Shown: positions 1 through 38,096 of the stretch, piece by piece
Layout: the number at the start of each line of letters is the position of its first letter
Numbering within the stretch: position 1 is the stretch's first letter
Source of the DNA: an uncultured Eubacterium sp.
Lineage (GTDB): Bacteria; Bacillota; Clostridia; Lachnospirales; Lachnospiraceae
Reading direction: 5' to 3'
Length of the DNA: 38,096 nt
Assembly (NCBI GenBank): GCA_947384955.1
Contig: CANDJC010000035.1
Location: 1-38,096 of the forward strand
Program-made: the position numbers and the translations under genes
Notes under the pieces: generated by a model
Databases searched by the model: none
What the model saw: only the letters and a program-made list of their open reading frames with translations
What the model was told of the DNA's origin: nothing

Positions 1-2
1 TA

Positions 3-107
3 TCAAAGGATTTAGACGCTGTTAAACAGAGTATTCTTGATGACAGCAAGATTGTTAAAAAGGGCGTTAGGGGTATATCCGTAAAAATATATCCCGAAAA
101 TGAATGA
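3..107 (+). CDS. C-terminal fragment of an unknown protein
   Basis: An open frame of 34 codons enters from the left edge and stops with TGA at 105-107. The readable peptide begins SKDLDAVKQSILDDSKIVKK and ends in a short beta-prone tail (GVRGISVKIYPENE). I do not recognise the family. It could be a DNA-binding or mobilisation protein, but nothing visible proves this. Its only neighbour in the window is the MerR regulator, whose promoter begins about 20 bases downstream. Confidence 0.4.
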   Translation, partial: SKDLDAVKQSILDDSKIVKKGVRGISVKIYPENE

Positions 108-129
108 GAAAAATTTTTAGATAAAAGTA

Positions 130-160
130 TTGACTTCCACGTAACGTGATACTGTATTCT
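130..160 (+). promoter_or_regulatory. MerR-type promoter and operator dyad
   Basis: The -35 is TTGACT (130-135) and the -10 is TATTCT (155-160), separated by 19 bases, the over-long spacing typical of promoters activated by MerR-family proteins. Between them lies a perfect dyad, CACGT-A-ACGTG (138-148). The MerR gene follows directly, so autoregulation is the natural reading. Confidence 0.75.
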
Positions 161-236
161 TTTCTCATAGGAGCAGCATAGAAATAAGCCGACAATCTCT
201 GTCTTGCTTCTTCATAAATTTAAGGAGCTGATAAGA

Positions 237-1115
237 ATGCGAACCATAAGCCAAGTTGCAGAATTAACAGGCATAAGCACACGAACACTACAATACTATG
301 ACGAGATTGGATTGTTAAAGCCAAGCGAATTGACCGAATCCGGCTATCGCCTATATGATGATGAAGCCTTGCAAAAGCTACAACAAATCCTGTTTTTTAA
401 GGAATTGGGATTTAAGCTGAAAGAGATTAAAGAAATTCTGCAAAAACCCGACTTTGACAAAATCAAGGCTTTCAAAAGGCAAAAAGAGTTGCTTTTGCTG
501 AAGCGCAATCGGACAGACAAACTTATACAGCTTCTTAGCCGCTTAGAGAAAGGAGAGCAATGTATGAGTTTTAAGGAATTTGACCTGTCTGATTACATCA
601 CCGCATTAGAGGATTTTAAAAATAACAGCACTGATGATGTTATCAAGCACTGGGGAAGTATTGAAAATTTTGATATGTTTATTCAAAAAATTAAAGATGA
701 TGAAGCAGAGGTAGCTAAACTTGCCATTCAACAATTCGGCAGTATTGAAAAGTACACCGAAGCCATGAAACATAATTTAGAGCATTTCTCTGAACTCATG
801 GAAACACAATTAACAGAAGAAGCGAAAGAAATTGGAAAGCAATCTGATATGCTGTATGGCAGACTAACCGCTGATTTGTCAGAAGATGTTTCTTCTCCTA
901 AAATGCAATCCATTGTAGATGAACTGTTGCAGCTTATACAGAAAAACAGCATCAGCGTATCTCTCGATAAGCCCTATATCAATGTCCTTATCGACACATA
1001 TTCAAACGATTATATCAAAAGCATGACTGACAGCAAATATGGAGAAGGGGCTTCTGATTATATCGTAAAAGCGTTCCGTTATTACTCGGAGAATAACGCT
1101 TCCGAAAACAATTAG
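237..1115 (+). CDS. MerR family regulator with TipAS-type ligand domain
   Basis: A transcriptional regulator of 292 residues. The N-terminus (about 1-70) is a MerR winged helix (TISQVAELTGISTRTLQYYD, then GLLKPSELTESGYRLYDDEA), followed by a dimerisation coiled coil. The C-terminal half (about 150-290) resembles the TipAS antibiotic-recognition domain, which in TipAL binds thiopeptides and other small molecules. The ATG at 237 is chosen because TAAGGAGC precedes it at good spacing; an in-frame ATG at 204 has no such site. Codon use is AT-rich compared with the housekeeping genes further right. No efflux gene follows within the window, so the regulated target is unknown. Family assignment is confident; the ligand is not known. 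Confidence 0.88.
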   Translation: MRTISQVAELTGISTRTLQYYDEIGLLKPSELTESGYRLYDDEALQKLQQILFFKELGFKLKEIKEILQKPDFDKIKAFKRQKELLLLKRNRTDKLIQLLSRLEKGEQCMSFKEFDLSDYITALEDFKNNSTDDVIKHWGSIENFDMFIQKIKDDEAEVAKLAIQQFGSIEKYTEAMKHNLEHFSELMETQLTEEAKEIGKQSDMLYGRLTADLSEDVSSPKMQSIVDELLQLIQKNSISVSLDKPYINVLIDTYSNDYIKSMTDSKYGEGASDYIVKAFRYYSENNASENN

Positions 1116-1150
1116 AGCCATTTTAGATCCAACAGGCATAAAGCAATCCC

Positions 1151-1186
1151 GGAAATGCCCATTTTATCAGCATTTCCAGGATTTTA
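1151..1186 (+). terminator. Hairpin terminator between MerR gene and attL
   Basis: GGAAATGC (1152-1159) pairs with GCATTTCC (1170-1177), extended by flanking C/G pairs and followed on the plus strand by ATTTTAT. It would end the MerR transcript. Read from the other strand it may be the original guaA terminator that was separated from guaA when the element inserted. Confidence 0.6.
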
Positions 1187-1190
1187 TCCG

Positions 1191-1204
1191 TTACTCGAGC
1201 TCAA
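1191..1204. other. attL core
   Basis: The 14-bp sequence TTACTCGAGCTCAA is identical to the guaA stop-codon region at 10414-10427. It lies immediately right of the terminator hairpin that probably once followed guaA. Confidence 0.88.
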
Positions 1205-1303
1205 GGCATGGTATCCTTTTTCCATTGATATAGGCTGTTTTTACTTCATTTTACAGACTTTTCCGCTCTGATTTTCTCTTATTTTTCTGTCTGCATGATT
1301 TTT

Positions 1304-1321
1304 TAGTACCATTTTAGTACC
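1304..1321. repeat. Left arm-type repeat of the element
   Basis: TAGTACCATTTTAGTACC matches TAGTACCGTTTTAGTTCC at the other end of the element (10335-10352) at 16 of 18 positions in direct orientation. It contains an internal TAGTACC doublet. Subterminal repeats of this kind are usually integrase or excisionase arm-binding sites. Confidence 0.5.
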
Positions 1322-1322
1322 G

Positions 1323-1943
1323 CTATCCAAGCAGCCTGCTTATTCTCCCAAACGCTTTCATTAAGGATTCATTGTACATTGTTTCATACTCTTTCTGAAG
1401 CCGCCTGTATTCCTCCATCAATGCATCATACTTCGCCCATCTCATATAGCGCGGCTTCGGGATGTGCCATAAATCCTGTATGAGGATACCTGGGTAATCC
1501 AATTCCCAGTCAACATATTGCAGCTTATTCACCACAAGAAAATACATCTTTCGCTGCAAAAGGCTCAATCCGCTGCGCTGCTGGATGCCATAATTCAGCT
1601 TTGCACACTTCCGGCACTGATATAAGAGATTCTTTTTATAAAGGTGTCTGGCACGTCTGCCGCACTTCGGGCATACAAAATACAGCCTGAATGATATTCC
1701 GTCCACATTTGGCACCCTGGACAGCCTTACCGGGTATGACCTGCCGTCATGGCTTATCCTTGCAGTTTCCTCCATGATGTTGTAAATAATCAAACCGCCC
1801 ATGACCGGATGCCTGTATTCCCCGTAATCTGGCGGACATTCAAACCAGTCTGCATACCGGAGCAGGCTAAAGCTGTCAATCCGGCTGTATTCCTCTACCC
1901 TCCCATGCGTCCGGTTATGCCCTCCGGAATTATAGTTTCCCAT
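1323..1943 (-). CDS. Zinc-ribbon protein of mobile elements, function unknown
   Basis: A 206-residue protein. It opens with MGNYNSGGHNRTHGRVEEYS, an N-terminal style seen in uncharacterised mobile-element proteins beginning MGxxNSGxR. It carries a four-cysteine ribbon (CPKCGRR then CRKC, 17 residues after the first pair), which suggests one bound zinc and nucleic-acid or protein contact. Start at 1943 is preferred over the upstream in-frame start because GAAAGGAAG precedes it. That ATG overlaps the end of the previous gene by 14 bases, implying translational coupling. It is the last gene of the leftward operon, next to the attL arm site. I cannot assign a role. Confidence 0.72.
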   Translation of the reverse strand: MGNYNSGGHNRTHGRVEEYSRIDSFSLLRYADWFECPPDYGEYRHPVMGGLIIYNIMEETARISHDGRSYPVRLSRVPNVDGISFRLYFVCPKCGRRARHLYKKNLLYQCRKCAKLNYGIQQRSGLSLLQRKMYFLVVNKLQYVDWELDYPGILIQDLWHIPKPRYMRWAKYDALMEEYRRLQKEYETMYNESLMKAFGRISRLLG

Positions 1944-2271
1944 CCTGTGCCGCTTCCTTTCCCGCCAGCATATCATTCAGGATTGCCAGGGCGAATTTCC
2001 TGTATGCGTAGAAGCTGTTCCGGCAGCATGGCATGACATCCGCTTCCCCAAGCTCCCACTTAATTTCCATATCATGGAGCGATTTTCCTTCCATGACAGA
2101 CAATACAATCCATTTTGCTATGTCCGGTTCTGCCTGTCTTGCAGCGGACTGTAACAGGGCGGCGTGTTTCCCTGACCTGCATTCTTTTAATAACTCCTTT
2201 GCCCTGTCCCTTGTCACGCCATACCCGGCATAGCTTTCCCTCACGCCATACCCGCAGTGCCTTTTCCGCAT
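1930..2271 (-). CDS. Small phage-type helical protein, possibly a late-gene regulator
   Basis: A 113-residue protein. The pattern is a GYGVTRDRAKELL opening, a central helix with PDIAKWIVLSVMEGKSL, and a C-terminal SFYAYRKFALAILNDML. Similar short proteins occur in Clostridia prophages and islands, often compared with ArpU/RinA-like late regulators, but I see no definitive motif. The ATG at 2271 has AGAGGTG six bases upstream; a GTG at 2280 in the same frame is the alternative. It follows the capsid gene after 53 bases and overlaps the zinc-ribbon gene. Being downstream of capsid, it could also be a packaging adaptor. Family uncertain. Confidence 0.65.
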   Translation of the reverse strand: MRKRHCGYGVRESYAGYGVTRDRAKELLKECRSGKHAALLQSAARQAEPDIAKWIVLSVMEGKSLHDMEIKWELGEADVMPCCRNSFYAYRKFALAILNDMLAGKEAAQDGKL

Positions 2272-2324
2272 TCCCATCACCTCTATACAGATATCTCCCT
2301 ACCGCCGAAGCAGGGGGGGAAACT

Positions 2325-3197
2325 TTACTTTACTTTCTGTATGCCGCTGTCTGTCTCTGCAGCCGCTGCTTTTTCCTGGTAATAAATTGCGTTTGCCTTG
2401 TTTTCCAGCACAAACGCATCATAACAGATTCTTCCCTCTACCAGAGAGCCGCTAATCCCCGGCGGGTCTGCATGTATTTTATAATCTTCCAGCTTCGTCG
2501 GTGCAACTGCAGCGCATGGGTGGGAAATCATGAAGGCAAAGTCTGCCGGAAGCCTGTTCGCCGGAACTTTTATTACAGACAGACCGTCAATCATGGCTAT
2601 AACGCCCTTAACCCGCAGCTCGCTGCCTATATCTGTTTCCATCACAATATCCCGGCACCTTTTCATTAGTACATATATATCCGGCGTAACCGTCAGATAG
2701 CGCCCTGTTTCCGGCACCTCTGCATTGTCCAGGACATTGTTTCCTTCAATAATCATTTCGTAGATATTATTCTGCGTAACCTCTCCCGATGCCTTGTGCC
2801 CCGCTCCGGCACACATCACACTATAAGTATACGAATCCACTTCCGGGATTACGACCTGCCTCTGCTGCCTTGCCAGCGCGGATGCCGCCGCCAGCTGCCT
2901 GGCTGTTTCATCGTTATCCAGCTTATCAATCGCAAACGTGAAGGAACGGTCTTTCTTAAGCATGAATTCCTCTGTGCTTGCGTCCAAATCTTCAATTGTG
3001 CCGTACCTGCTCCCCGTGAACCCGGGTACAGGGTTGCGGTTATAATCAGACATCTGGCTTGTGCCGACCTTGAAAATTTTAATGCTGTGCGCTCCTGACC
3101 AGGAAAAATCCTGATTGGTCAAAAGGGATTTTTTACTCTCTGTGCTGAAAAGTTCATCCGCATACGGGAGGAACTGTGTTACTAAACTAATTGCCAT
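2325..3197 (-). CDS. Phage major capsid protein
   Basis: A 290-residue protein with the features of a major capsid protein widespread in Clostridia phages and islands: N-terminus MAISLVTQFLPYADELF, then SLLTNQDFSWSGAHSIKIFKV, LKKDRSFTFAIDKLDNDETA, a VTPDIYVLMK strand, and the C-terminal domain with SHPCAAVAPTKLEDYKIHAD and LVEGRICYDAFVLENKANAI. The family is thought to have an HK97/P22-like fold. Length is normal and there is no frameshift. Its ribosome site is AAAGGAG. It lies 15 bases after the scaffold gene, the usual scaffold-capsid order. No portal, protease or terminase accompanies it, which is unusual for a prophage. Confidence 0.88.
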   Translation of the reverse strand: MAISLVTQFLPYADELFSTESKKSLLTNQDFSWSGAHSIKIFKVGTSQMSDYNRNPVPGFTGSRYGTIEDLDASTEEFMLKKDRSFTFAIDKLDNDETARQLAAASALARQQRQVVIPEVDSYTYSVMCAGAGHKASGEVTQNNIYEMIIEGNNVLDNAEVPETGRYLTVTPDIYVLMKRCRDIVMETDIGSELRVKGVIAMIDGLSVIKVPANRLPADFAFMISHPCAAVAPTKLEDYKIHADPPGISGSLVEGRICYDAFVLENKANAIYYQEKAAAAETDSGIQKVK

Positions 3198-3212
3198 AAA
3201 TATTAATCTCCT

Positions 3213-3647
3213 TTACAGATTCATGGCCTTCCTTATCATGTCCATGCCTGACTTCCGGGGTTCCGATTTGTCCGTGAACTTCGGGGCGGATGCCGCCGCT
3301 TTCTGTCTTGCTTCCATCTCGGCTGCTTCCTGTTCGGACGGCGTGCGTTCCTTTATCAGGCCGTCAATGATGTCCAGGGCCTTGTCAAACTCTTTCTCAC
3401 TGTTGCAATTCAGCGCGTCCAAAAGCGATTCAGGATATCCTTTGCTTTCTAACTTCTGGCGGCTGTTAAGACGGAACTCGCGCCTTGCAAGCTCCTTTTC
3501 CCTTTCGTCCAGCTCCTTTGATGCTTTTTCCCGGTCTTTTGCAAGCCGCTCCTGCACAATTCGGTTTACATCCTCCTGGCTGAAAGTCTTTCCCTCTGCC
3601 GATTGTGCGGCTGTCTGGTCAATATTCTGGTTCATATTCTCATTCAT
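3213..3647 (-). CDS. Capsid scaffolding protein, DUF4355-like
   Basis: A 144-residue acidic, coiled-coil-rich protein with the layout of DUF4355/GP20-type scaffolds: a disordered Gln/Asn-rich start, FSQEDVNRIVQERLAKDREKA, a long helix of DEREKELARREF, a short GYPESLLDALNC domain, and a basic tail ending GMDMIRKAMNL. Such proteins guide major capsid assembly and leave the shell. The ATG at 3647 is chosen because AGGAGAAG precedes it; an upstream in-frame start would run through a terminator hairpin. It is immediately upstream of the capsid gene. Confidence 0.85.
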   Translation of the reverse strand: MNENMNQNIDQTAAQSAEGKTFSQEDVNRIVQERLAKDREKASKELDEREKELARREFRLNSRQKLESKGYPESLLDALNCNSEKEFDKALDIIDGLIKERTPSEQEAAEMEARQKAAASAPKFTDKSEPRKSGMDMIRKAMNL

Positions 3648-3698
3648 ATCTCTTCTCCTGTTTTTACGCCACAGTGGGCTGATTTGATGCAAGCAAAA

Positions 3699-3740
3699 AG
3701 GCATGGAAAGATTCTGTCTCAAATAAAATCTTCCCACGCC
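3699..3740 (-). terminator. Leader terminator/attenuator before scaffold gene
   Basis: On the minus strand a stem pairs GGCGTGGGAAGATT with AATCTTTCCATGCC (two G-T pairs) and is followed by CTTTTTG. It sits between the strong promoter at 3811-3839 and the scaffold start at 3647. It may be a read-through point that limits capsid expression, or simply a leader structure. Confidence 0.6.
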
Positions 3741-3810
3741 TATTCTATATGGCTTCCGTCCAGCAAAACCGCTGTCCGGGGTGCTCCAATATTCTGTTTG
3801 CCTTATAGAT

Positions 3811-3839
3811 ATTATAGCAAATTATGGATAAATATTCAA
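3811..3839 (-). promoter_or_regulatory. Promoter for scaffold-capsid genes
   Basis: Minus strand TTGAAT (3839-3834), 17-base spacer, TATAAT (3816-3811). The near-consensus match suggests the structural genes have their own promoter in addition to read-through from the replication genes. Confidence 0.72.
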
Positions 3840-3872
3840 TCCATTCTTCCGTCCAATTTACGAAAAGTTTGC

Positions 3873-4061
3873 CTAAATCAGCGGAGTATCTGCACTTTTC
3901 TGTGCTTTCCCCCCTGATATCTCCACCTCAAGATACGCTTTCTTATACCGCCCGTTTGCCCCCTTTTCTGCCTTGCACGACTTAATTATCGGCTTTAACA
4001 GTTCCGTCACTGAATGAAGCTCCTGCGGCTTCTCGTAGCTTATTCTTACTCTTACTGACAT
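3873..4061 (-). CDS. Small phage protein of unknown function
   Basis: A 62-residue basic protein starting MSVRVRISYEKPQELHSVTE and containing IIKSCKAEKGANGRYKKAYLEVEI. The alternating beta and helix pattern suggests a compact alpha/beta fold. Similar short proteins recur in Clostridia prophage replication modules, but I know no function. GGAGGTGG lies 11 bases before the ATG. It is the last gene before the scaffold promoter. Confidence 0.68.
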   Translation of the reverse strand: MSVRVRISYEKPQELHSVTELLKPIIKSCKAEKGANGRYKKAYLEVEISGGKAQKSADTPLI

Positions 4062-4156
4062 TAATCAGATACCACCTCCGCTTTGCCGGCATCATTCCGC
4101 ATGTCCGCTTATTAATCTGCATTTTCCGTCACGCAGTCTCTTATGCCTGACCCGTG

Positions 4157-4447
4157 CTAAAAGCCGATTAACTGCAGAAGAAGGGCTGCCCCGGCTTTCA
4201 TTCCGTTTTTATAATAAGCGCGGCCTATTTCGCATACTGTATCCATCAGTTCTCCGGAATGCTCCTCAACCAGCTCCTGCAGCTTAACTGCACGCATTCC
4301 TGTGACTTTTGAAGTATAGGATTCAATTCTGTCCGCTGCATACCGCTCGCATTTTTTAGCAAATTCCGGAACTGTTTCTTCTTTTTCCAGCATTTTATCA
4401 ATAATAATATCTAAATCTTCTGCTTTCTTTAATGTTTCTAAATTCAT
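4157..4447 (-). CDS. Small helical protein of unknown function
   Basis: A 96-residue, almost wholly helical protein. The C-terminus (YYKNGMKAGAALLLQLIGF) has the amphipathic GxxxGAxLL pattern seen in several small element-encoded DUF families such as DUF6809; this resemblance is weak. AAAGGAGG precedes the ATG at good spacing. It follows the 46-residue membrane ORF after 15 bases and so belongs to the same operon. Confidence 0.7.
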   Translation of the reverse strand: MNLETLKKAEDLDIIIDKMLEKEETVPEFAKKCERYAADRIESYTSKVTGMRAVKLQELVEEHSGELMDTVCEIGRAYYKNGMKAGAALLLQLIGF

Positions 4448-4462
4448 AGTATTTTCCTCCTT

Positions 4463-4603
4463 TTATTTTCGTCTGTATGCCGCAGCAAGAATTAAGTTTC
4501 CGGCAAGTGAAACTGCAAGCACAATTCTGCATCTGACAAGCCGCCTTTTCATACTGCTTAAAATTTCCGCTGCAAGATTCATGCGTTCTTTCTTCTTTTT
4601 CAT
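4463..4603 (-). CDS. 46-residue single-pass membrane protein
   Basis: A short coding frame: a lysine-rich start (MKKKKERMNLAAEIL), a basic stretch KRRLVRCR, then one hydrophobic segment (IVLAVSLAGNLILAAAY) and a basic end. Its ATG overlaps the TGA of the upstream gene as ATGA, and AAAGGCGG lies just upstream, so it is probably translated by coupling. One predicted transmembrane helix with positive ends fits a small holin-like or regulatory membrane peptide. Function unknown. Confidence 0.6.
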   Translation of the reverse strand: MKKKKERMNLAAEILSSMKRRLVRCRIVLAVSLAGNLILAAAYRRK

Positions 4604-5145
4604 AGCACTGTACCGCCTTTCAGAAGTCCCGCTCCCAAGAGATACCCAAAGTAAAATTCGTACACGCTCCCGTAGTTGGTTGTATGTTTCGGTGTGGACT
4701 TGTCAAGGTGGAATCCATGTTTCCAAATCTCAAAATTGAGTAATTCGTCATACTCGACAATCGGATTGTCACTGTTCACTTCCTTTTCAATCAGCGGAAT
4801 AATGGCTTCTGCGGCTTCTTCCGCCCGTTTCTTCTCTTTCTGCTCCATGCGCCATGAATGAGCGTCCATCAATGCACGATATGCATAAAATCCGTACTTT
4901 TCGTACACATAATTGAGGAAATCTCCTGTCGGCGATTCATCATCAGCCACTGCATAATCGGGAAACATAATCACTTCCAAGAATCCGTCAATGTCCTTTT
5001 TCGGCACTTTCTTGTTGACATACAGAATTTCTTTCCTGTTGTCTGCCATAACGATAAACTCGCCCAGTTCGGCGTGATACAAATGATTCAGGCGGAAAAT
5101 AAGGTCTTCCGTCAGTTCTTCCGGTACTGCTCTTTTAACTGTCAT
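4600..5145 (-). CDS. Unknown protein of the element operon
   Basis: A 181-residue soluble protein that I do not recognise. It starts MTVKRAVPEELTEDLIFRLN and has an N-terminal alpha/beta part, a central charged helix (WRMEQKEKKRAEEAAEAIIP) and an aromatic C-terminal region (YGSVYEFYFGYLLGAGLLKGG). AAGGAAAG lies upstream of the ATG. It is separated from the DnaC-like gene by 96 bases that contain a 9-bp inverted repeat. The stop overlaps the next start. Confidence 0.7.
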   Translation of the reverse strand: MTVKRAVPEELTEDLIFRLNHLYHAELGEFIVMADNRKEILYVNKKVPKKDIDGFLEVIMFPDYAVADDESPTGDFLNYVYEKYGFYAYRALMDAHSWRMEQKEKKRAEEAAEAIIPLIEKEVNSDNPIVEYDELLNFEIWKHGFHLDKSTPKHTTNYGSVYEFYFGYLLGAGLLKGGTVL

Positions 5146-5166
5146 GAATTTTTTTCTTTCCTTTCT

Positions 5167-5212
5167 GCCGGAACCGTAGTATCATATAACTGAAAGCTGC
5201 ACGGGTTCCGGC
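5167..5212 (-). repeat. Inverted repeat between dnaC-like gene and next ORF
   Basis: Perfect 9-bp arms GCCGGAACC (5167-5175) and GGTTCCGGC (5204-5212) enclose a 28-base loop. No U-run follows, so it is more likely an RNA processing or stabilising stem than a terminator. Confidence 0.5.
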
Positions 5213-5241
5213 CGTGCTCTGCCCTGCAGGCATGCCAGTGC

Positions 5242-6024
5242 CTACGGGGCATTTCTGTTCTGCATAATGTTTCTTATAAATTCCTTTGTATGCCTGTCTG
5301 CTATCTGCCTCCTTACATTGACCTCCGGCATGATAACAGGAACGGATACTGCATAAATCCTGTCAGAAATCCTGGAATCCGTTTTTAAATCCTCCATCCG
5401 GACATTGCTGGTAAAGATTGTCGGGTAATGATTCGTATACCGTCTGTCAATCAGCCGGAACAGTGCCGTCGTTATCCACTCCTTATTTTCCGCCTGTGCG
5501 CCGACATCATCTAAAATCAGTAATCCGGCTTCAAGTATTGCCTTTACGTTTTCCCGGCTTGCATCATCTTTCGCTTTTACAAGTTCTATATAGTCAGTTA
5601 CACTGATAAATTTTACGGATATGTCATGTGTCTTAAGAACCTCATTAGCGACCGCACAGGCAATCATGGTTTTCCCGCTGCCTTTCGTGTCAGAGCACAA
5701 ATATAATCCCCTTCCTTCACGCTGGAACATTGCAAAGTTTATCACAAAGGCATTTACAATGTTCTTCTGCATCGTTATGTTTTCAGAACCGTATTTCCCC
5801 CAGTCAATGCTTTTCCCTGTGCAGTATACATATTCAAGCGGCATGCCGCTCCGGCTCACGCGTTCATCAAACCGTGAATCCAGTATTGTGCCGTCATCAA
5901 GAAAAATTGCCTGTGTGCTGTACCCGACATCTTCATACCTGTGATAAACCAGAAGGCCGCTTAACGTTTCCGTTCTGATTTCCTCTACCTTAGTCACTGT
6001 CGCCAGTCCCCAGGAACTGCTCAT
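5242..6024 (-). CDS. DnaC-like helicase loader ATPase
   Basis: An AAA+ ATPase of about 260 residues. Walker A is SDTKGSGKTM (about residue 111-120), Walker B LLILDDVGAQ (about 165-174), and a sensor-like TSNVRMEDL follows. This is the layout of DnaC/IstB-type loaders, which deliver DnaB helicase to an origin. The N-terminal start is uncertain: ATG 6024 or GTG 5997, both overlapping the preceding DnaD-like gene. The pairing with a DnaD-like protein is typical of Gram-positive phage replication modules. The element must borrow host DnaB because it encodes no helicase. Confidence 0.85.
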   Translation of the reverse strand: MSSSWGLATVTKVEEIRTETLSGLLVYHRYEDVGYSTQAIFLDDGTILDSRFDERVSRSGMPLEYVYCTGKSIDWGKYGSENITMQKNIVNAFVINFAMFQREGRGLYLCSDTKGSGKTMIACAVANEVLKTHDISVKFISVTDYIELVKAKDDASRENVKAILEAGLLILDDVGAQAENKEWITTALFRLIDRRYTNHYPTIFTSNVRMEDLKTDSRISDRIYAVSVPVIMPEVNVRRQIADRHTKEFIRNIMQNRNAP

Positions 6025-6757
6025 AGAAGTCCGCTGCAGCTCCCCGGCTTTGATTGTCCGCTCCAACTGTATTATCCACCTCCTGTTCCTGATAATTAGA
6101 ATCCAGATAATCGACATATCCGGAATTAAAGAATGTGCTCCCGTTCTGCGGTTTCCTCCATCCGCTGTCTTTTTCCAGGTCAGCTTTGTATCTGTCTATT
6201 GCTCTGACTATTTCTTCATAGCCCACTTTAAGTAGACGCTGCTTTGCAGCCAAAGATACTTGTCCTTTCCCTTTCTTGACCGGATAAAGTTTCCAAAGAT
6301 TTTCAAACAGTGCCAAAGCGTCTGCTTTGCACATAATATTTTTATTTATTTCTTTTTTCCCTTCTTTTCTTTTTTCTATTGTTGGGAATAGTTTGGGAAT
6401 AGCCTGGGCGTTGTTTGTGTCCTGCTTGTCCTCTTGCTTGGGAACATCTTGGTACATATTGTAATTAACCACTGTAAATACTGTAAATTTGTTTGTGCTT
6501 TGCTTGGTAATTCCATTGGTCTTTACAAGATGTGAAATTGCCGTCCTGGTTTCATCATTTGTAAGCCCTGTTTCCTCTGCAAGTTTTGAAATGGATGAGA
6601 TAAAGGAACCACGTGGCACCGTTGTCCCCCTAAACTTCCCCTCTTTCCAATTAGCTTTTAAAAGCATATGTATAAAAAGCCGACAAGTGTTAATATCGGA
6701 ATACCACTCCCAGTCAAGGAACTTCCTATGCAGGTTTATCCATCCAGAATCACTCAT
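5990..6757 (-). CDS. DnaD-like phage replisome organiser
   Basis: A 255-residue replication initiator. The N-terminal winged helix is typical of phage replisome organisers (SGWINLHRKFLDWEWYSDIN, then RGSFISSISKLAEETGLTND, then VFTVVNYNMYQ). A polar linker follows, and the C-terminal DnaD-like part reads ALFENLWKLYPVKKGKGQVS and YVDYLDSNYQEQEVD. It would bind the element origin and recruit the DnaC-like loader, whose gene overlaps its end. AAGGAGCGG precedes the ATG. Full length, no disruption. Confidence 0.87.
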   Translation of the reverse strand: MSDSGWINLHRKFLDWEWYSDINTCRLFIHMLLKANWKEGKFRGTTVPRGSFISSISKLAEETGLTNDETRTAISHLVKTNGITKQSTNKFTVFTVVNYNMYQDVPKQEDKQDTNNAQAIPKLFPTIEKRKEGKKEINKNIMCKADALALFENLWKLYPVKKGKGQVSLAAKQRLLKVGYEEIVRAIDRYKADLEKDSGWRKPQNGSTFFNSGYVDYLDSNYQEQEVDNTVGADNQSRGAAADFYEQFLGTGDSD

Positions 6758-6766
6758 AACCGCTCC

Positions 6767-6952
6767 TTACCTGGCAATATGTACGCCATAGACCTTTTCC
6801 TCGAAAAATACTGTTGAAACTTTTCCCGGAATTACGATGAATCCTTTTTCGGCCAGTTCGCCGTTGAGCTGCCGGATAATACCGTAAGCCTTGCTTTCAG
6901 ACACTTCCAGAACCTCCATAACATCCCGGACGTTCATAATCTGTTTTGCCAT
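6767..6952 (-). CDS. Small winged-helix DNA-binding protein
   Basis: A 61-residue protein with a compact DNA-binding fold: IMNVRDVMEVLEVSESKAYG followed by IIRQLNGELAEKGFIVIPGK and a C-terminal strand pair. Proteins of this type are common next to replication genes of Clostridia elements and are sometimes called excisionase-like. The start at 6952 has AAAGGAG eight bases upstream; longer in-frame forms lack support. It lies 9 bases upstream of the DnaD-like gene. It is the best candidate for an excision factor here, but that is inference. Confidence 0.72.
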   Translation of the reverse strand: MAKQIMNVRDVMEVLEVSESKAYGIIRQLNGELAEKGFIVIPGKVSTVFFEEKVYGVHIAR

Positions 6953-7091
6953 CTGCCGCCGCTCCTTTCCCTCGGGCTCTGCCAATTAGTTCCATAATCT
7001 CATTGTGACGTTGCAAAAACTCCTTACCCCCAACACCGAGACGTTGTCCTTCCGCCGCTGCCATTGCGTCAAGTTCTTCCTGTGATAACAT
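6897..7091 (-). CDS. Short ORF of unknown function
   Basis: A 64-residue frame starting MLSQEELDAMAAAEGQRLGV, with a helical N-terminal half and a low-complexity Gly-rich end. AGGGGTG lies six bases before the ATG; a GTG at 7100 is the alternative. Its last 56 bases overlap the following gene in another frame, so the C-terminus may be incidental. No family recognised. Confidence 0.5.
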   Translation of the reverse strand: MLSQEELDAMAAAEGQRLGVGGKEFLQRHNEIMELIGRARGKGAAADGKTDYERPGCYGGSGSV

Positions 7092-7096
7092 AAGAA

Positions 7097-7420
7097 TCAC
7101 CCCTGTTCATTTCTGATAGTCGGCCGGCTTCCATTATTGTTTTCCAGTGCGCTTGTAACCTTAATTCCCTTTTTCGGCTCTTCTGTAATTTCATAGATGT
7201 GCTTTACATATTCCTGTGATACTATGAGCGGCGTTTCATCTTCTGTGCAGATAGGATTGTAAATCACGTCAACGCCAATAGTCACGTTGTCAATCGTCCG
7301 CTCCAAGCCTATCATCATGCCGCTGTCCTCTGCGTTGATTCCAGTGAGAACCTCCGCTACTGTGAATCCCTCTAATAACTTCTCATTTACTGCCATGTAG
7401 TCCGTAAATACTTTTGCCAT
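7097..7420 (-). CDS. Unknown protein of the element operon
   Basis: A 107-residue acidic protein that starts MAKVFTDYMAVNEKLLEGFT and contains VAEVLTGINAEDSGMMIGLE and DVIYNPICTEDE. It is probably alpha/beta. I know no family. GAAAGGAGAAAAC precedes the ATG. It lies 17 bases after the Cro-like gene, so it is an early gene of the leftward operon. Confidence 0.68.
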   Translation of the reverse strand: MAKVFTDYMAVNEKLLEGFTVAEVLTGINAEDSGMMIGLERTIDNVTIGVDVIYNPICTEDETPLIVSQEYVKHIYEITEEPKKGIKVTSALENNNGSRPTIRNEQG

Positions 7421-7437
7421 TGTCTGTTTTCTCCTTT

Positions 7438-7647
7438 CTAATCTTCAATGATTACAATATCTTTCGCTGACAAATCCAATGCCTTACAGAATGCCGGCAC
7501 GACCTTTATTTTGCCTACTCTGTTACCATTCAGCGCATTGGATACCGCTTGCTGGCTTACGCTGCCTTGTTTGGCTATCTCCGTTGCTGTCATGCCCTTT
7601 TCTGCCATTGCAAGGTAGATTTTCTTTACATCAAGTCTTAATTTCAT
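7438..7647 (-). CDS. Cro-like XRE family regulator
   Basis: A 69-residue helix-turn-helix protein. The motif is MTATEIAKQGSVSQQAVSNAL, followed by NGNRVGKIKVVPAFCKALDL. It is the first gene of the leftward operon, divergent from a longer XRE repressor. That position matches a Cro or early activator role in a lysogeny-type switch. AAAGGAG lies upstream of the ATG. The shared control region contains operator-like repeats. Confidence 0.85.
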   Translation of the reverse strand: MKLRLDVKKIYLAMAEKGMTATEIAKQGSVSQQAVSNALNGNRVGKIKVVPAFCKALDLSAKDIVIIED

Positions 7648-7667
7648 GCTGCTTCTCCTTTCTCATA

Positions 7668-7759
7668 CACAACCAAAAGTTTTTACAAACAAATAATATC
7701 ACAAACTTAAGTCTTTGTCTAGTGGTAAAAACAAAATAAATATAAAACTTTTGGTTGTG
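7668..7759. promoter_or_regulatory. Operator pair of the divergent switch
   Basis: A perfect 16-bp inverted repeat, CACAACCAAAAGTTTT (7668-7683) and AAAACTTTTGGTTGTG (7744-7759), flanks a 60-base centre. The right copy overlaps the -35 of the rightward promoter; the left copy lies just downstream of the leftward -10. A further imperfect dyad ACAAA...TTTGT lies within the leftward spacer. These are the likely repressor and Cro sites. Confidence 0.7.
7691..7719 (-). promoter_or_regulatory. Leftward early promoter
   Basis: On the minus strand TAGACA is followed by a 17-base spacer and TATTAT, upstream of the Cro-like gene. The spacer contains an imperfect dyad (ACAAAGACTTAAGTTTGT), a plausible operator. 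Exact end positions are accurate to within about two bases. Confidence 0.65.
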
Positions 7760-7783
7760 CAAATTATATTTATATGATATGAT
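7755..7783 (+). promoter_or_regulatory. Rightward repressor promoter
   Basis: TTGTGC (7755-7760), 17 bases, TATGAT (7778-7783). The -35 is embedded in the right operator copy, so the repressor probably controls its own synthesis. GAGGTGG then precedes the ATG at 7802. Confidence 0.6.
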
Positions 7784-7801
7784 ATTCCATGAGGTGGTCT
7801 A

Positions 7802-8371
7802 ATGGACGAATATAATTTTTATTATCCTAATGCAAGTGTTGGAGAAAATATTAAACGCATACGAAAAGCGCGAAATATGACACAAAAAGAATTAGGAGAA
7901 AAACTTGGAGGAATATCTCAACAGCAAATAGGACAATGGGAAAATGGTATTAAAAACCCTAAGATTGAAACTATAGAAAAAATAGCATCTGTGCTTGATG
8001 TAAATATATTTATATTAAAGCCAAATATTACAAAGGATGAGTGGCACACTACCGAAACATATAAAAAAGCTGACGAAAAATATAATATAGTCATGGATTT
8101 TATGAGGGTTTTAACTCATTTCTATGGAGAATACGATGAAATACTAGATTCTGACGGCGATATACGCTATTACAAATTAAGTATAAATGACAAACCATAT
8201 TATATAACATTTGAAGATGTGGAATTATTAATGGCTTATTTAAAAAAAAATATTCCTTCTCTCATAGAATTGTTATCAAAAGATTATGACAATATAGAAG
8301 ATTATAAAACGAAAATAGGGAAATTAGAACAAGAATTAAAGGCATATATGCAAGATGAATTTTATGAATAG
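7802..8371 (+). CDS. CI-like XRE repressor
   Basis: A 189-residue regulator with an N-terminal XRE domain (VGENIKRIRKARNMTQKELG, then ISQQQIGQWENGIKNPKIET). The C-terminal part is not a LexA/S24 protease: no Ser-Lys pair is visible, so SOS-driven self-cleavage is not expected. It instead has an acidic alpha/beta region and a final coiled coil (YKTKIGKLEQELKAYMQ). Codon use is strongly AT-rich compared with the rest of the element, suggesting separate ancestry. It is divergent from the Cro-like gene. De-repression by a partner protein, as in PICI satellites, is possible but unproven. Confidence 0.85.
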   Translation: MDEYNFYYPNASVGENIKRIRKARNMTQKELGEKLGGISQQQIGQWENGIKNPKIETIEKIASVLDVNIFILKPNITKDEWHTTETYKKADEKYNIVMDFMRVLTHFYGEYDEILDSDGDIRYYKLSINDKPYYITFEDVELLMAYLKKNIPSLIELLSKDYDNIEDYKTKIGKLEQELKAYMQDEFYE

Positions 8372-8382
8372 CCAATTCACCC

Positions 8383-8820
8383 CAAAACTAACCGGGCCAC
8401 TTTTGGCCCCGTCGGCTGTCCGAAAAACGGACTCCCCAAAACTGGGGTATCCAATCAGATACAGGGGTGCTGGTAATTACGGGGCAGGGTGTCCTAAATT
8501 GGGGCGGCTCTTGCATGGAGCTATCCGGTAAAAGCCAAATAGCTCTAACCAAGGACAAATGGCCATGGTTGCTTGTATTCGCTTCATAGAGGCGATTTAA
8601 TACATCCATTGATAAAGAATGCCATAAACTCCCATTCCGACCGTATATGGGCAAATAGGAGCGGCACAGGGCACTTTCTACGTTTCAAACATGTAAAGCA
8701 TGGGTGACATCTCCCCTTTGGTCCTCCCAAATGAGGAATACACCACTCAACGCAATCTTGCGCCCGCTTTTTAAATGCGACCTGTTTTTCCGATTTTAAA
8801 TCGGGGAATTACTGCACCTT
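8383..8820. other. Hairpin-rich non-coding segment
   Basis: No convincing gene lies here. Four consecutive small stems occur in 70 bases: GGGCCA/TGGCCC (8394-8409), GTCCG/CGGAC (8418-8432), CCCC/GGGG (8434-8447) and GTATC/GATAC (8447-8462). Another perfect stem, GAGCTAT/ATAGCTC, spans 8518-8545. Further imperfect stems follow to about 8620. This could be a structured RNA or a replication/packaging site of the element. Confidence 0.5.
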
Positions 8821-8824
8821 GACA

Positions 8825-8851
8825 ATATAATATGCTTAACCGGGCAGCCGG
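8825..8851 (+). promoter_or_regulatory. Toxin RNA promoter -10 and 5' region
   Basis: TATAAT at 8826-8831 starts a 27-base block that is repeated in inverted orientation at 9071-9097, where it forms the antitoxin promoter and 5' end. Four or fewer mismatches separate the two. The -35 on this side is poor, so the toxin promoter may be weaker than the antitoxin one. Confidence 0.5.
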
Positions 8852-8853
8852 GG

Positions 8854-8867
8854 GACGTGCTCTCACC
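8854..8867 (+). repeat. DRa-like direct repeat of the toxin-antitoxin locus
   Basis: GACGTGCTCTCACC matches GACTTGCACTCACC at 9055-9068 in direct orientation (12 of 14). Because the two RNAs are convergent, direct repeats make them complementary here, as DRa/DRb do in the Fst par locus. Confidence 0.6.
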
Positions 8868-8899
8868 CAATCCGAGTCTTGCGGAAGGTGGTGATTATT

Positions 8900-8983
8900 A
8901 TGAGTACATATGAAGAATTTATGGTTATACTGACAATCGGTCTTTTGATTGTTGCAATTCTGAATCTGAAAAATAAGAAATAG
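8900..8983 (+). CDS. Type I toxin, holin-like toxin/Fst family
   Basis: A 27-residue peptide: a short N-terminus (MSTYEEF), a hydrophobic segment VILTIGLLIVAILNL and a lysine-rich end (KNKK). This is the pattern of the putative holin-like toxins related to Fst and TxpA, small membrane peptides that damage the membrane when over-produced. GGAAGGTGGTGA precedes the ATG. The gene ends inside a strong bidirectional terminator, and an antisense promoter lies downstream pointing back at it. Sequence and layout together make this a type I toxin with good confidence; the partner RNA is inferred. Confidence 0.8.
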   Translation: MSTYEEFMVILTIGLLIVAILNLKNKK

Positions 8984-9022
8984 CCGTCCTGCTCTCGTCA
9001 AAGTTTAGGAACGGCTATTCTT
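8975..9022. terminator. Bidirectional terminator of toxin and antitoxin RNAs
   Basis: AAGAAATAGCCGTCCT (8975-8990) pairs with AGGAACGGCTATTCTT (9007-9022) with one mismatch and one bulge, A/T-rich on both sides. It would stop both the rightward toxin mRNA and the leftward antisense RNA, giving a shared complementary 3' end. Confidence 0.8.
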
Positions 9023-9090
9023 ATAGTCAAGTATTAAATTTCGCCGGGTCGGGTGACTTGCACTCACCTTCCGGCTGTCCTGTTAAGCAT
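8975..9090 (-). ncRNA. Antisense antitoxin RNA of the type I module
   Basis: A minus-strand promoter, TTGAAA, 17 bases, TATAAT (-10 at 9096-9091), points toward the toxin gene. The RNA would be about 110-120 nt, running from about 9088 to the shared terminator. It would be complementary to the toxin mRNA at the terminator and at the 14-base direct repeat that includes the toxin leader. Existence is inferred from promoter, terminator and repeats. Confidence 0.65.
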
Positions 9091-9119
9091 ATTATATGCC
9101 ATATGCACGAATTTTTCAA
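9091..9119 (-). promoter_or_regulatory. Antitoxin RNA promoter
   Basis: Minus strand TTGAAA, a 17-base spacer and a perfect TATAAT. It is much closer to consensus than the toxin promoter, as expected if the antitoxin must be in excess. Confidence 0.68.
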
Positions 9120-9266
9120 CCATAATTTGAAAATGCCCCGGTACACTAATACCGGAGCCTTTCAGATAGATACCATAAAGGATTATGATAGACTATCTTC
9201 CAACAAAACCAGTATATCACAGTCCTTTATAAAATGCACCCATTTTTAGGAAAGGACTGATATTTT

Positions 9267-10337
9267 ATGCCAGCATATTATGACGAATCAACCAAAACAT
9301 GGTTCTGCAAGTTCTATTATACCGATTACACAGGAGCAAAAAAACAGAAAAAGAAGCGCGGTTTTAAGCTGCAGAGGGAAGCAAAAGAGTGGGAACGGAA
9401 TTTTCTCGAAACACAGCAAGCCGACCTGTCCATGAACTTTGAGAACTTTGTATCAATATACAATGAGGACATGAAGCACCGGCTCCGGGAACATACTTTC
9501 ATCCAGAAACAATATGTCATCAACAAAAAGCTGCTCCCGTTCTTTGGGAAGATGACAGTCTCAGAAATAACCCCCGCACACGTTCGCAAATGGCAGAACG
9601 GCCTGATAGCCTATCGAGATGATAAAGGGAATCCTTATTCTGCAACATATCTGCGCACCATAAACAACCAGCTTGCCGCCATCATGAACTATGCCGTCCG
9701 GTATTATAATCTGAAGGACAACCCATGCCGTAAGGCTGGCACAATCGGAAAGGACCATGCGGACGAAATGAACTTCTGGACTACGGAAGAATTTAAACTG
9801 TTCTTAGGAAAAATATCGGAAAAGCCGCCAGCATACGTCGGATTCCTCACCTTGTATTATACAGGCCTGCGTATCGGGGAACTGCTCGCTTTAGAATATG
9901 GCGATATTGATTTTGAGGGATGTACATTGACAGTCAATAAATCATACCAGCATATCAACGGTAAAGATGTAATCACACCGCCCAAAACGCCTAAGAGCAT
10001 CCGTACCGTATCCATACCGGAATTTCTGCGTGATGAATTGAAAAGCTATGCAGAACGGCTATACGGCATACATAAGCATGACAGACTTTTCCCCTATACG
10101 AAATCTTTCTTTGAACATGAAATGGTAAGGGGAACAAAAGACGGGGAAGTGAAACGCATCCGTCTGCACGATATCCGGCACTCACATGCAAGCCTGTTAA
10201 TAGAACTGGGATTCTCACCGCTGGCCGTTGCCGACCGACTGGGGCATGAGAAAGTAGAAACCACTTTAAACACATATTCGCACCTGTTTCCACACAAGCG
10301 TGATGAAGTAGCAGAGAAACTCCAAAAATTAAAATAG
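9267..10337 (+). CDS. Tyrosine recombinase integrase
   Basis: A full-length 356-residue phage-type integrase. An N-terminal AP2-like arm-binding domain (TWFCKFYYTDYTGAKKQKKK) is followed by a SAM-like core-binding domain (about 55-155). The catalytic domain has R202 (TGLRIGEL), H301 and R304 (HDIRHSHASLL), H327 (GHEKVETT) and the nucleophile Y337. All key residues are present, so it should be active. AGGAAAGG lies upstream of the ATG. The gene ends 77 bases from the attR core and its stop codon lies within an arm-type repeat. It would recombine the 14-bp sites in guaA. Confidence 0.95.
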   Translation: MPAYYDESTKTWFCKFYYTDYTGAKKQKKKRGFKLQREAKEWERNFLETQQADLSMNFENFVSIYNEDMKHRLREHTFIQKQYVINKKLLPFFGKMTVSEITPAHVRKWQNGLIAYRDDKGNPYSATYLRTINNQLAAIMNYAVRYYNLKDNPCRKAGTIGKDHADEMNFWTTEEFKLFLGKISEKPPAYVGFLTLYYTGLRIGELLALEYGDIDFEGCTLTVNKSYQHINGKDVITPPKTPKSIRTVSIPEFLRDELKSYAERLYGIHKHDRLFPYTKSFFEHEMVRGTKDGEVKRIRLHDIRHSHASLLIELGFSPLAVADRLGHEKVETTLNTYSHLFPHKRDEVAEKLQKLK

Positions 10338-10352
10338 TACCGTTTTAGTTCC
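10335..10352. repeat. Right arm-type repeat of the element
   Basis: TAGTACCGTTTTAGTTCC, direct repeat of 1304-1321 with two mismatches. It begins at the integrase stop codon. Likely integrase arm-binding site. Confidence 0.5.
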
Positions 10353-10360
10353 AACGGCAT

Positions 10361-10405
10361 ATAAAAAGAGCCGATTTCCCTTGAAAACACAAGGTTTTTC
10401 GGCTC
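10361..10405 (-). terminator. Terminator downstream of guaA supplied by the element
   Basis: GAGCCGA pairs with TCGGCTC and CCTTG with CAAGG around a six-base loop (10368-10405). On the minus strand it is followed by TTTTTAT, giving guaA a new terminator in place of the displaced one. It may also stop the integrase transcript coming the other way. Confidence 0.75.
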
Positions 10406-10413
10406 TCTGTACA

Positions 10414-10427
10414 TTACTCGAGCTCAA
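10414..10427. other. attR core within the guaA stop region
   Basis: TTACTCGAGCTCAA covers the last codons (IELE and stop) of guaA. It is identical to 1191-1204. Integration therefore leaves guaA intact. Confidence 0.88.
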
Positions 10428-11955
10428 TCGTCCCTGGCGGCTTGCTAGTCAGATCATAAACCACCCGGTTAACCCCTTTCACCTCATTCACAATCCTGTT
10501 CATCACCCTCTGCAGCACCCCAAACGGAATCTCCGCACACTCCGCCGTCATAAAATCCGTCGTCGTCACCGCACGCAGTGCCACCGCATAATCATACGTC
10601 CTGCCGTCACCCATAACACCAACCGACCGCATATTCGTCAGCGCCGCAAAATACTGGCTGATTTCACCCGCCAGCCCAGCCGCTGCAATTTCCTCCCGGT
10701 AAATAGCATCTGCATCCTGAACAATCTTCACCTTTTCCTGCGTCACCTCTCCAATAATACGGATTCCAAGCCCCGGCCCCGGGAACGGCTGACGGTTTAC
10801 GAGATACTCAGGTATCCCCAATTCTTTTCCAGCCCTGCGCACCTCATCTTTAAATAACAGCCACAAAGGCTCGATTATTTCTTTAAAATCGACATAATCA
10901 GGCAGTCCTCCTACATTATGATGCGACTTAATTGTTGCAGACTTGCCAAGCCCGGATTCGATTACATCCGGATAAATCGTTCCCTGAACAAGGTAATCCA
11001 CAGCGCCGATTTTTTTTGCTTCTTCTTCAAACACACGGATAAACTCTTCTCCGATAATCTTTCTCTTTTTTTCCGGTTCTTCGACACCAGCCAGTTTTTT
11101 ATAGAAACGCTCCTGAGCATTCACACGGATGAAATTTAAATCATACGGCCCGTCTGGTCCGAAAACAGCTTCTACTTCATCGCCTTCATTTTTCCGAAGA
11201 AGGCCATGGTCTACAAATACACAGGTAAGCTGCTTTCCGACTGCTTTTGCCAGCATAACGGCTGCTACGGAAGAATCCACACCGCCGGATAATGCGCAGA
11301 GCACTCTGCCGCTGCCGACTTTTTCACGGATTTCCTGTACTGTTTTTTCAACAAAAGAATCCATTTTCCAGTCACCGGCACAGCCGCAGATTTTGAAGAC
11401 AAAATTCGAAAGCATTTTCTGGCCTTCCGCGGTATGCACGACTTCCGGATGGAACTGCACCGCATATAATTTCTTTTCCGGGCATTCCATTGCTGCCACC
11501 GGACACGACTGCGTATGCCCGGTAACCTGAAATCCTGCCGGCGGCGTTTCAATATAATCTGTATGGCTCATCCAGCAGACAGTATCAGCATGAACTCCTT
11601 CAAATAATGTTTTCGATGTATCTAATTTCACTTCTGCCTTGCCGTATTCACTGGCAGGAGCAGTCTTAACACTGCCTCCAAGCAGATGCGCAATCAGCTG
11701 GGAACCATAGCAGATACCCAGAACCGGAATCCCCAGTTCAAATATTTCTCTGCTGCATACTGGCGATTCTTCCAGATATACACTGTTTGGCCCTCCGGTA
11801 AAAATGATTCCTTTGGGATTCATCTCCTTTATTTTCTCCAAAGATGTATAATATGGATGCACTTCACAGTAAACATTACATTCCCGCACACGTCTTGCAA
11901 TTAACTGATTGTACTGTCCTCCAAAATCCAGGACAATGACTTTTTCCTGACCCAT
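10414..11955 (-). CDS. guaA: GMP synthase (glutamine-hydrolysing)
   Basis: A 513-residue enzyme that aminates XMP to GMP using glutamine and ATP. The N-terminal class I glutaminase domain carries the nucleophile in [11 protein letters not shown] and the [10 protein letters not shown] histidine/glutamate. The ATP-pyrophosphatase P-loop is [12 protein letters not shown], and the C-terminal dimerisation domain ends GTIELE. The ATG at 11955 ([13 protein letters not shown]) is preferred because AGGAGAAAG lies just upstream; the in-frame 29-codon extension is unlike the family. It is the integration target of the element. It has its own promoter about 180 bases upstream. Confidence 0.97.
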
Positions 11956-11983
11956 TGCTTTCTCCTCTCCTGCATATTCTTGC

Positions 11984-12061
11984 ACAGCCTGTCCTGACTG
12001 ACGCGCCTCCGCACAGCCGGCTTTAACTGCTGCGATTTGCATGTACAGCCTATTCTGACTG
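11984..12061. repeat. 17-bp direct repeats in the guaA leader
   Basis: ACAGCCTGTCCTGACTG (11984-12000) and ACAGCCTATTCTGACTG (12045-12061) differ at two positions. They lie in the roughly 180-base leader of guaA. No known purine riboswitch motif is visible to me; the purpose is unclear. Confidence 0.5.
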
Positions 12062-12135
12062 CCATTACCTGCCAGCCTGTAATATTTCTCTATTTCATTA
12101 AGATGCCTGCAGCCGGCGTGCTGGCTTTGCTATTC

Positions 12136-12164
12136 ATTATAAAATAGCCCCTTCGGAAACACAA
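12136..12164 (-). promoter_or_regulatory. guaA promoter
   Basis: Minus strand TTGTGT (12164-12159), 17 bases, TATAAT (12141-12136). It leaves an untranslated leader of about 175 bases before guaA. Confidence 0.68.
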
Positions 12165-12208
12165 GATAAAAATGAATAAACTCCGGTTTTTAGGAAATGC
12201 TAAAAGTT

Positions 12209-13156
12209 ATGAAACGAAAAAGAATCACCGCATACATTTTATTATACAATTTCATCGGACTGACTGTTGCAGCCGGAGGCTGGCTTTGGGAAGTGATGCT
12301 GTTTCTAATAAAAGAACAGCGCTTTGTAAACCGCGGTTTTTTATACGGGCCGTATCTGCCTGTATATGGTACTGGCGCGGTACTTTTATCTATACTGTTT
12401 TACCATAAAGACCTTGCTGTCATGATTACTTATGCGCGTTTCCCGGCAGCCCGGTTTCCAAAAATCTTTTACCACAGCCCCTTTTACAAAAAACTGCAGA
12501 TGCTGATACAGTGTACTATAAAACAAAGATTCCCTGCACTGATAAAAACAGGTAAAAATCCTGCAGATACTAACAGTGTTCAAAAGCAGCTCCTTTTACC
12601 CGCGAAACAAAAAAGAAACTATATCCCTGCAGACAGCTCCCAGAAAAACTGCACACCAGATGTCAGAATCTCCCGCACGCCAGGTATCAGTACGTCATGC
12701 TCGCTGGGTATCAAAACGTCACGCATGCCAGGTATCAGTACGTTCCGCTCGCCAGGTATCAGTATGTCCCGTTTTCTGGAAAATCTGCGTATTTTCTTTA
12801 TAAGCATGACCGGCGGAAGTCTTACGGAGCTTATTACCGGCTGGTTTCTATGGCATGTATTTGCACGCAGGTACTGGGATTACCGCGGTTATCCGCTCAA
12901 TCTGGCTGGATATATCTGCATTTATTCGGCTCTTGGATTTGGACTTTTTGGTCTTGTATGGATGAACTGGATTTCTCCGCACCTGATACGCTTATGGGAA
13001 AAAATCAGCTTTTCCATTCAGATACTTATTATCGTACTGTGCGACATGGCGCTTATTACAGACGCCGTATTTTCACTTATGCAGCCAAACAGCGGGGATA
13101 ATATAACTTTTACTTTTTTATTGTCCTGCACCTCCTGCTTATCGTCCGCATTCTGA
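12209..13156 (+). CDS. Putative membrane protein, type IV ABC permease-like (DUF1113)
   Basis: A 315-residue integral membrane protein. The N-terminal part has a first helix followed by the family signature GGWLWEVMLFL and NRGFLYGPYLPVYGTGAVLL. The C-terminal part has LTELITGWFLWHVFARRYWD, YPLNLAGYICIYSALGFGLF and more helices. Function is unproven; the family is only loosely called ABC-transporter-like. Between the halves lies an unusual linker of about 100 residues holding five 8-residue tandem repeats (PGISTSRS type), absent from normal relatives. The ATG at 12209 has AGGAA about ten bases upstream; 12197 is an alternative. It is divergent from guaA. Confidence 0.75.
   Translation: MKRKRITAYILLYNFIGLTVAAGGWLWEVMLFLIKEQRFVNRGFLYGPYLPVYGTGAVLLSILFYHKDLAVMITYARFPAARFPKIFYHSPFYKKLQMLIQCTIKQRFPALIKTGKNPADTNSVQKQLLLPAKQKRNYIPADSSQKNCTPDVRISRTPGISTSCSLGIKTSRMPGISTFRSPGISMSRFLENLRIFFISMTGGSLTELITGWFLWHVFARRYWDYRGYPLNLAGYICIYSALGFGLFGLVWMNWISPHLIRLWEKISFSIQILIIVLCDMALITDAVFSLMQPNSGDNITFTFLLSCTSCLSSAF
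12656..12775. repeat. 24-bp tandem repeats, five units
   Basis: Five consecutive 24-bp units (12656, 12680, 12704, 12728, 12752) of the form CCAGGTATCAGTACGTC plus seven variable bases. The first unit is most diverged. They encode 8-residue repeats in the linker of the membrane protein. Unit length divisible by three keeps the frame open. Confidence 0.85.
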
Positions 13157-13235
13157 TATGTTTTACTAAAATCTTCCTGCTCTTCACAATCAATGTCATT
13201 AACTTAAGTCGTCATTGCCATTTGAAAACCCTTCA

Positions 13236-13265
13236 TTCAAGTCTGTTCAAGTCTGTTCAAGTCTG
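13236..13265. repeat. 10-bp tandem repeats, three units
   Basis: Three perfect copies of TTCAAGTCTG. They overlap the stop codon and last codon of the membrane protein gene on the minus strand. Their copy number could alter the C-terminus, but only after the stop, so little effect is expected. Confidence 0.8.
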
Positions 13266-14282
13266 CATCTGTCCTGTGCTGTCTGCATTTTCAGCCATTT
13301 TCTCTGTCTTGTCCGCGTTTTCTTCTGCATCGGATTTCAGCTGAATCCCGTCCGTTTTTTTCTGTATATGCAGAATCTGTGCAGTTTTGTTTTTGATTTT
13401 TTCAAAAAACTGTTTCAGGGAAGCCCTGCGCATCGAACGCCGGCTCTGTTTTTCCTGAAGCCTGTCCTCCTTTGCCGCCTGTTTATTCGCTTTCTTTTCT
13501 TCTTTTGCATGAATCTTCTGGTTTCTGCGTACCTGCTTTTTTGCCGTTTTTTCAATGACGCCGATTTGCTCTTTTGCATTGCGCACGTTTTTTCTGACGC
13601 TTCGGTATGGGTTGTACAAGAAATAAGAAATCGTTGCAAATACAAGCACTCCGGCTCCTGCCGCCGCTGCATATGGCATGAAAAAACCATACCACGGAAA
13701 GTGCAGCTCATAGCAGACAAACATCATCATCATAATCGGAAATATCGTCAGATACAGCATTCTGCACAGCCAGTCCACAATTTTCCAGCGCTTTTTTTCC
13801 TGTGCTAACAGTGCGCCTTCAATCCCGGTATATGCCAGCATAAACACACAGATGTCTGATTCAAAACCATGCAGCATGCCGCATAAAATAATCATTGCTA
13901 CAGACAGCAGAAAGAATGCAAATGCGCTGCCCTGATAGTATGCTTTTTTATATTCGCGCATGCCTTCCAGTTTATCTGCAGAAATTCCATGCAGAGCATA
14001 AATCTGTGCATTTATGCTTTCTTTAAATTCCTGATTATATTTGCTGGATGCCTCCGTCTGTTCCAGATTTTCGCTGATTTTTTTCTGCAGGCCGTCAATT
14101 ACGCGCTGTTCCTGCAGCAGCTGCGTCATGACCGATTCTTCGTATTCCTGGCGCTTGCGCATCTGCTGGCGGATGTATTCTGTCTTCTGGACCCGCAGGC
14201 TTTCTTTGACGCTCTTTGTCACTGGCAGATATTCCATGTCATTAATAGAAATACTCTGCTCGTCTTTTCTGGTGTCGTCCAT
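13257..14282 (-). CDS. Four-helix membrane protein with coiled coil, unknown function
   Basis: A 341-residue protein. Residues about 30-85 form a cytosolic coiled coil (RQQMRKRQEYEESVMTQLLQ, then DGLQKKISENLEQTEASSKY). Four transmembrane helices follow (SAFAFFLLSVAMIILCGML; DICVFMLAYTGIEGALL; MLYLTIFPIMMMMFVCYEL; YAAAAGAGVLVFATISYFLY). The C-terminal ~120 residues are highly basic, then acidic. I know no function. It lies in its own transcription unit downstream of spoIIID. AGAGGGATG precedes the ATG. The charged tail and coiled coil suggest a scaffold-like or envelope-associated role, which is speculation. Confidence 0.75.
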   Translation of the reverse strand: MDDTRKDEQSISINDMEYLPVTKSVKESLRVQKTEYIRQQMRKRQEYEESVMTQLLQEQRVIDGLQKKISENLEQTEASSKYNQEFKESINAQIYALHGISADKLEGMREYKKAYYQGSAFAFFLLSVAMIILCGMLHGFESDICVFMLAYTGIEGALLAQEKKRWKIVDWLCRMLYLTIFPIMMMMFVCYELHFPWYGFFMPYAAAAGAGVLVFATISYFLYNPYRSVRKNVRNAKEQIGVIEKTAKKQVRRNQKIHAKEEKKANKQAAKEDRLQEKQSRRSMRRASLKQFFEKIKNKTAQILHIQKKTDGIQLKSDAEENADKTEKMAENADSTGQMQT

Positions 14283-14355
14283 TTTTCATCCCTCTAATGA
14301 ATCATTTCAGAAGCATAACTGTGTTTTCCATGGCAGATATTTCTGCCCCGGTTGT

Positions 14356-14613
14356 TTATCTGTACTCTAAATGAAGATACTTCTCTTTCGTAGCAAGTCC
14401 GCCGCGTATATGCCGCTCTGATTTATTTACATCCAAAACCTTTCTGACGTCAGCGGCTAATGTGGGATTGACCTGTGCTAAACGCTCGGTACAGTCCTTA
14501 TGTACAGTTGATTTGCTAATGCCATATTTTTTTGCTGCCTGTCTGACAGTGGCATTGTTCTGTATAATATAATTTGCGATTTCAACCGCTCGCTCTTCAA
14601 TATAGCTTTTCAA
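14356..14613 (-). CDS. spoIIID: Sporulation transcriptional regulator SpoIIID
   Basis: An 85-residue DNA-binding protein of the mother-cell sporulation programme. The core is YIEERAVEIANYIIQNNATV, RQAAKKYGISKSTVHKDCTE, RLAQVNPTLAADVRKVLDVN and RHIRGGLATKEKY, matching SpoIIID across its full length. The start is a TTG at 14613 (giving MKSYIEERA, the family N-terminus), with AGGGG six bases upstream; a TTG at 14628 is less likely. A CATACAAT element upstream matches a sigma-E -10. This gene is the best evidence that the organism forms spores. It is downstream of the flotillin operon. Confidence 0.93.
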   Translation of the reverse strand: MKSYIEERAVEIANYIIQNNATVRQAAKKYGISKSTVHKDCTERLAQVNPTLAADVRKVLDVNKSERHIRGGLATKEKYLHLEYR

Positions 14614-14655
14614 AAGAAACCCCTGCAATCCTTGTTGTTACATTGTATGCAGGGG
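14611..14655 (-). terminator. Flotillin operon terminator overlapping the spoIIID RBS
   Basis: On the minus strand CCCCTGCA (14655-14648) pairs with TGCAGGGG (14627-14620), followed by TTTCTTTT. The AGGGG of the right arm is also the ribosome site of spoIIID, so read-through transcripts would hide that site. Confidence 0.65.
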
Positions 14656-14670
14656 TCTGGGTCTGTATGT
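14642..14670 (-). promoter_or_regulatory. spoIIID: Candidate sigma-E promoter of spoIIID
   Basis: CATACAAT (14649-14642) matches the sigma-E -10 consensus CATACAMT exactly. A weak -35 candidate ACATACA lies 14 bases upstream. SpoIIID is sigma-E-dependent in known spore-formers. Confidence 0.5.
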
Positions 14671-14683
14671 CTGCTGTTTTGTT

Positions 14684-16246
14684 TTATTTTGATTTATCTT
14701 CTGCAGTCAGTTTTTCTACTTTGATGTTCCGGTCTGTCTGCGCCTGGATTGTGTTTGCGTTCATGGCGTCAAGCATGTCAAATCCTGTCGTCTGCTTCAC
14801 GGTTTCCATTGTCTTTGCAAGAAGCGCCGGGACATAATTTCCCATCTGGGATACGCCGGATTCTCCGCTGCCGCTGTCAATAATCGAAATTTTGTCAATT
14901 GCCGTAAGCGGCTGTGCCACTGCGCTTGCCATTTCCGGAAGCTTGTCAATTACCATCTGAATCACGCCGGCGCTGTTTAATTTCTGCATAGCTTCCGCTT
15001 TGCGCTCCAGACCTTCGGCTTCGGCGAGCAGCGACGCTTTCTTTGCCTCAGCTTCGGCAGTTCCCTTTTTCGCAATGGCTTCCGCCTCGGCTTTCGCCCT
15101 GGCTCCGATGGCTTCAGCCTCTGCAAGCGCTCTTGCCCTGATTGCTTCGGCTTCGGCAATCGCGTCTATTTTCTTTTTCTCTGCTTCCGCTTCCGCTTTT
15201 TTAATCTCGGCGTATTTATCTGCCTCTGATTCCTGCTCCTGTCTCTTTCTTCCGGCTTCTGCCGGTTTTACAACCTCAGAAAGCAGCTGCTTTTCTTTTT
15301 CCAGCGCGCGCTGTTCAGCCAGCTCCGTATTTTTCTGCGCCTGGGTAATCTGAACCTGAATCTGAGCCTCTGTAATATCTTTCTGGCGCTGCTGGCGAAT
15401 CAGCTCGGCGTCCATTTCAGCCTGAATTACTTCCTTCTGGGTCTTTTTGCGCTGAATGTCATGCGCAAGCTCTGCTTCGGCATTCGCTGTACTGATTTCT
15501 TTCTGATAACGTGCCTCTGCGACCTGCTTTTCTTTCTCTGCCTGCTTGATTGCCGTTGCCGCTTCCAGTTTCGCCTGCTCGCCAATCTTTATGTTTTCCG
15601 ATGTGCGTTCATCCTGTTCCCGCTTTGCCTCGGACTTTTGGATTTCGGCGTCCTTTTTCCTCTGGGCAATCATGCCTTCGCCAAGCGCTTCGATATAGCC
15701 GTTTTCATCAGATATATCTGTAATTGTAAAATTCTTGACCTCCAGTCCCATATTGCCAAGCTCTGTTCCTACGACCTCCTGTACCTGGCTGGAAAATGCC
15801 TCCCTTTTCTGGTACAGGTCCTCTACCGTCATCGTGGCAATGATTTCACGAAGCTTTCCTTCCAGCACTGCGGTCGCCGTCGACATAATATTTTTTATAA
15901 TTTCCTGCTCGTTTTTCCCCGTAAACTGCTCAATCGCGGTCAGTATCGCGTCCGGCGAATTGCGCACCTTGATAACCGCTGTGGTGCTGACAGAAATCGG
16001 TACGCCCTGGGACGACAGGCTTCCTTTTGTATCAACCCGAAGAGGCATATTTCCTAATGAAATATAATCAATCCTCTCAACGCCGGGTATCACCAGGCCG
16101 CCCCCGCCGGTAATCACTCTGCGCTTTAATCCCGTAATCACTCCTGCTTTGTCCTGCGGCACTTTCTTCCACATCGAAAAAATTGCAATCAGCACTAAAA
16201 CAATCACTAACGGAATCGCAATAATCGGTAATAATTCTTCTAACAT
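14684..16246 (-). CDS. floT: Flotillin-like membrane-microdomain protein
   Basis: A 520-residue SPFH-family protein. An N-terminal membrane segment (about 5-27) is followed by the SPFH/band 7 domain (about 30-200, with GVPISVSTTAVIKVRN and FTITDISDENGYIEALGEGM). A long Ala/Glu-rich coiled coil (about 200-420) then leads to a C-terminal region with MVIDKLPEMASAVAQPL. Flotillins oligomerise at the inner membrane face and organise lipid microdomains, helping signalling and secretion. It is 16 bases downstream of an NfeD-like gene, the conserved yuaF-floT arrangement. GGGAGGAT precedes the ATG. Confidence 0.95.
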   Translation of the reverse strand: MLEELLPIIAIPLVIVLVLIAIFSMWKKVPQDKAGVITGLKRRVITGGGGLVIPGVERIDYISLGNMPLRVDTKGSLSSQGVPISVSTTAVIKVRNSPDAILTAIEQFTGKNEQEIIKNIMSTATAVLEGKLREIIATMTVEDLYQKREAFSSQVQEVVGTELGNMGLEVKNFTITDISDENGYIEALGEGMIAQRKKDAEIQKSEAKREQDERTSENIKIGEQAKLEAATAIKQAEKEKQVAEARYQKEISTANAEAELAHDIQRKKTQKEVIQAEMDAELIRQQRQKDITEAQIQVQITQAQKNTELAEQRALEKEKQLLSEVVKPAEAGRKRQEQESEADKYAEIKKAEAEAEKKKIDAIAEAEAIRARALAEAEAIGARAKAEAEAIAKKGTAEAEAKKASLLAEAEGLERKAEAMQKLNSAGVIQMVIDKLPEMASAVAQPLTAIDKISIIDSGSGESGVSQMGNYVPALLAKTMETVKQTTGFDMLDAMNANTIQAQTDRNIKVEKLTAEDKSK

Positions 16247-16262
16247 ACTTTTATCCTCCCTG

Positions 16263-16808
16263 CTATGCTTCCTCTGCCGCCTTCATCACGTTTGCCACAT
16301 GGTCCGTAATGCTGACAATCTGAACCCGTGTGCCCGCTGAAACCGCGCTGCCGTCTACTGTTCTTGCTGTCATCGTGATGACCGAGCGGTCCTGTTCCGA
16401 GCTCGCCACCGAGCCGTATCCTTTTTCCGGAATGGCAATATTTACTATATAATTACGGCTGCATATGCTTTCTATCGTATCTGCCTCCGACTGGTGGTTT
16501 TTTAAAAATCCTGTGATATTCTGTACGGCAAATGCTCCCGCATATGCGCACACGCCGGCAATCACATGCCGCAGGGATGCTGTCTGGCCTATCAGCAGCA
16601 TACTGACACTTCCAAATACCGTCGCTGCCAGACACAGCGACTTCATGGAAACCGGAAGGATATCAATATCAAAATCGCCGATATCCACACTGAACAGCTC
16701 AATGTCTCCAAAATCAAAAAAATCACCGGCTGCACTAAAAACAATGGATGACAGCAGAAGCAGAATGCCTCCTATGATACATGTCAGATAAATCGTTTGT
16801 ACATCCAT
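16263..16808 (-). CDS. NfeD-like membrane protein, flotillin partner
   Basis: A 181-residue protein of the YuaF/NfeD type. One transmembrane helix lies at the N-terminus (ILLLLSSIVFSA), then an Asp/Phe-rich segment (DFFDFGDIELFSVDIGDFDI), two more helices, and a C-terminal beta domain typical of the NfeD OB-fold (NIAIPEKGYGSVASSEQDRS, then GTRVQIVSITDHVANVM). Partners of flotillin in microdomains. A good promoter lies upstream and GAAAGGGGG precedes the ATG. Confidence 0.88.
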   Translation of the reverse strand: MDVQTIYLTCIIGGILLLLSSIVFSAAGDFFDFGDIELFSVDIGDFDIDILPVSMKSLCLAATVFGSVSMLLIGQTASLRHVIAGVCAYAGAFAVQNITGFLKNHQSEADTIESICSRNYIVNIAIPEKGYGSVASSEQDRSVITMTARTVDGSAVSAGTRVQIVSITDHVANVMKAAEEA

Positions 16809-16865
16809 AGCTGTTCCCCCTTTCAGACTGGTTCCCGGTAAAATACAGACTGTATCTTTTTGTTT

Positions 16866-16894
16866 ATTTTACCTCATTTTGGGGAATACTTCAA
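16866..16894 (-). promoter_or_regulatory. NfeD-flotillin operon promoter
   Basis: Minus strand TTGAAG (16894-16889), 17 bases, TAAAAT (16871-16866). Looks like a sigma-A promoter. In Bacillus the related operon uses sigma-W; no such motif is seen here. Confidence 0.65.
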
Positions 16895-16944
16895 TAAATT
16901 ATTGGTGGAAATTTCAGACATTTTCACTGGCCGGCAGGATGAAA

Positions 16945-18942
16945 CTAACCGCTCAGTCCATAGAAATAAATTTTCCAGCTGTCATCCTGTTTTGTAAGCA
17001 GGATTTCTAAATACTGCAGCGTATCCGCGTAACTGCTGTCTCTGAATTCCACGGAAACGCCGTATTCTCCGCCGCCGTAATCTCTCGGCCCGTTTTCATC
17101 GATTCCTTTGATTTTAATGCCGCTGATGCTTCCTGTTCCCTCATATACCTCCATGCCGCATGAATCTGTCAGAAATTTTCGTATTGTGTCAGTATCACCG
17201 CTAAAATATGCTGATGTAAATTCATTCACAGTCTCCTTAATTTTTGTGACATCCTCTTCTCCTAACACTGCATTCGTATCGGCATCTGTCACATTTTGCT
17301 CTGTTTCCTTCTGATTTGAGCCGCTTTTTTCGATTTCGTTCTGGCCAGGTTCCTTCTGTTCTGCATCGTTTTCGCCGCTTCCGTTTTGTCCGCTTTCATT
17401 TGCTCCGGTTTCCTTCTGCCCTGATGCATTTTGGTCTGAATCCTTCTGCCCGGTTTCGTTCTGAGTGTTCTTCACATCATCTGTCCGCTTCCAGAAGACA
17501 TTTTCTCCATGCCAGTCCATCAGAATCTGTTCGCTTCCATTCTTATTTTCATAATTCAGAGTCAGTATTTCCGTTTCTGAATGATTATCTTCATATGGCT
17601 CTATTTCTACTGTCACTCTGCCGTCTTTTTCCTCACACTGGCCGGTTCCTCCGTTTCCGATGCCGATGTAATAGCTGAATTCCCCTGTTTCCGATATGTT
17701 CATTTCATCGCCGTAAGATATGCCTGTCCCCCACAGCGACGGGTCTGTAACGTCAAAATCAATCATCCACGTTCCCGCCATCCGGCCATAAGTGTCAGTG
17801 TTTTTTTCCGATTGTCCAGCTTCATCAGCGTTACCCGGCATTTTTTCTTTTGCATTTTCCGCTGCGCCGCTGTCAGATTCTTCGTTTTGTTTTGAAGATA
17901 CGGATTCTTTCATAAACGTACATCCCGAGAGCATCCCAAAGCCCATCGTTATCACAGCCGCACACAGAAAGACGCTCCATCCGTTTTTCTTTTCTGTTTT
18001 CATCAGTATATTTCGAAATCTTTTTTTCATCATCTGCTTTCCTCCATAAAACTGTGCTGAAACCGCTGTTTTTGTTCCGCAGTGCTTATGAAGCGTCGAA
18101 AGCAGCGTTTCCGTATATGCTCTGCGTACCGCATCATCCGTTCCCTGAACCACTCTCTCATCACAGGAAAGCTCCATATCAGCCGCCGCTTCTTTTTTCA
18201 TCATCCATATCAGCGGATTAAACCAGTGAACAGCACCCGCAGCTGCAAACAGCAGTTTAAAATACACATCTTTTCTTTTGAAGTGAACCAGCTCATGCTT
18301 TAAAATAAAATAAATTTCCTCCTGGGTGTAAGAAACCTGCGGCAAAATCAGTACCGGGCGGAAAAATCCGGTCATCATCGGGCTGGCTGCGCCGCAAAAT
18401 TTCCAGACAGTTACATCCTTTGTAAGATGCAGCTCCTGCTTTAATCTCTCCAGCATACTTATTATACTGCCGTCTTTCGTAACAGCTCCTTTTTTGCGTA
18501 TCTGCATCCTGTAATGCCAGTAACTAAACAAATCAGACATCAGAATCACAAAACATCCCGCCAGCCACAGCACCGCTGCTATATCGAGCGGAGACACCCT
18601 GATACCGCTTTTTTCAGAACTTCCTGCTATAGGTGCCGTTATTCGGGCCGGAATCGTTACCATCCCCGGCCGCGGCAGGACTTCTTCATCCGCCAAAACC
18701 GCTCTGGTGTAATTGTGCGCTTTCATCGCTGACCAGTTCTGCACATTCGTGACTGCCCCCGTAAACAGCTGTGTATCGCTGACCGGTATCAGCAGCCGGA
18801 CTGCCAGTAATATCCAAATCCAGTATTTCCACTTTACGGCATACCGCCTGTTTAAAAATGCAGCGGACAGAATCAGCAGGGCTGCCGATAGACTGACCGG
18901 TATGGAAACCTCTAACACCGACAGAAATAAATCCACTATCAT
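16945..18942 (-). CDS. BlaR1/MecR1 family M56 sensor peptidase
   Basis: A 665-residue membrane sensor-protease. The N-terminal half has several transmembrane helices (SIPVSLSAALLILSAAF, YWIWILLAVRLLIP) and the M56 zinc-protease motif HELVH (about 216-220, KHELVHFKRKD). It would cleave the BlaI-type repressor upon a signal. After a helix near residue 330 and a CTF-type lipobox-like segment, the outer region has a DUF4309-like or lipocalin-like beta domain. A linker of Gln/Glu/Ser/Asn repeats (about 490-550, GQNGSGENDAEQKEPGQNE) and a final NTF2-like domain follow. It lacks a penicillin-binding domain, so it probably senses something other than beta-lactams. Its ATG overlaps the blaI stop. Confidence 0.9.
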   Translation of the reverse strand: MIVDLFLSVLEVSIPVSLSAALLILSAAFLNRRYAVKWKYWIWILLAVRLLIPVSDTQLFTGAVTNVQNWSAMKAHNYTRAVLADEEVLPRPGMVTIPARITAPIAGSSEKSGIRVSPLDIAAVLWLAGCFVILMSDLFSYWHYRMQIRKKGAVTKDGSIISMLERLKQELHLTKDVTVWKFCGAASPMMTGFFRPVLILPQVSYTQEEIYFILKHELVHFKRKDVYFKLLFAAAGAVHWFNPLIWMMKKEAAADMELSCDERVVQGTDDAVRRAYTETLLSTLHKHCGTKTAVSAQFYGGKQMMKKRFRNILMKTEKKNGWSVFLCAAVITMGFGMLSGCTFMKESVSSKQNEESDSGAAENAKEKMPGNADEAGQSEKNTDTYGRMAGTWMIDFDVTDPSLWGTGISYGDEMNISETGEFSYYIGIGNGGTGQCEEKDGRVTVEIEPYEDNHSETEILTLNYENKNGSEQILMDWHGENVFWKRTDDVKNTQNETGQKDSDQNASGQKETGANESGQNGSGENDAEQKEPGQNEIEKSGSNQKETEQNVTDADTNAVLGEEDVTKIKETVNEFTSAYFSGDTDTIRKFLTDSCGMEVYEGTGSISGIKIKGIDENGPRDYGGGEYGVSVEFRDSSYADTLQYLEILLTKQDDSWKIYFYGLSG

Positions 18943-19325
18943 TGCTTCTCCTCCAGTTTATCCAGAAAATCCCTCAGTTCTTCCACATCCGATGCCTTGA
19001 TATCTTTACTGTCATACAGTGCTGCTATCATATTTTGTATCGAATTGTTATACAGCTGTTTTAAAAAATTCCTGCTGGCTCCGATTTTATAATCGTTTTC
19101 TGATATTACCGAGGTATACAGATTTCGTCCCGTGGAACGGTCGCAGCTTACAAATCCTTTGCCGGACAGTCTTGAAAGGGAGGTCATTAATGTGGAAAGC
19201 TGCCATTTTCTCCTTTCCTGCAATTCACTTAAAATGTAATTTGAAGTGACCGGACTGGAACTGTCCCAGATTACCTGCATAATTTCTAATTCCGCTTCTC
19301 CTAGTTTTTTTCGAATATTCGCCAT
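18939..19325 (-). CDS. BlaI/MecI family repressor
   Basis: A 128-residue winged-helix repressor. It starts MANIRKKLGEAELEIMQVIW and continues SSSPVTSNYILSELQERRKW, STLMTSLSRLSGKGFVSCDR, with a helical dimerisation domain at the C-terminus. BlaI-type proteins are cleaved by their BlaR1 partner, releasing target genes. The ATG at 19325 is chosen because AAAGGAG precedes it and it gives the family N-terminus. It shares an ATGA overlap with the BlaR1 gene. No beta-lactamase gene lies nearby, so only self-regulation is evident. Confidence 0.93.
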   Translation of the reverse strand: MANIRKKLGEAELEIMQVIWDSSSPVTSNYILSELQERRKWQLSTLMTSLSRLSGKGFVSCDRSTGRNLYTSVISENDYKIGASRNFLKQLYNNSIQNMIAALYDSKDIKASDVEELRDFLDKLEEKQ

Positions 19326-19342
19326 GCTGTTATCTTCTCCTT

Positions 19343-19356
19343 TATACGTTTGTATA
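19343..19356. promoter_or_regulatory. BlaI operator dyad
   Basis: TATAC-gttt-GTATA is a perfect 5-bp dyad just downstream of the -10. A second half-site TGTATA lies at 19367-19372 inside the promoter spacer. This resembles MecI/BlaI operators (TACA/TGTA cores). Confidence 0.65.
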
Positions 19357-19385
19357 ATTATATGATTGTATAATGAATCTGTCAA
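19357..19385 (-). promoter_or_regulatory. blaI-blaR1 promoter
   Basis: Minus strand TTGACA (19385-19380), 17 bases, TATAAT (19362-19357): a perfect sigma-A consensus. Strong promoter under BlaI control. Confidence 0.85.
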
Positions 19386-19530
19386 GCGGGGGATGCTATT
19401 TCATGGCAGGATTTTTTGCTGATGGATGGGCGGTTTTGCTTGCAGGGTGACTGGGAACGGGGGAGATGGTTTTGCGGTTTTGCTTTCGGAGGTGACTGGG
19501 ATGGGGATGAGGGGGTATTGCTTTCGGGAC
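19386..19530. other. G-rich low-complexity lead-in to hairpin repeat A
   Basis: No gene. The plus strand is rich in GGG with repeated GGTTTTGCTT and GGTGACTGGGA words, ending in ATTGCTTTCGGGAC, which also precedes the other hairpin copies. Confidence 0.6.
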
Positions 19531-19814
19531 GCCAGAGTGAGAAGCGGTCTGCTTTCTGATGTTCCGCTTCCGAAAAGCAGGAAGTTCTAAACTTTCTGCG
19601 GCGGGGCTTGTGGCAGCGGACGGACCGGCGCCTGATGCCCTGACGTTATTGGATGATTTTACACTGTGGCACTGGCAAGCGCCTTTTGGGGACTTTAAGG
19701 CTTTATAGGGCGATATGCAGTGTGTCCCCAAATCCTGTGTATTGGGCAGAAAGTTAAGAACTTCCAGCTTTTCTCCAGAGTCACATCAGAAAGCAGACCG
19801 CTTCTCCCTCTGGC
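19531..19814 (+). repeat. Hairpin repeat copy A (284 bp)
   Basis: Outer arms 19531-19561 and 19784-19814 are complementary at 30 of 31 positions. An inner stem, 19573-19599 with 19746-19772, pairs 25 of 27 positions around two conserved A-A mismatches. The tip contains two further stems, one GGCGCC-based and one GGGGAC/GTCCCC. Frames running through it on either strand are judged spurious. Faces copy B in convergent orientation. Confidence 0.88.
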
Positions 19815-20560
19815 TGTTTTTGGCTAAATTTACGTTTTAAAGCTGGATGGACGTTTTTGTCATGTTAGCAAGCGGCTGGCAAAATTTAATAGATTGTCTC
19901 TTTCTGTCAGATATTTCATACTGGCTGAAGTTCAGAATTTTGACAGTTTAAATTTTGCAAAAACCGCTGCTGATTCATAGAAGACAGTGTCAGAATAATT
20001 TTACATTTTTACCAGTTTACAGCTTTTTTATATTAAAGTATTTTGGAATACACAGCTATATATTGTATCTAATTTTAACTGCATAATCTATATATAGTAT
20101 GGAATCAAAAACTTAATAACTGGTATTGTATTTAGTTACATGAGTTTACAAATTTTTGATTTGATACAAGATACAAATTAAATAGAAGCGTGTTTAAACA
20201 AAACAACAGTTTACATCTTTTTAGATTTTAGCATCTTTTTGCAAAATACAGGCTAGACATTGTACATAATCATGATAATTGAATCTATATCTTGTACCTA
20301 ATCAAAAACTTGTAAACTGATGTTTATACAAAATATAGTATTGATTATTCCAAAAATATATCGAAATCTGAAAAACTGTAAACTGGTATTTAATTATAAC
20401 AGCATAATCTATATATGATATAGATTGAAAGGCTCATAATCTGATGTACATTTTCTAATTTACTAATAAATTAATAGCGACAGCCTCAAAACATAAATCC
20501 ATTCAAAACTGCCGTTAACCGCAAACGTCCCTGTCTTAAACGTAAATTCATCCAAAAACA
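19815..20560. other. AT-rich spacer between hairpin repeats A and B
   Basis: 746 bases without a convincing gene. It contains several CAGTTTACA/TGTAAACTG words. Two inverted copies of a ~36-bp unit ending in AAAACTTGTAAACTG lie at 20144-20179 and 20281-20319, and a 60-bp block at 20325-20386 is shared with the other spacer. Two direct copies of GCATAATCTATATA also occur. Confidence 0.75.
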
Positions 20561-20844
20561 GCCGGAGGGAGGAGCGGCTTCCTTTTGTATGTGACTCTGA
20601 AGAAAAGCTGGAAGTTCTTAACTTTCTGCCCAGTACACAGGATTTGGGGACACACTGCATATCGTCCAATAAAGCCTTGAAGTCCCCAAAAGGCGCCTGC
20701 CAGTGCCACAATGTAAAATCAGCCAATAACGCCAGGGCATCAGGCGCCGGTCCGTCCGCTGCCACAAGCCCCGCCGCAGAAAGTTTAGAACTTCCTGCTT
20801 TTCGGAAGCGGAACATCCAAAAGGAAGCCGCTCCTCCCTCCGGC
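20561..20844 (-). repeat. Hairpin repeat copy B (284 bp)
   Basis: The same element as copy A but inverted. Outer arms 20561-20591 and 20814-20844 match at 30 of 31 positions with their own sequence (core GGAGCGGCTTCCTTTTG). The inner stem and tip are nearly identical to copy A. Confidence 0.88.
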
Positions 20845-20903
20845 GTCCCGAAAGCACTCCCCCTCCACCATCTCCCCCAAATCAATCTTCCTTCAGTTTC
20901 ACC

Positions 20904-20932
20904 TTGCATTTTTCACAAATTAAATATAAGAT
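20904..20932 (+). promoter_or_regulatory. Promoter of the DUF6273 gene
   Basis: TTGCAT (20904-20909), 17 bases, TAAGAT (20927-20932). It lies 60 bases outside hairpin copy B and about 90 bases before the coding start. Confidence 0.55.
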
Positions 20933-21023
20933 ATATGCAGGCAGACTAACCTCTGCCGCAAAATTAACAAGATACCACAATCAGGCGGACTGCACAGCCC
21001 TCCTGAAAAGAAAGGAGCTGCTT

Positions 21024-22277
21024 ATGGCGAAAAAGAAGAAGAAACCCGAAATAGTCCTGACACCGGAGCAGCAGCGGGAAGCGGATTATCAGAAAGCTGT
21101 CCGGCGCATGGAAGGTGCCGAAAAAATGCTGCAGGCAGAAGACAAAGTTCATATGTATAGAGAAGCCATAAGAATGTTTGAGGAGCTGGATGATTACGAA
21201 GACAGCCAGATACGCAAAAAACGATGCCGCAAACGTCTCCCGCTGGCACGCAGAGAGCACCGCGAGGAAGTATATCAGGAAGGCATGCGGTTAAAAGCCG
21301 AAGCGAAAAGTGCAGCTGACTACGAAGCCGCCATTGCAGAATTCCGGCGTCTGAGACGTGAATATAAAGATATTCCCGAGCAGATAAAGGAATGCGGACA
21401 GTTAAAAGAAGCTGCCAGAAAAAATGAACGTCGAAAAGCTGTTACAGGCCGCCTTGCGGCAGCAGCTATACTGGCAGCGGTCATTGGAGCTGTCATATTT
21501 TTATGCTCCCCGCAGGCATTCTATCTCGAAGGCAGTTTACTGATGGGCATTCAGGACTACGAGCGCGCAGACACTCTGTTTTCCAAAAGCCGGGGATATA
21601 AAGATACCGATAAACGCGTTATGGAATGCAATTATCAGCGAGCCGTAAAGGCTGCCGAAAACGGTGATTATAAAAAAGCTGTCCGTCTTTTGAGCAGTAA
21701 AACAGGCGACTATAAAGACTCCCTTGAAATAAAAGCAAAATATGAAAAAGAAATACTAAAAACTGCCAGAATCGGCGATACCGTTACTTATGGAAATGTA
21801 AAATGGATTGTGGCAGACGAAGCCGGCGGCTCCCAGAGATTTCTCCTTCTTGTCCGTAAAAATCCGGCAAAAGCTGAAACCGTATATCAGACATCCGGCC
21901 AGCCGGCATCGTGGGAAAATTCGAAACTGCGCAGCTGGCTGAATCAGGATTTTTTCAATACCTGTTTTTCTAAATACGAGCAGCCGGATGTTCTGGAAGC
22001 AAATATCACAGCCAGAGCAAACAGTACCTACGGCACATCGGGCGGCGGCGATACAAAAGACCATATATTTCTGCTGGATGAAACAGAGGCAGAACGCTAT
22101 CAGGAAATTTTAAAACTAAAGGACAGCCAGAAATCATGGTGGCTGCGTACGCCCGGCAAATCCTCCGACAGCGCCGCATTTGTATCCGCTGACGGAACCA
22201 TTATGCCTTATGGATATGCAGCAGACTCCATGGACATTTCCGTTCGGCCGGCAGTGTGGGTGCAAAGCGGCAGATAA
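21024..22277 (+). CDS. Membrane protein with C-terminal DUF6273 domain
   Basis: A 417-residue protein. It starts with a basic segment MAKKKKKPEIVLTPEQQREA and a charged helical region with repeat-like MYREAIRMFEELDDYEDSQI units resembling TPR-type helices. A transmembrane helix follows at about 145-165 (LAAAAILAAVIGAVIFLC). A second set of TPR-like repeats (ADTLFSKSRGYKDTDKRV) precedes the C-terminal DUF6273 domain (about 255-417) with TVTYGNVKWIVADE, SWENSKLRSWLNQDFFNTCF, DHIFLLDETEAERY, WWLRTPG and SVRPAVWV. Its function is unknown; the domain is likely extracellular. GAAAGGAGC precedes the ATG. Confidence 0.85.
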   Translation: MAKKKKKPEIVLTPEQQREADYQKAVRRMEGAEKMLQAEDKVHMYREAIRMFEELDDYEDSQIRKKRCRKRLPLARREHREEVYQEGMRLKAEAKSAADYEAAIAEFRRLRREYKDIPEQIKECGQLKEAARKNERRKAVTGRLAAAAILAAVIGAVIFLCSPQAFYLEGSLLMGIQDYERADTLFSKSRGYKDTDKRVMECNYQRAVKAAENGDYKKAVRLLSSKTGDYKDSLEIKAKYEKEILKTARIGDTVTYGNVKWIVADEAGGSQRFLLLVRKNPAKAETVYQTSGQPASWENSKLRSWLNQDFFNTCFSKYEQPDVLEANITARANSTYGTSGGGDTKDHIFLLDETEAERYQEILKLKDSQKSWWLRTPGKSSDSAAFVSADGTIMPYGYAADSMDISVRPAVWVQSGR

Positions 22278-22299
22278 TCCTGCAATTCTGGCGCTGAAG

Positions 22300-22460
22300 A
22301 ACTGGCATCTGGTTAGCTGATGTGCTTTGAAAACTGGCAGCCTGGTTAATGCTATGTTCTGGAAACTGACAGCTGGTTAATGCTGCGCTCCGGGAACCGG
22401 CAGCAGCCTGATTTAAGGCTGTGCTCTGGAAACTGGCAGTCTGGCTGCTTCTGACAGCTT
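22300..22460. repeat. Degenerate tandem repeats of 32-35 bp
   Basis: About five imperfect units of the form GAAACTGGCAGCTGGTTAA followed by TGCTGTGCTCTG. They fill the gap between the DUF6273 gene and the ATPase gene. No gene or terminator is evident within them. Confidence 0.6.
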
Positions 22461-22530
22461 CCAAGACCGTGGCGGTCCGGCACAGATAATTTCTATCACA
22501 GACACAAGCACTGAAAGGATGTAAAACCGC

Positions 22531-24117
22531 ATGGGTATTTATGTAAATCCTAAAAATCTGTTATTTCAGGAAGCTTTGCGTTCCTTAATCTATGTAGATA
22601 AAAGTGAACTGATTCATTATACAAACAGCGTATTGAAAACACAGCGGAAAAATATATGCGTCAGCCGTCCGCGCCGTTTTGGAAAATCCATGGCTGCAGA
22701 TATGCTTACTGCTTATTACAGCCGCGGCTGTGATTCAAAAGAACTGTTTGCGAGCCTGAAAGTATCTCAGAAACATACAGCTATATATGAAGCAAATCTG
22801 AATCAGCACAATGTCATCCGTTTCGATGTTCAGAGATTTCTCTTTGACGAATCACATGTTTCTATTTTTATCAAAAGAATTCAGGATGTCATTATCAGAG
22901 AATTAAAATCTGAATTCGGGGAATATATTGCCGACGCAGCTGACCCATACGGTCTGCCTGGCGTTTTGGAACAGATTTATGCCCGCACAGGCAGCGGATT
23001 TGTTTTTATCATTGACGAGTGGGACTGTGTATTCAGACTGGAAAAAGAAAATACAGCCGTGCAGAAAAAATACCTTGAATTTCTCCGCGGACTTTTCAAA
23101 GGCTCAGAATATGTGGAGCTTGCCTATATGACAGGCATTCTGCCCATTAAGAAATACGGGGAGCATTCTGCATTAAATGTCTTTGATGAATACTCGGTAA
23201 CAGATCCAAAAAACCTTAGTGAATATTTTGGATTTACAGAAACTGAAGTCCGGGAACAGTGTGTAAAATTCAATGCTGATTTCTCAGAAATGCAAAAATG
23301 GTATGACGGCTATCAGCTGGGAGATTTTCATATTTATAATCCAAAGTCTGTTTCTGATGCTCTTACATGGAAAAATTTTAAAAGCTACTGGACCGGCACA
23401 GAGACATATGAAGCGCTAAAAGTTTATATAGAAAGAAATTTTAACGGGCTGAAAGAAGCTGTTATTGAAATGCTCGGAGGCGGTCAGTGCAGAATTGATA
23501 CGGCTGCATTTCAGAATGATATGGTTACATTCCATACCAAAGATGATGTGCTGACTTTGCTTGTGCATCTTGGATATCTGACTTATTCGGAACAGGACAG
23601 CCTTGTTTTTATCCCAAATCAGGAAATCTCACAGGAATTCAGGCGGGCTGTAAGAACTGGAAACTGGGGAAATCTTATGGAAGCGCTGAATCGTTCAGAA
23701 GAACTTCTAAAACATACATGGGAAATGGATGCAGATGCTGTTGCCAGGGGAATCGCAGACGTCCGCAAAGATGTATCTTCAATTATCCAGTATAACAGTG
23801 AAAATTCAATAGCCTGTGCTCTTTACACAGCATATGCCAGTGCCCAGGCATATTATATGAAACCGCTTCGGGAACTGCCTGGCGGAAGAGGATTTGCTGA
23901 TATTGTTTATCTTCCCCTCAGAAACAGCGACAGACCCGCACTTTTAATTGAACTAAAATGGAATAAATCTGCACAGGGAGCAGTCAGCCAGATTAAAAAT
24001 AAGAACTATGCTGACTGGATTGTAAATTATACAGGAGATATACTTCTTGTTGGAATCAATTATGACAAAAAGAAAGATACCCACGAATGCATCATTGAAA
24101 AATATAGAAAAGAATAA
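22531..24117 (+). CDS. AAA-ATPase-like protein with DUF1703 nuclease-type domain
   Basis: A 528-residue protein. The N-terminal AAA_ATPase-like domain has NPKNLLFQEALRSLIYVDKS, a Walker A-like SRPRRFGKSMAADML and a Walker B FVFIIDEWDCVF. The C-terminal part resembles DUF1703, a PD-(D/E)xK-like fold, with GGRGFADIVYLPLRN and ALLIELKWNKSA (D and ExK positions). Such proteins are abundant and multi-copy in gut Firmicutes and Bacteroidetes; their function is unknown. AAAGGATG lies upstream of the ATG. Stand-alone gene. Confidence 0.9.
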   Translation: MGIYVNPKNLLFQEALRSLIYVDKSELIHYTNSVLKTQRKNICVSRPRRFGKSMAADMLTAYYSRGCDSKELFASLKVSQKHTAIYEANLNQHNVIRFDVQRFLFDESHVSIFIKRIQDVIIRELKSEFGEYIADAADPYGLPGVLEQIYARTGSGFVFIIDEWDCVFRLEKENTAVQKKYLEFLRGLFKGSEYVELAYMTGILPIKKYGEHSALNVFDEYSVTDPKNLSEYFGFTETEVREQCVKFNADFSEMQKWYDGYQLGDFHIYNPKSVSDALTWKNFKSYWTGTETYEALKVYIERNFNGLKEAVIEMLGGGQCRIDTAAFQNDMVTFHTKDDVLTLLVHLGYLTYSEQDSLVFIPNQEISQEFRRAVRTGNWGNLMEALNRSEELLKHTWEMDADAVARGIADVRKDVSSIIQYNSENSIACALYTAYASAQAYYMKPLRELPGGRGFADIVYLPLRNSDRPALLIELKWNKSAQGAVSQIKNKNYADWIVNYTGDILLVGINYDKKKDTHECIIEKYRKE

Positions 24118-24157
24118 TTCCTGCCATCACGGATATGCGTCTGTCCGGCAGTATAAC

Positions 24158-24236
24158 ATACTTTTCTTCTGCTGTTTATTTTGAAACTGTCAGATGTTTT
24201 ATCCGTATCAGATATAAACAGCAGAAAGAAAAGTAT
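24158..24236. repeat. 22-bp inverted repeat after the ATPase gene
   Basis: ATACTTTTCTTCTGCTGTTT (from 24158) is repeated inverted at 24214-24236 with a single-base insertion. The loop is about 34 bases. It could be a terminator-like stem or a small mobile remnant. No other gene is seen between 24118 and 24373. Confidence 0.65.
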
Positions 24237-24373
24237 ATTTCTTATCAGCAGATACGCCTGCTATTCTTTCTGCGGACTGCACAGCGCCTGCATTCACTGA
24301 CTGGCAAATCACAAAACTTCCGTCTTCACCCGCCCTGAATTAGAAAGCATCCGTGCCTTTGCCTTCCAGAACA

Positions 24374-25804
24374 TCAGAGTACATCTGCCTTCACTTTCTT
24401 TGAATAAGCCCCATACAGCCTTTCTCCGTTACTTCCCAGTTCATACGCCCGGACTCTGACATAATATGTTTTCCCGCTTTTGAGGCCTGTAATCACGCTG
24501 GAAGTATTTTCGGATTCCTGTTTCGCAGCTTGCAGCATCGCTCCGTTTATGGCATACTGCACCGAATAGCCGTCGCATTCTCCAGCCGGAGTCACGCTGA
24601 CGGAAAGTGCGCCTTTTTCTGTACTGGCCAGCACAATTTCTTCCGGCACACAGCCTGGCGCCAGCACATTTGCTGCTGTATCCGGCATATTTGCCGCATC
24701 TGCATCAAAAGCTGCCGCAGCGGCCGGAACGATATTTTCCCATTCAGGAGACATAACATGCTCTTGTTTTTCTGTATCAGCTGCTAAGAGCTGTTCATCT
24801 GTTACATTTAAAAATGTATCGTCGCCTCTGGCATCATCCCAGGTACAGTCTGCATTATACCAGGTATTTCCCATGCGCACTTTATTCCATGCGTGGCTGT
24901 CGCTTGTAACTGTGATACAGGGAATACCGGCGCGGCTGCACAGCAGTGTAAACAGCTGGGCATATCCGGCACAGACTGTCGACTGGCTGAATAATACCGC
25001 GCTGATGCAGCTCTGGCTCATTTCCGGGTCATTTGGATCTTCTGCCTGTGTGCTGTAATTATAATCTGTCTGCTCGCAGACCAGCTGATGAATCAGACGC
25101 TCTTTCTCTGTTACGGTTTCCGCCGCAAGAATCTGTTCATCCCAGGCTTTGAGTTTTTCGGCAAACAGGCGGGTATATTCCGCCCTGGCCGTTCCGTCTG
25201 CAAATATTTCGTATAAACCGACGCTCATCATATTTGAATTTTCAGAATACACCACTGAATTTCTCATAAAATAATACTGCGGGTTTTCATACATAAAACA
25301 ATAGAACACTTTTTTCATCTGCTCTGAGGTAAGTCCCTCATAAGATATCAGCGGCAGAATGTACGCTGTAACATTTTCCCCGTCCCGCACGGCCTGCGTC
25401 TGCAGAAAGTTATCTGTTCCTGTCAGATACATGTCGGCCTGTTTTTTCAGGTTCAGGTATAGTTTTTTCTCAGCGGTATTTAGCAGGCTGAAATAATAAT
25501 CGCCTCCGCTTTTCGCCCATTCGCTTTCCGCCAGGTTATAGCTGTCAGCGGATGTTTCCTGCAGATTTTTCAGCGACAGGGCGCCTTTGTTTTCTAACTC
25601 GTCCGTCTGAAGAAATTCTGTCTGCATTTCAGTTACCGGCATCTGGTCAGAACTGTAATTCTTCTCACGGTCTGGCTGAATGTCTTTATCTGCATCTAAA
25701 TTCTGCTGCGGCGTTTCTGCCAGTGCCTGTACCGGAACGCACAGAACACCTCCCGCCAGCATTAATGCTGCCATGCCGCCGGCAATCAGTTTTTTTGCAT
25801 TCAT
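24374..25804 (-). CDS. Secreted transglutaminase-like protein with fibronectin domain
   Basis: A 476-residue exported protein. The signal peptide is about 1-30 (GGMAALMLAGGVLCVPVQAL). The transglutaminase-like core has the Cys in VCAGYAQLFTLLCSRAG, the His in SDSHAWNKVRMG and the Asp in WYNADCTWDDARGDD, a complete triad. A Pro/Ala linker leads to a C-terminal fibronectin type III domain (SVTPAGECDGYSVQYAINGA, YYVRVRAYELGSNGERLYGA). Family members are thought to be cysteine peptidases or cross-linking enzymes at the cell surface. It follows murI after 65 bases. Confidence 0.88.
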   Translation of the reverse strand: MNAKKLIAGGMAALMLAGGVLCVPVQALAETPQQNLDADKDIQPDREKNYSSDQMPVTEMQTEFLQTDELENKGALSLKNLQETSADSYNLAESEWAKSGGDYYFSLLNTAEKKLYLNLKKQADMYLTGTDNFLQTQAVRDGENVTAYILPLISYEGLTSEQMKKVFYCFMYENPQYYFMRNSVVYSENSNMMSVGLYEIFADGTARAEYTRLFAEKLKAWDEQILAAETVTEKERLIHQLVCEQTDYNYSTQAEDPNDPEMSQSCISAVLFSQSTVCAGYAQLFTLLCSRAGIPCITVTSDSHAWNKVRMGNTWYNADCTWDDARGDDTFLNVTDEQLLAADTEKQEHVMSPEWENIVPAAAAAFDADAANMPDTAANVLAPGCVPEEIVLASTEKGALSVSVTPAGECDGYSVQYAINGAMLQAAKQESENTSSVITGLKSGKTYYVRVRAYELGSNGERLYGAYSKKVKADVL

Positions 25805-25869
25805 TTTATTATCCCTTTCTCGTATTCTTTGAAAGCAAAGCTGCTTCCCTAAATAATACGAAAAAGAGT

Positions 25870-26667
25870 CTATTTTTTTTGGAATAAGTTCCAGCTTAAT
25901 TCAATTTCTTCCTCTTTTGCCAGACTGTTCTCAAACGTAACCGTTCCGCGCTCCCTGCGGGATGTCCGAAGCCCGGCCTTTGTCAGACGCCTGCACATTT
26001 CCCTGGCGGTTCCGTTTCCCCCGTCAAAAATACGGACCCGCTCTCCCGCAAGCTCCTCAATCATCCTGCGCACGAACGGATAATGCGTACAGCCAAGTAC
26101 AATGGAATCTATTTCCCTTAAATACGGCGAAAGCAGTTCTTCCAAAAACTGCTTTAAATCTTCTCCGTCCGTATTTCCGGTTTCTACAAATTCCATCAGT
26201 CCCGGGCATGGAAGGCCGATAATGTCCGCCTTCTGCTCATAACGCATCATCAGCGTTTTATATTTTTCTAACTGAATGGTCATCGGCGTAGCCATTACCA
26301 GCACCGTCGGATGCCCTGGCTGCAGAGCCGCCGGCTTTAACGCCGGTTCGATGCCGACCAGCGGTATATCCGGATACATATTCCGAAGAACGCGCACGGC
26401 AGCGGCAGTCGCTGTATTGCATGCGACTACAATGCCTTTTGCGCCCTGCCTGAGCAAAAATTCTACATTTGCAATTGTCAGCCTGCGGATTTCTTCCAGC
26501 GGCTTTGTGCCGTACGGGGCATTGATGGAATCGCCAAAATAAATATAATTCTCTTCCGGCATCACTTTGCACAATTCCCTTAAAACACTGATTCCGCCGA
26601 CTCCGGAATCGAATACGCCGACTGGCTGATTCCTGTCCAAAGCCAGATTTTGTCTTATCTCTTCCAT
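25870..26667 (-). CDS. murI: Glutamate racemase
   Basis: A 265-residue enzyme that supplies D-glutamate for peptidoglycan. The first catalytic Cys is in VACNTATAAAVRVL, the second in VLGCTHYPFVRRMI. The N-terminal VGVFDSGVGGISVLRE and YFGDSINAPYG are diagnostic. Full length, normal. AGGGGATAAGC precedes the ATG. It is 27 bases after the GH25 gene, inside a cell-wall cluster. Confidence 0.96.
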   Translation of the reverse strand: MEEIRQNLALDRNQPVGVFDSGVGGISVLRELCKVMPEENYIYFGDSINAPYGTKPLEEIRRLTIANVEFLLRQGAKGIVVACNTATAAAVRVLRNMYPDIPLVGIEPALKPAALQPGHPTVLVMATPMTIQLEKYKTLMMRYEQKADIIGLPCPGLMEFVETGNTDGEDLKQFLEELLSPYLREIDSIVLGCTHYPFVRRMIEELAGERVRIFDGGNGTAREMCRRLTKAGLRTSRRERGTVTFENSLAKEEEIELSWNLFQKK

Positions 26668-26694
26668 TGCTTATCCCCTGGAATTTATAAACTG

Positions 26695-29484
26695 CTATTC
26701 ATATTCTGCATTGACGTCCACCGCCGACAGCTCGCCTGCTTCATTTGTAATTCCGTCTACATGAAAATCAGAGCCGCTGTACTGCCCGCTGTTATACTGC
26801 CAGTATTTTACATTTCCAGTACCAGTATAACCAGTTCCAAGCGCCACATTCCGGTAGCGCGCAATCCATAAATCAATGCCGTCCAGTTTTGTCTTATCCA
26901 GATTTGAATTTAAAAATGTCAGATAGCTGTACAGTACAAAATCATATCCCGCATCTTCAATAACCTGTTTAAATGCCTGTATCATCTGATGCAGCTTTTC
27001 TTTCGTCATGGTTTTGGATTTATGTATGGCATCTTCCATATCAAAAGCAACCGGATATTCCAGTTTTCTTCCATTTAATATTTCCAGTACAATGCGCGCC
27101 TCTTCCTGCGCTTCTTCTGCCGTAGCTGCGCGGCTGTAACAGTATACACCTAACGGCATTCCGACAGATGACGCATTCATGTATTTGGTTTCGAATGTAT
27201 AATCTTCCTGATAGTGATTGCTGATGCGCAGAAACGCAAAATCAATGCCGGAATTTTTCACACGGCACCAGTCCACGTCTTCCTGCCATCTGGATACATC
27301 GATTCCGTTGCGAATCCCCGGTGTCACGGATACCGAAGCAGTGGCTTTCTTTCCGCCGACTGTCACCGTTACATTTGCCGTGCCGTAAGATTTGCCCGTT
27401 ACCAGACCTTCGCTGTTTACTTCTGCAATCTCCGGCTTATCTGATGTCCATTCTGCCTCTTCTTCCTCATATTCTGAAAATGCTGTAAATGCAAGCGGTT
27501 TGGAAACGCCCACACATAATTTCAGCGTACGGGTATTCAGCGAAACGCCGCCTGTCTGATAGCTTACCGGCTTGCACTGGATTCCTTCGCCGCCTGCTCC
27601 TGACGCCGATACTTTATAATAATAAGTCCGCCCGTCTGCGCATCCGGTATTCGTATATGTATTTTCTTCCAGCCCTTCTGCAATGCGGGTATACGTTCCT
27701 TTCGCAGACACGGAACGGTATAAATTGTAGCTTTGTGCCCCCGGCGATTCATTCCAGCTTATCTCAAGCACATCTGTATCTGTCTGTCTGACCGTAAGCC
27801 CGATGGGTGCACTCGGCGTCAGATTTCCTTCCATGATATCGCTTGCCTGGCTGAGCCCCTTATAAGAGCCATTCGTATAAAGCGCTTTTATCCGGTAATA
27901 ATAAGTCCCGCCCGGCGCCACTGCACGGTCCTCATAGCCCACAAATGTGCCGCTCGGCCTGTCTGTAATTTTCTTAAATCCGCTGTCCGGCTCCGTGCTT
28001 CTGTAAATCCGGTATCCGGACGCGCCTTCCTGCTGCTCCCATTCCAGTGAAAGACTGCGGTTTGCAATATTCACATTCACCGACACCATAACCGGCGCCT
28101 CCGCCTTCGTCTGAACGGATACTGCTTCAGACAGTTCCCCGGCTGTAACGGTACCTTCCGCATCTTTTGTATAAGAACATATTTTATAAAAAAACGCTTT
28201 CCCCGGCACAATTTTTGCGTCTGTATAAGACAGCGTCTGGTTATTGGTAATCGTTTTGATTTTCCTGTAATTGCCTGCTTCCTTCACACTCCGGTAAATA
28301 TAATATCCGGCTGCCGCATCGTCTTTCTGCCACGTTAGTTTCGCTGAGCTGTATCCTTCCGGTTCACAGCTTTCAAACTGCATCCCCGGCGCCGGCTGCG
28401 GCTCTTCGGGAGAAACCTCTGCCGCGTCAGATAATTTCGCTTTTACCGTCTGCCCGTCCACATCACGGACTGCGCATACGCTGTACATGTAATTTTCTCC
28501 GGCAGAAGCTGTTTCATCCTCATAAGCCGCCTCTTCTGTCTGTGCAATTAATTCATACGATTCCTGCCCGTCTGTCTTGCGGTACAGTTCATAGCCCATT
28601 GCCCCGGCTACCTTTTTCCATTCCAGCATAACCGACTGCTCCGCTGAGGTGACATTTGTAAACTTTGTCTTCTTTAAATACGGTTTTGCCGCAACGGAAG
28701 CATACTTTCCTGAATTTCCATTTTTATCCAGTGCACAGACACGCAGACGGTACTTCGTGCCAGTCATAAGATTTTTACATTTAAAAGTCAGACTGTCCGC
28801 CGCTGCTGTTCCTGCCACTGTGTAATTTTGTGCGTCTTTTGTATATTCAATCTGGTATCCCGCTGCGCCTTCCACTTCGTCCCAGCTGAGCGTTACCGCA
28901 TTATATGCTGTCTTCTCTGCTTTTACAGTCAGCGGCGCCGGCAGCGTGCTGCTTTTTTTTGCAAGAATTTTTGCTAAGTTCTCTTCCCTGCAGTCCGTCT
29001 CATTTTCTGTATCAGAAGACGGCACAGATATCTGTTCCGTCCCCTGCGTGCCGGCTGCGGCCTGATTCTGTACCGGCTGCTCTGTTTCCTGTTCAGCAGC
29101 TTCAGATGAATTCTGCCCGGGCCTCCCGGTTCCCAATGCACCATCCCCGGCTGCTGCCTTCTCCTGCTGACCTTTTTCCTGCTCAGTTCCAGCGGCCTTT
29201 TCCTGCATCGGCCATTCCTCACCCTGTACCGTGCTGTTGCTGTCCGGTACTAAGTTTCCGGTACTGCCCGCGTCCTGCAATGACTGCTCTGCTTCATCCA
29301 GTCCGCTTTTTTTCTGCTGAACCGCTTCCTCCTGCTGACGGTTTCTTTCCTGCTGACTGTTTTCTTCCTGCCGGACACCGCCGTCCTGCAGCAGCGCTGC
29401 CGCTGGAATCTGCTGTGTCATCAGCACCGCCATGCCAATACACACCGCAGACAGCCGCAGCATTTTCTTTTTCTTATATGACAT
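26695..29484 (-). CDS. Secreted GH25 lysozyme with fibronectin and Big2 domains
   Basis: A 929-residue exported muramidase. The signal peptide covers about 1-32 (LSAVCIGMAVLMTQQIPAAA). A Gln/Glu-rich low-complexity stretch (about 35-170) follows, then five fibronectin type III domains (about 180-640), a Big2 domain (about 650-725, TSDKPEIAEVNSEGLVTGKS) and the C-terminal GH25 domain. The last has NGIDVSRWQEDVDWCRVKNS, the catalytic FDMED region and LDGIDLWIARY. It would cut peptidoglycan while anchored or secreted. The ATG at 29484 (MSYKKKKMLRLS) has GGAGGG five bases upstream. The preceding cysteine-rich gene ends 14 bases upstream. Confidence 0.92.
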   Translation of the reverse strand: MSYKKKKMLRLSAVCIGMAVLMTQQIPAAALLQDGGVRQEENSQQERNRQQEEAVQQKKSGLDEAEQSLQDAGSTGNLVPDSNSTVQGEEWPMQEKAAGTEQEKGQQEKAAAGDGALGTGRPGQNSSEAAEQETEQPVQNQAAAGTQGTEQISVPSSDTENETDCREENLAKILAKKSSTLPAPLTVKAEKTAYNAVTLSWDEVEGAAGYQIEYTKDAQNYTVAGTAAADSLTFKCKNLMTGTKYRLRVCALDKNGNSGKYASVAAKPYLKKTKFTNVTSAEQSVMLEWKKVAGAMGYELYRKTDGQESYELIAQTEEAAYEDETASAGENYMYSVCAVRDVDGQTVKAKLSDAAEVSPEEPQPAPGMQFESCEPEGYSSAKLTWQKDDAAAGYYIYRSVKEAGNYRKIKTITNNQTLSYTDAKIVPGKAFFYKICSYTKDAEGTVTAGELSEAVSVQTKAEAPVMVSVNVNIANRSLSLEWEQQEGASGYRIYRSTEPDSGFKKITDRPSGTFVGYEDRAVAPGGTYYYRIKALYTNGSYKGLSQASDIMEGNLTPSAPIGLTVRQTDTDVLEISWNESPGAQSYNLYRSVSAKGTYTRIAEGLEENTYTNTGCADGRTYYYKVSASGAGGEGIQCKPVSYQTGGVSLNTRTLKLCVGVSKPLAFTAFSEYEEEEAEWTSDKPEIAEVNSEGLVTGKSYGTANVTVTVGGKKATASVSVTPGIRNGIDVSRWQEDVDWCRVKNSGIDFAFLRISNHYQEDYTFETKYMNASSVGMPLGVYCYSRAATAEEAQEEARIVLEILNGRKLEYPVAFDMEDAIHKSKTMTKEKLHQMIQAFKQVIEDAGYDFVLYSYLTFLNSNLDKTKLDGIDLWIARYRNVALGTGYTGTGNVKYWQYNSGQYSGSDFHVDGITNEAGELSAVDVNAEYE

Positions 29485-29498
29485 TACTCCCTCCATTC

Positions 29499-29744
29499 TC
29501 AGTCTTTCTGACACACGGTCACACGTTTTATATTACAGTCCTGGATTCTGCCATGGCTGCAGTCAACCATGCCTTTTAAATAGCAAAATCCCTGTTCTTT
29601 CTTTTTTTCTGTTTTATTCTTTTTATTTGATTTGGATTTTTCGTTTTCCAGCGGACAGACAGCCGTCCTTTTATTATTGCAGTCCTGGATTGTCCCAGAC
29701 TCGCATTCCACAATCCCTTTTAAGTAACAAAACCTATTCTGCAC
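29499..29744 (-). CDS. 81-residue protein with two C-x7-C-x7-C-x7-C repeats
   Basis: An unrecognised small protein. It contains two copies of a 27-residue unit, FCYLKGIVECESGTIQDCNN plus KRTAVC and FCYLKGMVDCSHGRIQDCNI plus KRVTVC. In each the four cysteines are spaced exactly eight residues apart. A Lys/Asn/Glu-rich linker joins them. There is no signal peptide. Regular spacing suggests a beta-ladder with stacked cysteines, a metal site or disulfides. The GTG start has AAGGTGA upstream. It lies between degV and the GH25 gene with gaps of 35 and 14 bases, so it is probably co-transcribed. Confidence 0.72.
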   Translation of the reverse strand: MQNRFCYLKGIVECESGTIQDCNNKRTAVCPLENEKSKSNKKNKTEKKKEQGFCYLKGMVDCSHGRIQDCNIKRVTVCQKD

Positions 29745-29779
29745 ACCCCGTCACCTTCTCTTTCGCCCATATTTCCCAT

Positions 29780-30646
29780 TCACGCCCTGTCCATTTTCCG
29801 AATCAGAGCCAGCCCGTATGTTCCATAGCCAAGGTGCGTGGCAATGCTCAGCGGAATCGATGACATACTGCAGAAAACGCCAAAATAATCTTCAAAACTA
29901 TTCTTTAATTTTCCCGCTTCCTCAGCCGTCATGCTGGCAGCGGAAGCTAAATGAAATTCTTCAATCCCTTTTGCGTGAAAACGTTCTGTAATATCCTTTT
30001 GCAGCGCCTGCATCATCTTTTTGCGGACCGCTTTATCTCCCCGTACTTTCTCAGCCACTTCGATTTTTTCTCCCTGCAGATAAAGCAGAGGCTTGATATT
30101 TAACACATTTCCAATCATTGCAGAACCGGCTGAAATCCGTCCGCCCTGCTTTAAATATTTCAGATTATCTACCGTCAGATAAATAATACACTCATTCTTA
30201 ACATACTGCAGTCTGTTCCTGATTTCCAGTGCCGACAGCCCCTTCAGAGCCATTCTCCTTGCCTCCAGCACGGCGTATTTCTGCGTAACGGAAACACGGC
30301 CCAGGTCCGCAACGGTCACTCTGCCCTCATACTGCTGCGCCAGCGCCATTGCCGTATCACAGGAACTGCTCAGTCCGCTTGACATCGGAATATACAAAAG
30401 CTCTTCATACTGCTCTAAGACCTGCTCCCACAGCTGCGTGACATCGCCGGGATTCGGCTGCGAAGTATAAATGACACTGCCTCCCTTTTGTTTCCTAAAA
30501 AATTCATCATGTGTAATGGTCTGCCCTTCCAGATAAAGCTCGTCATCTATGTAAAACGGCATTGGCAGCACAAAAACACCGTATTTTCCAGCCTTTTCCT
30601 GTGATATACCGGAATTGCTGTCAGTTACAACTGCTGTCTTTTCCAT
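29780..30646 (-). CDS. DegV family fatty-acid-binding protein
   Basis: A 288-residue DegV protein. The N-terminal lobe has TAVVTDSNSGISQEKAGKYG and PMPFYIDDELY; then YTSQPNPGDV, YIPMSSGLSSS and the C-terminal lobe with NLKYLKQGGRISAGSAMIGN and LNIKPLLYL. DegV proteins bind fatty acids; some act as FakB partners of the fatty acid kinase, but which type this is cannot be said. First gene of the leftward envelope cluster. AAAGGAG precedes the ATG and a promoter lies about 40 bases further up. Confidence 0.93.
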   Translation of the reverse strand: MEKTAVVTDSNSGISQEKAGKYGVFVLPMPFYIDDELYLEGQTITHDEFFRKQKGGSVIYTSQPNPGDVTQLWEQVLEQYEELLYIPMSSGLSSSCDTAMALAQQYEGRVTVADLGRVSVTQKYAVLEARRMALKGLSALEIRNRLQYVKNECIIYLTVDNLKYLKQGGRISAGSAMIGNVLNIKPLLYLQGEKIEVAEKVRGDKAVRKKMMQALQKDITERFHAKGIEEFHLASAASMTAEEAGKLKNSFEDYFGVFCSMSSIPLSIATHLGYGTYGLALIRKMDRA

Positions 30647-30684
30647 AACAGTTCATGCTCCTTTTATCTATGATTTCTATTCCT

Positions 30685-30713
30685 ATTATTACAAATTTTC
30701 CGGTATACCGCAA
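30685..30713 (-). promoter_or_regulatory. Promoter of the degV-lysozyme-murI cluster
   Basis: Minus strand TTGCGG (30713-30708), 17 bases, AATAAT (30690-30685). Moderate match; a TAATAA with 16-base spacing overlaps it. Confidence 0.5.
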
Positions 30714-30729
30714 GCAGTTTTAGAAAGAA

Positions 30730-31068
30730 TCATGAGGAAATATATGGGCTGTTTCCGCAAAACTTTGCTATTTCCCTGATTAATTCAAGCGGAACATTAT
30801 CATATGGAAACTGAATTGCGCCTTTACTGTATTTAAAGCCGCGTTCTTTCAGCACTGGAGCAAAATGCTCTACTGCTTCCGGCCCCGGATACAGTCCTAA
30901 ATGCTTTTTCTGCGCCGCAAAATGAATCAAATTGTGTCCTTTCCAAAACGTCGGCATCTGCCAGCTTATCCGCTCCTGCGCATCAGGCAGTGCTTTGCGT
31001 ATCACATCACGTACCTGATGAAGAACAGGCTGAACTGAACTGTCCTGATTTAAAATATACTCATCCAT
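30730..31068 (-). CDS. DUF1801 (YdhG-like) small protein
   Basis: A 112-residue protein of the DUF1801/YdhG family. It starts MDEYILNQDSSVQPVLHQVR and contains ISWQMPTFWKGHNLIHFAAQ, KKHLGLYPGPEAVEHFAPVL and GAIQFPYDNVPLELI, the family signature. The fold is related to frataxin/CyaY-like proteins; its role is unknown. The ATG at 31068 has GGAGGAG upstream. It precedes the hairpin repeat pair C/D. Confidence 0.88.
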   Translation of the reverse strand: MDEYILNQDSSVQPVLHQVRDVIRKALPDAQERISWQMPTFWKGHNLIHFAAQKKHLGLYPGPEAVEHFAPVLKERGFKYSKGAIQFPYDNVPLELIREIAKFCGNSPYISS

Positions 31069-31232
31069 TATTCTCCTCCATCCAGCTACAGGCATTTTTG
31101 CATTGTGCAGCCTGGTGCTGGGGATATTTTAGCATTATGTACTGCGGATTTCAAGACAGCAGACTTCGGGAGTGCTGTATTGGGTGTGCGGGGTATGGGG
31201 GACTGATAGTTGTACGGTGTTTCTTTCGGGAC

Positions 31233-31513
31233 GCTGGACGGAGAAAATGTTTCCTTCGGATGTTCCGCTTCCAAAAAGCAGGAAGTTCTAAGTTTTCTGC
31301 GGAGGGGCTTGTGAAAACGGACGGACCGGCGCCTGATGCCCTGGCGTTTTTGGCTGCGGAAAGCTGTGGCACTGGCAGGCGCCTTTTGGGGACTTCAAGG
31401 TTTTATAAGACGGCAGGCAGTGTGTCCCCAAATCCTGGGTAATGAGCAGAAAACTAAGAACTTCCAGCTTTTTTCCAGAGTCACATCCGAAGGAAACACT
31501 TTCTCCGCCCAGC
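31233..31513 (+). repeat. Hairpin repeat copy C (281 bp)
   Basis: Same family as copy A. Outer arms 31233-31262 and 31484-31513 match at 28 of 30 positions with a private sequence (core AAAATGTTTCCTTCGG). The inner stem reads AGTTTTCTGC with GCAGAAAACT, where the other copies have AACTTTCTGC with GCAGAAAGTT, so two base pairs have changed together. Confidence 0.88.
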
Positions 31514-31996
31514 TGGTTATGACTGAATTTCAGTTTGATAATTTTGCTATACACGAGAAAATTCAAAATAATTTTTGAAAAAATATTTTTATCGTTTTTT
31601 TCAAATCTGCTCATTCATAGCTGTATAAATATATATGTTTAGTATTCATGAACCTGTATATTGGCATATAAACATCCGTTTACAGCTTTTCTGATTTCGA
31701 TATATTTTTATAATAATCAATACTATATCTTGTATATATTCGCCTTTTCTAATCTGTATCTTGTATCAAATCAAAAACTTGTAAACTGGCGGTATATAAA
31801 CTGACATACCATAAAATAACTGCCTTACATTAAATTCGAATAATATAAGTTTAGTGAAAACCAACTGAATTAATCTTAAACAAAATTTACTACCAGGCTT
31901 TCTTATATTTCTGCACTTAATGTTTTACGTATTGACAGTTTAAAAATAAATTAACACCGAACTGCCATTTTTAAAACGTAAATTCAGCCAAAACCA
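31514..31996. other. AT-rich spacer between hairpin repeats C and D
   Basis: 483 bases with no gene. It shares with the other spacer the unit ending TCAAAAACTTGTAAACTG (31751-31789) and, in inverted orientation, the block at 31675-31737. CAGTTTACA-type words recur. Confidence 0.75.
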
Positions 31997-32280
31997 GCTG
32001 GAGGGAGGAGAGGTCTGCTTTTGGATGTGACTCTGGAGAAAAGCTGGAAGTTCTTAACTTTCTGCTCATTACCCAGGATTTGGGGACACACTGCCTGCCG
32101 TCTTATAAAACCTTGAAGTCCCCAAAAGGCGCCTGCCAGTGCCACAGTGTAAAATAAGCCAGCAGCGCCAGGGCATCAGGCGCCGGTCCGTCCGTTTTCA
32201 CAGGCCCCTCCGCAGAAAGTTTAGAACTTCCTGCTTTTCGGAAGCGGAACATCCGAAAGCAGACCTCTCCTCCCTCCAGC
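31997..32280 (-). repeat. Hairpin repeat copy D (284 bp)
   Basis: Inverted relative to copy C. Outer arms 31997-32027 and 32250-32280 match at 30 of 31 positions (core GGAGAGGTCTGCTTTTG). Inner stem as in copies A and B. Confidence 0.88.
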
Positions 32281-32327
32281 GTCCCGAAAGCCCCCTCCTT
32301 CAAATATTCCAAAAATAAATTTTCTTA

Positions 32328-32356
32328 TTCCAATTCAAAATATTTCATGGTATACT
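32328..32356 (+). promoter_or_regulatory. Candidate promoter of the symporter gene
   Basis: TTCCAA (32328-32333), 17 bases, TATACT (32351-32356). The -35 is weak. A leader of about 150 bases follows. Confidence 0.45.
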
Positions 32357-32512
32357 ATAAAAACCGTGTCCGTTTAGCAATGCACCAGGCTAAAGCGTCC
32401 CGCAGCCTCTGCCTTCCAGTACCCCGGCAGAATGCATCCCGCAGTCGCCGCTACGCCACGCATTATAACCGGCCGGTTAAAAACACGCCATTACGGCAGA
32501 CAGGAGTTTATT

Positions 32513-34039
32513 ATGAACACAGCATCCATTTTAATTATGGCCGCCATTTTATGCTATCTCGGCCTAATGATTGTAATCGGGTTTCGTTTTTCCAGGACAA
32601 ACACTTCAACCGATGACTTCTATCTCGGCGGGCGCAAGCTTGGTCCTCTCGTAACCGCTATGAGTGCAGAAGCCAGTGACATGTCCAGCTGGCTCTTAAT
32701 GGGGCTTCCCGGCGTTGCGTATCTGTCCGGCGTCTGTGATGCCGCATGGACTGCCATCGGTCTTGCCCTCGGCACATGGCTGAACTGGTTCTTTGTTTCC
32801 AAAAAAATACGGTGTTACAGTCAGCAAATCGGAGCTATTACCATTCCTGATTTCTTTTCCAAAAGATACCATGATAAAAATATGCTCAACTGCATTGCTG
32901 CCATTATCATTGTCATTTTCTTCATTCCTTACACAGCAAGCGGTTTTGCTGCATGCGGCAAGCTGTTTTCCACGCTGTTTGGCGTTGATTACCTGGCGGC
33001 TATGATTATCTGTGCCGTCATTATCGTTGCATATACAGCTTTGGGAGGATTTCTGGCGGCTTCCACAACAGACCTGATACAGAGCGTTGTTATGACAGCC
33101 GCACTGATTACCGTAGTATTATTCAGCGGATATATGGCCGGAGGTTTTGATGTCGTTATGGAAAATGCGAAAGCGCTTCCGGGATATCTGTCGCTGACCA
33201 ATACATATGATATTGCTTCCCAGTCTGCAAAGCCTTACGGTATCATTACCATATTTTCTATGCTTGCCTGGGGGCTTGGCTATTTCGGAATGCCTCATGT
33301 GCTTCTGCGTTTTATGGCTATCGAAGATGAAAACAAGCTCACTATGTCCAGGCGCATTGCTACTGTATGGGTTGTGATTTCTATGGCAGTCGCTATTTTT
33401 ATCGGTATCTGCGGTCTGGCTGTAAGCAAAGCAGGCAGAATTGACACACTCTCCGGCAGTGATTCGGAAACCATTATTGTCAAAATTGCAGACCTTTTAA
33501 GCACGCAGGGCGCTGCGGCTGCTCTTCTTGCAGGAATTATCCTTGCGGGAATTCTTGCGGCTACGATGTCGACTGCTGACAGCCAGTTACTGGCGGCTTC
33601 CTCAAGCGTATCGCAGAACCTGCTGCGTGACACATTCGGTATCAGCATGAGCAAAAAAGCATCCCTGGCAGCCGCAAGAATTACAGTTCTGCTTATCAGC
33701 ATTATCGCCATCTTTCTTGCAAGGGACCCGTCCAGCAGCGTTTTTGGCATTGTAAGCTTTGCATGGGCCGGCTTTGGAGCTGCCTTCGGCCCGGTTATGC
33801 TGTGCGCCCTGTTCTGGAAACGCAGTAACCGGTTCGGCGCATTTGCAAGCATGCTCAGCGGCGGTATTATGATTTTTGTCTGGAAATACCTGGTGCGTCC
33901 AATGGGCGGAGCATGGGATATTTATGAACTGCTGCCGGCTTTCCTCATTGCGCTTCTGTTTAACATCATCATTTCCCTGGCAACGGAAAAACCGGATGCC
34001 GCAATTGAGGCAGAATTTGAAAGAGCTTTGAAAAAATAG
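32513..34039 (+). CDS. putP: Sodium/proline symporter, SSS family
   Basis: A 508-residue membrane transporter with about 13 helices, the normal length for PutP. Diagnostic stretches are STDDFYLGGRKLGPLVTAMS, AEASDMSSWLLMGLPG, TWLNWFFVSKKIRCYS, GGFLAASTTDLIQSVVMTAA, GYFGMPHVLLRFMAI and LAATMSTADSQLLAASSSVS. These match sodium-proline symporters across their length. Start at 32513 (MNTASILIM) has CAGGAG upstream; earlier in-frame codons lack support. A clear terminator follows. It stands alone between two repeat-bearing regions. Confidence 0.92.
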   Translation: MNTASILIMAAILCYLGLMIVIGFRFSRTNTSTDDFYLGGRKLGPLVTAMSAEASDMSSWLLMGLPGVAYLSGVCDAAWTAIGLALGTWLNWFFVSKKIRCYSQQIGAITIPDFFSKRYHDKNMLNCIAAIIIVIFFIPYTASGFAACGKLFSTLFGVDYLAAMIICAVIIVAYTALGGFLAASTTDLIQSVVMTAALITVVLFSGYMAGGFDVVMENAKALPGYLSLTNTYDIASQSAKPYGIITIFSMLAWGLGYFGMPHVLLRFMAIEDENKLTMSRRIATVWVVISMAVAIFIGICGLAVSKAGRIDTLSGSDSETIIVKIADLLSTQGAAAALLAGIILAGILAATMSTADSQLLAASSSVSQNLLRDTFGISMSKKASLAAARITVLLISIIAIFLARDPSSSVFGIVSFAWAGFGAAFGPVMLCALFWKRSNRFGAFASMLSGGIMIFVWKYLVRPMGGAWDIYELLPAFLIALLFNIIISLATEKPDAAIEAEFERALKK

Positions 34040-34068
34040 CCCGTTTATCGAAAACTGCCAGATTCGTA

Positions 34069-34112
34069 AAACAGCACATTTTTTCTATTGAATAAAATGC
34101 GCTGTTTTTCTT
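34069..34112 (+). terminator. Terminator of the symporter gene
   Basis: AAAACAGCACATTTT (34069-34083) pairs with AAAATGCGCTGTTTT (34095-34109) with one mismatch, followed by a T-rich stretch. Confidence 0.82.
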
Positions 34113-34441
34113 CAAAGGAAAGGGAACAAGTGTTAACAAATATCAGTTTTATTCCGATATATGCTGTAAATAAAACTTATACCCAGGGACTGCCCGTGTC
34201 TAAGATGCATCCTTTGTCTAAGGTGCTTCATACAATACAAACAAGGTATACTCAGGGAAATACCATATCTAAGGTATTTTGCGCAATACGCCTACATCAA
34301 ACAGATAAAAGCTTCTGCCAGCTGACAGCGATATTTCATGCACTATCGCAGACAAACAGCTAAAAAATCCCCTGACAAAAACTGCTGGCAAAATGCAGCC
34401 GGAACAGTGCCGTACATTCATATAAATAAGGAGGAGAACAG
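34113..34441. other. Gap with degenerate repeats, no gene
   Basis: Words TCTAAGGTG/TCTAAGATG occur three times and a TACCCAGGGA-type word twice between 34188 and 34290. The open frame here has no ribosome site and low-complexity sequence, so I do not call it. AAGGAGGAG at 34429-34437 is the ribosome site of the next gene. Confidence 0.6.
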
Positions 34442-35371
34442 ATGACAGCTAAAATTTCCAATAGTAATAGTTACAGCCGTTATGCATATTCAGCTGGATA
34501 CACAAAGTTTCATTCTGCTCAAAATAACACATATCATTCTGCTGCCGCCAATGATACTGCATGTCTTTCCGCTGATGCCAAATATGCTGCACATCTTTCC
34601 GCTGATGCCAAAAACACCGCATATTTTTCCGCTGATGCCAGAAATGCCGCATATCTTTTCACTGATGTCAGAAATGCCGCATATCTTTCCGCCGATACAA
34701 AGAATACCGTGCATTTTTCCGCTGCCGCCAATGATACTGCATGTCTTTCCGCTGATGCTGAAAACGCCGTATATCACTCCAACGCCTTCTCATCCTCTCC
34801 AGGCTCAGCCAGCGGGAAGACAGCGGTTTTAAAAGGAAATCAGCCCTTTCAAATCCCCGCGCATGCGGAGCGCATGAAACAGTATGCGGCAGAATTAGCA
34901 AAGCTTGCCCCGAGCGTATCTTTCAGAGCCGGAAGCTCTTTTGCAAAAGAAAGAAGCGGCAAAACTTTAACGGTAAATCCCGGACTTCTGGTAAAGATGC
35001 TGCATGACCCGCAGCAGGAAAAAGACACAATGGAAATGATAAAAGGCGTGGAATTCATCACAAGATGGATGGACAGCATCTACAAAGCGAGCGGAAAAAC
35101 ACTGGTATACCGGCACAGCTATATCGACAGTGACGGCAGATATTACGCCTGTTCCTATGTGAAAAATGAACGCAGTCTGAAAATGAGTGCGGCTATGAGA
35201 AAAGAAAGACAAAAGAATTCACAAAAACTGATTTTAAAAACAAAAGAAAAAGCTGCAGCCCAAAAAAAGTCCCTGCAGAAAAAATCTGCTTCAGCAAAAC
35301 GGAAAAACCCGTGCATGCCGGGCAGAAAGAACGGAAATACAGCAGGTACCTCCGTGGACATACGGTTATAA
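34442..35371 (+). CDS. Repeat-bearing protein with DUF6033-like C-terminal domain
   Basis: A 309-residue protein. Residues about 25-115 are ten-residue tandem repeats of the type AAYLSADAKN (HLSADAKNTAYFSADARNAA). The remainder, from about 140, is a conserved-looking domain: QPFQIPAHAERMKQYAAELA, LVKMLHDPQQEKDTMEMIKG, TRWMDSIYKASGKTLVYRHS and IDSDGRYYACSYVKNE, reminiscent of DUF6033 proteins of Lachnospiraceae. The C-terminal tail is strongly basic. There is no signal peptide. Function unknown. A strong ribosome site (AAGGAGGAG) precedes the ATG. The repeat is recently expanded. Confidence 0.75.
   Translation: MTAKISNSNSYSRYAYSAGYTKFHSAQNNTYHSAAANDTACLSADAKYAAHLSADAKNTAYFSADARNAAYLFTDVRNAAYLSADTKNTVHFSAAANDTACLSADAENAVYHSNAFSSSPGSASGKTAVLKGNQPFQIPAHAERMKQYAAELAKLAPSVSFRAGSSFAKERSGKTLTVNPGLLVKMLHDPQQEKDTMEMIKGVEFITRWMDSIYKASGKTLVYRHSYIDSDGRYYACSYVKNERSLKMSAAMRKERQKNSQKLILKTKEKAAAQKKSLQKKSASAKRKNPCMPGRKNGNTAGTSVDIRL
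34532..34790. repeat. 30-bp tandem repeats in the 309-residue protein gene
   Basis: About eight or nine 30-bp units of form CTTTCCGCTGATGCCAAAAA plus ten bases. Unit length is divisible by three, so the frame is kept. The repeat array is open in several frames, which explains the overlapping reading frames on the other strand. Confidence 0.82.
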
Positions 35372-35407
35372 CTTCCCTGCATAACAAATCAGCAGACACT
35401 GTCAGAC

Positions 35408-35489
35408 GTGTCAGAATTTCTTTGTAGCATTTTACACAAAATACCATTCATCAGACATTTTGTAAATGATGACAGAAAAATTCTGACAC
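35408..35489. terminator. Bidirectional stem-loop between convergent genes
   Basis: GTGTCAGAATTT (35408-35419) pairs perfectly with AAATTCTGACAC (35478-35489). The 58-base loop contains a nested stem TACACAAAAT/ATTTTGTAAA. It separates two convergent genes and probably ends both transcripts. Confidence 0.65.
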
Positions 35490-35556
35490 TTCTAAGCAGC
35501 GCCCTTCCGGCTCTAATTTATTACACGTATGCAAAACCGGGCCGGAATCTTACATC

Positions 35557-37812
35557 TTACATCTGACAGAACAAAAGATTTTCTTTCAGCTCTTCTGTAA
35601 TCTCTCCGCCAGCCTTTTCATATTTATCATACAATGCCGTCAGTCTCTGCGCTTTCTTTGCATTATCCCGCTCGAATTTTGGAATCGAAGTCTGGTACAT
35701 CGGATTCACCTTCAAAGCCGCTCTGATATCTTTGGCAAACGGACAGTAAACAATCAGAATCTCCCTGGCGACTTTATTCAGGCGGAAGCTGCCTTTCGAT
35801 TCATAATTAATCCATCCCTGGTAATCTTTTACAAATACCTCGCGGTAATTATTTTTAGCCCTTTGAATTGCGGTCTTCAGCTTATCCTTTGCGTCTGCGG
35901 ACAAATCACGGTTTTTACGGTAAAACTGCAGATAATCGCAGTATTCCGATGTAAGTGATTTCTCCCGGATATCATTCCAGCGCACGCCCTGAATCTTGCG
36001 GCACATCTCCCAGCGGTATCTGGCAACCGTTTCCACCATCATATCTTCTAAGCTGGCAGCTGTAAAAATCGGAAACAGAAACCGGGCCGGCGTGTCTCTG
36101 CGCTTGTCAGCCGTTTCCTGCCACATCATCGCCCTGGTTCCGGCATTCGGCATCAGAATAATATCCGGCAGCACCTCCGACATCAGCAGTTCATGATTTA
36201 AAATATCTTTTCCGTCGCCCTGGAAATTTACCTCACGGAAAAATGCCGAGAAATCAACCTTTCGTACTTTATTCAGCTCATCTTCCAGTTTTTCAACCGT
36301 AACAGCCATTTTATCAATCGCGTTAATCAGGTCATACTCACCCAAAATCGGACAGAACGTCGTCACTTTTCCGTAAGTAACCCGGTTCGCTGAATTAAAC
36401 ATATTGTGAATTTCAAAGCAGACTTTTTCCTTCTGGTCCTTCTGCATTTTCTTAACCTGGTCATCCGTCAGCTCGCCATTTTTGCGCTGTTCCAAAAGAT
36501 AGGCCAGATAATCCAGCTCAAATTCATTTTTAGACGGTTCATTTTTGCCGCGGTAAATGCTTTTGAGCCATTCATAAATCGTATAAACCCGCTCAGACTG
36601 AAACTGGCGCAGACGCCCGGTCAGGTCATAAAGCGCTTTCGTATTTTCTTCGCCCGCAAGCTGCGTATCCATAAAGCCAAAATTTAAAAACATTTCTATA
36701 ATTGGGGATACCGCGCTTTCATCCTCGACAGCCTGCATAAATACCTTAAAGTAAATATCATAAAACAGCGGCGTAATCTGTTTTCTCAGCTTATATGCCT
36801 CAGAATCCGTAGACGTCATATCCGGAAGATTCCGGTATTGCTCTACGTACCCCTTAAACGCAGCCGATTCTTCCGGCGTAAGCTGCGCAAATTCCATAAT
36901 ATGCTTCATACAGTCCTCTGTCAGCACATCTGTAATCTTTGTAACCTGCGCCGCTGCTGCATTTTTAAAATCATATTCCCGGTACTGCGTAATGCGCTTT
37001 TTCGTAAGTTCCGCATCATACATCTGAGATTTCTGAATAAATCCTGCCAGAAACTGAACTTCCTTTTCAACCGGCCCTAAATCCAGCTGTCTTTTCCCGC
37101 AGCGCACGGCAAGGTCGAAATACAAATGAAAAATATCATTTTCCGTTTCCGCCAGGAGTATTTCTTTATGCGATGTCAGATACGTAACCATTTCCTTAAT
37201 GCCAAGCATCGCACGGTGCATCTGCGCAGACGCCTCCATGACAACTCCGACACACAAATCGTCGTCTTTTACCATAAGCTGGATATAATCTTTTAAAATA
37301 TGCTTAATCAGGCTTACACTGTTGTATAATTCCCACAATTCTGCTTTATGCTTCATCTCCAGCATATTAAAATAATCTATCTGCGGAAATGCCTGTTCAT
37401 CCAGCTGATATTTGCTGCAGAACGTCTGATAATCATTATAAACCGTCTGCACAAATGTATGAAACTGCCCAGTCCGTTTGTGCAGCTGCGAATACAGTAC
37501 AAACATGCGGTGCCTCTGCTCAATCGCTGCCCGCAGAAAAACAACCCTGTACCGCTCATTTGCTGCTAAAATTCTCTTCAAATCATCCGCTCCTGCACAA
37601 GGAATAACAACAAGAACCGCATCCTCCTGCACGAAATAATCGCAGATAAACCAGTCCTGTTCCAATAATCCGATAATCGAATTTTTGCCAAGCACAATCT
37701 CTGCAAAACCAAGCTTCTGTTTCACGGCTCCTTCCTGAATCAGATACCACTCTTTCACTTTATCTTTACGCTTTGCAATCTGCCTGCCCTTTTGTACTTT
37801 TATCACTTCCAT
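35557..37812 (-). CDS. Large protein with cyclic-nucleotide-binding-like N-terminus
   Basis: A 751-residue soluble protein. The first ~120 residues look like a cNMP-binding beta-roll (VKEWYLIQEGAVKQKLGFAE, IVLGKNSIIGLLEQDWFICD, YFVQEDAVLVVIPCAG). The rest is long and mostly helical, with AGTRAMMWQETADKRRDTPA, RFLFPIFTAASLEDMMV and KDYQGWINYESKGSFRLNKV, not resembling a known enzyme to me. No membrane segment or signal peptide is seen. Similar conserved proteins seem to occur in Lachnospiraceae. AGCAGGT precedes the ATG and a promoter lies about 55 bases up. A role in nucleotide signalling is possible. Confidence 0.85.
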   Translation of the reverse strand: MEVIKVQKGRQIAKRKDKVKEWYLIQEGAVKQKLGFAEIVLGKNSIIGLLEQDWFICDYFVQEDAVLVVIPCAGADDLKRILAANERYRVVFLRAAIEQRHRMFVLYSQLHKRTGQFHTFVQTVYNDYQTFCSKYQLDEQAFPQIDYFNMLEMKHKAELWELYNSVSLIKHILKDYIQLMVKDDDLCVGVVMEASAQMHRAMLGIKEMVTYLTSHKEILLAETENDIFHLYFDLAVRCGKRQLDLGPVEKEVQFLAGFIQKSQMYDAELTKKRITQYREYDFKNAAAAQVTKITDVLTEDCMKHIMEFAQLTPEESAAFKGYVEQYRNLPDMTSTDSEAYKLRKQITPLFYDIYFKVFMQAVEDESAVSPIIEMFLNFGFMDTQLAGEENTKALYDLTGRLRQFQSERVYTIYEWLKSIYRGKNEPSKNEFELDYLAYLLEQRKNGELTDDQVKKMQKDQKEKVCFEIHNMFNSANRVTYGKVTTFCPILGEYDLINAIDKMAVTVEKLEDELNKVRKVDFSAFFREVNFQGDGKDILNHELLMSEVLPDIILMPNAGTRAMMWQETADKRRDTPARFLFPIFTAASLEDMMVETVARYRWEMCRKIQGVRWNDIREKSLTSEYCDYLQFYRKNRDLSADAKDKLKTAIQRAKNNYREVFVKDYQGWINYESKGSFRLNKVAREILIVYCPFAKDIRAALKVNPMYQTSIPKFERDNAKKAQRLTALYDKYEKAGGEITEELKENLLFCQM

Positions 37813-37864
37813 ATTTATTACCTGCTGCTTTCTATTAGTCCTGTTTATAAAATACGCTGATTAT

Positions 37865-37893
37865 ATATTAACGGTGATTTCAGATAATTGCAA
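37865..37893 (-). promoter_or_regulatory. Promoter of the 751-residue protein gene
   Basis: Minus strand TTGCAA (37893-37888), 17 bases, TAATAT (37870-37865). Confidence 0.6.
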
Positions 37894-37980
37894 GTAATTT
37901 TGAAAGGTTTTCGATGCGGGAGACTGCTTTCAGATGAGAAAGGGATTGCTTTTGGGATGATGGGGGATTGCTTTCGGGAC

Positions 37981-37997
37981 GCCGGAGGGAGGAGCGG
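37981..37997 (+). repeat. Truncated hairpin repeat copy E
   Basis: GCCGGAGGGAGGAGCGG is identical to the first 17 bases of copy B, and the preceding ATTGCTTTCGGGAC also matches the lead-in of the other copies. The sequence then turns into a G-run and A-runs. Confidence 0.75.
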
Positions 37998-38096
37998 GGG
38001 GGGGGGGGGTTTTTTTAGGGAAAAAAAAAAAGAACCACTCAACAAAAAAAACAAAACCCAACACACACCCCCGCATTTTGTGTGATTTTTTTTATC
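37998..38096. other. Low-complexity contig end, probably artefact
   Basis: Homopolymer G and A runs and C/A-rich words with no resemblance to the other repeat copies. It begins exactly where a strong hairpin should follow, which suggests a sequencing or assembly failure. Confidence 0.7.

Follow-up and report, generated by a model that had tools for sequence, protein, structure and literature searches.

A large and abundant hairpin repeat of an uncultured Eubacterium sp., possibly REPIN-like and most likely maintained at the DNA level

Four hairpins on a contig of an uncultured Eubacterium sp. have outer stems that differ in sequence from copy to copy and nevertheless pair within each copy. 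Compensatory change is usually read as proof of RNA structure, and the question raised by this locus is whether an RNA or the DNA itself is being kept foldable. The window analyzed here is a stretch of 38,096 nt. An inverted-repeat search of the window returned the coordinates and arms given in a preliminary description: hairpin A at 19531..19814 (+ strand, inverted repeat 19531-19599/19746-19814), hairpin B at 20561..20844 (− strand, 20561-20629/20776-20844), hairpin C at 31233..31513 (+ strand, 31233-31300/31446-31513) and hairpin D at 31997..32280 (− strand, 31997-32065/32212-32280). A and C are assigned to subfamily 1; B is the inverted partner of A, and D that of C. The arms of the four hairpins are 85–87% complementary across 68–69 nt. 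Also legible in the sequence are the variable middles quoted in the same description, the compensation at two inner pairs in copy C and the pair of A-A mismatches kept across the four copies; in hairpin A the mismatches fall at 19579/19766 and 19589/19756 (positions counted by hand). When hairpin A was folded as DNA its energy was −79.5 kcal/mol, compared to a mean of −39.7 kcal/mol for shuffled sequences (z = −10.4; 0 of 200 shuffles equal).

Because B and D run opposite to A and C, the four hairpins form two convergent pairs (A→ ←B and C→ ←D), which extend over 19518-20857 and 31219-32292, respectively. The inverted match between A and B covers 326 nt at 91% identity, while C and D share inverted matches of 128 nt at 97% and 101 nt at 93%. 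The spacers are AT-rich. Model matches stop at 19841 and resume at 20535 in the first pair (spacer 19842..20534, with repeats common to other spacers), and stop at 31539 and resume at 31969 in the second (spacer 31540..31968). Of a fifth hairpin, the G-run, the foot and part of the outer stem are present at 37954..37997 on the + strand; it is broken off by the contig end, and the sequence that follows this segment to position 38096 is of low complexity (G-run, T-run, A-run). A coding origin was considered and rejected, as the two ORFs that run across hairpins had no Pfam family at E 1. Elsewhere in the window, a 30-bp tandem repeat (8 copies of the reference match) occupies 34492-34804 within the ORF at 34442-35371.

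Each hairpin is about 284–285 nt long. From the outside inward it begins with a G-tract and the foot GGACGC; an outer stem of roughly 30 bp follows, which an asymmetric internal loop separates from the inner stem, and a tip closes the structure. In hairpin A the outer G-run and foot (GGGGG...GGAC) occupy 19511..19530 (+ strand). A run of at least five G was present in 109 of 166 outer 50-nt flanks, compared to 84 of 4000 in the background, and a C-run in 0 of 166. The 5′ foot GGACGC was found in 93 of 96 subfamily 1 copies and the 3′ foot GCTG in 92 of 96. The outer stem is hypervariable in sequence and nearly perfectly paired. In subfamily 1 the asymmetric internal loop consists of TTCCGCTTCC facing CCAGAGTCAC. 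The inner stem carries the two A-A mismatches with 9 pairs between them (10 positions apart). Both mismatches persist across species while most adjacent pairs change, with deviation in some copies, for example in congener G011. The tip is built of near-invariant stems, to which subfamily 1 adds two variable loops.

The source genome (5.06 Mb in 271 contigs, 96% complete, 4.7% contaminated) contains many such hairpins. The subfamily 1 core GGACGGACCGGCGCCTGA, with at most 2 mismatches, matched 71 times on each strand (142 in total), and a reversed-pattern control matched 0 times. DNA around the first 100 listed core places and some others yielded 156 full or partial subfamily 1 copies; 96 of the 156 matches were full enough for alignment, and 109 score above 150. 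In the DNA fetched, which was chosen for hairpins, 34 of 40 contig ends lay within 150 nt of one. A second subfamily with a different tip gave 234 genome matches to its inner-stem pattern with at most 1 mismatch (control 0). Its places were fetched in part; 68 full copies were aligned, and 53 of 56 seeds were used for the outer-stem count. The two subfamilies are related, because the subfamily 2 model matches both arms of the window hairpins with E values of 1e-6 to 1e-8. The element of the preliminary description is real, and what had gone unrecognized is the convergent-pair unit, the hundreds of copies, the second subfamily and the tips that partners share.

Relatives of the element occur in other genomes of the genus in very different numbers. 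With at most 2 mismatches, a count that may include both arms of one hairpin, the subfamily 2 inner-stem pattern matched 318 times in the source genome, 214 in G002, 340 in G004, 107 in G009, 83 in G008, 24 in G003, 7 in G005, once in G001 and 0 times in five other congeners, with all controls at 0. Hairpins resembling subfamily 1 were seen in congeners G011, G012 and G007. A core-like pattern had a match in 112 of 397 family genomes, with 140 in the source genome and at most 5 in every other; the reversed control also matched other genomes in this search. A covariance model (R1) had matches in at least 8 of 13 genus genomes and at least 1 of 120 family genomes; it was left out of the abundance estimates, because its matches include other long hairpins, on either strand. 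One match among the 120 genomes, locus L239 in a different genus (G125), is a hairpin that resembles the family, having CTAAG/CTAAG and the loop AAGTCA. The exact 22-nt core gave 0 matches in a genomic contig collection and 0 in a viral contig collection, from which the organism's own genome was possibly excluded, and a distant-mode search of phage and plasmid records returned no match.

That base pairing is maintained, as previously proposed, was supported across species. Across 26 sequences taken from 7 genomes, covariation scored 0.66, compared to 0.22 for shuffled and at most 0.18 for slid partners; 96.3% of cells were paired versus 73.4% after shuffling, and 52 of 60 pairs had change on both sides. 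In this set the tip was removed before alignment and the structure was derived from the same sequences, which biases the values towards structure. Within the source genome, the outer stems of the 96 full subfamily 1 copies comprised 2760 Watson-Crick cells, 47 others and 2 gaps. Sixty-four of these 96 stems were perfect and 84 distinct 5′ arms were represented, whereas arms drawn from different copies were 75% paired (21258/28412). Subfamily 2 behaved similarly, with 39 of 53 stems perfect over 28 bp, 48 distinct arms and about 75% pairing between arms of different copies.

The nature of the rare departures from Watson-Crick pairing bears on the level at which complementarity is kept. According to PMC8794818, the usual view is that compensatory changes in RNA proceed via G-U. 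The subfamily 1 outer-stem departures were 19 A-C, 13 G-T and 15 other, plus the 2 gaps, and those of subfamily 2 (53 copies) were 12 A-C, 2 G-T and 3 other versus 1467 Watson-Crick cells. The inner stem had 1 G-T and 4 A-C against 2494 Watson-Crick cells. Across species, 30 G·U stood against 57 non-standard pairs in 1550 cells (26 sequences, 7 genomes). A count in other genomes, which was mixed with source-genome loci and is not independent evidence, gave 1198 Watson-Crick, 30 A-C, 14 G-T, 6 other and 24 gaps. As G-U intermediates are scarce, complementarity is most simply read as kept at the DNA level, and we consider DNA-level maintenance the most likely reading of these alignments. The preliminary description had left RNA, single-stranded DNA and arm-to-arm correction as options; of these the RNA fold is the least supported, G·T being about as rare as A·C. 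A-C exceeded G-T by 31 to 15 when the outer stems of both subfamilies were pooled, while eight hairpins of G004 had the reverse bias (8 G-T, 1 A-C). The excess gives a weak hint of a strand preference, for the outward-read strand if one matters, that pure DNA symmetry would not predict.

This excess would correspond to wobble on the outward-read strand if the hairpins were transcribed and compensation reflected selection on an RNA fold, be it an mRNA stabilizer, an RNase III substrate or a two-way terminator, the last being considered because the pair reads alike on both strands. A structured RNA would also be consistent with the strong cross-species covariation, with the asymmetric internal loop and retained mismatches, and with the T-runs that directly follow the 3′ foot (54 of 99 and 39 of 67 inner flanks). 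However, wobble is very rare in both the outer and inner stems, no Rfam model matched the window at the gathering threshold, and placement is independent of the orientation of neighboring genes, so that we regard an RNA as rather unlikely. With simple ORF calling, the flanking genes at the 38 classifiable sites of 76 clusters were in tandem in 24 cases, divergent in 8 and convergent in 6. The divergent flanks at just 8 of 38 sites also led us to reject a divergent-promoter element, which the window had suggested.

Hairpins were then considered as pairs. Neighboring hairpins within 1.5 kb were convergent in 36 of 36 cases in subfamily 1 and in 23 of 25 in subfamily 2, where the two tandem neighbors are split matches of one place each. 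All 76 neighboring convergent pairs fell within a single subfamily (52 in subfamily 1, 24 in subfamily 2), with mixed pairs at 0 of 76. Subfamily 2 partners differed in outer-stem class in 20 of 22 pairs, compared to an expected 11.2, a value reached in 3 of 10000 permutations, and their outer stems were less similar than chance (0.717 versus 0.770). As far as sequence can tell, the subfamily 2 pair is a unit having two distinct ends; the same partner test did not reveal a heterodimer rule in subfamily 1. Taken together, the 20 of 22 heterodimers and the lack of mixed pairs indicate that the pair is the likely unit. Some contig-internal hairpins have no recognized partner.

Spacers are AT-rich, with a mean GC content of 33% in subfamily 1, and range from 36 to 1515 nt (53 subfamily 1 cases) and from 81 to 2428 nt (25 subfamily 2 cases). 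An additional AT-rich repeat resembling TTTACAAGTTTTTGATTTGATACAAGATA is present in both window spacers, 19842-20534 and 31540-31968, and 28 of 53 subfamily 1 spacers match another spacer. The spacers at loci L143, L151 and L176 (contigs C72, C87 and C220) contain tandem arrays of the hairpin 3′ half, about positions 212–321 of the model. A few pairs enclose genes: one for a tRNA-editing-domain protein (L152, C89), GNAT acetyltransferases at L386 (C3) and L390 (C44), and a 277-aa protein without a Pfam match at L382 (C40). These enclosed genes look as if they could be cargo of the pairs. A switch operating by spacer inversion was rejected. Arms crossed between partners paired as unrelated arms do (1330/1810), indicating that arm swapping is not seen in the 30 full subfamily 1 pairs.

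Partners share their tips. In the 30 full subfamily 1 pairs, tip-loop identity between partners was 0.848 compared to an average of 0.598 (0 of 5000 permutations), whereas partner outer stems were not shared (0.710 versus 0.706; 1770 of 5000 permutations). Subfamily 2 tips were likewise common to partners (0.930 versus 0.887; 0 of 10000 permutations). Of 1648 loop sites, 250 differed between subfamily 1 partners, compared to only 28 of 1904 core sites, suggesting that the core is constrained within each pair. Conversion of the whole tip would hit cores and interleaved loops alike; alternatively, the loops could be hypermutable. The nearest non-partner loops had a median identity of 0.745 and a maximum of 0.909, and no whole pair stood out as a clearly recent copy in this comparison of subfamily 1 pairs.

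A constrained core would be expected if the pairs were a chromosome-wide DNA site bound by a host protein of folding, repair or replication, with selection at every locus and any origin. The regular A-A spacing, the foot and the G-tracts would fit such a site, as would the lack of obvious recent copies. On the other hand, the number of pattern matches varies from 0 to 340 among congeners, the subfamily-specific expansion resembles that of a mobile element, a pair is absent at one orthologous site and no binding protein was identified; we consider this explanation quite unlikely. The orthologous site (L240) comes from a MAG of an uncultured Eubacterium sp., the closest relative found via the symporter adjoining pair C/D (88% identity); the relatives obtained in this way suggest a Lachnospiraceae-like placement of the source organism. 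There the DegV gene (84%) and the symporter are 268 nt apart and the pair is absent, i.e. neither model detects a hairpin; the locus also lacks the DUF1801 gene.

Several solo hairpins were informative about arm correction. Two of them, C37:30942 and C41:31503, are chimeric: the 5′ half of one hairpin is fused to a stretch complementary to the 5′ half of a second one, and the point of fusion falls between the two A-A positions; exact matches to this junction pattern occurred only at these two sites. We read them as possible products of deletion between partners. Together with three similar congener copies they retain 5–13 arm differences over 36–41 positions, suggesting that passive arm correction is not fast (the five solo or chimeric hairpins were selected for having two outer feet). 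This result bears on whether the elements could be neutral palindromes upheld solely by replication template switching, without selection or mobility. Template switching has been proposed to create and maintain hairpins (PMC8794818, as described there), and the missing wobble excess would agree with it. However, such a process would be expected to remove the asymmetric loop and the A-A mismatches as well, yet both persist across species; moreover, the core is conserved while loops are variable, and the arms of solo copies are uncorrected. A purely neutral origin therefore appears improbable.

The convergent partners provide the terminal inverted repeats expected of a DNA transposon or MITE. 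A target site duplication was not detected, shared direct strings being 4.09 versus 4.10 by chance (53 pairs; element ends not exactly fixed). The search for a transposase tied to the hairpins found none: the genome has two Y1 matches, neither with a subfamily 1 hairpin within 1.5 kb, and one intact Y1 transposase, which is IS200-like.

The preliminary description knew of no named family with this design. Consistent with this, none of the papers listed in our literature search named the element, in line with the Rfam result for the window, although it is similar in type to REP/REPIN sequences and to stem-loop repeat families. The accounts of REP/REPIN sequences and the associated RAYT (TnpA-REP) in PMC3116915, PMC6006769 and PMC3733652 describe many intergenic palindromes, mostly in inverted doublets, with frequent heterodimers in some families and no link to gene orientation, as found here. 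According to PMC3733652, REPs measure 20–40 bp and REP families are short tagged palindromes in dimers, with heterodimers preferred in many and a CGTC type that has no known transposase. In contrast, the present hairpins measure about 285 nt, have an internal loop, A-A mismatches, a branched tip and spacers of 36–2428 nt, and carry the 5′ foot GGACGC rather than a GTAG/GTGG tag; nor was a RAYT gene flanked by repeats found at the two Y1 loci, judged by subfamily 1 hairpins within 1.5 kb. The CGTC-tagged REPs are similar in having GACG/CGTC at the palindrome foot, doublets and no known dedicated transposase. As PMC3733652 describes them, the CGTC tag opens and a CCA tail closes the element, with stems of 8–9 bp, whereas here the tag is on the opposite side, the 5′ foot having GGAC and the 3′ foot TG(G), and the outer stem is about 30 bp. 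Bacterial stem-loop repeat families such as ERIC and YPAL are likewise interspersed, intergenic and long, with models up to and above 200 bp; in the passages on them in PMC2267715, neither units of two convergent hairpins nor arm covariation of this sort is described. Intrastrand triplex repeats, as presented in PMC4666352, are also abundant and G/C-rich, and here the G-run adjoins a purine-rich stem arm, but the present element is much larger.

The best explanation for these observations is that the element is non-autonomous, REPIN-like and unusually large. We assign a probability of roughly 0.5 to the reading that these palindromic DNA repeats form a giant-REPIN-like family, intergenic and non-coding, which would have a convergent pair of hairpins of about 285 nt as its unit. 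The orthologous site without a pair counts in its favor, as do the matched but hairpin-specific arms and the shared tips; against it stand the negative results for a linked transposase, a target duplication and recent whole-pair copies, the uncorrected arms of solo hairpins, the A-C excess and the missing heterodimer rule in subfamily 1. Under the proposed mechanism each hairpin would fold by itself in single-stranded or cruciform DNA, and its outer arms would be matched by copying one from the other, through replication template switching or self-primed repair. Selection for DNA folding would also act and retain the foot, the asymmetric loop and both A-A mismatches, which may serve as a protein recognition site. 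The tips could be homogenized through gene conversion between partners, limited by their unlike outer stems, and a putative enzyme acting in trans would have spread the pairs. A more specific proposal, which we offer as tentative, is a new class of DNA element whose shared changes would reflect how it folds physically: stems would be corrected arm-to-arm in extruded hairpins and tips partner-to-partner where exposed loops meet. A hairpin-recognizing enzyme would then maintain or move hundreds of pairs, in some cases along with an enclosed gene, and its putative binding site would consist of the foot, the loop and the two A-A mismatches, which are separated from each other by roughly one turn of the helix.

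From this comparative analysis the element is real, abundant and, within the literature searched, undescribed, with foldability most likely kept at the DNA level. A large natural set of copies that covary almost without wobble offers a test set for distinguishing RNA selection from DNA-level hairpin maintenance. The hairpins may also be one cause of breaks in draft genomes such as this one, as judged from DNA selected for containing them. Should the pairs prove mobile or functional, REPIN-like elements would extend to a far larger scale and to this bacterial family.
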